DNA from: Acidilobus saccharovorans 345-15 | GTDB taxonomy: Archaea; Thermoproteota; Thermoprotei_A; Sulfolobales; Acidilobaceae | Length of the DNA stretch: 64,000 nucleotides | Direction: 5' to 3' | NCBI RefSeq assembly: GCF_000144915.1 | Contig: NC_014374.1 | Location: 186,001 to 250,000, forward strand | Part shown: piece after piece, positions 1 through 64,000 of the stretch | How the letters are laid out: each line of letters starts with the position of its first letter | Numbering within the stretch: the first letter of the stretch is position 1 | Translations under genes and position numbers: made by a program | Notes under the pieces: model-generated | Told to the model about the DNA's origin: nothing | Database searches by the model: none | What the model saw: only the letters and a program-made list of their open reading frames with translations

Positions 1-16
1 TTATGAATTAGGGCGA

Positions 17-102
17 CGCCGGGGGTGGGATTTGAACCCACGCGCCCCTTGCGGAGCAACGGGTCTCCAGCCCGTCCCCTTGGGCCGCTCGGGCACCCCG
101 GC
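17..102 (-). tRNA. tRNA-Ser (anticodon GGA)
   Basis: The reverse strand folds into a complete class II tRNA. A 7-bp acceptor stem (GCCGGGG) and discriminator G are present. The anticodon stem ACGGG/CCCGT encloses loop CTGGAGA, giving anticodon GGA. A long variable arm (GCTCCGCAAGGGGC) and a T arm with loop TTCAAAT follow. No CCA is encoded and no intron is seen. A TATA-like AGATTTAAGC at about 125-134 lies upstream of the 5' end and reaches the stop codon of cbf5, so the tRNA has its own promoter. It decodes UCC/UCU serine codons. Confidence 0.96.
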
Positions 103-137
103 GCCAAGGTGTAGATGAATGCTTGTGCTTAAATCTG

Positions 138-1210
138 TTAGCTAGCCCCTTTGCTCTTCCACATGCGCGGGTAGATGCCGCGCGGCATCACTATGCGGGT
201 GGGCTTGACGGCTATGCCCTTATCGCGCTCCATGACTTCTTTGGCATCCATGACAGCCTCACCTAAGCCTACCAGCTCTCCCTTAAGCGTTAGCATGGCA
301 ACCCTGCCGCCTGCCTTTACATCAGGCGTGAGCAGCGATATCCCCGGCACGGCGAGGGGGGCACCGTTTACGACGCTCTCAACCGCGCTGTCCCTGAGCA
401 CAACCTTAGGTAGCTCGCACGTAATGACCTCCCCTGGGAGCACCGCCCTCCTGAGGTAGTCATCCTTACCCTCCTCCCTGAAGCGATACACGGCCTCCGA
501 GAGCTCCTGCAGAGTGACTAAATTGTGGTCCTCGTCGAAGGGGCCCGTCTTAATTCTCCTCAGCTCCCTCATGTGCGCGCCGACTCCCAGGACAAGCCCC
601 ATGTCCCAGCACAGCTTCCTCATATAGGTCCCTGGGTCCGACTCTACCCTAAGCAGGGCCAGCCTGCCCCTGACCTCAAGCACCTCAAGCGAGAATATTC
701 TCCTGGTGCGCAGGGCCCTCTTGACGTTGCTCCTAACGGGCGGCCTCTGATATATCGTGCCCGTGAACTCCTCCGCCACCTCCCTGAGCTTCTTCTCGCT
801 TACATCGCCATGAAGTTGCATGACGCAGACGTACGCCTTCCTCGAGTGCACCACAGAGCCCATTATCTTGGTCATATGGTCAAGGGCTACGGGCAGGACG
901 CCTGTTACTTTGGGATTTCCCCGCCCAGGCCACGCGGCCTGAGCCCAAGGGTCCCTCCATGCCCCGCCCGCTTAACCCCCAGGAGCCTCTTAACCCAGGC
1001 CGTGACTTCATGGCTTGTAGGCCCGGGAGGCTTGTCTATGTTAACCACCCCATAACTTATGTACTCCTCTGCGGGCCTCTCGGTTGGTATAACACCGTAG
1101 TCGCCCGAGGTGTCCTCTGGCATCTTCTCAAGCCACTGGGCCCTGTGGCCGCAGAAGTCGTTGACGAAGTTCAAAAACTCCCTTCCACGCCTTGTGAGCT
1201 CAGAGCTCAA
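138..1210 (-). CDS. cbf5: tRNA/rRNA pseudouridine synthase Cbf5 (intron-split)
   Basis: Catalytic subunit of the archaeal H/ACA RNP, a TruB-family pseudouridine synthase acting on rRNA and on tRNA U55. The genomic frame is interrupted. Exon 1 (1210-946, TTG start) encodes 88 residues ending GHGGTL; exon 2 (916-138) begins in the [11 protein letters not shown] motif. Removing 29 bases (945-917) joins CTTG to ATCCC and restores TLDPKVTG, with the catalytic aspartate as residue 89 of a 347-residue protein, normal for the family. The N-terminal part is the TruB catalytic domain and the last 80 or so residues fit a PUA domain. The gene lies 15 bases downstream of eL14 and probably shares its promoter. 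The partner Nop10 is at 20.5 kb. The split is best read as an intron, not a frameshift. The exact TTG start is less certain. Confidence 0.95.
917..945 (-). other. Archaeal pre-mRNA intron in cbf5 (bulge-helix-bulge)
   Basis: The 29-nt intervening sequence forms a textbook hBHBh' motif on the minus strand. The exon helix is GGGA/UCCC. The central 4-bp helix is CCCU (exon 1) with GGGG (intron end). The 5' bulge UGG is cut UG|G and the 3' bulge AAA is cut AA|A. The intron helix is GCUCAGGCC/GGCCUGGGC, 9 bp, with loop GCGU. Cutting after the second base of each bulge gives the only junction that restores the catalytic Asp codon GAT. Introns at this cbf5 location are established in Aeropyrum and Sulfolobus and are cut by tRNA-splicing endonuclease. 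A structural subunit of that enzyme is encoded at 31452-31793. Confidence 0.93.
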
Positions 1211-1225
1211 CCCTAAGCACCGGCC

Positions 1226-1516
1226 TCAGGCTAAGGCCTGCTGAAGCTTTACCCTCTCCCTCATAAAGTCCGCGAGGCCAGCAGCCTCTATTGCCTTGAG
1301 CACCTCCTCGTCGCTGGCCCCCTTGTTTATCTGAACTACCTTGTCTAGGGGCATTATGTGCGATATGTTTACCCTCCTCCTTCTTACGCCAGTAAGCGTC
1401 TTGGGCCCTGTGACTAGCACGTTGTTCTCATCCACTATGTCAACTATTACGCACTTCCTGCCGGCCTCACGGCCCCTCAGCTTATAGCATATCCTCCCGA
1501 CCTCTATGGCAGGCAC
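1226..1516 (-). CDS. rpl14e: Ribosomal protein eL14 (L14e)
   Basis: A 96-residue basic protein of the large ribosomal subunit. It has the SH3-like KOW barrel of eL14 (VGRICYKLRGREAGRKCVIV) followed by a short helical tail, and matches the family's archaeal length. The ATG start follows a TATA-like AGTTTTAAAGTG near 1549-1560, so eL14 and cbf5 probably form one transcription unit. Linkage of eL14 to cbf5 is common in archaea. The cytidylate kinase and eL34 genes that often precede them are not here; the upstream gene is the MoaD-MoaE fusion. Confidence 0.95.
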   Translation of the reverse strand: MPAIEVGRICYKLRGREAGRKCVIVDIVDENNVLVTGPKTLTGVRRRRVNISHIMPLDKVVQINKGASDEEVLKAIEAAGLADFMRERVKLQQALA

Positions 1517-1571
1517 CTTAAGGCCACCCTGGAGGTTTTGAGGAGGTGGTTCACTTTAAAACTGTTCTAGC

Positions 1572-2291
1572 CTAAGACCCGCGTTTAAGCTCGGTCTCTT
1601 TTATCTCCCTGTCGCCAACCATGTAATAAACTCCGCTTTCCCTAACCTCAGTCTTCCAGACGGGGGCCTCATGCTTAACATGGTCAACAAGCCACTCCAG
1701 CGCCGGGAAGACGTTCTTCCTGGACTCCCCTGAGACGCCGACTACCATGGTGAGCTGGCCCGGCTTTCTTGGACCCACGAAATGTATTACGCAGGCGCCT
1801 GCCAGGGAGAACTTAGTTATGGCTTCAGAGGCTAGCTCCCTCAGCTTAGGCTCCATGAGCTCCTCGGAGTGCTCGTAGTCCAGCTCCTTAACCTGCTCTC
1901 CGTTGTTTATGCCCCGGACGATGCCTATGAAGAAGGCCACGGCCCCGACCCTAGGGTTGTCGCCGTAGAGGAAGCTGGTCAGAGAGGCTAGGTCGACCGG
2001 CTCATCGTCCCTGGCTACCTTAACCAGCACCCTCTCGCTGCCGCCGGAGGAGGGCGGGAGCACGTGAATAACCTTGGCGTCCTGAGGTATGAGCTGCGAG
2101 GGGGCAAGGGACTTTCCGTTAACTATGACTTGCACCTCGCCCTTAAGTTCCTCAAGGACCTTTCCTAGGCCCATTGATGAGAGCTTTTCAAGGAGCCCGG
2201 AGACCGTAATGCCGTCGCCGAGCTCAAGCTCCAGCTCACCCTTGCCAGCCGCCTCACGGAGCACTGAGTAGAGCCTTACCTTTACTTTCAA
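1572..2291 (-). CDS. MoaD-MoaE fusion, molybdopterin synthase
   Basis: A 239-residue single-chain molybdopterin synthase for tungsten/molybdenum cofactor synthesis. Residues 1-84 are a MoaD/ubiquitin-like sulfur carrier ending in Gly-Gly (HVLPPSSGG). The rest is MoaE, with the conserved active-site segment VKHEAPVWKTE near residue 210. In the usual pathway the MoaD C-terminal glycine is activated to a thiocarboxylate. Here it is internal, so either proteolytic release or another mechanism must operate. The ATG start overlaps the stop of the TRASH gene by four bases, suggesting translational coupling. The cofactor would serve enzymes such as the GAPOR-like oxidoreductase at 55.9 kb. Domain identities are certain; the activation route is inference. 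Confidence 0.92.
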   Translation of the reverse strand: MKVKVRLYSVLREAAGKGELELELGDGITVSGLLEKLSSMGLGKVLEELKGEVQVIVNGKSLAPSQLIPQDAKVIHVLPPSSGGSERVLVKVARDDEPVDLASLTSFLYGDNPRVGAVAFFIGIVRGINNGEQVKELDYEHSEELMEPKLRELASEAITKFSLAGACVIHFVGPRKPGQLTMVVGVSGESRKNVFPALEWLVDHVKHEAPVWKTEVRESGVYYMVGDREIKETELKRGS

Positions 2292-2536
2292 GCTATCACC
2301 TTAGAGCTTCCCTGCCTTCTCTTCTCGAGTGAGTCCCTGAGCTCTTTAGAGATTTGTTTGATAGGGCCCTCCACGCAAGAGGCCTCGGGCCTCTCCATAA
2401 GTAGCCTCAAGAACTTGGCTGCGCACTTGGCGCTGTGAAACTCCAGCAGCAGCTCGCCTCTCCTTATAATTATGCCCTGACCTTCATGGAAGGGCCTGCC
2501 GCACACCATGCACCTGTGAAGCTCGCCTGCGGCCAT
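2288..2536 (-). CDS. L24e/TRASH-like zinc-binding protein
   Basis: A small protein (82 residues from the chosen start) with a treble-clef zinc motif, CMVCGRPFHEG then FHSAKCAAKF, typical of the TRASH/eL24-like fold. The C-terminal half is helical and charged. It lacks the basic tail and conserved positions of true ribosomal eL24, so I call it L24e-like only. The start at 2536 is preferred over upstream in-frame codons because a TATA-like element lies near 2571-2582, about 35-45 bases upstream. It overlaps the downstream MoaD-MoaE start by four bases. Function unknown; a metal sensor or nucleic-acid binder is plausible. Confidence 0.75.
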   Translation of the reverse strand: MAAGELHRCMVCGRPFHEGQGIIIRRGELLLEFHSAKCAAKFLRLLMERPEASCVEGPIKQISKELRDSLEKRRQGSSKVIA

Positions 2537-2568
2537 ACTTTGAAGACCTATGTAAGGGGGCGCCACAC

Positions 2569-2580
2569 TATATTTAAGCA
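2569..2580. promoter_or_regulatory. Shared TATA element of a divergent promoter
   Basis: The AT-rich element CTATATTTAAGC reads as a TATA box on both strands. On the minus strand it lies about 35 bases upstream of the TRASH gene start. On the plus strand it lies about 60 bases upstream of the helicase ATG. It is the only good TATA candidate I see between the two divergent genes. Confidence 0.5.
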
Positions 2581-2635
2581 CAGACCGGCCTGCTGTAGAA
2601 GGTTTGGCGCTGTAGCCAGAGATGGTAGGACGGCA

Positions 2636-5452
2636 ATGACTGAGGCGCTGCTGAGACCAGAGCTAATAGGCCTGATGAAGAGGAGGGGCTGGAAAGGCCT
2701 CACGGAGCTGCAGGAGAGGGCAGCGAGGGCTATACTGGCTGGCAAGAACGTGCTCATTATGGCTCCCACCGGCGAGGGCAAGACCGAGGCCGCCCTACTC
2801 CCCCTCCTCACCAGGCTTACCAACGAAGGGAACGTGATGCCCGTGAGCATACTTTATGTAACGCCGATGAGGGCGCTCATAAACGACCTCCACAGGAGGA
2901 TAAGCTACTGGGCTGAGCCCCTCGGGCTGAGGGTGGCCAAGAAACACGGCGACGTGCCCAGCTCTGAGAGGTACCTTAGGCTTAGGAACCCGCCTCACGT
3001 GCTCTTAACGACGCCTGAGAGCCTCGAGATAGACTTAGACTGGGCCCCCAAGTTCAGGGAGTACTACCGTAACGTCAAGGCAGTTATTGTGGACGAGGTC
3101 CATGAGCTGCTCTCATCGAAGAGGGGAGCGCAGCTCCTCCTGCTGCTTGAAAGGCTTGCGAGGCTGGCAGGGGACTTCCAGAGGATAGGGCTCTCAGCAA
3201 CCATTGGTAACCCTGGGAAGGCACTAGCATTGCTCAGGGGCAGCAGCAGGAGGGAGTCAGAGCTGGTGAGCGGTGGCGGGAACCGTGGATTCCTATTTGA
3301 GGTGAGATACATAGATGGGGCCAAGGACCCGTGGCCCAAGGTAGCGGAGATAGCGTCCTCGGAGTCCTCAGGACCGACGCTGATATTTACTAACAGCAGG
3401 TACGTGGCCGAGAAGCTCAGTCACGAGCTTCAGAAAGGCAAGCTAGAGAACGTCTATGTGCATCACTCCAGCGTCTCGGCCGAGGTCAGGGAGATGGTTG
3501 AGGAGAAGCTGAGGCGCGGCGAGGGCTGCCTGGTGGTTTGCACCAAGACGTTAGAGCTAGGGATAGACGTAGGGTCCATAAGGAAGGTCATCCAGGTTCG
3601 CGCCCCAGGCTCGGTGGCCGCGCTCATACAGAGAACAGGAAGGAGCTTCCACAGGCTGGGCGGCACTTCCATGGGCCTGATAATAACGACTGACCCAGTG
3701 GACCTGGCAGAGGCGTTAGCCGAGACTAGACTTGCAACAAGCGGCTATGTTGAGGACGAAATATTGGACGTAGCGCCAGCTGACGTTATTGCAAAAGAAG
3801 TGGTTGGAAGCGCGCTGTCAAAGGACCCCGGCCTCACTGTGGAGGAGCTTTACAAGACCCTAAAGGGTTCCCCCATCTTTAAGTTAAGCCATGAGGAGTT
3901 CCTCTCCCTGATTAAGTATATGAAGGTGAACGGCGTAATCGACGTTGATGATAAGGGCTCGATAAGGGTTGGGGGCACCTTCTACAGGATCTGGAGGCTC
4001 CGCAACGGCTCGGACAGGCCCTGGTCCCCGAGGGACTTCAGCGACTTCTTCTCTACTATTCCCAAGAGGGACATGTTTGCGGTGAGATCGCCCGATTCCG
4101 TTATCGGCTACATCGACGCTTACTTTGTTTACCGTAACTTAAGGGTTGGCGACGTGATAAGGCTTGCAGGGAGCGCCTGGGAAGTCTCAAGAATAGACGA
4201 GGTTAACGAGCGCGTTGACGTGATCCCTGCCAAGGGCTCCGGCGAGATACCCCTCTGGAAGGGCGAAGGTCTGACTAGATCAAAGGAGGTTTCAGAGGAG
4301 TTCTACAGGGTTATCCTGGACGACGGCTGGCGCGGCTACGAATCGGGCCGCGTGCTAGAAGCTATAGGCTCGTGGTATAAGTCGAGGGGAATAACGATAG
4401 GCCCCCACGACATAGCCTATGAGAGGGTTGAGAATGAGCAGGTGCTCCTAGGCCCCTTCGGCTCAAAGCTAGCCGAAACCCTGGGAGTTTTACTCGTATT
4501 TTTAGCTGCGAAGAGCAAGGGCCTTGACGCTTACTACAGGCCCTCGTTCTTCGGCGTAAGCGTTAACATGGGTGACCGTGACGCGCTGTCGGCATTAATG
4601 GAGCTAGGGCCCGAGGAGGTCAGGGAGGCCATCTATGAGGCCCTTGACTACCTTCCAATATTTCACGAGAGGCTCGCTGAGGCAAAGTACGACCTGGGCA
4701 AGCTAGGCGAAGTAAACAAAGAAAGGGACAGCACGCTAATAGATGAGGTCAAAAAGTTTATAATAAATAAGGAACTGGACGTCGAAGGCGCTATAAAGTT
4801 CGTAGAGGGTCTCAGGAAGCGCTACATAAAAGTGCATGTTATAAAGGATGGACCCTCGCCCTTGTCGCAGGAGCTCCTCTCGCTGCCGCCCGTGAGGCTC
4901 TGGGTTCAGGACCTGGCGAAGAGAATTGCCGAGCTGCTTAAAGACTGGGCCTTCACCTCAATAGAAATTGCTGAGGAACTTAAGCTCTCTGAGAAGACCG
5001 TGCTCAACAAGTTGAAGGACATGAGACGTCCTGAGTACAATGATCTGAGGGTAATCGCGTTCCTCGATGTCAACAGCGACGAGTGGAGGTGGACCCTGGC
5101 CTCCTCATTCAATGATATAGCGTCATCGGAGGACTTTGCAGAGAGCTTCACGCCTCTGGACCTTAACGCTGAGCTTAAGGTGACTGCTAAGAAGGGGTAC
5201 ACGTGGGAGCCCAGGGAGACCATAGTGAAGCCTAAGGACGTAGTGGACAGGTGGAACTTAATCTTGCCATATGTAGCGGGCACTGATGAGATATACGAGC
5301 TAAAGGTCTCTATGGCGGGCTATTATGGCGCAGATTACGAGAGCTCTGTCACGTATCATTACGTCAATGCCAATCACGCAAAGCTTCTAATCTTAAACGC
5401 TGCCGCATACCTGCAGAGGCACAGCAGCTCTGTCGGGAAGGTGTCGGTGTAA
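2636..5452 (+). CDS. lhr: Lhr-type superfamily 2 ATP-dependent helicase
   Basis: A 938-residue Lhr-core helicase, a DNA repair and recombination enzyme of archaea. The Walker A motif APTGEGKTE lies near residues 43-51, DEVHE (motif II) near residue 152, SATIGNP (motif III) follows, and RTGRSFHR is motif VI. A winged-helix and DEAD-associated C-terminal region of about 500 residues follows, as expected for the family. An in-frame codon at 2435 would add 67 residues that run antisense through the TRASH gene. The ATG at 2636 gives the standard N-terminus and is preferred. The stop overlaps the next gene (TAATG). Assignment within the Lhr group (aLhr1 or aLhr2) is not resolved. Confidence 0.93.
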   Translation: MTEALLRPELIGLMKRRGWKGLTELQERAARAILAGKNVLIMAPTGEGKTEAALLPLLTRLTNEGNVMPVSILYVTPMRALINDLHRRISYWAEPLGLRVAKKHGDVPSSERYLRLRNPPHVLLTTPESLEIDLDWAPKFREYYRNVKAVIVDEVHELLSSKRGAQLLLLLERLARLAGDFQRIGLSATIGNPGKALALLRGSSRRESELVSGGGNRGFLFEVRYIDGAKDPWPKVAEIASSESSGPTLIFTNSRYVAEKLSHELQKGKLENVYVHHSSVSAEVREMVEEKLRRGEGCLVVCTKTLELGIDVGSIRKVIQVRAPGSVAALIQRTGRSFHRLGGTSMGLIITTDPVDLAEALAETRLATSGYVEDEILDVAPADVIAKEVVGSALSKDPGLTVEELYKTLKGSPIFKLSHEEFLSLIKYMKVNGVIDVDDKGSIRVGGTFYRIWRLRNGSDRPWSPRDFSDFFSTIPKRDMFAVRSPDSVIGYIDAYFVYRNLRVGDVIRLAGSAWEVSRIDEVNERVDVIPAKGSGEIPLWKGEGLTRSKEVSEEFYRVILDDGWRGYESGRVLEAIGSWYKSRGITIGPHDIAYERVENEQVLLGPFGSKLAETLGVLLVFLAAKSKGLDAYYRPSFFGVSVNMGDRDALSALMELGPEEVREAIYEALDYLPIFHERLAEAKYDLGKLGEVNKERDSTLIDEVKKFIINKELDVEGAIKFVEGLRKRYIKVHVIKDGPSPLSQELLSLPPVRLWVQDLAKRIAELLKDWAFTSIEIAEELKLSEKTVLNKLKDMRRPEYNDLRVIAFLDVNSDEWRWTLASSFNDIASSEDFAESFTPLDLNAELKVTAKKGYTWEPRETIVKPKDVVDRWNLILPYVAGTDEIYELKVSMAGYYGADYESSVTYHYVNANHAKLLILNAAAYLQRHSSSVGKVSV

Positions 5453-6039
5453 TGAGCATATGCGATGAAGTTAACTATATTAGGATAATTGGAGCAAAGG
5501 CCTCCAAGTCCGAGAACATGGACATAAGGCTCCTAGCAGCGTCGATATACAGCGTTGCCGATATGCTTAACAGCGTATGTGAGTACCTAGATGCCAGAGA
5601 AGTAAAGCCCCTAGTTAACGAGCTTGCCGCCGCGGTTGACTCTGGTAACGTACCTAATGTGTCCTCGGCTTTAAGTGCCATCAAAGCTAAGGCCCAGAGC
5701 TATGGGAGGCTTCTTCAGTTTAGGCTCGCATCTTTAGCGACCAGGATCCTAGCGAGCCTCTCACTGGCCACCTTCTCCTTCCTGTTGATCTTAGTAGCTG
5801 TAACGCCGCTGGAGTTTGAAGTGGCGCCCATAATTCTTGGCTTATCTATTTCCGCCGGAGCCCTATACGCAAGACCCGCGGCCGACGCGCTCCTAATAGT
5901 AGCCTCTGCTATACTGATGGTCACAGGCGCGGGCAGCTCCCTCATCGTAGCACTAATTACGATGGCTGCGAGCGTTGGCAACTTATTAATAACAATAATG
6001 GCTTCATCCGGCGGGTTAACAATAAAAGCCTTTAAATGA
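5452..6039 (+). CDS. Hypothetical membrane protein
   Basis: A 195-residue protein I do not recognise. The first 95 or so residues are soluble and helical. The C-terminal half has about four hydrophobic segments rich in Ala, Leu and Ile with short loops, consistent with an integral membrane protein. Its ATG overlaps the helicase stop codon (TAATG), so it is probably translated by coupling from the same mRNA. No catalytic motif is visible. Confidence 0.7.
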   Translation: MSICDEVNYIRIIGAKASKSENMDIRLLAASIYSVADMLNSVCEYLDAREVKPLVNELAAAVDSGNVPNVSSALSAIKAKAQSYGRLLQFRLASLATRILASLSLATFSFLLILVAVTPLEFEVAPIILGLSISAGALYARPAADALLIVASAILMVTGAGSSLIVALITMAASVGNLLITIMASSGGLTIKAFK

Positions 6040-6098
6040 ACGGTCACGGATGGCCGTCCTAACTTTGAAGAAACGTCGCGCCGCATTTGTCTACAGCA

Positions 6099-6299
6099 TT
6101 AGACTTCTGCTACCTCCGCCGACGTTGACAGCTCGCCTTCGTTTAACAGGCTCTCCCCCCACAGCTCCCTTTTAAGAAGTTCCCTTACGGCCACCCTTAT
6201 TACCTCGCTCCTGTTTGTAAACTTCTCCTCCTTGACCAGCTCATCTATAGCCTTTACATAGAGCTCAGGCATCTTTACAGTTACCAGCTTCACGCACAT
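6099..6299 (-). CDS. Ribbon-helix-helix transcriptional regulator
   Basis: A 66-residue CopG/RHH-type DNA-binding protein. A beta strand (KLVTVKMPELYVKAID) is followed by two helices with FTNRSEVIRVAVRELLKREL, the usual signature. RHH proteins bind operators as dimers. The ATG at 6299 is preferred over a codon eight residues upstream because the strand then begins near the N-terminus and a GGTG sits just before it. TATA-like TTATAAGC lies about 20 bases upstream, so the mRNA is probably nearly leaderless. Targets unknown. Confidence 0.85.
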   Translation of the reverse strand: MCVKLVTVKMPELYVKAIDELVKEEKFTNRSEVIRVAVRELLKRELWGESLLNEGELSTSAEVAEV

Positions 6300-6474
6300 C
6301 ACCGCATAAAAGCTTATAACCACTGGCTTAAAGAGGAGTCAGCTCCCTCAGGCCCTTTCTTTTGTCAACATAATAGAATGGTCTCAGATAATTATTGGGG
6401 TTGCCTAGCATTAACAGACGGTTAAAGCTCCGGTGCTCTTAACCTCCAGTCCCCCCTGAACATGGGGCTGAGGC

Positions 6475-7407
6475 TTGCGTGCAGAGGTAGAGACGGGCTC
6501 TAGGCTTCACGGAGGCTTCTATTATGCTGCAGGCGACTGGAACGTCAGGTGGGGTTCCATAGGTTTCTACGTCGATAACCCTAAGTTCAGGGCCGCTGTG
6601 GAGCTCTCCGACAGAGAGCAGTACAGAGGGCCTCAGGAGCTGCTCGAATACGTCAAAAAAGCTGCCAAGGTAGCGGGCGTGCAGGGCTTCAACGTTGAGG
6701 TCCACGAGAGCCCTCCTATCCACAGGGGCTTCGGAACGGGAACCCAGGTACTTCTGTCCCTCTACATGGCCTTCAAGGCGCTCAAAGGAGAACAACCCGA
6801 GGCCGTCGAGGAGGCCGCCTTAAAGCTGGGAAGGTCGAGGCACAGCGGCGCTGGCACGCTTGCCTTTAAGTATGGCGGGTTTGTAATGGACGCTGGGCTG
6901 CCAGGAAGGCCCACGCCCCTCGTCACGTTGAAGATGCCGAGCGAGTGGAGGTTTGTAATAATTATACCAAAGATTGAGAGGGGGCTGACCGACGAAGAGG
7001 AGGAGAGCATTATGGAGAAGAGGCAGTGGGGCAACAGCGAGTCTAACATAGCATTTATGACGAGCGGAGCCCTCAGGCTGGCTGCCGGCATAGCAAGAGG
7101 TGATTTAGACGACGCCCTTGAGGGCCTTAGGTTCGTCCAAAGGGGCACGGGGATACTCTTCGCGTCCGTGCAAGGCGGCGAGTACAGGGGGAAGCTTAAT
7201 GACCTAGCGGCCGAGGCCTGGAGGAGCAGGGTCATACTGGCTCAGTCAAGCTGGGGGCCAGCTATGTACACAATTGTTGAAAATGAGTACGAGGCCCAGG
7301 GCGACGTCATGCTTATGAAGGAAATCATGAGCAACGTTGGCCTGAGCGGAGAGGTAATCATATCGCCCCCAAGAAATTACGGCGCCTCAATTAAGATTGT
7401 GGGGTAG
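6475..7407 (+). CDS. Beta-ribofuranosylaminobenzene 5'-phosphate synthase-like protein
   Basis: A 310-residue GHMP-superfamily protein most like RFAP synthase, which joins p-aminobenzoate-type substrates with PRPP in the synthesis of methanopterin-like C1 carriers. Family features seen: the N-terminal SRLHGGFYYAAGDWNVRWGS segment, the GHMP glycine loop PPIHRGFGTGTQV near residue 85, and RHSGAGTLAFKYGGFV. It starts with TTG, since the nearby ATG at 6462 is out of frame. Its 3' end overlaps the convergent FKBP gene by 17 bases. The presence of this gene in a crenarchaeon suggests a modified pterin cofactor. The substrate is not provable from sequence. Confidence 0.85.
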   Translation: MRAEVETGSRLHGGFYYAAGDWNVRWGSIGFYVDNPKFRAAVELSDREQYRGPQELLEYVKKAAKVAGVQGFNVEVHESPPIHRGFGTGTQVLLSLYMAFKALKGEQPEAVEEAALKLGRSRHSGAGTLAFKYGGFVMDAGLPGRPTPLVTLKMPSEWRFVIIIPKIERGLTDEEEESIMEKRQWGNSESNIAFMTSGALRLAAGIARGDLDDALEGLRFVQRGTGILFASVQGGEYRGKLNDLAAEAWRSRVILAQSSWGPAMYTIVENEYEAQGDVMLMKEIMSNVGLSGEVIISPPRNYGASIKIVG

Positions 7408-8152
7408 CCTGGGCCTCCTGCTGTTGCTGCGAAGCCTGCTGCCCTGAGGCCGACGCGCCCTGCTGGCTCAAAGTGACGTTTACAACAAGTTTGACACCCT
7501 TTATGCCAAGCAATGACGAGAGGTCCCCGAGCAGCAGCTGAAGCCTTGATTCGAGATCTGACAGCCCAAGCACCTCCTGGGGCAGCTGAAGCTCTATGGA
7601 GCCCTCCCCCTGCTGCGAGACACTTATTGAGTTCCTGTCGAGAGGCATATACCTTGTGACCAGGTACTTCACCTTGTCATCGAGGGTCTCTAGCTTTCCA
7701 ACAACTTCAAGTTCCACCTTCAGGTCCCTGCCTGCAAGCGGATGGTTAAAGTCTATGTAAGCGAACCTTTCTGTGACGCTTCTTATAACTCCTATTCTGC
7801 CTCCAACCTCCACGCGGCGCCCAACCACTGGCGGAATGCCGTACCTGTTGAGCTGCTTTATGGGAAGCCTTATAATTAGGTCGTTGCGGTAGGGGCCATA
7901 GGCCTTGTCTGGCGTCGCGATGAACTCCTTCCTTTGGCCTACATCCATGTCCCTGAGCTGTTCATCTATAGCCTTTATCACCTGGCTCCTGCCTACGACT
8001 ACCAGGTAAGGCTCGTATCGCCTGTTAGAGTCGTAGATGCCCGCGCTCTTGGCAACATCTTCCTTGTTAGTGTCCTCCACTATCTCCCTGTCGCCATCCT
8101 TAACACTTATCACATAGTTTATTAGCACGAAGTCCCCGTCCTTAAATGCCAA
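7391..8152 (-). CDS. FKBP-type peptidyl-prolyl cis-trans isomerase
   Basis: A 253-residue archaeal long-type FKBP/SlyD-like protein-folding catalyst. The N-terminal FKBP domain has an insert-in-flap arrangement (KDGDFVLINYVISVKDG, ATPDKAYGPYRNDLI, FAYIDFNHPLAGRDL). A C-terminal domain of about 90 residues follows. The last 25 residues are a low-complexity tail dominated by Gln, Ala and Ser, unusual for the family. The start is ATG, immediately adjacent to the NIP7-like stop. It is convergent with the RFAP-synthase-like gene. Confidence 0.93.
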   Translation of the reverse strand: MAFKDGDFVLINYVISVKDGDREIVEDTNKEDVAKSAGIYDSNRRYEPYLVVVGRSQVIKAIDEQLRDMDVGQRKEFIATPDKAYGPYRNDLIIRLPIKQLNRYGIPPVVGRRVEVGGRIGVIRSVTERFAYIDFNHPLAGRDLKVELEVVGKLETLDDKVKYLVTRYMPLDRNSISVSQQGEGSIELQLPQEVLGLSDLESRLQLLLGDLSSLLGIKGVKLVVNVTLSQQGASASGQQASQQQQEAQATPQS

Positions 8153-8677
8153 TTACCCTCCCCTCCTTAGATACCAGCCCAGGTCCTTCACTGGCTCAAC
8201 CCTGGTTACACGCCTGGATTTAAGCCTAATGTAGGATCCAAACCCCCACCCCAGTGGCTCCAGGGATGTGTCGAGGACCACAGAGACCCCCTCCTTAAAC
8301 TTAACTATGTGCTCCTCCGTAACCTCCTTACCATAAAGGAACACCTTGGCTCCATATTCGTCTAGCACCGTGCAGTCCGTGGAGACAAAGCATTTACTGG
8401 CAAGCCTTTGAGCCAGGGGGAGTCCAGGGTGAAAGCCTTCCTTGTCAATGTAGCCTAGGTATAAGCCTACAGAGTACAGGGAGGGCAGCCTGCTCACAGC
8501 CTCTTCAACGCGGCTCGTGACGTCAAATATATCATAATAATTGCCATCAGGAACCTCAAGGTAATAGGGCCTTGTCGCTATGGCAGACATGGGGAGACCT
8601 AAGGCTTCGGCGAACTCCTTTAGCTTTTTAAGCATGTCGTCAGTGAGCCCCATCAGTCTAGGCGCCTTAGCTTGCAT
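8153..8677 (-). CDS. NIP7-like PUA domain protein
   Basis: A 174-residue homologue of Nip7 (UPF0113), a ribosome-biogenesis factor. A pre-PUA region contains SLYSVGLYLGYIDKEGFHPG. The C-terminal PUA domain contains FLYGKEVTEEH and VVLDTSLEPLGWGFGS. In eukaryotes Nip7 works with the Nop2 methylase on the large subunit. Here the gene overlaps the end of a NOP2/Sun methyltransferase by 25 bases, so the two products may act together. The following FKBP gene starts immediately downstream. Confidence 0.88.
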   Translation of the reverse strand: MQAKAPRLMGLTDDMLKKLKEFAEALGLPMSAIATRPYYLEVPDGNYYDIFDVTSRVEEAVSRLPSLYSVGLYLGYIDKEGFHPGLPLAQRLASKCFVSTDCTVLDEYGAKVFLYGKEVTEEHIVKFKEGVSVVLDTSLEPLGWGFGSYIRLKSRRVTRVEPVKDLGWYLRRGG

Positions 8678-9660
8678 ATGAAGAACCCCTCCGTGCCTTG
8701 CTTGTGGGGGAACAGCCTGCCGCAGCCCTTCACCCTGTCATCAAATATTACGCCTCTGTACTCCTCGAAGGGCTTACTTAGGGGAAACCCAAAGGGCCTC
8801 TCAGTGGTCACGTAATCCTTATCAGCAAGGACCTTATGCACGGTGTATTCGCCCTCCTCGACGGCCGTCGAGCAGGCGGCATATGTCACGGTTCCGCCGG
8901 GGCTCACTATGGACAACGCCCTGTTGAGGAGTTCCACCTGAAGCTCATGTATTCTCCTTAGGTCTGAGATGGAGGTCTTCGTCTTTCTGTTCTTGTCCTT
9001 CCTTATAATGCCTTCACCGCTTGACGGGGCGTCAAGGAGCACCTGCGCTGGCTTAGTGTCCAGGCTTAGGAACCTGGCATCTGACCTTATCAGTATGTAG
9101 TTGCTAAAGCCCATCCTCTGTAAGTTCGACCTGAGCGCCTTAATCCTCTCCCTCTTGGGTTCCACCGCTATTAGCAGGGAGGAGTCCCTGGTGAGCTGCA
9201 ATATCTGCGTCGACTTACCCCCAGGGGCAGCGGCCATGTCAAGTATTGTGGCTGAGGGCCTTGGGTTCATAACGTAAACTATAAGCATGGAGCCCGGGTC
9301 CTGAAGGTAATAATAACCCTTCAAGTACTCATGAGTCGCCCCAGGGCTTATGGGGGAGCTTATCACGTGGTAGCCGTGTGGAAGGAACGGCACCCTCTCA
9401 AGCTCAAAGCCGGCCTCCCCTAGCCTTGACTCGAGCTCCCCGCAGCTTATCTTAAAGTCGTTACACCTGAGGGTCTCAGGCATGGGAACTTCATTGGCCT
9501 CCAGGAGGTCCTCAGCCTCGTCCCCTAACAGCTCCAGGTACCTCTCTACTATGTATGGCAGGTACCCGTACTTCTGGGCCAGCCTCCTGGCCTCGGGTGT
9601 TGACCTGTCGCTGAATATTACTTCATCACTTCTGTCCCACCGCTCGCTCTGCTTAGGCAA
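8653..9660 (-). CDS. NOP2/Sun-family RNA (cytosine-5) methyltransferase
   Basis: A 335-residue SAM-dependent RNA m5C methyltransferase. SAM motif I is MAAAPGGKSTQ (142-152). Motif IV reads DAPSSGEG (210-217). Motif VI reads YAACST with Cys263, the nucleophile that attacks C6 of cytosine. The usual motif IV Pro-Cys is Pro-Ser here (Ser213). That cysteine aids product release in studied enzymes, so kinetics or mechanism may differ. It begins with TTG after GGGGGCTAGGA. It overlaps the NIP7-like gene, suggesting a shared rRNA or tRNA target. Whether it modifies rRNA or tRNA cannot be read from sequence. Confidence 0.92.
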   Translation of the reverse strand: MPKQSERWDRSDEVIFSDRSTPEARRLAQKYGYLPYIVERYLELLGDEAEDLLEANEVPMPETLRCNDFKISCGELESRLGEAGFELERVPFLPHGYHVISSPISPGATHEYLKGYYYLQDPGSMLIVYVMNPRPSATILDMAAAPGGKSTQILQLTRDSSLLIAVEPKRERIKALRSNLQRMGFSNYILIRSDARFLSLDTKPAQVLLDAPSSGEGIIRKDKNRKTKTSISDLRRIHELQVELLNRALSIVSPGGTVTYAACSTAVEEGEYTVHKVLADKDYVTTERPFGFPLSKPFEEYRGVIFDDRVKGCGRLFPHKQGTEGFFICKLRRLD

Positions 9661-9715
9661 TCCTAGCCCCCTAGGCTAAAAACCCAGAGTACTTGATTCT
9701 GGTGGGGAATTAAGC

Positions 9716-10249
9716 TTGAAGCAGTTTAAGAGGCTGGTGTTTCCAGGCAGGTTTCAGCCCCCGCACTTAGGGCACATAAGCGCTATAAAGTACGCCCTTG
9801 AACTTGCCGACGAGCTGATCGTTATAATCGGCAGCGCCCAGGACAGCTTCTCACTAAAGAACCCGCTGACTGCAGGCGAGAGGCTTCAGCTCCTTAGGAC
9901 CGTGCTAGCTCACGAGCTTGGCGACGACTACTGCAAGAGGGTTTCGATAATACCAGTTACGGATATAGAGATGAACAAGGTCTGGGTCCAGTACCTTAGG
10001 ATGCTGCTCGGGGAGTTTGACGGCGTGGTCTCAGGCAACCCGCTGGTCTTGCAGCTCTTCAGGGATGCGGGGCTGGCCGCCGTAGAGCAGCCCATGTTCA
10101 ACAGGAGCGAGTGCAGCGGGACCAGGATCAGGGAGCTGATACTTCAGGGCTCCAGCACGTGGGCCTCCTGCGTCCCACCTTACCTGCTGCCCGAGCTCGA
10201 AAGGCTCAACTTCGTTGGCAGGCTGCGCAGCCTAGCCTCTGAGGGCTAG
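9716..10249 (+). CDS. nadM: Nicotinamide-nucleotide adenylyltransferase
   Basis: A 177-residue archaeal NadM, which transfers AMP from ATP to NMN to make NAD. The nucleotidyltransferase signature GRFQPPHLGH (residues 11-20) supplies the HxGH motif. SGTRIREL near the C-terminus corresponds to the conserved ISSTxIR-type motif. The start is TTG with a strong GGTGGGG nine bases upstream. It is divergent from the NOP2/Sun gene. A strong hairpin follows the stop. Confidence 0.96.
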   Translation: MKQFKRLVFPGRFQPPHLGHISAIKYALELADELIVIIGSAQDSFSLKNPLTAGERLQLLRTVLAHELGDDYCKRVSIIPVTDIEMNKVWVQYLRMLLGEFDGVVSGNPLVLQLFRDAGLAAVEQPMFNRSECSGTRIRELILQGSSTWASCVPPYLLPELERLNFVGRLRSLASEG

Positions 10250-10260
10250 CCAAGCACATG

Positions 10261-10283
10261 ACCCTCCCGCCCTGAAGGGCGAG
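10261..10283. other. Strong GC-rich hairpin downstream of nadM
   Basis: CGCCC TGAA GGGCG forms a perfect stem, extended by CCTC/AGG flanks. It lies 12 bases after the nadM stop in a 103-base gap. It may be an RNA-level terminator or stabiliser. A solo end of an IS200/IS605-type element is an alternative, because similar hairpins are found at such ends, but no transposase is present. Confidence 0.5.
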
Positions 10284-10352
10284 GCTTACAGTTAGTTTTG
10301 CCATGAGGGCCGCAGTAAACTATTATTAGGGACCCAAGGCATTAAAGTAACG

Positions 10353-10844
10353 GTGAACGGTGTGGAGCTTGAGGTTATAGACATCCCCATACCTGAGGGA
10401 GCCAATGTAATCATAGGCAGAAGCCACTTCATCAAGACCACTGAGGACCTCTATGAGGCCCTGGTCACCTCCTCGCCTGGCATAAAGTTTGGCCTCGCCT
10501 TCTGTGAGGCCTCCGGCAAAAGGCTAGTTAGAAGGGAGGGCAACGACGAGGAGCTAGTCAAGACCGCCACTGAGGCCTGCCTTAAGATAGGGGCAGGCCA
10601 CGTCTTCGTAATATACATAAGGAACGCTTACCCCATAAATGTACTCAACGCCATAAAGCAGGTGCAGGAGGTGGTTTCCATAGACGTGGCCACCGCAAAC
10701 CCCGTCAAGGTCGTAGTTGCTGACCTAGGCGAAAGCAGGGCCCTGCTAGGAGTCAGTGATGGGTTTAAGCCACTCGGTGTTGAGAGTGAAGAGGACGTGA
10801 AGGAGAGAAGGGAGTTCCTGAGGAAGATAGGTTATAAGCTATGA
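10353..10844 (+). CDS. Adenosine-specific kinase family protein (DUF355)
   Basis: A 163-residue protein of the small adenosine-specific kinase family (Adenosine_kin), characterised structurally in Pyrobaculum. Conserved stretches include [34 protein letters not shown] and [20 protein letters not shown]. It starts at a GTG in the context GTGAACGGTGTG. The family fold is confident. The physiological reaction is less well established than the name suggests. Confidence 0.85.
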
Positions 10845-10869
10845 GCAGCACAGCACCTGAGGGCTAAAG

Positions 10870-11442
10870 GTGCTAATAGTAGCGGTAACTGGCATGCCGG
10901 GAAGCGGGAAGAGCTGCTTTGCCAGGGTGCTCTCAGAGGAGCTTAACGCCAAACTTATAGTTATGGGCGACGTAGTAAGGGAGGAGGTTAAGAAAAGGGG
11001 CCTGCCCCTCACCGTGACTAACATAGAGAGCGTCGCCACTGAGCTCAGGAAGATTTACGGCAGGGGCGCCGTGGGCCTAAAGGTTGCAGAGACGTTAAAG
11101 GAGCTCCAGGGGCAGTACGAGTACGTTGTCGTAGACGGCGTCAGAAGCCCCGAAGAAATAACTTACCTCAGGGCGGCCGGCGACCTCTGCGTTGTGGCCG
11201 TCCACGCTGCCCCAGCCATAAGGTTTGAGAGGGAGCTGAGGAGGGCCAGGGAGGGCGCCTCAACGCTGGATGAGCTTAAGTTCAGGGACTCCAAGAACCT
11301 GGAGTATGGCATAGGTGACGTGATAGCGATGGCCGACTACATGATAATAAATGAGTCAGACGTCCAAGAGCTTGTGGGGCAGGCCAGCAGGCTTGCTAAG
11401 GTGATAAGGGATGGGCTCTGGAGAGATCGTTGCAGAGGTTGA
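10870..11442 (+). CDS. UPF0200 nucleotide kinase-like P-loop protein
   Basis: A 190-residue P-loop protein with Walker A GMPGSGKS (residues 8-15) and a DGVRSPEE segment typical of UPF0200, resembling dephospho-CoA and nucleotide kinases. It starts at GTG 26 bases after the previous gene. It overlaps the UPF0201 gene by 32 bases, a pairing seen in many archaea. Substrate unknown. Confidence 0.88.
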   Translation: MLIVAVTGMPGSGKSCFARVLSEELNAKLIVMGDVVREEVKKRGLPLTVTNIESVATELRKIYGRGAVGLKVAETLKELQGQYEYVVVDGVRSPEEITYLRAAGDLCVVAVHAAPAIRFERELRRAREGASTLDELKFRDSKNLEYGIGDVIAMADYMIINESDVQELVGQASRLAKVIRDGLWRDRCRG

Positions 11443-11851
11443 GCTTAGGCCAACGGAGAGCGAGGAGAAAGTCATGAAGGCCCTCACCAACATCTTTGAC
11501 CCTGAGAGGGTTGAGAAGGTCCAGGCCGGTGACTATGAAATAATTAGGGCGTACGCGAGCTCCCTGGCCTCGCTTCAGAAGCTTCACAGGCTCCTTAGAA
11601 CCCAGGAGATCCTTGAGGCGACAAGGAGCTACATGTTAAAGGAGCTCAAAGGAGACGCTGTCACGCTGCTTTTCCACAAGCAGGCAGCCTACGAGGGGAA
11701 GGTGAGCCTCCTAACTTGGGGCGAGGAGTCGCCGCTGGGCCCCATAAAGATAACAATAAGGCACCCAAGTATAAGGGACGTCATAGACTGGCTGGCCCCC
11801 CAGACCTCAAGGGGAAGGCCGCTCTGGGAGAGGAGCATGCCGGACCCTTAG
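11411..11851 (+). CDS. UPF0201 family protein
   Basis: A 146-residue member of UPF0201, a conserved archaeal family related to ribosomal L5-like RNA-binding folds. It shows the typical EVELRPTESEEKVMKALTNI segment near the N-terminus and a C-terminal SPLGPIKITI segment. It overlaps UPF0200 upstream and runs four bases into the convergent RNase Z stop. The conserved UPF0200-UPF0201 linkage suggests a joint role in RNA or nucleotide metabolism, not proven. Confidence 0.85.
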   Translation: MGSGEIVAEVELRPTESEEKVMKALTNIFDPERVEKVQAGDYEIIRAYASSLASLQKLHRLLRTQEILEATRSYMLKELKGDAVTLLFHKQAAYEGKVSLLTWGEESPLGPIKITIRHPSIRDVIDWLAPQTSRGRPLWERSMPDP

Positions 11852-12729
11852 ACGTTAGCCACAAACCTTGCCAGGTCCCAGGCGAGCACGGAGTTTGGGA
11901 ACACGGACCTTGCCTCCTGTTCCAGCTGCAGGGCTTCATAGCCCTCATACCTGGTGCTTATGTGGGACAGTATCAGCTTCCCAACGTTGGCCTTTACGGC
12001 GTCTTCCGCAGCTCCGACGCTTGTGCTGTGACCATATTTTGATGCCTCATCCTTCATAGACGAGTCAAAGGTGGACTCGTGTATGAGTACGTTGGCCCCT
12101 GAGGCGCCCTTGACTACGCTGTCGCAGGGCGAGGTGTCCCCTGTATATGACAGCTTGAATGACCTAGGGGAGGTAAGCCCTGAACCTCCCTCCTCGAGCA
12201 GCTTGCGCGCCTGTGAGGGCTCGACCGGCTCAGCTATCCTTGGGCCTAACTCCCATGTAAGCGAGTACCCGTAGGCCTCTATGGAGTGGCATGCCCTGAA
12301 CCAGCTCAACACCAGCCTGTCCCTGCCCCACGACGAGAGGGTAAGCGAGCCCTCGTCCCCAGTAACGTCTATTACATTAACGGGGAACTGGTCCTCAAAC
12401 TTGTTAGCATTTATAAGTTCCCTTATCGGCTCCGCTAAGTACTTGGGCGCTATTATTGTGAGCCTGCTCTTCCTCCCACTTAACTGCATCGTGCCTAGCA
12501 AGCCCGGAAGGCCGTTTATGTGATCCCCATGCCCATGAGTTAACACAATGAAGTCCACCTTAGTGGGGGATATCCCCGCCTGCCTGAGCCTCTGCTGGGC
12601 CCCCTCCCCAGAGTCCATGAGTATGACGTTGCCCGCCCAGTCCCTCACCACATAGGCGGCGGTGAACCTTTCAAGGCTCGGCAATGCCGCGCCCGTGCCA
12701 AGGGTTATGACCTCTACCTGTCTCGCCAC
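11848..12729 (-). CDS. rnz: Ribonuclease Z (tRNA 3' endonuclease)
   Basis: A 293-residue short-form tRNase Z that removes 3' trailers from pre-tRNAs. It is a metallo-beta-lactamase fold with the zinc motif HGHGDH at residues 65-70, TGDTSPCD and HESTFDSS further metal ligands, and a final SHIS histidine. The start is GTG. Two of the five tRNA genes in this window (Ser, Arg) lack an encoded CCA and would need this step. The gene converges with UPF0201 and follows the G10 methylase gene with a 24-base gap. Confidence 0.95.
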   Translation of the reverse strand: MARQVEVITLGTGAALPSLERFTAAYVVRDWAGNVILMDSGEGAQQRLRQAGISPTKVDFIVLTHGHGDHINGLPGLLGTMQLSGRKSRLTIIAPKYLAEPIRELINANKFEDQFPVNVIDVTGDEGSLTLSSWGRDRLVLSWFRACHSIEAYGYSLTWELGPRIAEPVEPSQARKLLEEGGSGLTSPRSFKLSYTGDTSPCDSVVKGASGANVLIHESTFDSSMKDEASKYGHSTSVGAAEDAVKANVGKLILSHISTRYEGYEALQLEQEARSVFPNSVLAWDLARFVANV

Positions 12730-12753
12730 AGCGCCTTGCCCGCGCGCTGGGAG

Positions 12754-13764
12754 CTACGTGGCCTTTTTAGCCACAACTATTTGCCTGGTGAGCCCAGAGT
12801 GCACGTATTGATCTATTCTGGCTATTAGGTCAAAGCCTTGCTCAACGGCATACTTATAGGGGGCCAGATCGACGGGCCCTGCGTAGGCAACGTAGCCGCC
12901 AGGCTTCAGCACTCGGGCCGACTCCTGGAGGAACCCCTCGACTAGGTCTCCATAGCTCTCCCCAACAACCCTGGTCGACCTGCCATAGGGGGGATCGCTG
13001 GCTATAGAATCGACGCTGCCCTCCTTTAGGGGAAGGCGCCTCGCGTTGGCAATAAGCGACAAAGAGTCTAGCCCAGCCCATGAGAAGTTGGTCTTAGAGC
13101 CGTAAGCCATTGAACCGTCTATGTCAACGCACAGCGCCTTGCTGCCTCCGGCAAGCACGGCCTCTAGCGCAAGGGTTCCGGTTCCACAGAAAGCGTCCAG
13201 AAACGTGCCCCCATAAGGTAGTCTTGAGAGGTTCACCATAGCCCTGGAGAGCCTTATGTCGAGCTCCCCTGACCTCCAGAACGGCCTGTTTGGGGGCGAC
13301 CTGAGCTTAACGTTGCCAAGGTCCCTTCTACCGACGGCAAGGCCAACTATAGCAACGCCCTCGCTTATTAGTATCCTTACGGTGTTCTCCGAGCTTAGGC
13401 TTGGCCTTATGGAGAGTTTGGTAAGACCCCTCAGAAGTTCTGTAGGACTGCAGCAGGGCTCCACCTTAATCGAGGTCAGCTCGAGCTTAAAAGACTTGAG
13501 CCCCCTGAGCTCCAGCGACCTCAGGGCCTTAGCCAACAGCTCTTCGACCTCGCACCTCTCCCCATAGGCTAGCACCTCCCCGACCTCCTTCACGTAAGCT
13601 GCCCTCTTGGCATAGGCCGATACGTTTACAACGTCGGCGTTAAAGAGCACTACCTGGTCAAGCCTTAACAGCGGCTTGTACGCTGAACCGCTTAGCTCTA
13701 CCAGGGCTTTCAGCTCCTCCTCTGGAAGCCTTGGGTGTCTGCCAGATAGGTAGGCGTAAAGCAT
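12754..13764 (-). CDS. tRNA (guanine10-N2)-methyltransferase (aTrm11/Trm-G10)
   Basis: A 336-residue enzyme methylating N2 of G10 in tRNA. The N-terminal region of about 150 residues fits a THUMP-containing RNA-binding module. The C-terminal half is a Rossmann methyltransferase with FLDAFCGTGTLALEAV (motif I) and the N2-guanine signature DPPYG. The ATG start precedes RNase Z with 24 bases between, consistent with a two-gene tRNA-maturation operon. It is divergent from tRNA-Thr. Confidence 0.92.
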   Translation of the reverse strand: MLYAYLSGRHPRLPEEELKALVELSGSAYKPLLRLDQVVLFNADVVNVSAYAKRAAYVKEVGEVLAYGERCEVEELLAKALRSLELRGLKSFKLELTSIKVEPCCSPTELLRGLTKLSIRPSLSSENTVRILISEGVAIVGLAVGRRDLGNVKLRSPPNRPFWRSGELDIRLSRAMVNLSRLPYGGTFLDAFCGTGTLALEAVLAGGSKALCVDIDGSMAYGSKTNFSWAGLDSLSLIANARRLPLKEGSVDSIASDPPYGRSTRVVGESYGDLVEGFLQESARVLKPGGYVAYAGPVDLAPYKYAVEQGFDLIARIDQYVHSGLTRQIVVAKKAT

Positions 13765-13858
13765 GCACTCGTTCTCCTGATAAGGGCGACCCCCGAGAGC
13801 TTAAGAGATCTTGAGCGCAGGCTTTTAAATAGAGGATGCACAGACAAGGCCCACGAGT

Positions 13859-13951
13859 GCCGCCGTAGCTCAGCCGGTAGACCCTGCGCGGGCCGCCAGC
13901 GCCGGCCTTGTAAGCCGGTGGTCGCGGGTTCAAGTCCCGCCGGCGGCTCCA
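13859..13951 (+). tRNA. tRNA-Thr (anticodon TGT) with D-arm intron
   Basis: Acceptor GCCGCCG/CGGCGGC, anticodon stem CCGGC/GCCGG with loop CTTGTAA, variable loop TGGTC, and T arm GCGGG/CCCGC with TTCAAGT are all perfect. CCA is encoded (13949-13951). The D arm GCTC-AGCCGGTA-GAGC is interrupted between G and AGC by 17 bases, so the gene needs splicing to fold. A TATA-like CTTTTAAATAG lies about 30 bases upstream. The mature tRNA reads ACA/ACG threonine codons. Confidence 0.93.
13881..13897 (+). other. Non-canonical tRNA intron (D arm, 22/23)
   Basis: Seventeen bases must be removed to restore the D stem. Two equivalent cut registers exist because an A occurs at both ends: 13881-13897 or 13882-13898. 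The first register gives a four-pair central helix, CGGU (exon) with GCCG (intron), flanked by three-base bulges AG|A and CC|A, that is, a relaxed bulge-helix-bulge. The outer exon helix and inner intron helix are short (about 2 bp each). Introns at non-anticodon positions are known in crenarchaeal tRNAs. Confidence 0.85.
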
Positions 13952-13969
13952 CTACTACTTGATCATTAT

Positions 13970-14404
13970 TTAGAGGTAGAGAAGTAAAATGACCACAGCT
14001 ATGTCGCCTGCGAAACCGACGCTCATTATCATGGAGAGCGCATTATTTGATAGCCCTCCAGCGACAAAGGCCATGCCTGCAATGCCTGCCATCAACGTCA
14101 TGATCCCGCCTATAACCGATAGCGTGGCCTTCACTACATTCCTGGACAGCAGCGACAGCACAAGAATTACTATGAATAGAAGACCTATGATAACCCCTAC
14201 TGCCATGTGAGGCGCAAGCAATGGTATAAGTGAGAAGTAGTACATCATGTACCCCATCATGAAGTAGCTGTGAGGCGGAGTAACATTCATGGGCGCGAAA
14301 AGGTTAATCCACATGCCAATTATAAACTGAATGGTCAATAATACAGCCTGAACCAGCGACACGGCCTTTAGCGACTTGCTAGCTCCGCCTGCTTGATTAA
14401 CCAA
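13970..14404 (-). CDS. Hypothetical polytopic membrane protein
   Basis: About 144 residues with four to five hydrophobic segments and a Met-rich loop (SYFMMGYMMYYF). I do not recognise a family. An in-frame TTG at 14434 gives ten more residues, but the TATA-like GCTTTTAAGT sits directly against it. The TTG at 14404 is therefore the better start, giving a nearly leaderless mRNA. The 272 bases upstream to 14676 hold this promoter and no gene I can support. Confidence 0.6.
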   Translation of the reverse strand: MVNQAGGASKSLKAVSLVQAVLLTIQFIIGMWINLFAPMNVTPPHSYFMMGYMMYYFSLIPLLAPHMAVGVIIGLLFIVILVLSLLSRNVVKATLSVIGGIMTLMAGIAGMAFVAGGLSNNALSMIMSVGFAGDIAVVILLLYL

Positions 14405-14676
14405 CTTGAATCCTGTAAGGGGCTGAAACTGCAACTTAAAAGCGTGAGCCTAAATTGTTGCCCTAAAGCCCCTAGCAAAACTTCCATTATATTAAAGCCG
14501 GCCATCAGGAATTAAATTTAAAGGCCTTCACGCTGGCCTGCCCCTTCAAAGCCCAACTCAGAAAGCTCGATTTCCAAAACTTAGCCGCTCTGACGTGCAA
14601 CCTGTGGGTTATATCATGACGTAATGCAGCAGGAATGGCCTAGAGTGGCTAAACCGCATTTACAGCGGCGAGTCCT

Positions 14677-15735
14677 TCAATAGCGTTTCCACACCTTCCT
14701 TGAAGAAAGGGTGTAGTTCACTACGAAACCTGCAAGAATACCAACAAAGAGCCCCAACAGGGGGTTCACGTGCGTTAGCCTAGTCACGAGCTCCGCAACA
14801 AAAAATATCGTAAGCCCTGCTGGAGCTACCATTAAGTGGTACCTCACGAGCCTCGAGTACCAGCGGCCTGGCCTCCTGTCCCTGAAGGTCCAGAGATCAT
14901 TAAGCATGAAGTTGCTCAGTATACTTACCTCTATGCCTCCAACGTAGGAAAACGTGTAGTTAGTAACGAGGAGCAGCGCCGCTGCAACTCCTTCGTTAAC
15001 CCCCGTTCCTATGGCGCCTACGACAGCGAACTTGATGGGTCTTGAAATCTTTATCACGTGCCATAAGTAATCTAAAATGGTCTTCGCGCCGAGCTTGCTC
15101 TTGCCGCTGAGCCTGCGCGAGAATACGTAGGGCACGTCGACAACTCTGGCCTGCGGGTTCCTGTAAAGTATCTCAAGTAGCGCCTTGTAACCCGTGGGGT
15201 TTGCCTCCTCTATCGAGATGGCACCCCTTCTTATCATAAAGAAGCCAGACATGGGATCAGTGGTCCTCCTGGACTCAGGCACAAGAAGCCTAGCTATAAC
15301 CGTGGCCCCCCAGCTTATTAGCCTCCTTATAGGGCTCCAGCCCTCGGTTCCCCCGCCCTTTGTGTATCTGCTCGCCACAACTATGTCCGCGCCCTTCTCC
15401 TCAGCCGCCTTCAGCATCAATGGTATAACCTCCGGCGGGTGCTGCAAGTCGGCGTCCATAACTACTACATATCTTCCTTTCGAGGCCCTTATGCCGTCGA
15501 TTATAGCGGTGGCTAACCCCCTCCTGTTCTTCCTAAGGATCAGCTTAACCCTTGGATCCACCTTACTAATCTCCATAATTGCCTCGGCAGTGCCATCAGG
15601 GCTATTGTCGTCAACAAATATGATCTCGTATTGATTTATTTTCGCCAAAGCCTCGTTCAGTCTCTTAGCCAGCGGAACTACGTTTTCCCTCTCGTTGTAT
15701 GTCGGCACCACCACGCTCAGAATGGTCTCGCTCAA
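14677..15735 (-). CDS. Polyprenyl-phosphate (dolichol-phosphate) mannosyltransferase with GtrA-like domain
   Basis: A 352-residue GT2 glycosyltransferase that would load mannose or glucose onto a lipid phosphate for protein or lipid glycosylation. The N-terminal domain has SVVVPTYNERENV, VDDNSPDGTA and the MDADLQHPP metal motif. The C-terminal 120 or so residues hold about four membrane segments of GtrA type (KFAVVGAIGTGVNEG). This resembles the two-domain archaeal DPM synthases. The TTG at 15735 is preferred because GGTG lies six bases upstream and the catalytic domain then begins at once. Confidence 0.9.
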   Translation of the reverse strand: MSETILSVVVPTYNERENVVPLAKRLNEALAKINQYEIIFVDDNSPDGTAEAIMEISKVDPRVKLILRKNRRGLATAIIDGIRASKGRYVVVMDADLQHPPEVIPLMLKAAEEKGADIVVASRYTKGGGTEGWSPIRRLISWGATVIARLLVPESRRTTDPMSGFFMIRRGAISIEEANPTGYKALLEILYRNPQARVVDVPYVFSRRLSGKSKLGAKTILDYLWHVIKISRPIKFAVVGAIGTGVNEGVAAALLLVTNYTFSYVGGIEVSILSNFMLNDLWTFRDRRPGRWYSRLVRYHLMVAPAGLTIFFVAELVTRLTHVNPLLGLFVGILAGFVVNYTLSSRKVWKRY

Positions 15736-15915
15736 GCGGTTCACCTTGGAGTTTATCGCAGCGGCCAATGATGCAGTTGCTAAAGACTCACGTTAAAAGC
15801 CCTAACAGTCACAGCTAATAAAGAGCAACAGAGGTGCGGCCTCACGTCAAAGGATGCCCTTGGCTCAAAGCTAAAACTGCTTGGAAGATCCCCGGCGCTG
15901 TTGCACCAAAGCAGC

Positions 15916-16602
15916 ATGGCACTTATTATAAGTGACGTGCACCTTGGCTATGAGGACTCCATGGCTACTCAGGGCGTCTTCCTTCCGAGGCTCCAGCTGA
16001 AGAAAGCCGAGAGCATTATAGATGAGGGCGTCAGAGCGGGTGCTAAGAGGCTCTTAATAGACGGCGACCTTAAGCATGTATTTGAAAAACTAACAAAAGG
16101 CGAGAGGCTGGAGGTCACAGAGCTTATTAGGCACGCGCTGGAGGCCGACATTAAAGAAATAGTGCTCGTAAGGGGCAACCACGATACCTTTGTAGCCCCG
16201 CTACTCAAGGACTTTGGGGTCGAGGTTGTTGATGACTATATGGATCTGGGCGACGGCATCATTGTGACTCATGGCCATAAACTTGTCGACGCGGTTAAAA
16301 GCAGTTCCACTGTGATAATAGGCCACGAACATCCAAGCCTTGAAATAAGCCTGGCTGGCGCCAAGGTTAAGCTACAGGCATTGCTCAAGTCGCCCCTCAA
16401 GGGTGGGGGCGAACTGCTGGTGCTCCCAGCCATAAGCCTCTATCAGACTGGAACTGCCATAACTCCAAGCCCTGAGACCTACCTTTCGCCTATAGTAAAG
16501 GAGCTGGCAGAGCTGCAGGAGGCAGTTCCAATAATAGTTGACAGGGAGATAGGCGTAGTGGAGCTGCCGACGCTTAAGGAGCTCTTCGCGGGAATTATTT
16601 GA
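15916..16602 (+). CDS. Metallophosphoesterase
   Basis: A 228-residue calcineurin-like phosphoesterase of the archaeal MJ0037 type. Metal motifs in order: ISDVHLG, DGDLKH, RGNHD, VTHGHK and GHEHP. The ATG at 15916 puts the first motif at the N-terminus, as is usual; a TTG at 15901 would add five residues. The 3' end overlaps the convergent TBP gene by eight bases. Phosphodiesterase activity is likely; the substrate is unknown. Confidence 0.9.
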
Positions 16603-17218
16603 TGCACTTGTTCTCATCAAGTATCTTGTAGATGTTGTTCACCGCCTCATAGACCTCGTTCTCCCGCTTGGCGCCTGTTATCACCATTTTACCGCTGCTA
16701 AATATCAGCAGGACAACCCTTGGCTTGTCCATCCTAAATATCAGCCCTGGGAACTGCTCAGGCTCATACATGCTGTGGGGTAGAACGAAGGCTGCCTTCT
16801 CAAGATCTACCACTACGTTTAGGTTAGCCGAGGCCACTATGTTTTGGATTTGAATCTGAGGCCTGCCCTGGATTACTATCCCCTTGGTTATGAATTTCTT
16901 AAGTATAGCCTTGACCGCCCACACCAGCTGCTTGACGCTCTTGGCTCCCGTCACCACCATTTTCCCTGACTTGAAGACCAGCGCCGTGATCTTTGGGCTC
17001 TGCAGCCTATAAACGAGCCCTGGGAACTGGTCTGGGTTATAATCCACATCTGGTATTCTGGCCTCTATTAAGTTTAGATCGAGCGTGTTCTCTAATATCA
17101 CGGTCGCCACTATGTTCTCTATATTGACGACAGGCTTCCTCTCGCCCGGCACCCCTGTGACATTGACCTCAGAAGCCTCCTCTGGCTCTGGGGGTGCAAT
17201 GTCGTCCTCTTTAGACAA
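16595..17218 (-). CDS. tbp: TATA-box-binding protein (TBP)
   Basis: The general transcription factor that binds TATA boxes with TFB. A 207-residue protein with a short acidic N-terminal extension (about 25 residues) and two imperfect repeats of about 90 residues. Each repeat contains QFPGL(V/I)(Y/F)R and the SGKMV(V/I)TGAK segment. It starts with TTG after GGTGGTAGG. It is transcribed towards the metallophosphoesterase gene. Confidence 0.97.
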
Positions 17219-17274
17219 AACCTACCACCCTTTTTAAGCTCCAGCTTATAAATCGTTAGGGCTATTTAAAAACT

Positions 17275-17775
17275 TTACTTAGTTGACTTCCTTAGGGACT
17301 TAAGCCATGAGTCAAGGTTCAGGGACCACGTAAGCGCGGGCTCCGCGAAGCCCAACGATATTAGCCCCAGGGCAGTGCCAACGTCGATGAACACCGTATC
17401 ACCGTTTCTGAGAGTTAAACCGTCCGGAGTAACTATGTCAGTCCTCATAAGCACCAGGACCTTCTCTCCTTTAGCTACCATTGCCCCACCTAAGTAACTT
17501 CCGTAAAGTTCTGAGAACCTGTTGAAGAACCTTATTACGCCTGAGTCCGCGCCGTTGTAGTCAGTGCCTAGATCCTCCAGCCTCGCCTTTGCAATCAGCC
17601 TTGAGGACTCCACTGTTATTTCCTTAAACTTCTCACAGTACGATGCTCCTGAAGAGCAGTAAAGGGACCAAAGTCTTCGAGTCCTCTTTATGGAATCAGC
17701 GGACAGAGATTCATGGCGACCAGTCGCAGCCTTGTACGGGCCACCAGCCAGGGTTTCTTCTGACAAGTACCTCAC
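17275..17775 (-). CDS. GINS complex subunit, Gins15/Gins51 type
   Basis: A 166-residue replication factor. The N-terminal helical region carries SIKRTRRLW. The C-terminal B-domain-like part (VLVLMRTDIVTPDGLTLRNG, then VFIDVGTALGLISLGFAEP) matches Gins15. GINS binds MCM and Cdc45/GAN at the fork. Order PCNA-PriS-GINS matches the Sulfolobus arrangement and is strong contextual support. The GTG start overlaps the primase stop by 65 bases; a later start is possible. Confidence 0.82.
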   Translation of the reverse strand: MRYLSEETLAGGPYKAATGRHESLSADSIKRTRRLWSLYCSSGASYCEKFKEITVESSRLIAKARLEDLGTDYNGADSGVIRFFNRFSELYGSYLGGAMVAKGEKVLVLMRTDIVTPDGLTLRNGDTVFIDVGTALGLISLGFAEPALTWSLNLDSWLKSLRKSTK

Positions 17776-18799
17776 CGCCTATAATACTCACATAGCCAGA
17801 CAGATAGAGGTAAAGGGCCACAGAGGCCGGTAAACTAAGCTCCTCCCCCTCAGTCAGCGAAACTTCAAACCCAAGTATCCTTGTCGGGTCGAGATCTTTA
17901 GTTGCCTTCGCGTCAAGGGTTCCACGGAAGGGCGAAATTTGAGGCCCTGGGGCAAAGGAGTCGCAGAGTGGCGTAACTATTAACCCTCCCTTAGCATTTA
18001 GCGAGCCCGGGATCCTAGTAAGCCTCGAGGGGTCCTCAGTAACCATTGAATCTATGTCAACACCTACGTGCGGCCCTGAGGCCCTCAGGTCGACCCCGAG
18101 GCTCGCTGCGAGGCCTCTCCAGCCGGGGTCCTCTGGCGTGGCCGGCGCGGGCCTCACGCCCCTCTTGTTAGGGAACAGGAGGCTCGCATCTAATCCTTCA
18201 GCCCTCACTAGCTTAGCTATCTCCCTCCTCTCGTCCCTACCAAGCTGCATGCACTGCTCGCAGATGCCCCTAATGTGAAAGCCCCTATGGCCAGTAAAGT
18301 AGATAAGGGGCTTGCCTCCTAGTAAATCCCTTACTATCCTGCTCACCAGGCGGGCGCTGTCAAAACCCTTCACAAGGCACTCGTCATCTACTATCTGTCC
18401 TTCACAGGCCCCTGGGTGATCTAAGTCAATATCGAATAGAAGCTCCGAGCCCTGCCAGCCTTTTTCTTCCATGTTAGGCGCGCTCGGCAACTCATATATC
18501 CCTACTGAATGATAGAGGTGCCTTGGAGTCCTTGATCTTATGTACTTCCTTAGCGATGTCTCGTCCTTAAATGCTAGGTGCCTGATGTAGCTTTCAATGT
18601 CAAATGGCTGTAGGGCAAACTCCCTCTTTGCCATATCGTGAGGAAGTATGAAGGGCGGGTCCATTCTATAGTATATTGCAAAGAGGCTCTTCAGAGAGTC
18701 AGCCTCTGACCACTTTCTTATGATAACCTCTTGTTGGTCGCCCTCACTCGATCCTTGGCGATACGTAGAAGACAAGTCTTCCACCGCCCTCGTAGTCAA
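17711..18799 (-). CDS. priS: DNA primase small (catalytic) subunit PriS
   Basis: The catalytic subunit of the archaeal-eukaryotic primase. ELLFDIDLDHPG holds the DxD metal-binding aspartates. YFTGHRGFHI and SRLTRIPGSLNAKGGL are conserved nucleotide-binding motifs. CEQCMQLG may be part of a zinc module. The frame gives up to 362 residues from TTG. It overlaps the PCNA stop by 56 bases, and a GTG five codons in is an alternative start. It forms an operon with PCNA upstream and GINS downstream. Confidence 0.94.
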   Translation of the reverse strand: MTTRAVEDLSSTYRQGSSEGDQQEVIIRKWSEADSLKSLFAIYYRMDPPFILPHDMAKREFALQPFDIESYIRHLAFKDETSLRKYIRSRTPRHLYHSVGIYELPSAPNMEEKGWQGSELLFDIDLDHPGACEGQIVDDECLVKGFDSARLVSRIVRDLLGGKPLIYFTGHRGFHIRGICEQCMQLGRDERREIAKLVRAEGLDASLLFPNKRGVRPAPATPEDPGWRGLAASLGVDLRASGPHVGVDIDSMVTEDPSRLTRIPGSLNAKGGLIVTPLCDSFAPGPQISPFRGTLDAKATKDLDPTRILGFEVSLTEGEELSLPASVALYLYLSGYVSIIGGEVLVRRNPGWWPVQGCDWSP

Positions 18800-19484
18800 A
18801 TTGAACTCTGGCTGGAGCGTCTTGAGCGTACTGAATAGTCACCTGGTCAGCGCCCCTGGCGGCCTTAATCATATCATCAAAGTATTCAACGCTGTAGGTG
18901 GCCTTATCCGGCGAGTCAACCCTTATGTCTACCAGGTTCTGGTCCTCTTTGCTAAGTTCGATCTCAACCTTCTCAACATCGCCTGCCCCTATGAAGTGGA
19001 GCTTATCATCAGAGGTGGCGGCTATAGTTATTGCGTCCGCCACCTCCTCGACAGCATTTATAACGTCAACGAAGGCCGTGTTCATTAGTTTTGCCATAAC
19101 TGAGAACGAGATACGAGGCTCTGGCAGCTTCTCAACGCTTAATGATATCTGAGGTATCTTGAACTCCCTCCTTCCGTGGCCCTCAAAGGCAACGATAAGC
19201 GAGTCGCCGGAAGCCTCAAGCTCGAGGCTCTCATCCCTCTGGCCCCTGGCCAGGACCTTATTAAACGCGTCGAATGAAACTCCGAACATCTCATCGCCAG
19301 ACACCGAATACTCGTCAAAAGCCTCTTTGGGGTAGAAGAGGTCTACCATAACTACCCTGCTTGAGTCCAGGGCCCTCAGCGAGAGCCCCTCTGATGTTGC
19401 GAGGAAAACGCCCTCATCTATTATGTTCTTGATAGAACCTACTATGTAGACCCACGTTCTGGCGTTTCTGAATTTTAGCTTCAT
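18744..19484 (-). CDS. pcn: DNA polymerase sliding clamp PCNA (paralogue 1)
   Basis: A 246-residue sliding clamp with the two-domain PCNA fold. Typical motifs are LRALDSSRVVMVDLFYP, the interdomain region, and the C-terminal RLVFYVSPRIE. The ATG at 19484 is chosen over a far upstream codon because it matches the family start (MKLKFRNARTWVYIV), has GGTG upstream, and follows a TATA-like CCTTTTAAG near 19518. A second clamp lies at 39279-40040. Crenarchaea often use heterotrimeric clamps, so a third paralogue is expected elsewhere. Confidence 0.95.
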   Translation of the reverse strand: MKLKFRNARTWVYIVGSIKNIIDEGVFLATSEGLSLRALDSSRVVMVDLFYPKEAFDEYSVSGDEMFGVSFDAFNKVLARGQRDESLELEASGDSLIVAFEGHGRREFKIPQISLSVEKLPEPRISFSVMAKLMNTAFVDVINAVEEVADAITIAATSDDKLHFIGAGDVEKVEIELSKEDQNLVDIRVDSPDKATYSVEYFDDMIKAARGADQVTIQYAQDAPARVQFDYEGGGRLVFYVSPRIE

Positions 19485-19695
19485 CGCGCTGCACCACATA
19501 ATTAATGTAGTAAAACACTTAAAAGGGGAACGGTCCCTAACCTTTGTCAAAAACGTAAGCCAGAGCAGTTTCTTGCTAGGACGCGCCTCGCCTAGCTCAC
19601 GCCTACTAGGGCTGCAGGCTTACTAGCATTAGTACACTTCATGAGCTTTAGAGGCTAAGAGTTTAAAACAAGTCGCCTTAACTGCTCTCCTCTGG

Positions 19696-19771
19696 GCCGG
19701 GGTAGCTCAGCTGGTAGAGCGCCCGGCTGTTAACCGGGCGGTCGAGGGTTCGAATCCCTCCCCCGGCGCCA
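19696..19771 (+). tRNA. tRNA-Asn (anticodon GTT)
   Basis: Complete cloverleaf without intron: acceptor GCCGGGG/CCCCGGC, D stem GCTC/GAGC, anticodon stem CCCGG/CCGGG with loop CTGTTAA, T arm GAGGG/CCCTC with TTCGAAT, discriminator G, encoded CCA (19769-19771). The TATA-like GAGTTTAAAACAAG at about 19658-19671 lies about 27 bases upstream. Confidence 0.97.
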
Positions 19772-19862
19772 TTATTTACCCCTGAAGTCCTCTCACTTGG
19801 CCTTTGAACGTCACGAAACGGTTAAAAGCCGCTTTAAGCAGCTGTAGGCCTAGGTGCTGCGC

Positions 19863-20150
19863 GTGAAGTTCCCAAAGACCATAAGAACCTATTGCCCACG
19901 CTGCAAGACGCACACAGAGCACACAGTGGCCATTTACAAGGCCGGCAAGAGAAGGACCCTTTCGGAGGGCCAGAGAAGGTATCTAAGGAAGAACGAGGGC
20001 TACGGCAGCAAGAGGAAGCCCGAGCAGAAGAGGTTCGCAAAGACCACTAAGAAGGTCGTGCTGCTCATTACCTGTACAAAATGCGGCTATAAGAGGCACA
20101 TACTCGGTATAAGGCTCAAGAAGATAGAGCTCACCGAGGTCATGAGGTGA
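19863..20150 (+). CDS. rpl44e: Ribosomal protein eL42 (L44e)
   Basis: A 95-residue zinc ribosomal protein of the large subunit: CPRCKTHT and CTKCGY supply the four cysteines, and the basic linker carries [18 protein letters not shown]. The GTG at 19863 gives the usual start [11 protein letters not shown] and has GGTG six bases upstream; an in-frame GTG at 19854 would add three residues. Seven bases separate it from eS27. Confidence 0.95.
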
Positions 20151-20157
20151 GCCCTTT

Positions 20158-20373
20158 ATGTCTATGATCGCGGGAGTCCCGAGGAGAAAGATACTAGTTC
20201 CCGAGCCCAGGAGCAGGTTCTTGTTAGTAGTCTGCCCTAACTGCGGCCATAAGCAGGTGGTATTCAGCCACGCCACGTTCCCCGTACGCTGCCTCACGTG
20301 CGGAACCCTTCTAGTCAGACCCACGGGAGGCAAGGCAAAGATCCTGGGCAAAGTAGAAAGCGTATTGGCATAA
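20158..20373 (+). CDS. rps27e: Ribosomal protein eS27 (S27e)
   Basis: A 71-residue small-subunit protein with the C4 zinc ribbon CPNCGHK and CLTCGTLL. The ATG start follows the eL42 stop at once, with a GGTGA overlapping the eL42 stop. In many archaea eL42-eS27-aIF2alpha-Nop10 run in one direction. Here the second pair is on the opposite strand and converges with this gene. Confidence 0.95.
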
Positions 20374-20421
20374 GCGGCTCCTTACTACAGCGCGCCTTGC
20401 TAATATTTATTAAAAATACTA

Positions 20422-20595
20422 CTATTCCCCTGAATTGCTCATAGTTCTTAGCATGTACCTGTATTTCACATACTTATCGTCAGGGGAGAACCTCGGCGGG
20501 TGGGGCACCCTTAAGGCGCCCCCGCAGTAGGGGCACCTGTCAGTACTTAGCGTGTACCTGCCGCATACCGAGCATCTCCTTAGAAGCCACCTCAT
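20422..20595 (-). CDS. nop10: H/ACA RNP protein Nop10
   Basis: A 57-residue protein found by reading the minus strand. CSVCGRYTLSTDRCPYCGG forms the zinc ribbon, and PPRFSPDDKYVKYR is the signature C-terminal helix region that contacts Cbf5. Nop10 is an essential partner of Cbf5 in archaeal pseudouridylation complexes. The ATG lies 11 bases after the aIF2-alpha stop, the classical archaeal gene pair. Confidence 0.94.
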   Translation of the reverse strand: MRWLLRRCSVCGRYTLSTDRCPYCGGALRVPHPPRFSPDDKYVKYRYMLRTMSNSGE

Positions 20596-20606
20596 TTTCA
20601 AGCCCC

Positions 20607-21416
20607 TTACTCGCGGAGTCTCTCCAACGAGAACTCGACGCCTAGCTCCTTCGCTGCTCTAGACATTACCTCCTCCAGGCCTTGAGCTAGCTGCTCAAGC
20701 TCCTTGTAGTCGACTCCCATGAGGTCTATTCTATACCTTGGGGCTCCGATGGCATATATCTTTACTGATACGGAGCTATCCCCCTTAGAAGCAACGGCCT
20801 CCTCTGCGGACTTGAGCACTGCCTTTATCTTTTCTATGCCGTCGGGGCTCAAACTCTTAACTGTAGCCAGTAGGCTCACTTTAACCTTCTTAACTTCAAC
20901 GTACTTCTTGGCTGCCTCGGCCAACGGCTTTAGCCACTCCTCGGGCACGCCAGCCGCGGCCAGAGGCTGCTCACCCTCGGTAGCGGCCATCTCTAACGCT
21001 GTCATGACATCACCATACTTGTCCTCAAGCCTCCATATGACTTCTGCGTATGCTTGCTTCTCGGCCTTCTTCAGCTCCTTCGCTATCATCAGTATTATGT
21101 TTACGGCCTTTTGAGTTCTCTTCCACCACGTCATCTTCTTTCTGCGCTCATCGTCTGTGACCTTCTTCAGGCTAACGTCTACTTGGCCCTTGGCCCTGTT
21201 AACCCTTATTACCTTGACTGCGACCCGCTCGTTAACTTTAATCACGTCGTCTATTGATTTAAACGAGCGACTAGAGACCTCAACCCATGGAAGGAACGCC
21301 CTAAGGCCGTTAAACTCGTCAAGCTCTAAGTAGGCCCCATAGTCGTGAAGCTCCTTCACAGTACCTACAACGACCTCCCCTACGTCAGGCAGCTGCCTCC
21401 TGTTTAGCAGGGGCAT
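20607..21416 (-). CDS. eif2a: Translation initiation factor aIF2 subunit alpha
   Basis: A 269-residue alpha subunit of the initiator tRNA-binding factor. The N-terminal S1 domain (GEVVVGTVKELHDYGAYLEL, then GQVDVSLKKV) is followed by a helical domain and a C-terminal alpha-beta domain that binds the gamma subunit. ATG start. It is followed by Nop10 and converges with eS27. Confidence 0.95.
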   Translation of the reverse strand: MPLLNRRQLPDVGEVVVGTVKELHDYGAYLELDEFNGLRAFLPWVEVSSRSFKSIDDVIKVNERVAVKVIRVNRAKGQVDVSLKKVTDDERRKKMTWWKRTQKAVNIILMIAKELKKAEKQAYAEVIWRLEDKYGDVMTALEMAATEGEQPLAAAGVPEEWLKPLAEAAKKYVEVKKVKVSLLATVKSLSPDGIEKIKAVLKSAEEAVASKGDSSVSVKIYAIGAPRYRIDLMGVDYKELEQLAQGLEEVMSRAAKELGVEFSLERLRE

Positions 21417-21492
21417 CTACTCTCTCCTCCTTCTCCATATATTTCCATAGTTGCGTGAACTTAAGCTATTAGCCTCCTTAAAGCCATATTGA

Positions 21493-21876
21493 CTATGCCG
21501 ACTCTCTTTTCCTGGCGTTCGCGTTTATTTCTATGAAGGCTTTAACCTGAGCGTATAGCCCGTCCTTCTCGAGGCCCCTCCTCAGCCTGTAAAGCCTTTC
21601 ATGCGAGACCCCTAGCCGTTTAGCTGCCCTGTAAGGGGGGAGGCCTTCTGACATGGCGTAGATGAGAAGGAGCAGGCTTTCCAAGGCGCCGCTGCTGGTG
21701 AGCCTCTTCCTGAACTTAGAGTCGCTGCAAAGGCTTTCTACCAGTCTTAGCATCCAAGGAGAGGTTGCTATCAAGGCGGCCACTTCCTTGGGAAGCCTTA
21801 TTTCCTTAGATTTTCCTGAGCATTCCGCGATGATAGTATCACCATTAAGTTTTAGCTTGGCTCTCTCTGCTGACAT
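21493..21876 (-). CDS. Hypothetical protein with C-terminal HTH-like segment
   Basis: A 127-residue soluble protein that I do not recognise. The N-terminus looks beta-rich (LKLNGDTIIAECSGKSKEIR), and the C-terminal half is helical with PPYRAAKRLGVSHERLYRLR, which looks like a helix-turn-helix. An ATG start and good coding character support a real gene. It lies upstream of aIF2-alpha on the same strand with a gap of about 76 bases, and could be a DNA-binding regulator. Confidence 0.65.
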   Translation of the reverse strand: MSAERAKLKLNGDTIIAECSGKSKEIRLPKEVAALIATSPWMLRLVESLCSDSKFRKRLTSSGALESLLLLIYAMSEGLPPYRAAKRLGVSHERLYRLRRGLEKDGLYAQVKAFIEINANARKRESA

Positions 21877-21992
21877 TAATCCCTCAGGCTAGCTGTGCAA
21901 GGCCTTTTAATATAAAGTTCTTGACTTATCGGCCTCCTTTAGCTTTATTAGTCCGCGCCTCAGGTTCCACAGGACCCAGCAGGAGAAGCAAA

Positions 21993-22235
21993 TTGCCCCC
22001 GGCATCGCCTGACGCCATAGCTAGGAAGCTAATTGAGATGCTAAAGAGAAGAAGGCCGGAGCTAGAGGCCGTCTTAGACGAGATGTCAAAAAACAGGGAG
22101 GGCCAGAGGGAGCTAGCGCGCGCCTTCTCGCAGGCATATGAGGTCTATCTGAAGTCTTTAAGGCTAGAGGAGGCCTTTGACTTTCTGGTAAAATACCTGG
22201 AGACCGCATATGATGATTACAGCGAGCTAGACTAA
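21993..22235 (+). CDS. Conserved-looking small helical protein
   Basis: About 80 residues, mostly charged helix (DAIARKLIEMLKRRRPELEA ... EAFDFLVKYLETAYDDYSEL). The TTG at 21993 has AGGAG eight bases upstream and is preferred over a TTG at 21921, which would add a Pro/Ser-rich stretch without a ribosome-binding site. No family recognised. It stands alone between two minus-strand genes. Confidence 0.6.
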   Translation: MPPASPDAIARKLIEMLKRRRPELEAVLDEMSKNREGQRELARAFSQAYEVYLKSLRLEEAFDFLVKYLETAYDDYSELD

Positions 22236-22278
22236 TAACGCAGGTTGTGCAAGACGTGATGTTGCACTAGTGGGGCCG

Positions 22279-22905
22279 CTAAAGCTTGGATATAGCATTA
22301 AGCAGCTGCTCCGCGGCCTCGGAGGCCCTGCCCTCGCGGTTAATAATTATCGTCAGCAGGGATCCGGCCTGAACGGCGCTGGCCATGGCTGCTGACCTGG
22401 CTATATCCATTAGCTGACGAACGCCCTCCTCCCCGCCAAAGTCCGACCTGTACCTCGTAGCGTCACGCTGCTGCCTTGCAACTATTTCCTTTGGGTCCGC
22501 CTCTATAACGACTATCATATCAGGCCTGAGGCTGTTAATTACGTTGCTTGGAAGGCCCGGTAAATAGCCCAAAGGGGTCTTAATTATAGCATGGGTGTCT
22601 ACTATCAGGTAATCCCCCTCTTTGAGGTCGCTGCCGGCCTCCTCAATAATTGAGGAGGCCGCGATATCTTGAAGTTCCAACTGCTCTCTGAAGCTGAGGT
22701 ACCTTATCTGGTCCCTGTTCTTTATTAAGCCCTTCCTAACAGCGTTGTCTAGCATGAAATCGCCAAAGTTCAGCACCCTGAGTCTGAGCCCCCTCTCCTT
22801 GGCTTTTTCCTGAAGCAGGGAGAGAACTGTAGTCTTACCTACTCCGGGGACTCCTGTGACTACAATAACCTTGAAGGGGTTTCGCTTGACCCCGCTCGCA
22901 GGCAT
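22279..22905 (-). CDS. adkA: Archaeal adenylate kinase
   Basis: A P-loop kinase of the archaeal AdkA type (about 208 residues) interconverting AMP, ADP and ATP. Walker A is GVPGVGKTT, with NFGDFMLD and DTHAIIKTPLGYLPGLP as family markers, and RDATRYRSDF near the lid. The ATG at 22905 overlaps the SecY stop; a GTG one codon upstream is also possible. adkA next to secY is a common archaeal arrangement. Confidence 0.94.
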   Translation of the reverse strand: MPASGVKRNPFKVIVVTGVPGVGKTTVLSLLQEKAKERGLRLRVLNFGDFMLDNAVRKGLIKNRDQIRYLSFREQLELQDIAASSIIEEAGSDLKEGDYLIVDTHAIIKTPLGYLPGLPSNVINSLRPDMIVVIEADPKEIVARQQRDATRYRSDFGGEEGVRQLMDIARSAAMASAVQAGSLLTIIINREGRASEAAEQLLNAISKL

Positions 22906-24272
22906 CACTCGCCCACCAACTTCCTTATCAGTGGATAGGCCTCGAGGGCTCTCTCATACGTTATTATCGAGTAGTACTGGTAGACTATGCCCACCGCGAG
23001 CAGAAGGCCGACGCCGCCGCCGTAGGCTCCGAAGAACGCCGCGACCACAGCTATGGCACCTACTATCAGGCTACTGAGCGACGTTAAGGGATATATATAC
23101 CTTGCAAGCACGCTCTCCAATACCCTGGGGTTCCTTCTCATACCGGGTATCTCGAGACCTCCCTTTATCAGGGACTCAGCCTGCGAGCTAGGGTTAAGGC
23201 CCGCCACTTCGACCCATACATAACCAAAGGCTACCGAGAGCAACATCCACGATATAGCGAAGACCACGGACCTCAGGGGGTCTAGCACCGTCTCCACAAG
23301 CCCATTGGGCGGCGACAGGTAGAAGACTATGCCGCTGTAGACCTTATAGACCAGCGAGCTAATGCCGAAGAACCTCGCCAGGGGTGCCTCAAAGAGCTGG
23401 AGGTCAGCCACTAAAATCGCCAAGAGGAGCACCGGTATGTTGGTCACGTAGATGAACTGAAGCGGCACCTTAGTCCTTATGCCTCTGAGCTGCGATGATG
23501 TTACAGGTATCTCAACCATCATGGCCTGAAGGTAGACGAGCAATATAACTATTGCAAACGTGGCCAGCAGGCCTGTTACGTCAGGGAAGCCGTTAGCCCT
23601 TGTAAGCACTATGAATGGATCCCTGTCATAGATGAGGGCCGGGACTACTCCAAAGTCCAGCGCCAGCCTCGGGACAAATCCAAATATGTCCCAGACCACT
23701 GTCTGAGCTACCATAGCTAATATGAAGAGGCTTATGGCGCTCCCCAGCCCCCAGCCCTTTTGAAGGGCCTCATCCATCAATATCACTATGTAGCTGGCGG
23801 CCACTAGCTGAACTACCACTAGTGCCTTAACCACTGGGGACACGGGAGTCCCAGCGGGCCAGAACATCCCGCTGAGGGTGACTACCAGCGCCTCAGCAAC
23901 GGCGAACAACACTGCCAGCGTCTTCATGGCTCCTGTGAACTTGACCTGATCATCAGGGTTCGTGAGGTCTATGTCTATTAGTTTAGCGCCGGCCAGCACC
24001 TCAAGTATGAGGCCAGCCGTAACTATGGGTCCTATGCCCAGCTGCATCAGAGTTCCAACGCTGCTTGCGAAGATTATGTTCTCAAGAGTTATAGTTGTGG
24101 CTGCCGTAGGGCTCACTGGCACGCCGTAAAGGGGTATGTTGCTCATTATAAGGTATAGAACCAACACTATACCTGTCCAGGCAAGTCTCCTGGTCAAGCT
24201 TAACTTCTGCGAGGGCTTTGATACCGTTGGCAGGTACTCCGAGATATTGGATAAGGCGTCAAGCACTCCCAA
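22905..24272 (-). CDS. secY: Protein translocase subunit SecY
   Basis: A 455-residue channel subunit of the Sec translocon with ten predicted membrane spans. Recognisable parts: LAWTGIVLVLYLIMSNIPLY near the N-terminus, the plug region, and LRGIRTKVPLQFIYVTNIPV. The start is TTG with GAGGG seven bases upstream. It is separated from the ribosomal operon (40-45.5 kb), to which it is linked in many archaea. Confidence 0.95.
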   Translation of the reverse strand: MGVLDALSNISEYLPTVSKPSQKLSLTRRLAWTGIVLVLYLIMSNIPLYGVPVSPTAATTITLENIIFASSVGTLMQLGIGPIVTAGLILEVLAGAKLIDIDLTNPDDQVKFTGAMKTLAVLFAVAEALVVTLSGMFWPAGTPVSPVVKALVVVQLVAASYIVILMDEALQKGWGLGSAISLFILAMVAQTVVWDIFGFVPRLALDFGVVPALIYDRDPFIVLTRANGFPDVTGLLATFAIVILLVYLQAMMVEIPVTSSQLRGIRTKVPLQFIYVTNIPVLLLAILVADLQLFEAPLARFFGISSLVYKVYSGIVFYLSPPNGLVETVLDPLRSVVFAISWMLLSVAFGYVWVEVAGLNPSSQAESLIKGGLEIPGMRRNPRVLESVLARYIYPLTSLSSLIVGAIAVVAAFFGAYGGGVGLLLAVGIVYQYYSIITYERALEAYPLIRKLVGE

Positions 24273-24405
24273 TTAGAGTCCCTCTTCCCAGCGCGTCGCT
24301 GCCAGAACGCTTAAAATGCTTTACGAAGCGATTGCCTTGCAAGCCTTTTACGTGCGGAGCGCCGCGCAAACCTTTAAGAAACCCGACAATAGCTAGGAAG
24401 ATGGT

Positions 24406-24493
24406 GCGGGGGTGCCCGAGCCTGGTCAAAGGGGACGGGCTCAGAACCCGTTGGCGTAGGCCTGCGTGGGTTCGAAGCCCACCCCCCGCACCA
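24406..24493 (+). tRNA. tRNA-Leu (anticodon CAG)
   Basis: A class II tRNA: acceptor GCGGGGG/CCCCCGC, anticodon stem ACGGG/CCCGT with loop CTCAGAA, long variable arm (TGGCGTAGGCCTGC), T arm GTGGG/CCCAC with TTCGAAG, and encoded CCA (24491-24493). No intron. The TATA-like CCTTTAAGAAA at 24371-24381 is about 27 bases upstream. Confidence 0.96.
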
Positions 24494-24584
24494 TAAGTTA
24501 GAAAAAGGCATTCTGCAGGGCCCCCTTAAACAGAAATAATTTTAATGCTATCAGCCTTCAAGTGGACTTCACGGGCTGTAGTGT

Positions 24585-25763
24585 TTGCATGAGGGCTTCG
24601 ATCCCTTAGGGTGGCTCGAGCTTTCAACGCAGTTTAGGGATAAGAAATTCATTAATTATGATGACCTTAGAATACCTTCCCTCCCGGCGATCTTAAACAA
24701 CGCGGGCATAAAGTCTGTCGAGGGCCCTAGGGGATTAAACCTAAGGTGGTCCTGCTGCGGCCTTTACGAGGTTATTGTAAACAGGGGCAGCCTGGAGTCA
24801 GAGCTACCAGCCTCTCCTAAACCACTGAGCTTCTATATGCGCCCCCTGGTACTGCACAAGTTAGAGCGCGACAATATTTATATGAACCCCTTCTCCTGGG
24901 ACGTTAAAGACGTTGTACCACTCTATGGCAGCGATTTAAGCCCAGTGGCCTTAGCAGCTATTAATGGCGCCAGATGGTCAAGGCTTAAGGTGCTTGAGGT
25001 CTTAGACTTAGAGTCCCTTAGATCTAAGGAGGGCCCTGCGACAGAGCCTAAAGTGTCGTTACAGCCCTTTAGCTTAGTGCTCCCTTCTAAGGCAGAGGTC
25101 CTTGGCATTGATGTTATTAGAGTTCTCAAGGCTAGTGACTTCCTCTTAGCCCGCCTCACTGATAATGTCCTGGTGCTCCCTCTGGCTCATTCATCTAAGC
25201 TTGCCTTAAGGGTTGACACTTCGCGTTACGACATTAAGGCTTCGGTTCTCTACCCCTTTGCTTACTTTGAGGATGTTTACAGGCCCGGGGATGCCATAGA
25301 AGCCAACAGCGTAGTGTTAAGGCAGCCGAGACCCTTGTCCATCTCTTCAAGCTCCCCGATTAGGGTTGAGTTTAGGGAGGGTTACGTTAACCTAGAGCTT
25401 CAAGGAGTTACATACATAGGCGAGGGGGATGAGCCGCAGGCCATAAGGCAACTACTGCAGCTAACTGTGGGCTACCTACAGTGGAGCGCCTCCCCAGGCT
25501 TTGTGAGTTCGGGCTCCTCATCAGCCGTGATCTACGACCTTGCCCCTGATTCAAAGAAAATGGGCTTTGTTGTAATTAACCCCACTCGCTACGACTCAGA
25601 ACTTGAGGCCAGACTAAATAGAGAAGTTGTGGAGGGAAGCGTTTGCTCCTCTATAGGATGTTACCCCTTAGAAAAGAGCCCCGCGGGCCTCCTTAGGGTT
25701 CCAGCCCCCAGGGGGTGCTACTGCTTCGTCACGCTAACCCTTGGAGTTCCCTCACATCCCTGA
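24585..25763 (+). CDS. Unrecognised 392-residue protein
   Basis: I do not recognise this protein. It has no signal peptide or membrane span. The sequence is rich in beta-strand-like stretches (VLVLPLAHSSKLALRV, VRVEFREGYVNLELQG variants, MGFVVINPTRYDSELEARLN). It has a cysteine-rich C-terminal patch (CSSIGCYP and RGCYCF), and CC near residue 58. The C-terminal third has the look of a beta-sandwich of the kind attached to carbohydrate enzymes, but no catalytic motif is visible. TTG start, with no in-frame alternative nearby. It overlaps the convergent PDO gene by 12 bases. Confidence 0.7.
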   Translation: MHEGFDPLGWLELSTQFRDKKFINYDDLRIPSLPAILNNAGIKSVEGPRGLNLRWSCCGLYEVIVNRGSLESELPASPKPLSFYMRPLVLHKLERDNIYMNPFSWDVKDVVPLYGSDLSPVALAAINGARWSRLKVLEVLDLESLRSKEGPATEPKVSLQPFSLVLPSKAEVLGIDVIRVLKASDFLLARLTDNVLVLPLAHSSKLALRVDTSRYDIKASVLYPFAYFEDVYRPGDAIEANSVVLRQPRPLSISSSSPIRVEFREGYVNLELQGVTYIGEGDEPQAIRQLLQLTVGYLQWSASPGFVSSGSSSAVIYDLAPDSKKMGFVVINPTRYDSELEARLNREVVEGSVCSSIGCYPLEKSPAGLLRVPAPRGCYCFVTLTLGVPSHP

Positions 25764-26495
25764 GGCTTCTCCCTCTGTCTTGGGCACCAGCTGGTCTAGC
25801 CTGTTCTCAGCCGCAGCCACCACGTAGTTTATGAAGTCCTCCTCATAGGGCACGCCTATGAATGACATGACGCCGTTCAGAGCTATGGCTGGGACGCTCA
25901 TAACTCCATACTTTTCTGCTATGTCCATGTTCTCGTAGGCCTCTACTGTATCTGAAATTACCTTGGGGTTGTTCTGCTTCCAGGACTCATAGGCAAACAT
26001 GTTAGCGAGTAACGCGGCGTAGGGGCAGTAGGGGCACGACGGGGTTACGACGGTCTCTATGTGCACTGAGCCCTTGAGAGAGGCCAGCTGCTTCTTCGTT
26101 TCGGGGTCGAGACCGCTCTCGCCCTCGCTAATCCTCATTATTGTCTCTATGAAGCCCCTTATCTCCTCGCCTGCAGGGGTTCCTGTGTACCTTATTACGC
26201 CGCCCAGCAGTGTTACGGTAGGGACCCTCTCAACGTTCTGCCTTTTGAACTCTTCAAGGTCCTCAGGCTTGGACTTGCTGAAGACCCTCAGCTGGAGCAT
26301 CTTCTTGCCGTCGCGAACGGGCGAGGCGTCGGCTATGGTCTTAACAAGCTTGTACGCGTCCTCGCAGGTCTCGCAGCGTGAGGCATCATCTATGAACAGG
26401 TCCACGGTTACTGGCGATACCATGTATGCTAGCGTGTCCTTCAGCTCCTTTATTAGCTCCTCGTCGAGCTCCACATCAAAGTACCTTCCGGCCAT
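25752..26495 (-). CDS. Protein disulfide oxidoreductase (PDO, glutaredoxin-like)
   Basis: A 247-residue protein of two thioredoxin folds in tandem, the hallmark disulfide-forming enzyme of hyperthermophiles with disulfide-rich cytosol. Active sites are CETC (Cys41/Cys44) and CPYC (Cys154/Cys157). Each unit has its cis-proline segment (RVPTV and SVPAI). The ATG follows TATA-like GCTTAAAAAGC near 26533-26543. A repeated motif just upstream of this TATA box may be an operator. Confidence 0.95.
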   Translation of the reverse strand: MAGRYFDVELDEELIKELKDTLAYMVSPVTVDLFIDDASRCETCEDAYKLVKTIADASPVRDGKKMLQLRVFSKSKPEDLEEFKRQNVERVPTVTLLGGVIRYTGTPAGEEIRGFIETIMRISEGESGLDPETKKQLASLKGSVHIETVVTPSCPYCPYAALLANMFAYESWKQNNPKVISDTVEAYENMDIAEKYGVMSVPAIALNGVMSFIGVPYEEDFINYVVAAAENRLDQLVPKTEGEASGM

Positions 26496-26542
26496 TGACG
26501 CACACCAAACTACTTAGGTATCTTACTAGGAGCTTTTTAAGC

Positions 26543-26612
26543 ACTAGTTTAGTTTAGTGCGCTGTAACCAAGGCCTGTCCAAGACATTAGCTTCCCTTAA
26601 CTAGTACTAAAC
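26543..26612. promoter_or_regulatory. Inverted repeat between PDO and HTH gene
   Basis: ACTAGTTTAGTTTAGTG at 26543-26559 and ACTAGTACTAAAC at 26600-26612 share the core GTTTAGT in opposite orientation, with ACTAGT present in both. The first copy abuts the TATA box of the PDO gene; both lie in the 190-base space upstream of the divergent HTH regulator. This looks like a paired operator, but no protein can be assigned to it. Confidence 0.4.
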
Positions 26613-26686
26613 GGGCCTAGAGCGAATTAGATGACGTACATAGCTCACATTTTTAGCCTTAGTTAAGCCGCATACCTAGCGGGATC

Positions 26687-27100
26687 ATGAAGGTGAAGCA
26701 GCACCTGCAACAGCCGCTGCCCATACGCCAGCCCTGCGAAGTGGCGGCCAAGGAGGTCATGCCGTCAATTAGGGCGTCCATAGCATATGTGCTGGTCAAC
26801 GAGTTTAAATTATCTAAATACGAGGCCGCTAGACTCCTTGGCCTCACGCCCGCCGCAGTCTCAAACTACATAGAGGGAAGGCGCGGCGAAAAATACATGG
26901 CCAAAATACTTAACGACAAGGCCAAGGCTGAGAAGATAAGGGAAGCAGCAATGATAATTTTAGCATACTCTTCTGACGCTAAGAGCTCCGAAAGATTCCA
27001 GAACATAACTTGTGCTATTTGTAGCTCCGTCAACGAAGTTGCCCAGATGTATGGATGTCATTACCTTACCATGAAAAAGCCTGAGCAACTGCACGCTTAA
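26687..27100 (+). CDS. HTH transcriptional regulator with C-terminal cysteine motif
   Basis: A 137-residue archaeal regulator of the COG2522 type. The N-terminal segment CEVAAKEVMPSIRASIAYVL leads into a helix-turn-helix, LSKYEAARLLGLTPAAVSNYIEGRRG. The C-terminal region has CAIC and a further Cys (GCHY), plausible ligands for zinc or an iron-sulfur centre. It is divergent from PDO across a possible operator, so redox-linked regulation is a reasonable guess. Confidence 0.85.
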   Translation: MKVKQHLQQPLPIRQPCEVAAKEVMPSIRASIAYVLVNEFKLSKYEAARLLGLTPAAVSNYIEGRRGEKYMAKILNDKAKAEKIREAAMIILAYSSDAKSSERFQNITCAICSSVNEVAQMYGCHYLTMKKPEQLHA

Positions 27101-27291
27101 CACGTATCCACACGTACCACTTACTAGCTGCCCTCCCTGCACAACTTACTTCTTGAACGCCAGCTGTAACCGCTGAGGTCAACTTAAAAGCTTAGGCTAT
27201 CAGGCGGCGTCAATTATCTTAGTGCAAGCTTGGTTGAATAACACCTTTAAAACTCGCGAATTATTAAACTAATATATAGCCGTCACCAAGA

Positions 27292-28329
27292 GTGCGGCAG
27301 GCTATGTACGAGGCCTCCAGGGAGTTCGTAAACAGGTCATTATATCTGCTAGCGGAAGTAGGGGACGTTATAGCGCTCAACTACCCCAGAAACCAGTTAA
27401 AAAGGACTGTGGACCTTGCACTTAAGAATAAAGAAAGCAGGGTGATTCTTGTTAAACTCGCATATAGCACCAGCCTAATAGGCAAAAGCGAGAGGGAGGA
27501 ACTCAAAGGACTTTCATCAACGCTGAAGGTGAACTCTTTCATAGTGGCTGAACGCAAGGGAGATATTAAGTTAGTCGACGGCGTAGTGTATGATTACGAG
27601 GGTTCTAAGGTAATCAGTGTCGAGACCTTGATTAACTCTCTTGAGGGCGACCTGCCAGTAATATATGAGGATAGGGACAACTTTAAAGTAAAAGTTAATG
27701 GTGAAAAGTTGAGGCAAAAGAGGGAGCTGAAGGGTTATAGCCTTGGCACCATGGCTAGGTTGGCCAAGGTTTCTAGAAAGGCCATCTATGACTATGAGAG
27801 GGGCAGCATAAAGCCAACTCTTGACGTGGCTGAGAGGCTGATAAATGAGCTTGGAGAGGACATAGTTGCTAGCATAGACATATTTGATCCTTCAGAGGAA
27901 ATACTGTCTGGCTCCAAGCCGTCTCATGGAACGGACTTCGACGATCAGATGGAGGTAGAGATGGTTAGAAGGCTCAGGGGACTTATGCTTGACGTTTGCC
28001 ACGCGAGGAGAGCGCCGCTTGATATATGCCTCTCCGGCAGTAACCTTAGGGCCCTAGTAACTATATCGCACGGCGGCGAAAAACCTAAGGACTTTAATGA
28101 TAAAGTGACAAACATGTTAAGAATGGCGAAGTCAATCAAAGGTGAAGGCTTCGTGGTTGTGGAGCCAAGCCTTAGAGAGCTGGCCAAAGAGCTTAATGAG
28201 CCCGAAAAGGTCTTCACTCTAGAGGAGTTCATAGATTTCATAGGTGGGAAGGTTGCAGAAAAAACTGATAGCCATAACTGGAAGGCCAGGAATAGGAAAG
28301 ACAACACTGGCTCAGACAATAGCAAGTGA
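27292..28329 (+). CDS. HTH-type transcriptional regulator (COG1395 family)
   Basis: A 345-residue archaeal regulator. The first 140 or so residues form a nuclease-like alpha-beta region of unknown role. A central Cro/XRE HTH lies at KLRQKRELKGYSLGTMARLA and VSRKAIYDYERGSIKPT. The C-terminal domain of about 130 residues is characteristic of the family. GTG start; TATA-like AATATATAG lies about 18-25 bases upstream, so the mRNA is probably nearly leaderless. Its end overlaps the THEP1 gene. Confidence 0.88.
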   Translation: MRQAMYEASREFVNRSLYLLAEVGDVIALNYPRNQLKRTVDLALKNKESRVILVKLAYSTSLIGKSEREELKGLSSTLKVNSFIVAERKGDIKLVDGVVYDYEGSKVISVETLINSLEGDLPVIYEDRDNFKVKVNGEKLRQKRELKGYSLGTMARLAKVSRKAIYDYERGSIKPTLDVAERLINELGEDIVASIDIFDPSEEILSGSKPSHGTDFDDQMEVEMVRRLRGLMLDVCHARRAPLDICLSGSNLRALVTISHGGEKPKDFNDKVTNMLRMAKSIKGEGFVVVEPSLRELAKELNEPEKVFTLEEFIDFIGGKVAEKTDSHNWKARNRKDNTGSDNSK

Positions 28330-28843
28330 GCTAGTTAGCATGGGCTGTTCCCTGGGCGGGTTCACGACACCAGAGCTACGGGAAGGAGGGATCAGGAGGG
28401 GGTTTCTGGTAAAGAGCGTGGACGGCTCGAGGTCTGTACTCCTAGCAAGCGTGACGCCCGCGCCCCAGGGGCTGAGAGTCGGAAGATATTACGTAGACCC
28501 TGCGGCGGAGGGCAAGGTGCTCTCAATATTAGAGGACAGCATTAAATCTAGCGACATAATTATAATAGACGAAGTAGGCCCTATGGAGCTTAGCTTAAGA
28601 TCTTTATCACAGGCCCTTACTAAGCTTATTATGCAGCCCCCTAAGCCTCTCATAGTAACTTTCCACTACAGGCTCAGGGACCGGTTCCCAGAGCTCTTCT
28701 CCGCCTTAACTCAGGGTATACTAATACGCCTAGATGAAAATAACAGGAATGAATACATAAGGAGGGCCCCTGAGCTTGCAAGGTGGTTGGCTAATGAAGC
28801 TTGCAGTGATAAGGGAAGGAAAGGCGCTGCTGTACATACCTGA
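28253..28843 (+). CDS. THEP1-type nucleoside-triphosphatase
   Basis: A 196-residue P-loop NTPase of the THEP1 family that hydrolyses several NTPs. Walker A is GRPGIGKTT, the Walker B region is IIIIDEVGPME, and RPPELARWL-like helices follow. The TTG at 28253 has GGTGG five bases upstream; a GTG at 28244 is the alternative. The gene overlaps the regulator before it and the Trm1 gene after it, so all three are probably co-translated. Confidence 0.9.
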   Translation: MQKKLIAITGRPGIGKTTLAQTIASELVSMGCSLGGFTTPELREGGIRRGFLVKSVDGSRSVLLASVTPAPQGLRVGRYYVDPAAEGKVLSILEDSIKSSDIIIIDEVGPMELSLRSLSQALTKLIMQPPKPLIVTFHYRLRDRFPELFSALTQGILIRLDENNRNEYIRRAPELARWLANEACSDKGRKGAAVHT

Positions 28844-29960
28844 TACGAGGCCTGCAGTAGATCCGCTCAGAGGAAGCCTAGAGCCTGCATGGCTTCAAGT
28901 ATTCTACAACCCTAGCATGGAACTGAACAGGGACCTCTCGGTTCAGTTCCTGAACGCTTATGCTGCTGAAAGGTCCCCGCTTAGGAGCGCCATAGACGTG
29001 CTCGCAGGCACCGGCGTCAGGGGTTTAAGGTATCTGCTCGAAGTAGGAGGCCTCGAGAGGGCTGTGCTGAATGACATTGACGAGGAGGCCCTAAAGCTCA
29101 TAAAGGCTAATATTAATCTTAACTCGCTCGGAGATAGAGCTGTAGCATCTAACAGGGACGCCAATGCCCTCCTCTACACCATAAGTCACGAGCTCGGAGG
29201 GGCCTATGATATAGTTGACCTAGACCCCTTCGGAAGCCCTGCACCTTTTATCAGCGCTGCAATTTCCGTGGCATCTAGAGGTGGAGTCCTTGCAGCCACC
29301 GCGACAGACCTCGCAGTCCTGGGAGGCTCTAAGAGATTGGCCGCTAAAAGGAAGTACTGGCTTGACAACCCCCCAGGGCCTACCAGGGGTTACCGCGAGG
29401 TTGCACTGAGGGTTCTTCTAGGCTTCATAGCTAGGGAGGCGGCATCGCATGACAAAGCAGTGAGGCCTCTCTTCTCAGTAAGCGTCGGCCACTACGCTAG
29501 GGTATTTGTGACATTCGATAAGGGCTCCCAGAAAGCATATAGGTCGTTGGAAAATAACATGGGCTGCATTCGCGTCCAAAATGGCGTAGCTTTAATGCAA
29601 AATGGTCTTCCCTCAGACTCGTGCTACGGACCCATATGGACAGGCCCCCTCTGGGACAAGGAGATAGTGGACAGGATGCTCAACGATGCGAAGGCACGCA
29701 AGTATGAATACCAGGGATGTTACGCAGATGCGTTTAAGGTATTAAGTCTGATAGAGGAAGAGCTAAGCCTTCAGGAGTTCCCCCACCAGAGGCTGGACGA
29801 GCTGTGCTCCGAAGCTAAACATAACATGCCCGCCCTAAGTGTAATAAGGGCCAGATTAACATCACAGGGGTATAGGTTCTCTAGAACTCATCTGAGCCCC
29901 ATAGGATTTAGGACTGACGCGCCACCCGACGCCATACTGGAAGCTTGTAAGTCAAGCTAG
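28794..29960 (+). CDS. trm1: tRNA (guanine26-N2)-dimethyltransferase Trm1
   Basis: A 388-residue enzyme making m2,2G26 in tRNA. Motif I is VLAGTGVRGLRYL. The catalytic signature is DLDPFGSPAPF, and a C-terminal RNA-binding region carries LSPIGFRTDAP. The ATG at 28794 gives the normal N-terminus MKLAVIREGKA and overlaps THEP1 by 50 bases. Confidence 0.94.
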   Translation: MKLAVIREGKALLYIPDTRPAVDPLRGSLEPAWLQVFYNPSMELNRDLSVQFLNAYAAERSPLRSAIDVLAGTGVRGLRYLLEVGGLERAVLNDIDEEALKLIKANINLNSLGDRAVASNRDANALLYTISHELGGAYDIVDLDPFGSPAPFISAAISVASRGGVLAATATDLAVLGGSKRLAAKRKYWLDNPPGPTRGYREVALRVLLGFIAREAASHDKAVRPLFSVSVGHYARVFVTFDKGSQKAYRSLENNMGCIRVQNGVALMQNGLPSDSCYGPIWTGPLWDKEIVDRMLNDAKARKYEYQGCYADAFKVLSLIEEELSLQEFPHQRLDELCSEAKHNMPALSVIRARLTSQGYRFSRTHLSPIGFRTDAPPDAILEACKSS

Positions 29961-30043
29961 CGGTCTACAGCACCTCTAAGTAACTATTTATTTATCCGAC
30001 TCTTTTAATTCCTCTTAAGGCTGAAGCAGCGCACAGACCACAG

Positions 30044-30216
30044 TTTATAAAATGTGCTAATATCCTGTTGAAGATCACTCGTTGAAGCGCGAGCAGTAGC
30101 GGGGCGAAGAGTCGCCTAATGGGGTCCGCGTCCTCGAGGGTGCCAGCCCTGTAGACACCGCAGGAGGTAAGCGATGAGGTCGGGCGGCTAATAGTTGTTA
30201 AAGGCAACTGTTAGCC
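30044..30216 (+). ncRNA. Candidate structured non-coding RNA
   Basis: The 353 bases between trm1 and DUF373 (29961-30313) hold no convincing gene. They contain a strong TATA box, TTTATAAAA at 30044-30052, which predicts transcription from about 30076. Several hairpins follow: CTCG/CGAG, GGCGA-AGAG-TCGCC, and CCTC/GAGG enclosing GGTG/CACC. The last element (30186-30216) is a 12-bp hairpin, GGCTAATAGTTG paired with CAACTGTTAGCC through one G-U pair. It does not match RNase P or SRP RNA motifs that I know, and I see no C/D boxes. It could be an unusual H/ACA guide or a new RNA. Confidence 0.35.
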
Positions 30217-30313
30217 ATTATGAAGGACAAGCTCTAAGCACAGGGGAGCCTTACACCAAGCGCGAAAGCCTAATAGCTTCCCCCTTTGGTTCAGAAATGA
30301 GAAGAGATAAGCG

Positions 30314-31435
30314 ATGGATCTCAAGAGTGACGCCAGAAGGCCGCTGATAGTAGTTATAGATGAAGATGACGACATAGGCGCTACTTTAGGCAGGTCACTG
30401 GTTATGGGCTATAAGGACGTTGTGGACGCCGCCACGCAGTTCGCCATACTAAGGCCCGAAGACCCAGACTCCAACGCGATGTTTGTTGGACTTAACCTTT
30501 ATAAAGAGATGGAGGCCGACGGTAGGAATCCTGAAATCATTGTTGTGGGCGGCCATCCAAAGAACGCCCTCTTGGCCCAAAGCTTAATTAAGGCCAGAGT
30601 CCAGCAGGCTATCTCCAAATCCCCTGGCAACTACGAGCTTTACGTGGTCGGTGATGGCCTGGACGAGCTCTTTATGGCGCAAATACTCCGGGATGTGGGC
30701 CCGATAGCTGGCGTGAAACAGGTCATAGTGGAACAAAGCCTTGGCGTTGAAGGAAGTTACATACTTTTAGCCAGGTACATTAGAAAGGCCCTTAACGACC
30801 CCAGGTACTCAAAGTACTTCCTAGGACTTCCTGGCCTGCTGCTCTTAGTATTTGGGCTTCTAACCATCTTTGGCTACCTGTTGCTCTCACTTAAGATTAT
30901 GGCGGCGCTGCTTGGCTTCTTCATGGTAGTTAAGGGCTTTAACCTGGAGTCGCAGCTATGGGAATACCTAAAGACGACTGCAGCCAGGGTCCGCGAGGGA
31001 AGCGTCTTCCAGTTAGCTGGCCTCGGAACTCTGGCCATTAGCGTAGTAATAAGCGCTTACGGCGCCTATATTTTAAGTAGAAGCGCGGCACCCTTGACAG
31101 ATAAGGTTGGATATGTTGTGTCCTACGAAGTTACCACGCTTATCATAGGCATGGTTATATATGTAATTATAGCTAGCGTCTTCTTCAAAGTATCCCGCAG
31201 AAACTTCAGGCTATACAGGGAGGCACAGGTGATATCAGTGCTGATAATGCTCGCAGCAGGTCTCTATTACATGGGGCTATCCATAGCCTCCACGCCATTG
31301 CCCAGCACCTTAAACGGCAGCTACGTCTATAGCATCCTGATAGGCAGCGGCTTCTTAGTATACGCATTAACAGGCGCTGCTATAGCGGCCCTGATAGAGA
31401 TAGGGGTCAGGGTGAAGTCCCACGAACCCTCCTGA
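30314..31435 (+). CDS. DUF373 family membrane protein
   Basis: A 373-residue archaeal DUF373 protein. The first 170 residues are soluble and begin with an acidic strand (LIVVIDEDDDIGATLGRSLV) and VVGGHPKNALLA. The remainder has about six hydrophobic segments. Function unknown. The downstream splicing-endonuclease subunit starts 16 bases after the stop, suggesting co-transcription. Confidence 0.88.
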   Translation: MDLKSDARRPLIVVIDEDDDIGATLGRSLVMGYKDVVDAATQFAILRPEDPDSNAMFVGLNLYKEMEADGRNPEIIVVGGHPKNALLAQSLIKARVQQAISKSPGNYELYVVGDGLDELFMAQILRDVGPIAGVKQVIVEQSLGVEGSYILLARYIRKALNDPRYSKYFLGLPGLLLLVFGLLTIFGYLLLSLKIMAALLGFFMVVKGFNLESQLWEYLKTTAARVREGSVFQLAGLGTLAISVVISAYGAYILSRSAAPLTDKVGYVVSYEVTTLIIGMVIYVIIASVFFKVSRRNFRLYREAQVISVLIMLAAGLYYMGLSIASTPLPSTLNGSYVYSILIGSGFLVYALTGAAIAALIEIGVRVKSHEPS

Positions 31436-31451
31436 TGACCCTTATAACGCT

Positions 31452-31793
31452 GTGTACCAGGTTATAGTTAATGATAAGGACTGGCAGAAGGCCATAAAGA
31501 TGATAGAGGACCTCCACTTAGATCTTGAGACCTTCATCGTGTACTTTGACCTCAGGAGAAGGGGGAAAAAGGTTACCGTGGGACCTAGGCCTAGGACCCT
31601 GCTCTACAACATGACAGATAACAGGATAGCTGAAGTCCTGATATTAAGCGAAGGGAACTACGTCAAACTCATGGACATAGTTAGGTGGAGCCAGAGGGCA
31701 GCGGCAGATGCCCATGAACCGATATTAGCCATAGTGGATGAGAGCGGCGGCGTGACCTATTATGAGGCACGCGTGGTGAGGCAGCTTTCTTAG
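31452..31793 (+). CDS. tRNA-splicing endonuclease structural (beta) subunit, probable
   Basis: A 113-residue protein resembling the C-terminal domain of EndA. FIVYFDLRRRGKKVTVGPRP corresponds to the conserved DLRRRGY segment, and EPILAIVDESGGVTYYEARV to the C-terminal strand region. The histidine and lysine of the catalytic triad are not found at expected places (NRIAEVLIL replaces the histidine strand). That fits the structural subunit of the crenarchaeal two-subunit enzyme; the catalytic subunit must lie elsewhere. The heterotetrameric form is known to accept relaxed substrates. GTG start. The last bases overlap a convergent gene by four. Confidence 0.75.
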   Translation: MYQVIVNDKDWQKAIKMIEDLHLDLETFIVYFDLRRRGKKVTVGPRPRTLLYNMTDNRIAEVLILSEGNYVKLMDIVRWSQRAAADAHEPILAIVDESGGVTYYEARVVRQLS

Positions 31794-33184
31794 AGAGTTA
31801 TGAAACGCACTACCAGAAGCGATAGTGTGGCTGAGACCAACGAGGCGGCTGGCGACATTCTTCTGCCGCGGTGAAGCGACGCCGCTGGGAGCGTGGAGAG
31901 GGGGGACATGGCCATAAGTAGCCTAGCTGCATATTGAACCGAGAGGGTGTTGGTTAGCATAGAACTTAGGGAAGATGAAGCTATGTAGTTTACCAGCGCA
32001 TAGACTCCCACGAGGGAGATAGCTGGCGCTACGGCAGAGATCCCCATCAATATGTAGGCTTCTACCTGCAGCGACTTCAAACTTCTCAGGGACTCGTAGA
32101 ATATGTCAACGAAGCTTTGCAGCGCCGGGCCTATTCCAACACGGCCAGCGACCTTATCAGAGCTCACTATTGCGTTGATTATGGACTTACCAAGCATGGA
32201 GGCCCTTGAGAGCACGTCGGCGAAGGGCAGCCCTAGCCTTGCTCTCTCCGACGCTTCCCTCAGGAGCCTGAGGGACTCCGCAAACCTTTTGGAAAGCCTT
32301 GCCCACGATGCCTCAGATACTATGGTAGCCAGGGTAAGGATAATCAACGCTGCAAGGTATCTCCCCAGGAACATTATCAGCGAAGCTGCAACAGCCGAGC
32401 CTATAGTCAGGCCGGCAACCCACCAGCCACCTTCAGGCTCTCCGAGCTTAGGCCTGAGGAGGGCCAGCAGTATTGCAAGGCTTGGCGACAGGACCATCAT
32501 AAGTACTGCCAGAGGTATTAGAAGGTTAGAACTTCCAAACAGCGATAATGGAAGCAACACGGCGGCTGAAACTATAAGTGTAGTCATGGCTTCAGTTATG
32601 GTCTCGCCCAACTTTGCGTAGCTCTGCCAAGTAGACTTGACGGCATCCATGGTTCTTGCGTATAGGTTCACCGCGGCCCTAAGCCGTGAGAGTCCCATCT
32701 CTTCAACCGTCAGCAGTTCCCTAATGACTTCCCTTAACCTTGAACTTGGCGTCGTGTCGGCAAGTATCCTAAGCGCCCTCCTCTCATCATAACCCGCTGC
32801 CAGGAGATAACTCAATCTCCTTGTCTCTACCCTGCTGAACTTAAGGCCTAGGCTTTCGGAGGCGGTTACAAGCACCGCGGAGAGGTCACGCGAGGAGGCA
32901 ACGTATGGTATCATGACCGCTAGCAACGACGGCATCTCGTCATTAATTCCCGAGCCGAGAAGGGAGGCCAGCAGCCTCCTGCTAAGCTCTGGAAGGAAGA
33001 AGACTATGACTCCCAGGGAGGCTAGGACTAGTATCAGCAAGTAGTGCGCATGAAGAGCGACATATGACGCCCCAGCAGCTATGAAAAACACCACTGCAAG
33101 TATAGGCGATACTGCGTCAATAGTGTTAAGCGTTGTAACCAGAGGGCCGTAGATCCTGGGATCATTGGGCCTCCTGCCCATCAT
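31790..33184 (-). CDS. Archaeal pilus/secretion membrane platform protein (TadC/GspF type)
   Basis: A 464-residue polytopic protein with about nine hydrophobic segments and two helical cytoplasmic blocks, each with the T2SSF pattern (for example LREVIRELLTVEEMGLSRLR and FADVLSRASMLGKSIINAIV). It forms the inner-membrane core for assembly of type IV-like filaments. Its start overlaps the ATPase stop by four bases, with the pilin gene upstream of that. The set is a minimal pilus operon. Confidence 0.88.
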   Translation of the reverse strand: MMGRRPNDPRIYGPLVTTLNTIDAVSPILAVVFFIAAGASYVALHAHYLLILVLASLGVIVFFLPELSRRLLASLLGSGINDEMPSLLAVMIPYVASSRDLSAVLVTASESLGLKFSRVETRRLSYLLAAGYDERRALRILADTTPSSRLREVIRELLTVEEMGLSRLRAAVNLYARTMDAVKSTWQSYAKLGETITEAMTTLIVSAAVLLPLSLFGSSNLLIPLAVLMMVLSPSLAILLALLRPKLGEPEGGWWVAGLTIGSAVAASLIMFLGRYLAALIILTLATIVSEASWARLSKRFAESLRLLREASERARLGLPFADVLSRASMLGKSIINAIVSSDKVAGRVGIGPALQSFVDIFYESLRSLKSLQVEAYILMGISAVAPAISLVGVYALVNYIASSSLSSMLTNTLSVQYAARLLMAMSPLSTLPAASLHRGRRMSPAASLVSATLSLLVVRFITL

Positions 33185-34593
33185 ATCATATCACCGTAAC
33201 GTGATATGTAGAACTTAGCTAGCTCGGCGCGCAGCTCCTCTGGGGATCTGCCCGCAACAGATTCGAGAAACTTAGTCCTAGCCTCCATTTCCTCCCTTAT
33301 ATCACCTATGCCCAGCCTCTCCGCTGCCCACTCAAGCTCCCGGCTTCTTTCAATCAGGTCGCTGATGCCCGTCTCTCCATATCTATAAATAATGACGCTG
33401 TTACCATTCTCAACCTCGGCTATTTCGGTGACCCTCCTAACTGCGCGGCCCCCAGTGGCCTGAAGGCGTTTGACTTGCACTATGGACTTTATGGAGCTTA
33501 GGAAGAGGGGCGGCAGCGCTATAGGCTCCATGCTAAGCCTCATTATCACCCCCTGAGGCGAGTCGCTGTGAAGCGTAGTCATGGCTCCATACCCGCTGGC
33601 CGCAGCCTGAGCCAACAGTTTGCCTTCCCTGCCCCTGACCTCCCCCACTACCACGTAGTCCGCGCGCCTCCTGAGGGCGAACTTCAGAAGGTCCTCAAGT
33701 GTTATCTCCTCAACCTCCTCACCAGGGGTTCTCGGCCTTGTAACTAGGGAGTCCCACAGGGGGCCTGTGACCACCAACTCTGGCGTGTCCTCTATCGTGA
33801 CTACCTTGGAGTAAGGCGGCAGCGTGCTGATAATTGATTGAAGCACGGTAGTTTTTCCGGCCCCCATGGCGCCGCTGACTATTATGAAGCCCTGAGCTTC
33901 TGCTATGAGCCAGAGGTAAGCGGCAGCAACGGGATCTATGGTCTTGTTAGCCAATAGGTCGGCTATTGTAAAGGGCTTCTGAGGGTACTTCCTTATAACG
34001 AAGCTGCTTCCGAACCTGCTCATCTCGTTCATAAACGAGACCGATATCCTGTGGCCCTCCACTGTTAACCCTTCGGCATAAGGAGAGACTATACTCACGC
34101 TCTTGCCGGCCTTTCTTGCGAGTTCGACTACTATTCCGTTAGCCTCTTCGTCCGTCAACTTTATGTCCGTGAGGACCCAGCGCGAGGGCACCTCCTTATG
34201 TATGACTATTACATTCTTAGTCGAACCCGTATATGATATCTCCTCTATGTGGGGATCCAGCATCAGCGGGTATATCTTACCATAGCCGCTCCTGTACTTT
34301 TCGGCCAGGTAACTCTCGCGATCGTCCCTGGGCTTAGTAAGGCCTGTGGCCACATAAACAAGCCTGTCATGATCTATGGGCTCGGGTTCCCTTACCATAA
34401 GTCTGGGTACTCCATCACCTCCCCTGTAGAGGAAGTACTCCACGGGCCCTATTCTGTAGTGGGAAACGACGCTCCACGAGGGCGGGCTCTTTCCCTCCCC
34501 GTCATGGTCAGCCACGGCCTGAAGCTCTTCCTCATGAGAATAGTAGGAGGGCCTATGAAGGGCCCCCCTAAGCCTAGAGAGAAGCCCCATCAT
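33181..34593 (-). CDS. Type II/IV secretion ATPase (TadA/GspE/PilB-like)
   Basis: A 470-residue hexameric ATPase that powers pilin assembly. Walker A is SGAMGAGKTTVLQS, the Asp box region IEDTPELVV, and Walker B VVVGEVRGREGK, with GYGAMTTLHSDS as the His box. The N-terminal 150 residues form the regulatory domain. ATG start (two in tandem), seven bases after the pilin stop. It overlaps the platform protein gene by four bases. Confidence 0.95.
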   Translation of the reverse strand: MMGLLSRLRGALHRPSYYSHEEELQAVADHDGEGKSPPSWSVVSHYRIGPVEYFLYRGGDGVPRLMVREPEPIDHDRLVYVATGLTKPRDDRESYLAEKYRSGYGKIYPLMLDPHIEEISYTGSTKNVIVIHKEVPSRWVLTDIKLTDEEANGIVVELARKAGKSVSIVSPYAEGLTVEGHRISVSFMNEMSRFGSSFVIRKYPQKPFTIADLLANKTIDPVAAAYLWLIAEAQGFIIVSGAMGAGKTTVLQSIISTLPPYSKVVTIEDTPELVVTGPLWDSLVTRPRTPGEEVEEITLEDLLKFALRRRADYVVVGEVRGREGKLLAQAAASGYGAMTTLHSDSPQGVIMRLSMEPIALPPLFLSSIKSIVQVKRLQATGGRAVRRVTEIAEVENGNSVIIYRYGETGISDLIERSRELEWAAERLGIGDIREEMEARTKFLESVAGRSPEELRAELAKFYISRYGDMI

Positions 34594-34599
34594 GGCAAC

Positions 34600-35079
34600 T
34601 CAGCCTGCAGTGACACTCACAGGGCTTGTGTAGTAGACCTGGTTGTTCATCTCATACAATAGGTAGACGCTCTCGACGGTTGAGGTCAGATTTACATTCC
34701 CTACAGCAATAATTTCGCTACCAGGGTTTATAGTGGCGCCCTGAGAGGCCGACGCACTTGTTGATATACTATATCCGCTGCTGGGGCTGCCCTCTATATA
34801 AACGTCCTCCTGGTTTCCGTTAGAAAGCACCAGAACCAAGTTCTTGATAGTTATTTGCAGCGGCTCGTTATTTATAATCTTGACGTAGAGCAGCGCACCG
34901 CTGCCCGTAGGGGTTGCTGAAGCTTCAACGGTGACTCCGCTGCCCATGCTCATAAACGCGTTCATGGACCTTTGGAAATACGAATAAACCATAAGACCTC
35001 CGACTATAGTGGCCGCTATTAGTATGACGGCCCCGATTATATTTGAAAGGGACCTCCTCTGCCTGCTCACCAACATCAC
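34600..35079 (-). CDS. Type IV pilin-like protein
   Basis: A 159-residue secreted subunit. RQRRSLSNIIGAVILIAATI is a class III-like signal: a basic stretch followed at once by a hydrophobic helix that would form the filament core. The remainder is beta-rich and Ser/Thr/Asn-rich (YSISTSASASQGATIN). Unusually, a Ser rather than Gly/Ala follows the Arg pair, so the peptidase site is uncertain. The GTG start has GGAGG seven bases upstream. It is first in the three-gene operon; TATA-like TTTATTAG lies near 35140. Confidence 0.8.
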   Translation of the reverse strand: MMLVSRQRRSLSNIIGAVILIAATIVGGLMVYSYFQRSMNAFMSMGSGVTVEASATPTGSGALLYVKIINNEPLQITIKNLVLVLSNGNQEDVYIEGSPSSGYSISTSASASQGATINPGSEIIAVGNVNLTSTVESVYLLYEMNNQVYYTSPVSVTAG

Positions 35080-35260
35080 CTCCCAGCCTCCTATAGGGAA
35101 CTAGGCAAGGCAACGATCAATGGCGTTTCAGATGCAAATGCTAATAAACTCCAAGCCTTGTGCCTTGACAGAATTGCAGGACAATAAACGTCCCTTCAGG
35201 CGGGAGGAGGTCAGCTATCCCTATATTCCCTGCCCTTCTCCAGCAGGGCCTGGTGAGAAC

Positions 35261-36220
35261 GTGAAGCTAGAGCCTGTTAAGGACATAAGAGTTGATCCTA
35301 ACATGCCACTGAAGGACCTAATTGATTTGTACGGGGAGGAATACGGCTTCATGGCCGGTCACGTGTGGAGGGCGGCGCAAATACTTGCTAAGGGACTTAG
35401 CGAGTCGAACCTAAGAGTCATCTCATTTACAGGCAACTTGGTGTCAACAGGCCTTAGAGGTATAATAACGCAGCTCATAAGGGCCAGGCTTTTCAATGTA
35501 ATTATGACCACGTGCGGCGCCCTGGACCATGATATAGCGAGGGCCATGGGTGGGGCTTACTCAAAAGGGTACTTTGAAGGGGACGACGTCGACCTAGCAA
35601 GACATGGAATTCACAGGCTGGGCAACATTTACATAAAGGTTGACGACTATGGACCTAAGGTGGAGCAGTTTGTCAGATCCCTAGCCGCCAGGGCTTCAGC
35701 GCTTAAGGAGGAGTGGGGCATGTATGAGCTCCTAAAGCTGGCAGGCGATATGATAAACGATGAGAGCAGTTTCCTTAAGGCAGCACATGATACCGGCGCT
35801 GACGTCTTCGTCCCAGGATGGCCTGACGGCGCTTTTGGGACAGACCTCTTCTTCGAGAGCCAGAGGGGGGTTAAGATAAAGATAAACTACTTCAGAGACA
35901 TGCAGAGGCTCTCGGACCTGTTCTTCGGAACCCATGGCAAGGCCTCAGCGCTTATAATAGGCGGAGGCATAAGTAAACACCACACCATCTGGTGGAGCCA
36001 GTTTAGGGAGGGTCTTGATTATGTAGTTTACATAACTACGGCCGTTGAGTGGGACGGAAGCCTAAGCGGTGCCATGCCCAGAGAGGCCATAACGTGGGGC
36101 AAAGTAAAGCCTGAAGCCGACAAAGTCATAGTCTATGCGGATGCCACTATAGCGCTGCCCCTCCTGGCGGCTTACCTCTTGGCCAACGCTAAGCCGCCAG
36201 AGACTTCAGGCCAAGAATAA
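35261..36220 (+). CDS. dys: Deoxyhypusine synthase
   Basis: A 319-residue enzyme that uses spermidine and NAD to modify a lysine of aIF5A. Family motifs: SFTGNLVSTGLRG, TTCGALDHDIARA, and the catalytic lysine segment GGGISKHHTIWW. The frame is open to 35120, but the GTG at 35261 has GGTG five bases upstream, follows TATA-like CTATATTC at 35221, and gives the usual length, so it is preferred. It is divergent from the pilus operon. Confidence 0.93.
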   Translation: MKLEPVKDIRVDPNMPLKDLIDLYGEEYGFMAGHVWRAAQILAKGLSESNLRVISFTGNLVSTGLRGIITQLIRARLFNVIMTTCGALDHDIARAMGGAYSKGYFEGDDVDLARHGIHRLGNIYIKVDDYGPKVEQFVRSLAARASALKEEWGMYELLKLAGDMINDESSFLKAAHDTGADVFVPGWPDGAFGTDLFFESQRGVKIKINYFRDMQRLSDLFFGTHGKASALIIGGGISKHHTIWWSQFREGLDYVVYITTAVEWDGSLSGAMPREAITWGKVKPEADKVIVYADATIALPLLAAYLLANAKPPETSGQE

Positions 36221-36373
36221 TGCTGCATTTTATTAGTTTCTGAGCACCTTATTAGTTTAGCATCTACGCTAACACTTGCTGTTATGTGAAAATGTTTAAA
36301 GCTACGGGGTAGCACTAATTTCTGAGCTAAGCGCCTCTAAAAATTAGGTAAACAAAGTAAAAGGGGATGAGGC

Positions 36374-38044
36374 TTGGCTGAGGAAAACGCCATAGATAAC
36401 GCCAAGGAGAAGTTCTCGGAGATAAGCGTGGCAGAGTTTTTCTCTAAAAACAAGGAGCTAGCCGGCTTCTCAAACCCTACCAGAGCCCTTTACCAGACCG
36501 TCAGGGAGCTAGTCGAAAATGCGCTTGACGCCACTGACTCTCATGGAATACTGCCAGAAGTAAAAATATACATAAAGGAGGTGGAGCCTGAGAACGAGGA
36601 AAGGCCCGCCAGGTACGAGGTCAGCGTCGAAGATAACGGCATAGGCGTGCCAAAGACTGTGATGGCTCAAGCTTTCGGTAAGGTGCTCTTCAGCAGTAAG
36701 TATGTGATAAGGCAGACCAGAGGTATGTATGGCCTAGGAGTCAAAGCTGTAGTGCTTTACTCCCAGACCACCACAGGCAGACCTATAACGGTCGTTAGCT
36801 CGCAAGAGGACAGCAACTTCGTATATTATCAGAATATAAAGATTGATATCAAGAAGAACGAGCCCATGGTTGTTGAGGACGGGCAGCTAGACAAGAGAAG
36901 TTCATGGCACGGCACTATAGCGTCAGCTATAGTCGAGGGCGACTGGACTAGGGCTAAGCCAAAGATAATCGAATATGTAAGGCGCACTGCCATAATAGCG
37001 CCCTACGCAGAGCTCTGGCTTGTGACCCCCGAGGGTGAAATATACTTCTTCCCGAGAGCCACCAAGAAAATGCCCAAACCGCCGAGAGAGGCCAAGCCTC
37101 ATCCTCATGGAGTTGACCTAGAGCAGGTCAGGAGTATGCTTATGTCTACACAGGCTGAGACCTTGCTGGACTTCCTAAAGGAGGAGTTCCAAGGCATCGG
37201 CGACAAAACGGCCACCGAGTTCCTGAGGCACGTAGGCCTGAAACCTGATATCAACCCCAAGACTCTCCTTAAAAAAGAGAAGCTAAAGGACCTCGAGGCG
37301 TTGGTAACAGCTCTGAGAAACTACAGGGGCTTTAAGGGGCCTAGAAGCGATTACCTGAGCCCCATAGGTGAAGAGCTTATAGAGCTCGGGCTCACCAGGA
37401 TGTTTAAGCCGGAATGGGTCAAGGCTGTGACGAGGCCCGCCAGGGCCTACCAGGGCCACCCATTCATAGTCGAGGTCGGCATCGCATATGGAGGCGCAAT
37501 ACAGCCCCAGGAGGAGCCTATACTGCTCAGATTTGCCAACAAGATACCTTTACTTTATGAAGAGAAGGAGGACGTGTCATATAAGGTCTTAACTAACATT
37601 GACTGGGGCAGGTATGGCGTTCAGGAGCCTTATCAGCTGGCAGTACTTGTGCATGTGGCAAGTACCAAGGTTCCATATAAGGGCGTAGGAAAGGAGAGCA
37701 TAAGCGAGATACCTGAGCTTGAGAGCGAGATCAGAAACGGCATTCATGAAGTGGCCAGGAGCCTCAGGATTTACATATCGCGCAAAGCGCGTGAGGAGCT
37801 CGCAAAGGAGAAGATAGTGAGCATAGCCAAATATATACCCGAGGTAGCCAGGAGCCTAGCAATACTGAGCTCGCCACCAGAGGATCCGAACAGGTACAGG
37901 GAGCTGGAACCCAAAGTTATGGAGCTGCTTATATCTAAGGTGGCAGCGTCCATAGAGATGCCCAAGATTGACGGGAGACAGGAGGATCCAAGGCTCATAG
38001 TTGAGAGAGTTATAAAAGGGGTCTCCATACAGGAGGTGAGCTAA
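36374..38044 (+). CDS. top6B: DNA topoisomerase VI subunit B
   Basis: A 556-residue ATPase subunit of the type IIB topoisomerase that relaxes supercoils and decatenates DNA. A GHKL fold: [12 protein letters not shown] (N box), VEDNGIGVP (G1), and [16 protein letters not shown] (G2). A helix-two-turns-helix and a transducer domain follow. TTG start after GGGGATGAGG. A TATA-like TGTTTAAAGC lies near 36293. It is one base from subunit A. Confidence 0.97.
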
Positions 38045-38045
38045 A

Positions 38046-39209
38046 GTGTCAGCCCCAACTCAGGATAGAATAGACATTGAGGCCCGAAAGAAAGGCGCCG
38101 AAATAATCTACAAGACCTTTTTGAATTTGCTAAGCTCATTGGAGAAGGGCGCCGACCCTAAGCTGGTGATACCTAAGAGGACGCTTGCTAATACAGTTTT
38201 TGACGTTGAGAAGGGCATACTAAAGCTCGGCGTCTCAAAACTTGAAAGGAAGTTCCTTGATATGAACGAGTCCAGGAGGTTTATGCAGACGCTTGTGATG
38301 GCGGCCAACATCTACAGAGCGCTCATAGAGAATGAGTACCCCACCATAAGAGATCTTTACTACAGGGGCAAGCACACCATAGTATTTCACGACCTTGATG
38401 GGAGGCATAGAGAAGAAAATACCTGGGATGAGCAAGCGGAGAGCGATGCAGCGCTTAGGGACTTAGAGGTTATGCTTGGCTTACTAAGAGAGGACCTCAT
38501 GATTCTGAGCAAGGAGAAGGGCAAAGTAGTTGGCAACATGAGGATAAGGAGCGGAAACGATATTATAGACCTTTCTAAGCTTGGACATGGCGCATACGCC
38601 ATAGAGTCCACGCCGGACCTTATAGAGTTCCTTGATGTCGACGCCGAGTTTGTCCTAGTCGTTGAGAAGGACGCAGTTTTCCAGCAGCTTCACAGGGTCG
38701 GCTTTTGGCAGAAGTATAAGTCAATACTAGTTACTGGCGCCGGCCAGCCAGACAGAGCCACCAGGAGGTTCGTGAGAAGGCTCAACGAAGAACTAGGCCT
38801 GCCCGTTTATGTGCTTACAGACAGCGACCCATATGGATGGTACATATATAGCGTCTTCAAGGTTGGGAGCATTCAGTTAAGTTATGAAAGCGAAAGGTTA
38901 GCCACACCCAAGGCGAAGTTCCTCGGCGTCTCTATGAGCGACATTTTTGGCTATGGAAGAAAGAAGCCATATCTGACTGAGGAGGAGAGGAGAAACTATA
39001 TAATTAAGGCCAAAGACCTTGACATAAGGAGGGCCAAGGAACTAATGAATTACTCGTGGTTCCGCACGCCCTTATGGAAGAGGGAAATAGATATGTTCCT
39101 TGATAAGAAGGCCAAGCTAGAGATAGAGGCTATGGCAAGCAAGGGGCTTAAGTTCCTCGCCTTCCAGTACTTGCCAGAGAAAATACAGACCCATGACTGG
39201 ATAGAGTAG
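38046..39209 (+). CDS. top6A: DNA topoisomerase VI subunit A
   Basis: A 387-residue Spo11-like cleaving subunit. The catalytic tyrosine lies in PTIRDLYYRGKHTIV. The Toprim domain carries VVEKDAVFQQL and the metal-binding DSDPYGWYIY. GTG start immediately after subunit B, so the two are translationally coupled. Confidence 0.97.
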   Translation: MSAPTQDRIDIEARKKGAEIIYKTFLNLLSSLEKGADPKLVIPKRTLANTVFDVEKGILKLGVSKLERKFLDMNESRRFMQTLVMAANIYRALIENEYPTIRDLYYRGKHTIVFHDLDGRHREENTWDEQAESDAALRDLEVMLGLLREDLMILSKEKGKVVGNMRIRSGNDIIDLSKLGHGAYAIESTPDLIEFLDVDAEFVLVVEKDAVFQQLHRVGFWQKYKSILVTGAGQPDRATRRFVRRLNEELGLPVYVLTDSDPYGWYIYSVFKVGSIQLSYESERLATPKAKFLGVSMSDIFGYGRKKPYLTEEERRNYIIKAKDLDIRRAKELMNYSWFRTPLWKREIDMFLDKKAKLEIEAMASKGLKFLAFQYLPEKIQTHDWIE

Positions 39210-39278
39210 CCCTCCTGAGTTTATGCTTTAAGTTACTCTCCTTTTCTTTTACAATTTACAGCAATTACATGAAGCGTT

Positions 39279-40040
39279 TCATCCCTGAACGGGCGCTATG
39301 TATATTATCATCTGCTCGGGCCCGGAGAGGTTAATCGTAACCTTGAGCGGGTAGTCAGTTGAGAACTCCAGCTGCACGCTCTCAGCGATTGACATGATTG
39401 GCCTAAGAGATGAGTAGAGGGACTTAGCGCTGTAGGAAGCCTTAGTCTCAGCCTCTGCGCTGAGCTCCTGAAGCGGCGCTCCCTGCGACATTAGCCACCT
39501 GTAACTCTTGCCCTCGGCGGACGCTGTCACCTCTAGTTTGCCATCGGACGCGTGCAACTCTACTACATCGCCCACGCTCTTAGCGTCAGTCACCAGTGTC
39601 TCAAGGTCATCAGCGCTCATAACTACCCTTGCCGTGGGGCTCATGTTTATTTCCCTTAGGGACTCCTCCGTGGACTCAGAGGCCGTTATTAGGAAGGACC
39701 TGGAAAAGGAGGTCTTCCTGTCTTGCAGTTCGACTGTGAGCCCAGGAGCTCCTGTCTCATACTGCATGGCAACTGCATCATTTCTGGTAGCCCTTCTCAC
39801 TACCCTATTCATCTCACTTACATTAACTGACAGTTTGACCTCGCTGTCTAAAGAGTACTCCTCGAAAGCTGAAGGCTCTAACTTTGCCACAGCCAAAACG
39901 GTCTTATCTGGGCTGAAGAGCCAGAATACAACTTCATTCTGGGCAAAGTCAAACGTTGCCTCGTCGCTAACTTTAGCCATTGCTGATACTATACGTTTAA
40001 GACGATTGCCTTCAGGGTAAACGGCTCTGAGAGACGCCAT
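39279..40040 (-). CDS. pcn: DNA polymerase sliding clamp PCNA (paralogue 2)
   Basis: A 253-residue second PCNA, divergent from the one at 18.7 kb (for example MASLRAVYPEGNRLKRIVSA at the start and MIIYIAPVQG at the end). The ATG at 40040 is preferred, because GGGAG lies seven bases upstream; a TTG two codons earlier is possible. Two clamps in one window are in line with the heterotrimeric ring of several crenarchaea. It is convergent with topoisomerase VI. Confidence 0.93.
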   Translation of the reverse strand: MASLRAVYPEGNRLKRIVSAMAKVSDEATFDFAQNEVVFWLFSPDKTVLAVAKLEPSAFEEYSLDSEVKLSVNVSEMNRVVRRATRNDAVAMQYETGAPGLTVELQDRKTSFSRSFLITASESTEESLREINMSPTARVVMSADDLETLVTDAKSVGDVVELHASDGKLEVTASAEGKSYRWLMSQGAPLQELSAEAETKASYSAKSLYSSLRPIMSIAESVQLEFSTDYPLKVTINLSGPEQMIIYIAPVQG

Positions 40041-40109
40041 ATCCAAGCTCCCACTGTTATTGTGCAGAGTAGGACCTTTTTAAAGAATAAAACAAGAATA
40101 CCGAACCCG

Positions 40110-40508
40110 TTAATAGACATACGCTATAAGTATGCCTCCCAGGTGCTTCTGCATGGCATCCTTATGAGTCATCACGCCCTGGCTAGTTGAAATTATCAGG
40201 TAGCCCAGGTCCCTGCTGGCCAGGTATCTCCTTAAGTGCTCAGGCAATCTAAGGAGCTCCCTGTAGGTGACAGGCATTCTGGGCCTTATAGTGCCAATTT
40301 TGTTTATATGGCCCAACAGAGTTACCCTGAACTTGCCCCACCTTCCATCGTCTATGTACTCAAAGTCGCCTATGTACCCTTCCTTCTGCAGCACTTTCAA
40401 CACGGATACCGTCAGCTTAGATGCTGGCATTAGAATTACCTCCCTCTGACCCCTGAGCTCCGCATTATAAATCGCGGAGAGGTGAGCCGAAAGAGTATCG
40501 TGCACCAT
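40110..40508 (-). CDS. rps8: Ribosomal protein uS8
   Basis: A 132-residue 30S protein that binds helix 21 of 16S rRNA. Typical archaeal sequence: MVHDTLSAHLSAIYNAELRG and the C-terminal GVMTHKDAMQKHLGG. It is the last gene of the operon in this window. uL6 and later spc-cluster genes that normally follow are absent; a PCNA gene lies downstream instead. Confidence 0.96.
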   Translation of the reverse strand: MVHDTLSAHLSAIYNAELRGQREVILMPASKLTVSVLKVLQKEGYIGDFEYIDDGRWGKFRVTLLGHINKIGTIRPRMPVTYRELLRLPEHLRRYLASRDLGYLIISTSQGVMTHKDAMQKHLGGILIAYVY

Positions 40509-40519
40509 TCCATATCACC

Positions 40520-40684
40520 TCACGAGTACTTGTTAAACCCAAGCTCTACAGCTATCTCCCTGAAGCACTGGCGGCAGAGGTAGAGACCGTACTTCTGTAT
40601 AACCGCATCGCGAGTTCCGCATCTCTGGCACTTCTGGGCGCCCCTCCCCATCACCTTAGCCTTAGGCGGCTTTATCTTTCCCAT
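40520..40684 (-). CDS. rps14: Ribosomal protein uS14
   Basis: A 54-residue zinc-type uS14 read from the minus strand: CQRCG and CRQC provide the four cysteines, and [15 protein letters not shown] is the conserved end. The ATG at 40684 has GAGGTG six bases upstream. A second ATG at 40690 directly abuts that site and is unlikely to be used. It lies between uL5 and uS8. Confidence 0.95.
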
Positions 40685-40694
40685 TACCATCACC

Positions 40695-41261
40695 TCACAC
40701 GAAGGTAACCCCGAGCTCCTTGTTCAGTAGCACCATAGTCTCCTCTGGTCTAACTCTGTGCTTTAAAGGTATAGATGAGCGGGCCCTCCTTCTCCTCTCA
40801 ACCCTGAAGCCTGGCCTTTCTATTGTGAGGCAGACGTCCATGCCTACTATGCCTATCTCAGGGTCGTACTTTGCCCCAGGTAGCAATATGTACTCAGGTA
40901 TTCCAAAGCAGACGTTTCCGAACTTATCTACGCTGGAGGCCTTAATCCTATGGCCTGTGGCTTCTAAAGCCCTCTTAAGGAAATCCATGGCCTTTTGACC
41001 ACGAAGGGTCACAGCCACGGCTATATTCTCTCCCCTGTGGATTCCAAAGGCCCTTATTGTTTTCTTTGCCTTCCTTAAAGTAGGCTTTTGTCCTGTGAGC
41101 TGCTCAAGCAGACCCTGTACCTTAACTAGCTTCTCGCCGCTGCTTCCTAACGCTATGTTTACTGTAACCTTTGCTATCCTGGGCTTTCTCATGGGGTTCT
41201 TCTGCCACTCCGAAAGCACTTTATTTACAACGTCATCTGTGAGAGCGGTCTGCTGACTCAT
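40695..41261 (-). CDS. rpl5: Ribosomal protein uL5
   Basis: A 188-residue 5S rRNA-binding protein of the large subunit. Conserved segments: [40 protein letters not shown], and [20 protein letters not shown] start, four bases after the eS4 stop. Confidence 0.97.
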
Positions 41262-41265
41262 AACA

Positions 41266-42018
41266 TCACCCCTGCGTCACGGTTACCACTGGCTTATCTC
41301 TACCCACCACGTAAATGTTGGACAGCGAGGTCTCGAAGGAGTTACCGGCCGAGTCCTGCAGGGATGCCACGCTCCTGTCCCAGCCCCACCCCCTCGTGAC
41401 GCTTACTATTTTGCCAAGCTTGCCCATGTTTCTGCCCCACACGACCAGCGCGAGGCTGCCTTCCTTGAATTCTATGTGATCCTTAACTGTACCTTCAGGA
41501 ACGTTTAACACAAGAGAGTCCAGCGGCTTGTAAGGAAGTTGACCAGGCTTTCTTGAATCCTCAACCCTCACTAGGACGTTCCTTCCGTCACTCAGGTGAA
41601 CCTGGAAGTGTCCTCCCTTGAGCGTTGTGACGCCTTCGATTCTGAGAAGCTTTAGTGACGCCTCCTCTTTGCTTATCGGTACTAGCCTTAACGTACCTGT
41701 TGGGTCAGGGACTACGCGGTAGTAAAGATTGAGCGAGGGCAGCTCTACAATATCCATAACACCTATGGGGAACTTGTAATCCCTCACAACTTTCCCGTCG
41801 ACCTTGACTTGCCCTGACGAAATTATCTTGGTGGCCTCGCGCGCTGTCTCTGCATACTTCAACAGATCCCTTATAACTATGAGCAGAGGGAGGCTTCTGT
41901 CTGCAGGGTGCGGGCCTGGTGACGGCTTTACGGTCCAGGGTCTTACCTTTCTCGGAATCCTCTGGACGCTGGGCGCGCTGAGCGCCTTTAAGTGCCTAGA
42001 CCCTCCCATCCTAGCCAT
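41266..42018 (-). CDS. rps4e: Ribosomal protein eS4
   Basis: A 250-residue small-subunit protein with N-terminal [16 protein letters not shown], a central S4-type RNA-binding region ([18 protein letters not shown]) and a C-terminal KOW motif ([13 protein letters not shown]). Its ATG overlaps the uL24 stop by one base. Confidence 0.97.
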
Positions 42019-42428
42019 TATTTAGCACCTCCAGCCTGCTGAGCCTCTTGTTGCGCGGCTGCCTGTACGTTGCCGCCCTTCCTCTCTATAATCTTTTTGC
42101 GCCAATCATCCTTCAAGTTAAGGTCTGTTATGACTAGATTCCATGGCCTTAGCTTGACAAGTATTTCGGTTCCATCAGCCTTCTTCCTGGTTATGCCCTC
42201 TACCTTGACCCACAGTCCCTTTAGGTCAACCTCAGCTACCTTGCCACTCTTGCCCTTGTGGTCACCCTTTATTACTATGACCTTATCTCCCACCCTAAGC
42301 GGCAGTGACCTTATGCCAAGTTTATCCCTTAGTTCCTTGCTCAAGTGCGCCGAGACGAGCTTATGCCTAAGGTGTAAAGTCGCGTTGTAAAACGCCTTAC
42401 GCTGCTCCCTGGGCTGCTGGCTGGCCAC
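42018..42428 (-). CDS. rpl24: Ribosomal protein uL24
   Basis: A 136-residue large-subunit assembly protein with KOW motif [20 protein letters not shown]. The C-terminal extension ends in an Ala/Gln-rich tail ([14 protein letters not shown]). GTG start after GGTGAGG. Confidence 0.96.
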
Positions 42429-42440
42429 CTACCTCACCCC

Positions 42441-42872
42441 CTAAATTATCGTTGTTGCGAGCTTTGCTATAGATGGCCACCTCTCAGCCGCTTCCCTGGC
42501 CACGGGACCTCTGACCTCGCTGCCCTTCGGCGTTCCATCCTGGTTTATTAAAACAATAGCATTATCTGAGAAGGAGATCCAAGTCCCATCCGGCCTCCTG
42601 TAAGGCCTCTTTTGCCTTATGACAACCGCGTAGCTTATCTGTTTTCTAACCTGAGGGGTGCCCTTCTTTATAGTAACTATCACCATGTCGCCAGGCCCTG
42701 CCGCTGCAAGTCTCCTTACCCTAGTCTTAACTCCAGGCACATCAACTATCATGGCTTCCTTAGCACCACTGTTATCGGCTACTACAGCATAAGTGCCCAC
42801 CTGAAGGCCAGCGCTATATCCAAAGCGTGAAAGTATCGCAGTGAACTTCTGCCTCCTTACCACTTCTGTCAC
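42441..42872 (-). CDS. rpl14: Ribosomal protein uL14
   Basis: A 143-residue large-subunit protein. VADNSGAKEAMIVDVPGVK and GDMVIVTIKKGTPQVRKQ match the family. The GTG overlaps the uS17 stop (GTGA). Confidence 0.97.
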   Translation of the reverse strand: MTEVVRRQKFTAILSRFGYSAGLQVGTYAVVADNSGAKEAMIVDVPGVKTRVRRLAAAGPGDMVIVTIKKGTPQVRKQISYAVVIRQKRPYRRPDGTWISFSDNAIVLINQDGTPKGSEVRGPVAREAAERWPSIAKLATTII

Positions 42873-43213
42873 CTCTCGAGCTTTCCTAGCACAACGAATT
42901 TAACTGTCTTGGAAAGGGGTCTGGTCTCGCCTATTAGGACCTTATCACCGGGCTTCACGTCAACGCACGGCGGTACATGGGCGTGCTTCTTTGTCCTTCT
43001 CCACTCATACCTCTTGAACTTACTGTCATAGTAAAGGTAATCGTGCCTTACTACGACCGTGGTCTTAGTCTTCAACTTCTCCACGGTTCCCTCCAGAAGC
43101 ACGCCGCGAACTCTGAGTGATCCGTGCCAGGGACAGTTAGGGTCAGTGCAGGATACAGATGGCGGCTTAACTCCAGGCACGCTTAACGCTTTTAGCGCCT
43201 TTTGAGCAGGCAT
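42869..43213 (-). CDS. rps17: Ribosomal protein uS17
   Basis: A 114-residue small-subunit protein with an OB fold: GVLLEGTVEKLKTKTTVVVR, KKHAHVPPCVDVKPGD and IGETRPLSKTVKFVV. CTDPNCPWHG near the N-terminus is typical of archaeal members. It has its own TATA-like CCCTTTTAAG near 43255-43264, since the preceding gap is unusually long for this operon. Confidence 0.96.
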   Translation of the reverse strand: MPAQKALKALSVPGVKPPSVSCTDPNCPWHGSLRVRGVLLEGTVEKLKTKTTVVVRHDYLYYDSKFKRYEWRRTKKHAHVPPCVDVKPGDKVLIGETRPLSKTVKFVVLGKLER

Positions 43214-43296
43214 GTTCTAATATCCCCTTTCCTCTGTGCGGGTCTATCTAAGGACTTAAAAGGGTTTCCCCGTCACGTCTCACGCTATAGGCATGC

Positions 43297-43331
43297 ATTA
43301 GCGCCTGAGCAGATGTCAGCGCTGTGCTAAT
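43297..43331. other. Stem-loop in the rnp1-uS17 gap
   Basis: ATTAGC (43297-43302) pairs with GCTAAT (43326-43331). Inside, GC-C-TGA pairs with TCA-GC around loop GCAGATG. It sits in the only long gap (138 bases) of an otherwise packed operon, upstream of the uS17 TATA-like element. An attenuator, processing site or small RNA is possible. Confidence 0.4.
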
Positions 43332-43351
43332 CTTGACCTTTGAATGCTAGG

Positions 43352-43639
43352 CTACCCCCTTATGGCCTTCTTCAGCCTCTCCTCCGGCCTACCTATAATG
43401 TCTAACCCCCTAACAATAAAGTCGCCGTCAGGAGTTGTTATAGAGAACGTTGAGTGAAGCTTTATGATAGTTATTTCCTTTTTTCTATCGCCTCTTTCCA
43501 CCCTAAGCCTTAGAGCATTCTTAGAGTCGCCCACAACGGTACCGGAGACTCCAAGCAGAGAGGGATCTGTAGAACTAATCACCTTTAACTTCAAACCTAT
43601 GAGAGGCCTAAACCTTATATTTGATGAGGTGAACTTCAT
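43352..43639 (-). CDS. rnp1: RNase P protein component 1 (Rpp29/Pop4)
   Basis: A 95-residue archaeal RNase P protein with an Sm-like barrel: IGLKLKVISSTDPSLLGVSG and NALRLRV, then HSTFSITTPDGDFIVRGLDI. It supports 5' processing of tRNAs. The ATG overlaps the uL29 stop by four bases. Location between uL29 and uS17 is the standard archaeal position. Confidence 0.94.
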   Translation of the reverse strand: MKFTSSNIRFRPLIGLKLKVISSTDPSLLGVSGTVVGDSKNALRLRVERGDRKKEITIIKLHSTFSITTPDGDFIVRGLDIIGRPEERLKKAIRG

Positions 43640-43896
43640 CCTTGCCCCTGCTGGGAATTTGCCGTTCCTGCTACCGTTTTAGTTTGCTGGCTCTTCCTGG
43701 ACAGCTCATTCATTACAGTAAGTATCCGGGCTATGTTTTTCCTTATCTCCCTTATCTTAGCGGGCGAGTCTATGGAGCCGGATAGCGCCTTCTGACGCAG
43801 CGATGTCAGCTCGCTCCTCTGCTCCTGCAGAAGCTTTGTAAGCTCCTCCAGGCTCCGCTTACGCAGATCATCAGGACTTAGCCTGTACTTCGCCAC
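43636..43896 (-). CDS. rpl29: Ribosomal protein uL29
   Basis: About 86 residues forming the two-helix uL29 fold near the exit tunnel (LSPDDLRKRSLEELTKLLQE and PAKIREIRKNIARILTVMNE). GTG at 43896 (MAKYRLSP) is preferred, with GGTGAGG just upstream; a GTG at 43905 is possible. It overlaps the end of uS3. Confidence 0.95.
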   Translation of the reverse strand: MAKYRLSPDDLRKRSLEELTKLLQEQRSELTSLRQKALSGSIDSPAKIREIRKNIARILTVMNELSRKSQQTKTVAGTANSQQGQG

Positions 43897-44587
43897 CCTC
43901 CTCACCTCCCTCTATAATCTCCTTGACTCTCTGCTCGCCCTGGCCCTCAGGGGCCTCTTCACTTAACTGCGCGGCTATCGCTGCTGCCTCAGAGTCGGGC
44001 CTTAATAATATATCTGGCCTTGCCGCCTCAGGCCTGATTATGCGAACTTCAACTCCAATTATGCCTAAAGGCAGCTTGGCGTAAGCTATGGCGCGATCTG
44101 TATAAACGTCGACAACGTTCCCAGTCTTTATAACCTTACCCGCCTGAAGCTTCTCGAACCTAGCCCTCTCCCTGCTGAGCTTCCCGCTTATGACTATCTC
44201 TACGCCAACAGCGCCAGCCTCCATAATCCTTCTCATAGTAGCCATAGCTACCCTCCTGAAGTGGTAGCCCATCTCGAGCGCCCTCGCTATCCTAAACGCC
44301 TGTACCCTAGCATTAAGCTCCATGTTGTCAGGCTGGCTGACGGTTACCTGAACACCCTCAAGTCCAAACACCTTTTCCAGGACAGCCTGCAGCTTCCTTA
44401 TTGTAGCGCCTCTCCTTCCTATGACTAGCGCCGGCCTCTCAGCAAATATGTGAACCCTAGTACCTAGCCCGCTCTGGACTATCTGGACTCCAGCATAGCC
44501 TGCAGTGTAGAAGTTCTGAGCCAGGTACTCGTCAACCTTCACCCTTGTCAGGCCTTGCCTCAGGAAGTAGCTCTTAATCTTGGACAT
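43871..44587 (-). CDS. rps3: Ribosomal protein uS3
   Basis: A 238-residue small-subunit protein with a KH domain (RPALVIGRRGATIRKLQAVL). The archaeal C-terminal extension ends in an acidic Glu/Gly-rich tail. The ATG at 44587 (MSKIKSYFLRQGL) is preferred, with GGGGTGG upstream; the frame extends eight residues further into uL22. Confidence 0.96.
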   Translation of the reverse strand: MSKIKSYFLRQGLTRVKVDEYLAQNFYTAGYAGVQIVQSGLGTRVHIFAERPALVIGRRGATIRKLQAVLEKVFGLEGVQVTVSQPDNMELNARVQAFRIARALEMGYHFRRVAMATMRRIMEAGAVGVEIVISGKLSRERARFEKLQAGKVIKTGNVVDVYTDRAIAYAKLPLGIIGVEVRIIRPEAARPDILLRPDSEAAAIAAQLSEEAPEGQGEQRVKEIIEGGEEGGEVQAKS

Positions 44588-44588
44588 T

Positions 44589-45068
44589 TCAGCTGCCACC
44601 CCTCTCCTCAACTATCACCTCGACGTGAGAATGCACCTTCCTTATAATGTCGGCCCTCCCAAAGGCCCTGGGGTAAACCCTCTTGAGCGTTATCCCCTTA
44701 TAAACACCCACGTGAACCACGTAAAGGTTATCCACATCTAGGTTCTTGTTCTCAGCGTTGTTAGAGACGTTCTCAAGAAGCTTCAACATGTACCTGGCTG
44801 CCTTAACTGGGTACTTACCCATTGGTATACCCCATCTGTCAGCTAATCCCCTCTTATGAGGTATCTTTTTCGAAGCTGACCTGTACGGTACCGGCTCCTT
44901 AAGCTCTATAACCCTTCTGAGGTACTCTTCGGCATCGCTCAGCTTCATGCCCTTTATAGCCCTCGCGACCTCTACCATGACCTTAGGATGAACTGGTACG
45001 TCCCACATCATAGCCTTAGCCGATAGGCCCTCGTTGGCAGGCTTAAACGAATAGGACCACTCCGGCAT
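44589..45068 (-). CDS. rpl22: Ribosomal protein uL22
   Basis: A 159-residue protein lining the exit tunnel. SAKAMMWDVPVHPKVMVEVA and the extended loop KRVYPRAFGRADIIR are family markers. ATG start, six bases after the uS19 stop. Confidence 0.97.
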   Translation of the reverse strand: MPEWSYSFKPANEGLSAKAMMWDVPVHPKVMVEVARAIKGMKLSDAEEYLRRVIELKEPVPYRSASKKIPHKRGLADRWGIPMGKYPVKAARYMLKLLENVSNNAENKNLDVDNLYVVHVGVYKGITLKRVYPRAFGRADIIRKVHSHVEVIVEERGGS

Positions 45069-45074
45069 ACTGGA

Positions 45075-45500
45075 TCACCCCTTAGCTGCTATGTGCAGGC
45101 TGCTCTTTGAAGCCTTGAGGCCTGGCTCGCCGTGGTGCACTATCTTTGTTGTGTGGCTGAACTCGCCCAGCCTATGCCCTATCATCTCTGGGACTACTCT
45201 TACAGGCACGTACTCTTTACCATTATAGACGGCTATTGTTAAACCTACCATCTCTGGCAGCACAACTAGGTTCCTCACGTGAGTCTTTATCATGACATCG
45301 GTCTTGCCTGAGCGCCTAAGAGCCCTTATCTTAGCTAGCAGCTTCTTCTGGGCAGGCGTCAACCCCCTCTGCAGGCTCCTCCTCTGCCTCGCTGGAAGCA
45401 GAGAAATGAACTCGTCAAGTGACATGTTTAGAAGCTCCTCTAAGCTTCTGCCCCTGTACTTGAACCTCCTCCACTCGGGCCTCAGCTCTATTGACATCAT
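45075..45500 (-). CDS. rps19: Ribosomal protein uS19
   Basis: A 141-residue small-subunit protein with an archaeal N-terminal extension. [20 protein letters not shown] and [20 protein letters not shown] are conserved. It is first in this operon, although uL2, uL23, uL4 and uL3 usually precede it. Two ATG codons in tandem mark the start. Confidence 0.97.
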
Positions 45501-45536
45501 TACTGCCCCTCGGCTCCGCCATTCCAGGACTGTAGG

Positions 45537-45548
45537 GGCTTTTAAATA
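45537..45548 (-). promoter_or_regulatory. TATA box of the uS19-uS8 ribosomal operon
   Basis: CTATTTAAAAGC on the minus strand lies about 37-48 bases upstream of the uS19 ATG, predicting a short leader. It is the only clear TATA element in the 116-base gap, and it drives at least twelve genes if no internal stop occurs. Confidence 0.6.
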
Positions 45549-45616
45549 GTTTTAGGTATTAGATTGGTTAGAGAAAGTGCGGCATGAGACCTCTGCTGCG
45601 GCTAATGTCTTCTTCA

Positions 45617-46042
45617 TCAAAAGCTCGGCGCTTCGAACTGCCTTATCATAACCTGTGTCACGATGTCTAAATTTTCAAGAGCCTTACGTATGGTCTCCAC
45701 GTCGGCGTTCGACTGGCTCATGTCGGCTATGAAGACACACTCCCCCTCCTCTCCCCTTGTTATCGAGGCACACCTGCTGGCAACTATGTCAACCTTCAGC
45801 TCGCTTAGCTTGTCAGCCACCTTAGCTAGAGCGCCAACCTTATCAAGTACTGAGACGTCAATCTCTATAACTTTGGCATTCTCAGCCAGTATCGGGCTCA
45901 CTATTATCTCCTTTTTATCAGTGTCGGCCAGCATAGCTACTAGCATGCCGGCCTCTATACCTAGCGACTCCCTTATGGTCTGTGGTATCGTTATCCTCCC
46001 CTTGGAGTCTACCTTCACCAGGCCCGTGAGCCTTGTGGACAT
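45617..46042 (-). CDS. AbrB/SpoVT-type regulator with ACT domain
   Basis: A 141-residue protein. Residues 5-45 form a swapped-hairpin AbrB DNA-binding domain (GLVKVDSKGRITIPQTIRES). The rest is ACT-like (VIEIDVSVLDKVGALAKVAD), a ligand-sensing fold that often binds amino acids. A leucine- or amino acid-responsive regulator is plausible. ATG start. The 254 bases between it and metG hold no gene I can support. Confidence 0.88.
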   Translation of the reverse strand: MSTRLTGLVKVDSKGRITIPQTIRESLGIEAGMLVAMLADTDKKEIIVSPILAENAKVIEIDVSVLDKVGALAKVADKLSELKVDIVASRCASITRGEEGECVFIADMSQSNADVETIRKALENLDIVTQVMIRQFEAPSF

Positions 46043-46296
46043 TTAACTATCCCACCTCCGGTTCACATACTCTAAAGGTAACGTTATTAAAATTTTTGGA
46101 GTAATGAACGGCGTACCTAAACTCATTAGACTCAACCTAACTGGTATCTCTTTTACCCAATTTACTCAAAAGGACCTTAATGCGCCCCACGGTCAGTGTG
46201 AGTCTAGGCATCTCATCCTTGACGTCGCTGGCTGCCCACGTCCTCATCCCGTGGTCCTGTAATATAGTGCGCTCAGCGTTTTTAACGGCCTTTGCG

Positions 46297-48027
46297 CTAG
46301 CCAGCTATGCCATAGTCCTTCAGAAGGGGAGGCCTCTTGGAGTTAGCCTTGGCCCGCGACTCCTCTATAATTCTTTCGATGTTGTTCAAGAAGTCCTCGG
46401 GCAGCTTCCTGAAGAGCGGGTGAATCTCTCCTATCCTAGAGCCTCCACTTATGGGCTTGCCGAGGTTCTCGGGCCACTTAGCATCCATCACGCTTCCGGT
46501 GAAGCCTAGCTGATGCCAGAGGTCTTCTGCTATGCTAGGCATAAAGGGCGTTATTAGGTGCGCCACGGTCTTTACTATGCTAGCCGCCACATTAATTACG
46601 GTGCCCGCTCTCTCCCTGTCCCTCTTTATAAGATCCCAGGGAGCTGACTCGTTGAGGTACCTGTTGCCTAGGCGCGCCACCTCAAGCACGAACTCGCTGG
46701 CCCTCTTCAGCTCAACGTTGTCCATGTGCTCTATAACTTTGCTAGCTAACGATGTGGCCTCCTCCAGCGTCTCCTTGTCGCGGGTATCAGGGGCGGTAGC
46801 AGGAGGCATAACGCCGTCAAATCTGCTCTTCACGAAGCTTAGCACCCTGTAGGCCAGGTTTCCTATGTCGTCATTTAGCTCGCTGTTCACTATCCTGTAG
46901 AACTCCTTCCACTGAAAGCTTACGTCGCCGCTCTCCGGCCTCATTCTTATCAGCGCCCACCTCCAGTAGTCTGCCGGGGCGATCTCTAGGGCCTCGTCTA
47001 TCCAGACGCCAACCCTCCTGCTCTTGCTGAAGTGCCTTCCCTCATAGAGCAAGTAGTCGGTGGCGCTTATGCGCCACGGCAACACGTATGGGTCCCCTGA
47101 GGCCATGAAGAGCGAGGGAAGTATTATGGAGTGGAACGGTATGTTGTCCTTGCCTATAAAGTAAACAGACCTGGTTGAGGGGTCGAACCACCACTGCTTC
47201 CAGGAGTTCTCGTCCCCGCCCTTGGACATTAGGTATTCCTTGGTGGCGCTAACGTAGCCAAGTAGAGCGTCAAACCAGACGTAGATAGTTTTATTCTCAG
47301 CGCCTTCAAAGGGTGCTTGTATGCCCCACTCTATATCCCTGGTCAGCGCCCTTGGCTTCAAACCCTGCTTGACCCACTCTATGCTATAGTTCTTGACGCT
47401 ATCCTGGAGCTCACTGCTCTGAAGCCAGGAGAGCAGCTTCTCCTGAACCTTGCCCAAGTCTATGTAGTAGTTCGTGGTCTTCAACCAGATTGGCGTTGCG
47501 CCACATATAGCGCACCTGGGGTTTATGAGGTCCCTTGGAGTGAGCAGCCTGCCACAGTTATCGCACTGATCGCCTCTAGCGTGTTCGTAACCACAGTAAG
47601 GGCATGTGCCCTCTATGAACCTGTCGGGCAAGAACATCTTATCATTAGGACAATAGGGCATCTCCTCATCCTGGGGGAAGACGTAACCTCTCCTCTGTAA
47701 GTTAAGGAAGAACTCCCTGACGAACTCCTTGTGTATCGGGCTCTCAGTCCTCGAGTATAGGCTGAAGTCGAACTCGAACTTCTTAAAGAGCTCAACGTCA
47801 TAGGCATGGACCTGGTCCGTGAGCTCCTTAGGTTTTATGCCCCTCTTCCTGGCTTCGAGCTCTATGGGAGTGCCGTGCTCGTCGCTGCCCGTCACAAACA
47901 CAACATCGTGACCCATCAGCTTCAGGTACCTGGCGTACACGTCTGCGCTCAGCAGGTGAAGCACGGTGCCCAGGTGAGGTATGAAGTTAGAGTATGGCCA
48001 TGCTGAGGCCACTATGTATTTGCCCAT
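46297..48027 (-). CDS. metG: Methionyl-tRNA synthetase
   Basis: A 576-residue class I synthetase. The HIGH region reads SAWPYSNFIPHLGTV. The KMSKS loop reads HFSKSRRVGVW, and four zinc-type Cys pairs (CPND, CPYC, CDNC, CAIC) form two zinc knuckles of the connective peptide. It has no EMAP-like C-terminal tRNA-binding domain, as in many archaea. ATG start. Confidence 0.97.
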   Translation of the reverse strand: MGKYIVASAWPYSNFIPHLGTVLHLLSADVYARYLKLMGHDVVFVTGSDEHGTPIELEARKRGIKPKELTDQVHAYDVELFKKFEFDFSLYSRTESPIHKEFVREFFLNLQRRGYVFPQDEEMPYCPNDKMFLPDRFIEGTCPYCGYEHARGDQCDNCGRLLTPRDLINPRCAICGATPIWLKTTNYYIDLGKVQEKLLSWLQSSELQDSVKNYSIEWVKQGLKPRALTRDIEWGIQAPFEGAENKTIYVWFDALLGYVSATKEYLMSKGGDENSWKQWWFDPSTRSVYFIGKDNIPFHSIILPSLFMASGDPYVLPWRISATDYLLYEGRHFSKSRRVGVWIDEALEIAPADYWRWALIRMRPESGDVSFQWKEFYRIVNSELNDDIGNLAYRVLSFVKSRFDGVMPPATAPDTRDKETLEEATSLASKVIEHMDNVELKRASEFVLEVARLGNRYLNESAPWDLIKRDRERAGTVINVAASIVKTVAHLITPFMPSIAEDLWHQLGFTGSVMDAKWPENLGKPISGGSRIGEIHPLFRKLPEDFLNNIERIIEESRAKANSKRPPLLKDYGIAG

Positions 48028-48088
48028 GGTGCTTCACTTCAGCTCTACAGAGGGGATAGTCCCACAGCTATAAGTCATCTTCGCATCA

Positions 48089-49045
48089 TCAAGGCTTGAA
48101 CTGCCTAATTAGAGTTAAGCCTCCAGGCCTCTCCCTGGTCCCTACGTAAACCACTTTGCCATCTGACGTAGCTAGGCCATCTACAAAGACCTCGCCTCCC
48201 ATGTAGAGGTAACCCCCTAGGTTGTACTCAAATGAAACTATTGTTACGCCCTCCTCTGTAGAAACGCATGGAGGGTAAAGGAGGGCGCTCTCCTGGTATG
48301 GCTGTATTGTGAGGACGTTAGCGTAGCTCCTCGCAGGCGGCTCTATATGATTATACTCGCTGAGCGGTCTACATGCAGAGGCGGGGCCCTCAGGCACGCC
48401 CACCCAGCTAATTGGAACATTGACACCGTCCAGAAGGCCCCTTCTCCACTCAAGGCAGGCGAAGCCTCTCAGGCGCACCCCACCGAAGTCCTCTTTACAT
48501 TCTCCTTCCCTCAGCGACTTTGTGAAGAATTCGAAGGCCGCAGCTGCCTCATAAGCGCCATAGACCACAAAATCTATGTCAGAGAAGCTTTGCTCTATTT
48601 CCATAGCAAAGGAACCTGTGAGCCCCAAGCTGTCAGCAGAGCCCACAGCCCTTGAAAGGGCGTGCGCTGCCCTTGCCAGCTCAACAACAAGCGGGGACCC
48701 GCCGCTCAGCGCCCTCCTCAGGGCCTCCTTAGGGCTTATGTAAACGAGCACGCCGCTCATGGGAATGTATGGCATGTAGGAGGAGTAAGCGGGATCATAC
48801 AGGAGCTTAAGTCCAGCGCCTTCAAAAGCCTTAGCAACTCCGCCTGGGCCGTAGCTTTCTATGACACGGCATAGCTTAGCCCCTGGCCTTCCCCATTTGC
48901 CGTGGTCGCAGGGCACATATTTGGGTATTATTGGTATGAACCCTGGCGGCGACTGCAGCCCTATCTCTACGCCAAACAGAAGGCCCCTAGTTATTATCGC
49001 GCTTCCATGTCCATACCTGCAGCGGCTTAACGTAGCCCCAAACAT
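48089..49045 (-). CDS. Predicted nucleotidyltransferase (second of pair)
   Basis: A 318-residue protein with a polymerase-beta-type nucleotidyltransferase core, LGLTGSFAMEIEQSFSDIDF (GS followed by DxD) near residue 143. A beta-rich N-terminal region has CDHGKWGRPGAKLC. The C-terminal part (EGVTIVSFEYNLGGYLYMGG) looks like an all-beta substrate domain. It belongs to an archaeal family of predicted nucleotidyltransferases of unknown target. It overlaps the preceding nucleotidyltransferase gene by 59 bases, so the true start could be later. Confidence 0.78.
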   Translation of the reverse strand: MFGATLSRCRYGHGSAIITRGLLFGVEIGLQSPPGFIPIIPKYVPCDHGKWGRPGAKLCRVIESYGPGGVAKAFEGAGLKLLYDPAYSSYMPYIPMSGVLVYISPKEALRRALSGGSPLVVELARAAHALSRAVGSADSLGLTGSFAMEIEQSFSDIDFVVYGAYEAAAAFEFFTKSLREGECKEDFGGVRLRGFACLEWRRGLLDGVNVPISWVGVPEGPASACRPLSEYNHIEPPARSYANVLTIQPYQESALLYPPCVSTEEGVTIVSFEYNLGGYLYMGGEVFVDGLATSDGKVVYVGTRERPGGLTLIRQFKP

Positions 49046-49847
49046 CTGGTATCAAATACAGATCTGACCCCGAGGCCTGTAATAGGCCTCTGGCCAGGTA
49101 CCTGCCAGGGGGCAGCTCCTGGTACCTCGTTCTCCATGTTAACATGTAAGCGGTTAGTTCCATGAAGCCTAGCCTAACCCTGTACCTTGCCGGGACCAGG
49201 AAGCCCTCACCTATGTCATTAATATAAACAGCGCCTTCAAACCAGCCCAGGCTTCTGTAAAAGCTGGTGCACCCCCTTTCCTCGACCTGCCTAAGCAACC
49301 TCAAGGTATAGGCGACGCCCTTGTAACAGGAGTCCAGAAGTTTGAAAGCGTGCAACGCATTGAAGTCATCTAAGGACCAGGTGTCCTTAACTTTAGAGTA
49401 CCTGGTTTCATGCTCGCATTCAGCTATTAGGCCTTCTTGGGCGAGGTCCTTTAGCGAGTTGTAAAGCTCTGAGGGCTTATTAGAGTAGAGCAGGAGGTCA
49501 TAGTCGCTGGAGGGTTTCGCTGTTCCCAGGGCCCGGCTGCCAGTTATACCAGCCCACTCGGGGCTCAGCACGTCAAGTAGTTCGCTCAGGCTCCGCGGCA
49601 AGGTAACTCTCCTTATAGCATCGGATGGATCTATTAAGGTCCCATAGAGTCTGGGGACTACGTAGGCTTCTCTGCCGATGCAGTCCAAGTACCTGTAGGA
49701 GACGCCATCTGCGTTCTTGTTGTTAACATGCCAAGGGAAGTTGCTGTGATAAGGAACCGCTATATGGCCATCATCGGGGTGCTCGTAACCTTTGATGATC
49801 CAGACGGCGCCATCAGAAGACCTTACCAGCCATCCCTCGAAGGGCAT
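48987..49847 (-). CDS. Predicted nucleotidyltransferase (first of pair)
   Basis: A 286-residue protein with a minimal nucleotidyltransferase motif GITGSRALGTAKPSSDYDLL (GS x10 DxD) near residue 98. An N-terminal beta-rich module (WLVRSSDGAVWIIKGYEHPD) and a helical C-terminal region with conserved-looking Arg/Tyr residues flank it. ATG start. It overlaps a second, different nucleotidyltransferase. The target (RNA, protein or small molecule) is unknown. Confidence 0.78.
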   Translation of the reverse strand: MPFEGWLVRSSDGAVWIIKGYEHPDDGHIAVPYHSNFPWHVNNKNADGVSYRYLDCIGREAYVVPRLYGTLIDPSDAIRRVTLPRSLSELLDVLSPEWAGITGSRALGTAKPSSDYDLLLYSNKPSELYNSLKDLAQEGLIAECEHETRYSKVKDTWSLDDFNALHAFKLLDSCYKGVAYTLRLLRQVEERGCTSFYRSLGWFEGAVYINDIGEGFLVPARYRVRLGFMELTAYMLTWRTRYQELPPGRYLARGLLQASGSDLYLIPDVWGYVKPLQVWTWKRDNN

Positions 49848-50020
49848 CGCCGATCTCCTTCATTAACACATAACTTGTGCTGCCAAATAAGCCTCTGAGC
49901 AAATGCAAATCTAAATTCTAAATGCTGGCCCTCAGCAATAAACGCCACAATGAACTAAGACTACGTTCAGCTATACTATATAAAATCTCCGAGGATACTA
50001 AAAGCCTTGGGGGTTAGGAG

Positions 50021-50554
50021 TTGAGCGACGACCGCAAGAAGAAAAGGAGATCTTTTGATGACCTATTTGATGAGATAGATGACCTCATGAAGAGATTTGA
50101 AGAGGAATTTGAGGACATGGAGAGAGACTTCGAGGACTTGCTTAAGAACGCCCCCGCCAAGGAGGGACCATATTATTATGGTGTGAGGGTCTACGTTGGC
50201 CCAGACGGCGTACCTCATATAGAGCAGTTTGGCAACATAAAGAAGGAGGGCAGGGGGAAGGTAATAATAAGCGACGAGACTGAACCGATGGTAGACGTTA
50301 TGGAACGTGACGATGAGGTATGGGTAGTGGCTGATCTGCCTGGCGTCGACAAGGATCAAATAAAGGTTTCAGCCACTGAGAGAACGGTCAGCATTAGGGC
50401 TGAAGGCGACAAGAGAAAGTATTCAAAGGAAGTAGAGCTGCCAGCTGTTGTGGATCCGAGCTCAGCCAAGGCTACGTTCAAGAATGGAGTGCTTGAAATT
50501 AAGTTTAAGAAGCTTCAGGGATCGAAGGGAAGCGTCAATATAAAGATAGAGTAA
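50021..50554 (+). CDS. Small heat-shock protein (Hsp20/alpha-crystallin)
   Basis: A 177-residue ATP-independent chaperone. Residues 80-170 are the alpha-crystallin domain (PMVDVMERDDEVWVVADLPG, then FKNGVLEIKFKK). The N-terminal arm is unusually charged (FDEIDDLMKRFEEEFEDMER). The end (VNIKIE) is a degenerate IxI motif. TTG start after GGGGGTTAGGAG; TATA-like TATATAAAA at about 49977-49985 is strong, as expected for a stress gene. Confidence 0.93.
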   Translation: MSDDRKKKRRSFDDLFDEIDDLMKRFEEEFEDMERDFEDLLKNAPAKEGPYYYGVRVYVGPDGVPHIEQFGNIKKEGRGKVIISDETEPMVDVMERDDEVWVVADLPGVDKDQIKVSATERTVSIRAEGDKRKYSKEVELPAVVDPSSAKATFKNGVLEIKFKKLQGSKGSVNIKIE

Positions 50555-50680
50555 CGCACGGGTGGTCTTCCCCTCTTCACTGTAGTCCAAGCGAGTCTGA
50601 CTCGATATTGGCGAGCGCCCTCAGCTTAAGTATAGTTGTTTTTAAACCCTGCACAAAGCAGTAGCTCAAGGAGGTTCGTC

Positions 50681-52051
50681 TTGACAAAGGAGCTAACGTA
50701 TGACGTAGTAATTGTAGGCCTTGGCCCTGCAGGCTCCTCACTTGCTTACCTTCTAAGGAAATCCGGGCTCGAAGTGGCAGGCATTGAAATGAACGGCCCT
50801 GAAGGCGCGTGGGGCAAGCCCTGTGGTGACGCTATAGGCAAGCACCACTTTGACGAGACAGGCCTTCCATATCCCACGGGCGAGTCGCTTAAGCAAAAGA
50901 TAGACGGCATTGATATAATAAGTCCCTACGGGGGCGTCAAGCTAAGGGTTAACGGCGAAGGGTTTATAATAGACAGGAACAAGTACGGGCTTACCCTCAT
51001 CAATGAGAGCGCTAAGGGCGGCGTCGATATTTACATGAGGACCCGCGTTACGTCGCCTAAGCTAGAGGAGGGAAAGCTTGTTGGTGTTTATGCCAAAGGC
51101 GAGAACGGTGAGGACCTTCTATTCAGGGGAAAGATCATAGTGGACGCTACTGGCAACAGCGGCCTCCTTAGGAGGCAGCTGCCCACCTCCTGGCCCGTTA
51201 ATGAACCCCTGGACCCTAAGGATGCTAACATAGCCTACCGTGAGATCAGGGAACTGAACTACACTGTAGAGGAGCCCAGCTACCTTAAGATCTACGTTAA
51301 CCAGGAGATATCCCCAGGGGGCTACTGGTGGTACTTCCCTGAGGGCAAGGAGTCCGCCAACATAGGCCTCGGGGTTCAGGGCGGCATGGGTTACCCAACC
51401 CCTAACACTATATTCAAGCAGAGGCTCGAAAAATTAGACGAAGTCAAGAACTACAGAAGGGTTATCAACGCGGCCGGCTCTAAGGTTCCAACTAGGCGCC
51501 CTGCTAACACGCTGGTATGGGATAACTTCATTGGAATAGGGGACAACGGGTATACTGTGAACCCAGTGCACGGAGGTGGAATGGGCTATGCTATGGTCGC
51601 GGCCTACTACGCCTCTAAGTCAATAATTAAGGCGTTCACCGAGAACGACTTCTCAGCCAAGGCCCTGTGGGACCTTAACATAAATTACATAAAGTCCATT
51701 GGGAAAAGGCAGGCTTCCCTTGACATCTTCAGGATATTCCTACAGAGGCTCAGCAATGACGACATAGAGTACGGCCTTAAGCATGGCATAATGAACGCGG
51801 ACCAAGTTTATGAGACTAGCGTCTCAGGCGAGCTGAAGGCTAACTTAGGGCTCCTTGACAAGGTCTCTATAGCGCTTCGCATGCTCGGCAGGCCCTCGCT
51901 GCTGCCCAAGCTGGCCACGGTGGCCACCTATATGAAGAGGGTTCAGCAGCTCTATGACGCCTATCCAACGTCACCAGAAGGCCTCGACACCTGGGTCTCA
52001 GCCATCAATGCCCTTTACTCCGAGTATAAGTCTAAGATAGGCGTGGCTTAG
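50681..52051 (+). CDS. Geranylgeranyl reductase family protein
   Basis: A 456-residue flavoprotein saturating isoprenoid chains of archaeal lipids or quinones. The FAD motif is VVIVGLGPAGSSLAYLL, then KPCGDAIG and GIGDNGYTVNPVHGGGMGYA. The TTG at 50681 has GGAGG six bases upstream and is preferred. The frame opens at 50636 inside a TATA-like GTTTTTAAAC that is probably the promoter. Substrate specificity cannot be set. Confidence 0.92.
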   Translation: MTKELTYDVVIVGLGPAGSSLAYLLRKSGLEVAGIEMNGPEGAWGKPCGDAIGKHHFDETGLPYPTGESLKQKIDGIDIISPYGGVKLRVNGEGFIIDRNKYGLTLINESAKGGVDIYMRTRVTSPKLEEGKLVGVYAKGENGEDLLFRGKIIVDATGNSGLLRRQLPTSWPVNEPLDPKDANIAYREIRELNYTVEEPSYLKIYVNQEISPGGYWWYFPEGKESANIGLGVQGGMGYPTPNTIFKQRLEKLDEVKNYRRVINAAGSKVPTRRPANTLVWDNFIGIGDNGYTVNPVHGGGMGYAMVAAYYASKSIIKAFTENDFSAKALWDLNINYIKSIGKRQASLDIFRIFLQRLSNDDIEYGLKHGIMNADQVYETSVSGELKANLGLLDKVSIALRMLGRPSLLPKLATVATYMKRVQQLYDAYPTSPEGLDTWVSAINALYSEYKSKIGVA

Positions 52052-52066
52052 CTTTTCCATCATTCG

Positions 52067-53497
52067 TCAGCCCGCTCTTTTCCATGTGGTCTCCTCGCCT
52101 TTATCGACTAGAGTTATGCCGTATGAGGCTAGCTTGGACCTTATGTAATCTGCTAGGTCGTACATCTTATTCTTACGAAGCTGTGACCTAACCTCAACTA
52201 AGAGGTCTATTAGCTGGTCCTCAAGGGAAGCCACGGGGGCCATTGGCGCTCTCTCAAAAATATCATCTAAAACTGCGTAAACCCTGTTAAAGTCTACAAG
52301 CATTTTGTATGTGAAAGCTATGAGTGCCCTTGACTCTGATGAAGCTATGTACTTGTAATATTCTGAGGTTAAGGCCCATACGCTGCCCGCGGCCTCTCCC
52401 ATGTTAAAGTCTCTCTGCATTGCCGCGTGCCAGTTTAGGTACAGGGACCTTAGCTTGAAAAGTTCGTCGACATCTGCAGCTTTCATATAGTTGACATACT
52501 CCTCCTTAGAGAGCCTCTTGACCACGTCGCTCGCAATATCGCGCAGCCTCTCGACCAGCTTCTTGGCCTGCCCAAGGCTTTGTTCGGAGTACTCGAGGCT
52601 TCCTCTATAATGAGATGTGAGAACCCACATCCTTATTACATTGGGGCCCCACTCATTTATCGCGTCCCTTAAGCTTACAATGTTTCCAAGGCTCTTGCTC
52701 ATCTTCTCGCCCCTTATAGTTAGCATGCCGGTGTGAAGCCAGTACTTAACCCAGGGACCGCCAAAGAGGCTCTCGCTCTGGGCCCTCTCGTTCTCATGAT
52801 GTGGAAATATGAGATCGGAGCCCCCTCCATGAATGTCAATCCTACTCCCAAGGTACCTGCTGCTCATCACGCTGCACTCTATGTGCCACCCGGGCCTCCC
52901 GCGGCCCCAAGGGCTTTCCCACCAAGGTTCCCCAGGCTTGGCAGCTTTCCACAGAGCAAAGTCGTAAGGATGGCGCTTCTCTGACACCACTCCCTCGCCT
53001 TGATCCCACAGGGCCTTGTTGAAGTTGCCGCTAAGCCTTCCATAGTCAGGGTATGCATCGACATCGAAGTAAACGCTGCCGCTCGGCGCTACATAAGCAT
53101 AGCCTTTCTCTATGAGCTTCCCTATAAAATCTATGATTTCGTTTATGTGAGATGTCACCCTGGGGTGTAAGTCAACTCTTATGTTGAGCCTTGAGAGGCT
53201 TTCCAGGTAATCCTGCGCGTAACTGTCCGCTACCTCTTTCCAGCTCACGCCGCGATCCGAGGCCCTCTTTATTATCTTGTCATCTATGTCTGTTATGTTC
53301 TGAACGTGGTATACGGAATAGCCTATCAACGATAGGTATCTCTTTATCCCATCGAATGCCACAAACGTCTTAGCGTGACCTATGTGAACGTAGTCGTACA
53401 CTGTTGGACCACAGACGTACATGGTTACAAGTGGAGGGGACCATGGCCTGAAGACTTCCTCCCTTCTTCCTAGGGTGTTAGTTACCGTCAGCGTCAT
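52067..53497 (-). CDS. cysS: Cysteinyl-tRNA synthetase
   Basis: A 476-residue class I synthetase. The zinc/HIGH region reads [19 protein letters not shown] and the KMSKS loop EKMSKSLGN, with zinc ligands in [10 protein letters not shown] and [11 protein letters not shown] start. It is convergent with the geranylgeranyl reductase gene across a 15-base gap. Confidence 0.97.
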
Positions 53498-53634
53498 CCT
53501 GCTCGCCTAAGCTAAGGCTGCGTATCAAAGGTCCTTAAATTTGCCGCTACGGGGGCTCTAGCTGCCATCGAAGTAATGCGGTCGCTCCCCAATGTTTTTA
53601 AGTTTCTTTCAAACCACTATAAAGTGGTGTCAAC

Positions 53635-54519
53635 TTGACCAGCCCCAAGAAAGTCTTCATGGGTACTAGACCGTGGAGCTTGCCTATGTTTATAGTGGTA
53701 TTAATGATAGGGTTTCTCTCGTTCAATAAAGCTGAGTTTTCTCTGCCAGTGATGTTGATACTCATGTTAGCTATCGTAGGCGAGCTCCTCATGCATTCTG
53801 CTACCAATATACTTAACGACGTCTATGACTTTTACAAAGGCATAGACAGCCCAGACTTAGCTACGCTCAGATACAACTTCGTCTTCGACAAGGAGGTGGG
53901 GCCCAGGAGGGCTCAGTCCATATCTCTCGTTTTCTTCCTTTCCTCAGCGGCGCTCGGGGTTGCAGTGGCTGTTCTAGGGAGGCCATTAGCAATACTCCTA
54001 GGACTTCTTGGCATTTTCTTCGGGTACTTCTACAGCGCGCCGCCCCTGGAACTGAAGTATAGGGCCCTTGGCGATCTGGCCGTGATTGTCTCCATGTTGC
54101 TCCTGACGCTCACAGGGTACTACCTGGCTAGCGGCTCGCTGTCTCTGAAGGGGCTCGCGGTCGGCATACCGATGGCTTTCATCATAGATGACGTACTTAT
54201 GGCAAATAATATAAGGGACTTAGGCAGGGATAGCAAGAGAGCAAAGACCTTGGCTACCGTGCTGGGCCCAGAGCTCTCTAAGGCCATCTACTACGTTTTC
54301 ATGTCCGTTGCCTATGTTGTTCAGGCTGCTCTAGTGGTTCTAGGCATATTGCCACCTGAAACTCTTCTGTCACTACTGTCCTTGCCTTTGCTCTTCTCAA
54401 TAGCTAGAAAAGTGAAAAGCACTAAGTCCTGGCTACAGATCGACATGATGACCGCCAATCTTGCCATAGTCTTTGGGTTATTTGAAATAATGGGGCTGAT
54501 ACTTCATATGACTTTATAA
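53635..54519 (+). CDS. UbiA-family prenyltransferase (MenA-like)
   Basis: A 294-residue polytopic prenyltransferase with about eight membrane spans. Two aspartate motifs bind magnesium-diphosphate: NILNDVYDFYKGIDSPD and NNIRDLGRDSKR. The first resembles MenA, so quinone synthesis is the best guess; DGGGP synthase is the alternative. TTG start. Confidence 0.88.
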   Translation: MTSPKKVFMGTRPWSLPMFIVVLMIGFLSFNKAEFSLPVMLILMLAIVGELLMHSATNILNDVYDFYKGIDSPDLATLRYNFVFDKEVGPRRAQSISLVFFLSSAALGVAVAVLGRPLAILLGLLGIFFGYFYSAPPLELKYRALGDLAVIVSMLLLTLTGYYLASGSLSLKGLAVGIPMAFIIDDVLMANNIRDLGRDSKRAKTLATVLGPELSKAIYYVFMSVAYVVQAALVVLGILPPETLLSLLSLPLLFSIARKVKSTKSWLQIDMMTANLAIVFGLFEIMGLILHMTL

Positions 54520-54538
54520 CCTTACGTAGGTTCCAAAG

Positions 54539-55126
54539 CTATAGCCCACTAACTTCCACCGTTTTAAGAATAATCTTGAGGCTCTCCCCGATTTTGTTTA
54601 AATCATTATAGTTTGTGTAGTACACCTCGATGTCCCCTCTCTGCACGTTACCTGAAGGCAACAAAAACATGCCCTTACCCTTGAATACGCTGACCGGACC
54701 CGCGGAGTCGAAGAGGCCCGCCTCAAACCTCACGCAGGGAAAGTCCCTGGGGTCTTTAGTAGGAGTTGCATCATAGTACCTGTAAAAGTAAAGTCTATTG
54801 TCCTGGAATGATATGCAGACCGCGGCGCTGATAGCGCCTGAGCCGTCAAGGTTACATGTCAATACGTCTCTCAGAAACATATAGCTGCATTCTCTGCAAG
54901 CCGCTGCCTGGAGGATAGACATTTCGGCGAGGGAGACCCTAAGCTCGTTACGGAGGAGCCATGCTATAAACAGCATGGCGGAGAGCCAGAGGACTGTATA
55001 GACAATAATAGATATGTACCATGAAATCCCTGTCATCAGGTGAACAGCGTATGTGATCGAGGAGGTTACCAGAAGGTCAGCTCCTACTAACACCAGGGTC
55101 AAAGTCTTAATTGAGGTCACCAACAT
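54539..55126 (-). CDS. Hypothetical membrane protein
   Basis: A 195-residue protein with two N-terminal membrane segments (VLVGADLLVTSSITYAV and IIVYTVLWLSAMLFIAWLL). A cytoplasmic or external domain with cysteines (AAACRECSYM, LTCNLDG, FPCVRF) follows. Family unknown. ATG start. In the 93 bases upstream the motif GTTCTTGAT occurs twice, possibly a regulator site. Confidence 0.65.
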   Translation of the reverse strand: MLVTSIKTLTLVLVGADLLVTSSITYAVHLMTGISWYISIIVYTVLWLSAMLFIAWLLRNELRVSLAEMSILQAAACRECSYMFLRDVLTCNLDGSGAISAAVCISFQDNRLYFYRYYDATPTKDPRDFPCVRFEAGLFDSAGPVSVFKGKGMFLLPSGNVQRGDIEVYYTNYNDLNKIGESLKIILKTVEVSGL

Positions 55127-55219
55127 GCGCCCCGTTCCTGCTGCCTTTAATCAAGAACCCCTTACTACTGATCAAGAACTGGTTACTGCGGAGTCACGGA
55201 CTTTGAAACGCGCCATATC

Positions 55220-55729
55220 TTAGCGGGAGGCCCACTCAGGCTCGTACTTGCTTATTATTTCATCATAAGCGCCCGCGTCCACGTCCTTTATGACTTCCTT
55301 TGGGTCTTTGTTGTCCACCGTTAGCCCTATGCTCTTGGCGGTGCCAAGCACGCTCTTAACGGCCGACTTTAGGGTCTTAGCGGTTATCTTAGGCTTTACC
55401 ATTAACGAGACCTTGACTATGGACTCAAAACTTACGTTGCCTATCTTCTTGTGGGCCGGATCGCCACTGGGAGCGTCGACGCCTGCCTCCTTGAGCAGTA
55501 ACGCTGTAACGGTAGGGATCCCGACCTCTATGCGATAAGATTTTGTCGTCATGTCAACTGTTATCTTTACAGGCACTGTCATGCCCTTAAAGTCCTTTGT
55601 CTTATTATTGATCTCATCTATTACCTGCTTGACATTTAGGCCTAGGGAGGATAAAGTTGGGCCTAGGGGCGGGCCGGGCTTAGCGTTTCCCCCTTCTATC
55701 TGAATGTTTATTATCTTCTCCTGCGGCAC
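55220..55729 (-). CDS. rpl11: Ribosomal protein uL11
   Basis: A 169-residue GTPase-centre protein. The start [20 protein letters not shown] and [20 protein letters not shown] are typical. The GTG at 55729 has GAGGTG six bases upstream; a GTG three codons earlier lies inside that site. Unlike in many archaea it is separated from uL1 by GAPOR and AlaRS. Confidence 0.96.
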
Positions 55730-55912
55730 CCGTAGCACCTCTCATAACTGACTTGCCTTGGGTTATAAAAGTTTCAGCTACTCATAGTTTCATGAAATTT
55801 TAATATAAAGCCATTAAACGAAACCTAATTTGATCTAAGGCCGGTCCTATACTTATTTAACTTCCCTTACAAAACTATTCCTAACGGAGATAAATGGAGG
55901 TGCTTAACTTAA

Positions 55913-57865
55913 ATGGGGTTCAAAGTGCTTTATGTCGATGCCACAAAACGTTCTTATAAGATCGAATCCATAAACGACCCAGAGCTCTTTGGGATAGTTG
56001 ACCTTGGGCTTCAGATACACTTAGACATGAAGAGTTATAACGTAGACCCTCTGGACCCTGCCAATCCCCTTGTGCTTGGAATAGGACCCTTTGCAGGCGG
56101 CGCCGTTGTTGGCAGCCACAGAATAGTGGCCATCTTCAAGAGCCCAGAGAGCAGGGGCCTCCACGTGAGCGAGATGGGAGGGGCCGGCTACTCATTCTTC
56201 AGGACTGGACTTGACGCAATTGTGATTACCGGCAGAAGCGAGAGGCCCCTGCTCATAAGGGTTATAGGTGGCTCTAACGGCGAAGTCTCCGTGGACTTCT
56301 CGGATATAAGCTTTGACGAGCTTAACAGGATATACTCGAACTACTCAGGGCTCAGCGGCACTAAAGCGCTAACTAAGTACGTTGTTGACATGGACAGGGA
56401 CCTCATAGTTAAGAATCACGCCAGAGTGGCTGTGGTGGGGCCTGGAGCCTATAAGACCCTCTTCGCAGGTATCTTCAGCTACGTCCTAGATGACAAAGGC
56501 AACTTGACAGAAGTCTCGGACTCGGCCTCTAGGGGCGGCGGGGGCTCTGTTATGGCACAGGCGCACAACGTTGTGGCCATAACTTTTGGTGGGACTTACA
56601 AGAGGCCTAATCCAAACCTTTCAAATGTTCAGATACTCAACAAGATCACACAGGAGGTCTACAAGAAGCCCTTCTCGCAGGCGCTCCTTGACAAGACTAC
56701 CAAGTATAGGTTTGACCCAGCCTCTAAGACGGGAGGCACGTTTGGCGAGAACTACCCACACTACAAAGAACTTGTTCCAGTGCTCAATTATAACCACGTG
56801 TACTTAAGTCGTGGCCTCAGGCTTGAACTACACGGGAAAATTATGGACTACTTCTGGCGTCCATTCCAGGACGAGGTCTTTGACGGAGGAAAGCTCACGC
56901 CTGCCTCCAAGAACTGCGGCGAGCCGTGCCCTGTCGTCTGCAAGAAAATATTTAATAAGGTCAAGATAGACTATGAGCCTGCCCATGGAGTTGGTCCCAT
57001 AAGTGGGATCTTTGACATAAAGAAGAGCGCAGAGCTAGTGGACCTGGTTGATAACCTGGGACTCGATGCCATAGAGGCAGGCCACTTCGTGGGATGGATA
57101 TTCGACCTCATAGACAAGGGATTGCTGAACCCAGAAGATGTGGGGCTTGACAAGAGGCCGGTGATGGATCCAAAGCTCCAGGGTCTGGAGGCCAGCAAGG
57201 TGAACGCTGAGCTGGCCAGGAAGCTCCTCATAAACCTAGTAAGCGATGATACCACTAAAGTCCTTAAGATAGTGGGCTCCATGGGGCTCAGGGCCGCGGC
57301 CAAGGAGCTCGACAACCTCTACAGCGACCGCGTGGCCAAGAGCGGTGTTAAGTTTGAGGATCTCCTGGTGTATGCAGCCTTTGGCAAGAGCGGTTACTTC
57401 ACACCGAACTTTTACTGGTCGCCAGGGGTCCTCGCGCCGCTCTTCGTGCTTGGCAAATACTGGACCGACTACTCGCCGGCATTTAGAGAGCCTGAGGACT
57501 ACGCCTCCGCAGCGCTACGGCGCGCGGTGATGGAACTGCTAATAGCAAACGCCGGGTTCTGCAGGTTCCACAGGGGCTGGGCCGAAGAGGCCCTTGCGGG
57601 CCTCTATAAGGAGATGCTTGGGGTTGACCTGGACGTCTATAAACATGGCCTCTTGACCTATAAGAGAATAGCCGAGTATCAGGCCAAATCCGAGGCTACG
57701 CCAGAGCCTTGGGAGTCCAGAAAAGTCATGGACGCCATAGCTTCTCTCGCTGCTGAGACAGGCGTACATGGCTGGGAGGACTCCATGTACCACACCGAGA
57801 AAATGGCTGAGTGGTGGAACAGGTTCTACAAGAAACTCCAGGAAGAGCTGAATAAGGTCTCTTGA
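55913..57865 (+). CDS. gor: Glyceraldehyde-3-phosphate:ferredoxin oxidoreductase-like (AOR family)
   Basis: A 650-residue tungsten/molybdenum enzyme of the aldehyde ferredoxin oxidoreductase family. It most resembles GAPOR (GIVDLGLQIH, YNVDPLDPANPLVLGIGPFA, GSHRIVAIFKSPESRGLHVS), which oxidises GAP to 3-phosphoglycerate. The 4Fe-4S ligands are Cys335, Cys339 and Cys343 (NCGEPCPVVC) plus Cys550 (AGFCRFH). ATG start after GGAGGTG. It needs the cofactor made by MoaD-MoaE (1.6 kb). Glycolytic role is by homology. Confidence 0.88.
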   Translation: MGFKVLYVDATKRSYKIESINDPELFGIVDLGLQIHLDMKSYNVDPLDPANPLVLGIGPFAGGAVVGSHRIVAIFKSPESRGLHVSEMGGAGYSFFRTGLDAIVITGRSERPLLIRVIGGSNGEVSVDFSDISFDELNRIYSNYSGLSGTKALTKYVVDMDRDLIVKNHARVAVVGPGAYKTLFAGIFSYVLDDKGNLTEVSDSASRGGGGSVMAQAHNVVAITFGGTYKRPNPNLSNVQILNKITQEVYKKPFSQALLDKTTKYRFDPASKTGGTFGENYPHYKELVPVLNYNHVYLSRGLRLELHGKIMDYFWRPFQDEVFDGGKLTPASKNCGEPCPVVCKKIFNKVKIDYEPAHGVGPISGIFDIKKSAELVDLVDNLGLDAIEAGHFVGWIFDLIDKGLLNPEDVGLDKRPVMDPKLQGLEASKVNAELARKLLINLVSDDTTKVLKIVGSMGLRAAAKELDNLYSDRVAKSGVKFEDLLVYAAFGKSGYFTPNFYWSPGVLAPLFVLGKYWTDYSPAFREPEDYASAALRRAVMELLIANAGFCRFHRGWAEEALAGLYKEMLGVDLDVYKHGLLTYKRIAEYQAKSEATPEPWESRKVMDAIASLAAETGVHGWEDSMYHTEKMAEWWNRFYKKLQEELNKVS

Positions 57866-57929
57866 CATCTATAAATGACATGCTGTTTTAAGTGGCCACT
57901 GTTGTTGCCGGTAACTGCGACAAATGTCA

Positions 57930-60683
57930 TCAGCTCTGAGCATTCTGAGATACTATCCTGGAAACGGAGCGCTTTATTATGGCATCAACCTTCTCTGGGA
58001 CCTCGCTAGTGAAGAAACTTCCGTAGGTGCCCCTGCCTCCGCCGGTAACCTTGAGCTCTGATGAAATTGCCGCAAGTATTGCCTCCGCGCTCAGTATCCT
58101 GGAGGCCTCCCTGCCTATGCCAAGTTCGTATCTGTAGCCCTTATCCTCTTTAACGGCTACAGTTATGACTGAGTTTATGAACTCGTCAGTTAGCTCCTTT
58201 AACGCGTCGCGCGCTGACTTCACGTCAGGCTCTGGGTACTCCAAGGTCGCTACAATAAGACCATTAACCTTGCTTGAGACTATGAGACCCTTGGCAGTGC
58301 TAAGCCATAGGCTACGGTAAGCCTTTACCGACTCCTTCAGCTTCATCAACTCATCTTTAAGCTCCTTGACTTTATTCAGCTCCTCTCCACCTTGCGATCC
58401 TAGCTCTGAGGACAGCTGTGTCATCCTATCTTCGAGGGCCGCCATCTCTTCAGGAACCCTCGTACCTGCCACGAACTCAAGCCTAACTACGCCATCCTGT
58501 ATCTTCTCTACATTGATTATCTTTATGCCTCCTATGTCGCCAGTGTTTGTCACATGCGTCCCGAAACATGCTTCAACGTCCCAGCCCTGGACTTCCACAA
58601 CTCTTATCTTACGCTCCATTGGAACTCCGCCCTCGTAGAGCACAAAGCCATACTTGGACTCGGCCTCATTGCGGTCCATGTAGGCCTGCAGCACTGGCCT
58701 CCTCTCATCAATGACTCTGTTTGCCAGCTCTTCTATCCTTCTGACCTCCTCCCTTGTAAGGGGTTTATGGTGAGTTATGTCAAGCCTTGCCTTCTCAGGC
58801 GTCTTCTCCGCTCCTGCCTGCCATACATGGTTACCTAAGACCCTTCTTGCGGCCCCGAGTATTATGTGGGTTGCCGTGTGATGCCTCATAAGTCTAAACC
58901 TGCGGACCCAGTCTATCTCTCCCCTGGCCTCGCCACATGAAGCATTATCAACGGCCCTGTCGAGCTTGTGAACTATCACGTCACCTGCCTTCTGAACGTC
59001 CACCACGTTATACCTTTCACCGCAGATCTCCATAACTCCTACGTCGTTAAGCTGGCCGCCGCCGGTGGCGTAGAATATCGTTGAGTCCAATACCACGTAC
59101 TCGCCCTTGACACCCAATATCTTAGCGGTAAAGCTCCTTGCATAGGGGTCCTTGTGGAACAGCAGCTCCGTTGGTTTAAACTGGCGGGCCCAAGAGACCA
59201 CGTCCTCCGGCAGGGAGCTCTTCTCCTCTATGGAACGTACCTTGGCAGGGGCCCTGTGCCTGGCCGCCACCAGCGAGTAGAAGTTGCGCGGCACCAGCAC
59301 GGTTATACCCTTCTTAGCCGCAGCCTCTGCAGCGACCTCTGGAGGTATACCATAGCTGTCGTAAAGCTTAATGAGGGTCTCCAGGCTTGCCCCCTGTGAC
59401 AACTCGCGCAGGACTAGCTTCTCGCCCCTCCTAAGCAGGTCCTTGTACCTATCCTCCTCAAGGCCGACCGCCTCAATGATGTAGCTCCTGTTCTCCTTGA
59501 GCTGCGGGAAGTCGGAGCCCCAGAGGTCTATCTGCATATCAACAATCTTGGCAAGGTCATAGTTCTCGTTGAGAAGCCTGAGCTGTCTCAGGGCCCTCCT
59601 TATCACCAGCCTGGCAAGGTAGCCCTCCCCCGAGTTGCTTGGAACAACTCCATCGCCCAACATCATTGCTATGGTCTTGCTGTGATCCAGCACGCTGTAA
59701 AGCCTTGCCTCGCGCTCCAAAACCTGCCTGACCTCGCTCAGGGGAGCGCCTGTTGTCTTTGAGACCTGCTGGTAAAAGGCGTCAAGGCTCCCCTCCACGT
59801 CGGGGTTGAACTTAGCCGCAGCCCTGAAGGCTGCCCAGAGGTACTCCTCAGGGGGCCTCGGAAGGCCTAGCTCGCTCCTCGCCTTATCCAGTAGCTGGCC
59901 ATAGATGGCGTGGAAGGCTGTTGGAGTCTTCTGCGTGAACCAGGCCATACGCTCAACTCCGTAGCCTGTGTCGACGATTTTCAGCGGGAGCTCCACGTAG
60001 TTGCCATTTTCATCTATCTTGTACTGCATGAATACCAGGGTTGCTAATTCGAGTCCGCCGACGGTGACCTCAAACGATGGCCCAGCGTTGCCTCCTCCCT
60101 CCCACCAGGACTCCTTAAACACTATGAGGTCCCCGGGTATTCCAAGCTCCTTGGTGAAGAACTCGTAGGCGTACCTCACGGTCTCGTCTTTCCAATAGAC
60201 CTGCTTGTCAGGGTAGTTGAATGCGTGGTGCGCGGCCATCTCAAACGTGGTCAGGTGCCTCCCTATGGTGAGGCCTACGTTATCTATATCCTCAAGCCTT
60301 ATACAAGGCTGGCTTATCACGAGGGGGTTTGCAGGGGGCGGCACCAGGCCGCTGGTCACGTGCGGCTGAAAGTCCACGATGCTTGCTATTGTCAGGTAAA
60401 GGTCCTCACGCCACCTGGCCACCACAGGCCTTGGCTGAATCGGCGTGTGGCCGTGCCTTGCAAAGAAATCTATGAACTTCCTCCTGGCCTCCGCCACAGT
60501 TAGTCCTGGCACTGAGGGTATCCTGTCAAACCAGTAATCAGTGTCGGGCACGTCCTGGCAAGTGTCAAAGCTAGCATTGAGCGTCCAGAAGAAGTCCCCT
60601 CCAACCCTGCACTGCTTCCTCTGATACCCCTGCTCCTTGAAGAAGGGGAGCCTATACTCGCTAGGGTTCACCTGAATTGGCAA
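57930..60683 (-). CDS. alaS: Alanyl-tRNA synthetase
   Basis: A 917-residue class II synthetase. Aminoacylation core with WWEGGGNAGPSFEV; an editing domain with HTATHIILGAAR and the second-site CFGTHVTNTGDIGG; C-terminal C-Ala domain. An archaeal N-terminal extension of about 60 residues precedes GLTVAEARRKFIDFF. TTG start with GGTG eight bases upstream. Located downstream of L12 on the same strand. Confidence 0.97.
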   Translation of the reverse strand: MPIQVNPSEYRLPFFKEQGYQRKQCRVGGDFFWTLNASFDTCQDVPDTDYWFDRIPSVPGLTVAEARRKFIDFFARHGHTPIQPRPVVARWREDLYLTIASIVDFQPHVTSGLVPPPANPLVISQPCIRLEDIDNVGLTIGRHLTTFEMAAHHAFNYPDKQVYWKDETVRYAYEFFTKELGIPGDLIVFKESWWEGGGNAGPSFEVTVGGLELATLVFMQYKIDENGNYVELPLKIVDTGYGVERMAWFTQKTPTAFHAIYGQLLDKARSELGLPRPPEEYLWAAFRAAAKFNPDVEGSLDAFYQQVSKTTGAPLSEVRQVLEREARLYSVLDHSKTIAMMLGDGVVPSNSGEGYLARLVIRRALRQLRLLNENYDLAKIVDMQIDLWGSDFPQLKENRSYIIEAVGLEEDRYKDLLRRGEKLVLRELSQGASLETLIKLYDSYGIPPEVAAEAAAKKGITVLVPRNFYSLVAARHRAPAKVRSIEEKSSLPEDVVSWARQFKPTELLFHKDPYARSFTAKILGVKGEYVVLDSTIFYATGGGQLNDVGVMEICGERYNVVDVQKAGDVIVHKLDRAVDNASCGEARGEIDWVRRFRLMRHHTATHIILGAARRVLGNHVWQAGAEKTPEKARLDITHHKPLTREEVRRIEELANRVIDERRPVLQAYMDRNEAESKYGFVLYEGGVPMERKIRVVEVQGWDVEACFGTHVTNTGDIGGIKIINVEKIQDGVVRLEFVAGTRVPEEMAALEDRMTQLSSELGSQGGEELNKVKELKDELMKLKESVKAYRSLWLSTAKGLIVSSKVNGLIVATLEYPEPDVKSARDALKELTDEFINSVITVAVKEDKGYRYELGIGREASRILSAEAILAAISSELKVTGGGRGTYGSFFTSEVPEKVDAIIKRSVSRIVSQNAQS

Positions 60684-60775
60684 GCCTTACACCTTCCGTC
60701 CTTCCTTACTAGGGTAGAACTTTGACGTTAGTAAAATAGGTTTCTTCCAATATCGGTGGAGTTTCGTGCAGATGT

Positions 60776-61120
60776 TCACATGCCGAAGAGCCCTGAGAGG
60801 CCTGCGCTGATGTCAGCCTCGCTGGCCTCGCTCTTCTTCTCTTCCTCCTTCTTCTGCTCCCCTCCCTGCTGCGCAGGCGCCTGCGCAGGGGCCGCCGCAG
60901 GCGCTGCCGCTGGGGCGGCCACGCTCACTGCAGTGGCATTCTTAAGGACATCCTCAAGGTTTAGCTGTGAGAGGCTGGCAACGAGCATCTTAACTTTCGC
61001 ATCGTCCACCTGAAGGCCTAGGGCCTCAACTACCTTTTTGAGATTGTCCTCGTTTATCTGGGCCCCCGCGTAGTAAAGTGCAAGGGCCGCATGCACGTAG
61101 GCCTTGCCTTCCTGTGCCAT
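60776..61120 (-). CDS. rpl12: Ribosomal protein P1/L12 (archaeal)
   Basis: A 114-residue stalk protein that recruits translation factors. An N-terminal dimerisation domain (YVHAALALYYAGAQINEDNL) is followed by an Ala/Pro/Gln hinge and a charged tail ending SEADISAGLSGLFGM. The tail is encoded by DNA identical to that of uL10. ATG start; TATA-like CTTTATAAC lies about 40 bases upstream. Confidence 0.96.
   Translation of the reverse strand: MAQEGKAYVHAALALYYAGAQINEDNLKKVVEALGLQVDDAKVKMLVASLSQLNLEDVLKNATAVSVAAPAAAPAAAPAQAPAQQGGEQKKEEEKKSEASEADISAGLSGLFGM
60782..60908. repeat. 127-bp perfect direct repeat, copy 1 (L12 tail)
   Basis: Identical base for base with 61464-61590. It encodes the hinge and charged C-terminal tail of L12. 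Shared tails are normal in archaeal P-proteins, but perfect identity at third codon positions indicates recent gene conversion. Confidence 0.95.
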
Positions 61121-61457
61121 ACTCCATCAACCCCTTTCCAGTAGCTGTTATAGCAGGGGAGTTATAAAGAATGTTGCTGAGTTAACGTGTTGACCAAGAC
61201 CTGGGTACTTGGCATGGCGAAAGAGCATAGACAAGGCTGAAGCTTTTCAAAAGATTTTCGACGATGTCGTCATATCATCAACTTGACTAAAGACATTATA
61301 TGTTAAGGCCTTGCTGCCCTATAACTTAGGGGATCTTTAAAAAGACGTCTGATACGGCTTAAGGTCCCCTGCAGCAGAGGAAAAGGGAGCCTATGTCGCT
61401 GGTGGGCCTTGCCGGCTAGTAGCGGCGCAAGAGACAGCAATTCTCTAAACAAAAGCG
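61121..61457. other. 337-base gap between L12 and uL10
   Basis: No gene is visible. The minus strand carries two TATA-like elements: TCTTTTTAAAGATC near 61336-61349 and CTTTATAAC near 61158-61166. The second fits the L12 promoter. The first could start a small RNA of about 150-200 bases or a long leader. A TTGATGA resembling a C box occurs near 61275, but no D box is placed to match. Confidence 0.4.
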
Positions 61458-62492
61458 CTACGAGCCGAAGAGCCCTGAGAGGCCTGCGCTGATGTCAGCC
61501 TCGCTGGCCTCGCTCTTCTTCTCTTCCTCCTTCTTCTGCTCCCCTCCCTGCTGCGCAGGCGCCTGCGCAGGGGCCGCCGCAGGCGCTGCCTGCACCACCT
61601 CAAGGCCTAGCTCTTTAGCTTTATCGCCAAGAGCTGCTATGATAGAGGTCTCTTCAGCGACCGCCTGCTCAATAGCGGCCTTAGCAGTGTCGGCGTCTAA
61701 CGCTAGCTCGCCGGCCCTTATTACTGAGAGGGCCTCTAGCTCTGTCTCAACTGCCAGCATCTGCACAACCTCGGGCACCTCGAAGAACCCTATGGTCTTA
61801 GCAAGGTAGGTGCTCTCCTGCTCCGACCTTATTATGTCGTTCTTCGTCGCCTCAAGGTCTATGTGCAGCACATCACCAGGTATGACTGTTTCGCCATCCC
61901 ATGCCGCAACTATGTCAAGTCCTATCTCCATGGGCTGTATGCCTAGCTGCTGCAGAAGGCTTGCAAGGTCAGGGGATATAACATCGCCCTTTTTGGCCAC
62001 GACCGTATCGCTCTTTATGTATATGGTTCCCTTCCTGACCTCGTAGGGTATCTTAAGCTTTCCAAACACGCTTACCATGGGGCCAGGCCTGATGCCTGTG
62101 TCGCCTTCGGGTACTACTATGTCCTTAGTTGCCACCTGCCCTGGCTTGGCTGGCGCGGGCATCTTCAGCTTATCTATTGTCAAGGTTAGCAGGAACGGGT
62201 TCTCATTGGTTGCTATCACAAGAACCCCGTGCTTAAGGTAAGGCTCTATCTTCTCCTTCTTGAGGCCACGGCGCTCGAGCGCCAAGTAGACAAGGTTTTT
62301 CTTGGCTACGGTCATTATTGCCTTGCCACGGAGCTCCTTCCTTATCATCTGAAGCTGCTTGGCAGGCAGCCCCTCTAAGTCGGCGAAGAGAACATACTTG
62401 TTCTCCGCGAATATTTTCTCAAGCTCTGCCACCCTCTGTTTCTTATATTCTGGCGGCTCGGGTCTGCCTTTCTTCTGGATCATTATTGCCAT
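61458..62492 (-). CDS. rpl10: Ribosomal protein uL10 (P0)
   Basis: A 344-residue stalk base. RNA-binding domain: YVLFADLEGLPAKQLQMIRK, then LRGKAIMTVAKKNLVYLALE. The central domain II and helical spine that carries L12 dimers follow. The tail ends SEADISAGLSGLFGS. ATG start, seven bases after uL1. Confidence 0.97.
   Translation of the reverse strand: MAIMIQKKGRPEPPEYKKQRVAELEKIFAENKYVLFADLEGLPAKQLQMIRKELRGKAIMTVAKKNLVYLALERRGLKKEKIEPYLKHGVLVIATNENPFLLTLTIDKLKMPAPAKPGQVATKDIVVPEGDTGIRPGPMVSVFGKLKIPYEVRKGTIYIKSDTVVAKKGDVISPDLASLLQQLGIQPMEIGLDIVAAWDGETVIPGDVLHIDLEATKNDIIRSEQESTYLAKTIGFFEVPEVVQMLAVETELEALSVIRAGELALDADTAKAAIEQAVAEETSIIAALGDKAKELGLEVVQAAPAAAPAQAPAQQGGEQKKEEEKKSEASEADISAGLSGLFGS
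61464..61590. repeat. 127-bp perfect direct repeat, copy 2 (uL10 tail)
   Basis: Second copy of the repeat at 60782-60908, encoding the hinge and tail of uL10. Flanking sequences differ at once on both sides, so the homogenised tract is limited to the shared tail. Confidence 0.95.
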
Positions 62493-62499
62493 GTTAACA

Positions 62500-63144
62500 T
62501 CACCTCAGCGGCACTTCCACGGGTGTACCCATAGTAGTCTTTATATAAATGCCTCCTATCTTGGCTGCCCCTATCCTTGACTCCACCACAGAGAGGACGG
62601 CATTTACGTTGTCAACGAGCTCTTCAGGCTTCATTGACGTAGTTCCTACCCTGCTCATTATCTGTGGCTGGCCCCTGATCCTGACCCAGGCGGCCCTCTT
62701 ATAGTTGTTGACGAACTCTGTCAAGTTGGCCCTGGGCGGTATAGGAGTTGGCACCTTGCCCCTCGGTCCTAGGGCTGGGCCCAGGACGCTGCCAACAAGA
62801 CCCATGAGATCGGCCTGAACAAGAACCCAGTCGCACGAGCGGCCTATGGCCTTGACCCTCTTCTTGTCACCACGCATGGCGTTCAGATCGTCCCTTGAAA
62901 TGGTGGTTACGCCAAGCTTCTTAGCCTCAAGCAGAAGGTCACCCGCAGCCACCACGCAGACGTTTGGCTCCTTGGCAGGCTTATGAGGTAAGAACACAAC
63001 TTCCCTCAGTCTGCCCTCTGGGCTCTTGACATCAAAGTCCTTGAGGGTAACTATGAGTTCTACCGCCTGCTCGAACTTCGTCTTCTTGGAGAGCGAAAGC
63101 GCCCTGTTTATATACTCTATCAGGGCCTCTTGCTGTAAGGGCAC
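62500..63144 (-). CDS. rpl1: Ribosomal protein uL1
   Basis: A 214-residue L1-stalk protein with MGLVGSVLGPALGPRGKVPT and an IGGIYIKTTMGTPVEV end. It starts with GTG after GAGGTG. It is first in the uL1-uL10-L12 order on this strand. TATA-like GCTTTTTAACC near 63202-63212 is the promoter. Confidence 0.97.
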   Translation of the reverse strand: MPLQQEALIEYINRALSLSKKTKFEQAVELIVTLKDFDVKSPEGRLREVVFLPHKPAKEPNVCVVAAGDLLLEAKKLGVTTISRDDLNAMRGDKKRVKAIGRSCDWVLVQADLMGLVGSVLGPALGPRGKVPTPIPPRANLTEFVNNYKRAAWVRIRGQPQIMSRVGTTSMKPEELVDNVNAVLSVVESRIGAAKIGGIYIKTTMGTPVEVPLR

Positions 63145-63201
63145 GCCTTGACACCTCTTTGCAGCCTTAGCCTTACGCGGTGTATAAGAAACCCTGTGGG
63201 G

Positions 63202-63212
63202 TTAAAAAGCGG
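63202..63212 (-). promoter_or_regulatory. TATA box of the uL1 operon
   Basis: GCTTTTTAACC on the minus strand lies about 60 bases upstream of the uL1 GTG. The predicted leader of about 35 bases includes GAGGTG. Confidence 0.5.
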
Positions 63213-63287
63213 TTTCCTAGCCTTAGACAAGCCTTCCGGCATGCGCCCTGACAATGTTTTTAAGCAATAAGCGCCCTTAGTCTTTTG

Positions 63288-63362
63288 GGACCCGTAGCTC
63301 AGCCAGGACGGAGCGTCGGCCCTCTAAGCCGATGGTCGGGGGTTCAAATCCCCCCGGGTCCG
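63288..63362 (+). tRNA. tRNA-Arg (anticodon TCT)
   Basis: Acceptor GGACCCG/CGGGTCC, D stem GCTC/GAGC, anticodon stem TCGGC/GCCGA with loop CCTCTAA, T arm with TTCAAAT, discriminator G. No CCA is encoded. The TATA-like GTTTTTAAGC lies about 25-33 bases upstream. The downstream flank changes to AT-rich sequence, so this tRNA is a probable attachment site for an integrated element. Confidence 0.95.
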
Positions 63363-63428
63363 CTATAAATCATAAATTTCATTAAGCTATACTTTTCAGA
63401 TCCATATAAACTGGTTATGGTTCCCAAT

Positions 63429-63960
63429 TTATGAGAGGACTGGGAACTCATGGAAGAAATAGGAAAGGATATCGACAGGGAAGAGTGGTTCAGCAAGATT
63501 AATATTAATGCAACAAATAGCGATATTAGGTTTAATATTATAAATTTCTTTAAAACAAGATGGGCTTTAACGAGGCTTGCTCTAAATTAAAAGCACCAAA
63601 TCAAGCCTGCATATATAGGCAAAGGAGGGTGCCTGATGAAGTTGTAAGGGAACCCCTAAATTATTGAGTAAAGAAGAGTTTGATAAATAGTCGTAGGATG
63701 GAATAAATTAAAGACATTAGGAGTCGTAAAAATGAATCTATAGACTATTCCTTGGGATTAAGGGAGGGAGCAAACCATGCGATTGGGTCTATTTAAGCAA
63801 CAATACCTTAAAATTAATAGAAAATATCTCTCCTAGACGCTTAAACAAAGGCCAGGTAGCAAGTATGCAAAGAGAAACAACTTGATTTTACCAATGCCTA
63901 GGGAAGCAGCCAGATTTATACAGTCAAGAGGTTTGGGTTTCTGTTGAATCTTGGGGTGCT
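63429..63960 (+). pseudogene. Decayed integrase-like gene
   Basis: Fragments on the plus strand can be linked only by frameshifts. The first open piece (63450-63590, ATG, 46 codons) contains EEIGKDIDREEWFSKI and FNIINFFKTRW. A shifted frame continues MGFNEACSKLKAPNQ and RRVPDEVVREPLNY. A further shift gives LSKEEFDK. A last piece near 63886-63945 reads LPMPREAARFIQSRG. The order and phrases resemble archaeal plasmid or virus tyrosine recombinases, and the position next to a tRNA fits. This is memory-based recognition, not a search. The whole stretch 63363-64000 is AT-rich and has no intact gene. Confidence 0.45.
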
Positions 63961-64000
63961 CCATTTAGGGCGTTGCAAGTATAGTTATAGAAAGGTATAA

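Follow-up and report, generated by a model that had tools for sequence, protein, structure and literature searches.

A 17-nt non-canonical intron in the D arm of the sole tRNA-Thr(UGU) gene of Acidilobus saccharovorans 345-15

The 17 bases that interrupt the D arm of the sole tRNA-Thr(UGU) gene of the heat-loving archaeon Acidilobus saccharovorans are most probably (about 96%) an archaeal intron of the bulge-helix-bulge (BHB) type, located between positions 22 and 23 and spliced by the endonuclease EndA together with RtcB. In kind, the intron is essentially known, well supported and largely ordinary. As read from the sequence, it is confirmed as real rather than a product of chance, given the score of the locus against the Rfam tRNA model, an insert-free sister gene with an identical 5' part, a family-wide conserved insertion site and covariation in the motif centre.

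The tRNA-Thr(UGU) gene and its sister genes

The gene was studied in a window of 64,000 nt, i.e., the whole stretch of DNA that was analysed, and positions refer to this window unless the genome is named. The features of the locus are as follows:

13822–13831 (+), putative TATA-like box preceding the gene, in the region of CTTTTAAATA, read by eye
13859–13880 (+), 5' exon, positions 1–22, read from the sequence and equal to the 5' part of tRNA-Thr(GGU)
13875–13878 (+), exon strand of the predicted BHB central helix, C17 G18 G19 U20, covarying with the intron strand
13879–13881 (+), predicted 5' splice-site bulge A G ^ A with the cut behind G22, a register taken from the central helix and from relatives whose intron starts with G
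13881–13897 (+), 17-nt non-canonical intron at 22/23, ACCCTGCGCGGGCCGCC, from the one-intron scan and the orthologous insert found family-wide
13882–13891 (+), predicted intron-internal hairpin with a 2-bp CC/GG helix (usually 3–4 bp in relatives) and the TGCGC loop segment
13892–13895 (+), intron strand of the predicted central helix, GCCG, from covariation
13896–13898 (+), predicted 3' splice-site bulge C C ^ A, exon 2 starting at A23, from the register of the relatives
13898–13951 (+), 3' exon, positions 23–73 plus the encoded CCA, read from the sequence
13909–13911 (+), anticodon UGU, reading ACA, from the sequence and the one-intron scan

The locus (13859–13951, + strand) scores 57.6 bits against the Rfam tRNA model. 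Removal of 13881–13897 yields GCCGCCGTAGCTCAGCCGGTAGAGCGCCGGCCTTGTAAGCCGGTGGTCGCGGGTTCAAGTCCCGCCGGCGGCTCCA, a complete tRNA-Thr(UGU) with a full cloverleaf and the anticodon loop CTTGTAA at 13907–13913, and a scan of all single-intron removals returns, as its top solution, a 17-nt intron after nucleotide 22 with a centre score of 3.5 of 4. The original prediction—a perfect tRNA-Thr(UGU) once these bases are taken out between positions 22 and 23—was, thus, right in identity, length and position. A sigma-70 promoter scan, the model of which is not meaningful for archaea, gave no match.

The complete genome (1,496,453 bp, one contig) contains 45 tRNA genes, all of which were read, with one tRNA-Thr gene for each of the anticodons GGU, CGU, and UGU. 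Both sister genes have the same D arm as tRNA-Thr(UGU), free of the insert; tRNA-Thr(GGU) is devoid of an intron and identical to tRNA-Thr(UGU) over the 5' 26 nt, and tRNA-Thr(CGU) possesses a canonical 29-nt intron after position 37. Neither among the 45 tRNA genes nor in a whole-genome search with an anticodon-to-T-arm pattern, which gave a single match, was a second tRNA-Thr(UGU) gene found; the other intact copy that had been named as the finding that would overturn the prediction is, hence, missing from the complete genome.

The insert breaks the D stem, and the general tRNA finder ARAGORN calls the locus tRNA-Arg(CCG), both of which could be taken to indicate a pseudogene that was broken by a 17-base insertion, with ACA being read by another tRNA. 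However, there is no such other tRNA-Thr(UGU) gene, the remaining stems are undamaged, the family as a whole keeps the insert together with a covarying helix, and a spliced mature tRNA has been reported for the ortholog of Aeropyrum pernix (PMC4307357). The ACA codon is common (103 occurrences in 31 mechanically chosen long frames of the 64-kb window), which, in combination with the single gene copy, makes a pseudogene very unlikely. The identity proposed by ARAGORN is wrong; its anticodon CCG was taken at 13893–13895, inside the intron, and the correct assignment is tRNA-Thr(UGU).

Splice register, covariation and conservation

The central helix consists of the pairs C-G, G-C, G-C, and U-G (13875–13878 with 13892–13895). 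This 4-bp centre is bounded by a 3-nt bulge at each exon-intron border, an arrangement that is also present in relatives, and is flanked by helices of only 2 bp on either side, the outer of which is lacking in some relatives. The motif is, therefore, a relaxed one, and its description as a BHB whose 4-bp centre is good but whose flanking helices are weak has held up.

Because A13881 and A13898 are identical bases, removal of 13882–13898, corresponding to a cut at 23/24, would give the same mature product. The 4-bp centre, however, forms only with a cut after G22 and is lost in the shifted register; furthermore, the intron of four relatives starts with G while A23 is kept, which favours 22/23, as a cut at 23/24 would leave these relatives with G23, against the conserved A23. 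A cut at 23/24 is, accordingly, highly improbable, and the relatives appear to settle the cut at 22/23, which is listed among the known non-canonical intron sites (PMC4090602).

Among 34 genomes searched in the family of the window genome, the insert is present at the 22/23 site in all 30 that were readable (29 matching a pattern spanning the site and one with a 32-nt version). No insert is found in any of the 39 matching genomes of the families f2, f3, f4, f7, and f11, and 14 genomes of f6, f9, and f11 combine an intact D arm with a canonical 37/38 intron only. Outside the family, the insert is partly present, namely in four of five genomes of f8 and in one genome of f10. A CCCTGCGCGGGGCC-like core is found in nearly all family members, and an f8 intron carries a CTGCGCGGGG core. 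Presence throughout the family and absence from other families imply that the intron is old in the family, within which it was probably inherited vertically; its occurrence in f8 may reflect either a somewhat older origin or an independent gain.

In several relatives (six loci), a second 3' half of tRNA-Thr(UGU), from the anticodon stem onward, is present near the gene, mostly at a distance of ~0.7–1.4 kb, but 13 kb in one genome. Some of these extra halves follow a similar CTGAAAC...TATCTC stretch, and the halves as a group resemble the duplicated attachment sites of integrated elements. The duplicated segment does not include the D-arm intron.

The pairing of exon and intron was assessed in 33 distinct exon-intron sequences, in 31 of which all four centre pairs are formed. 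When the intron strands were re-dealt among the sequences (5000 trials), 15 were fully paired on average and 23 at most, and none of the 33 was fully paired when the register was slid by 1–3. At the level of distinct centre combinations, 11 of 13 are fully paired, compared with 5.3 on average after re-dealing, 11 being attained in none of the trials. Position 17 takes part in C-G, A-U, G-C, and U-A pairs, seen in related and, hence, not independent sequences.

Thermodynamic prediction gives a different picture, since the minimum free energy (MFE) fold of the naked precursor is devoid of the BHB (−46.1 vs. −37.4 kcal/mol at 37 °C); the motif is absent from the MFE fold at both 37 °C and 80 °C, and even with the acceptor, anticodon and T arms enforced, the probability of the BHB centre stays below 10%. 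Such a calculation on the isolated RNA leaves modification, protein and co-transcriptional folding out of account. As thermodynamics alone can, thus, neither establish nor refute the motif, the assessment relied on covariation. The MFE fold, together with the short and structured nature of the insert, would also suit a D-arm extension that is retained in a functional, oversized tRNA. This is scarcely credible, given that the length of the insert ranges between 14 and 32 nt against nearly constant exons, that the conserved pairing is that of a splicing motif and that spliced A. pernix cDNAs are without the insert (PMC4307357).

Returning to the intron, its apical loop TGCGC (13884–13889) is conserved in the relatives, even though it is dispensable for the splicing motif. 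TGCG occurs in 29 of the 33 distinct introns and an internal helix of 2–4 bp likewise in 29, and the GCGC of the loop is complementary to the exon GCGC at 13899–13902 (positions 24–27). It is conceivable, if improbable, that the UGCGC loop pairs with the exon GCGC and plays a role in precursor folding, in the timing of splicing, or as a small RNA after excision.

Splicing enzymes and related introns

The catalytic side of the proposed reaction is represented by an EndA alpha gene at 38.9 kb of the genome, the product of which matches A. pernix chain 3p1z_B with an E-value of 3e-52 and retains the catalytic His that is Ala in 3ajv; its K42 corresponds to A. pernix K44, the lysine of the Crenarchaea-specific loop. 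The second subunit is encoded in the window itself:

31452–31793 (+), predicted EndA beta (structural) subunit of the tRNA splicing endonuclease, matching A. pernix 3p1z_A with an E-value of 2e-27 (1423–1764 of the extracted locus)

By homology, the genome encodes both subunits of an (alpha-beta)2 EndA with a conserved loop lysine, and it is the Crenarchaea-specific loop and its lysine that let enzymes of this type cut relaxed motifs (PMC6379350). In the precursor, D-loop bases 17–20 would base-pair with the 3' portion of the intron to place two 3-nt bulges around the 4-bp centre; (alpha-beta)2 EndA, equipped with the loop lysine, would cut once in each bulge, and RtcB would ligate the exons to the mature tRNA reading ACA. 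Orthology and covariation both point to this mechanism in Acidilobus.

RtcB is the ligase expected in archaeal tRNA splicing. Its gene (genome 939883–941186) changes frame near codon 180 and is broken into two parts, in contrast to the single-frame gene of five relatives; the break may stem from a sequencing error or be a genuine frameshift in this ligase. In another relative, RtcB forms one 990-aa frame with ~1.25 kb between the two profile parts, an interruption that looks like an intein. Speaking against the proposed splicing are, in sum, the MFE fold without BHB, the 2-bp flanking helices and the frameshifted RtcB of the assembly.

The D-arm intron of A. pernix tRNA-Thr(UGU-1) was reportedly described by Yamazaki et al. 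in 2006. Spliced and unspliced cDNAs place it in the D arm, at a distance of 22 bases from the 5' end, and A. pernix EndA has been tested on a synthetic tRNA-Thr(UGU-1) precursor (Watanabe and Kawarabayasi 2015, PMC4307357). One relative in our set, G015, has an EndA alpha with 100% identity to the A. pernix chain of the solved structure and is, therefore, very probably A. pernix; it contains an orthologous 19-nt intron. Both G015 and a further genome, G023, carry the intron after nucleotide 22.

With the same host gene, the same site and a shared core, the 17-nt intron is best regarded as the ortholog of the A. pernix intron. The two agree in gene, site after nucleotide 22, BHB register, TGCGC loop motif, GTDB-type family and EndA type. 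They differ in length (19 nt in A. pernix, 17 nt here) and in the pairing of the D loop, which is AGGC with GCCT in A. pernix and CGGU with GCCG in Acidilobus. Furthermore, the spliced product has been observed for A. pernix, whereas the Acidilobus copy is known from sequence; cleavage and ligation would proceed in Acidilobus as in the A. pernix ortholog.

Other introns share parts of this picture. Non-canonical introns that a Crenarchaeal EndA cuts are likewise found in the D arm of Sulfolobus tokodaii tRNA-Glu (PMC4307357), but the tRNA is another one and the intron sequence is unrelated. Canonical 37/38 BHB introns, such as the 29-nt one in the anticodon loop of tRNA-Thr(CGU), share the enzyme and the logic of the 4-bp centre, but differ in position and length. 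Within the same genome, both tRNA-Lys genes (UUU/CUU; genome 1038701–1038800 and 1164318–1164418) share a 26-nt non-canonical intron, GCCGCGACGCCTAGCCGCGGGCGGAA, which is also a short BHB intron, but sits in the variable arm and has another sequence; variable-arm introns have been reported in both tRNA-Lys of A. pernix, too. For tRNA-Pro(CGG) (genome 110857–110959), the best reading places a 29-nt intron behind nucleotide ~33, and its A. pernix counterpart also has an intron outside 37/38.

In 217 archaeal genomes, 673 non-canonical introns have been counted (tRNAscan-SE 2.0 paper); our literature search found no paper describing the Acidilobus copy. The view that the intron tests the substrate range of the enzyme is less well founded, since this range is already known: splicing of the A. 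pernix ortholog occurs at the corresponding site, and acceptance of relaxed motifs by Crenarchaeal (alpha-beta)2 EndA is documented.

Significance

The A. pernix ortholog being already characterised, the present analysis adds a D-arm tRNA intron that is family-wide and backed by covariation. A practical point is that a general tRNA finder (ARAGORN) labels an essential tRNA-Thr(UGU) as tRNA-Arg(CCG). The natural variants found across the family, some without the outer flanking helix, constitute a ready panel of substrates for the Crenarchaeal endonuclease.
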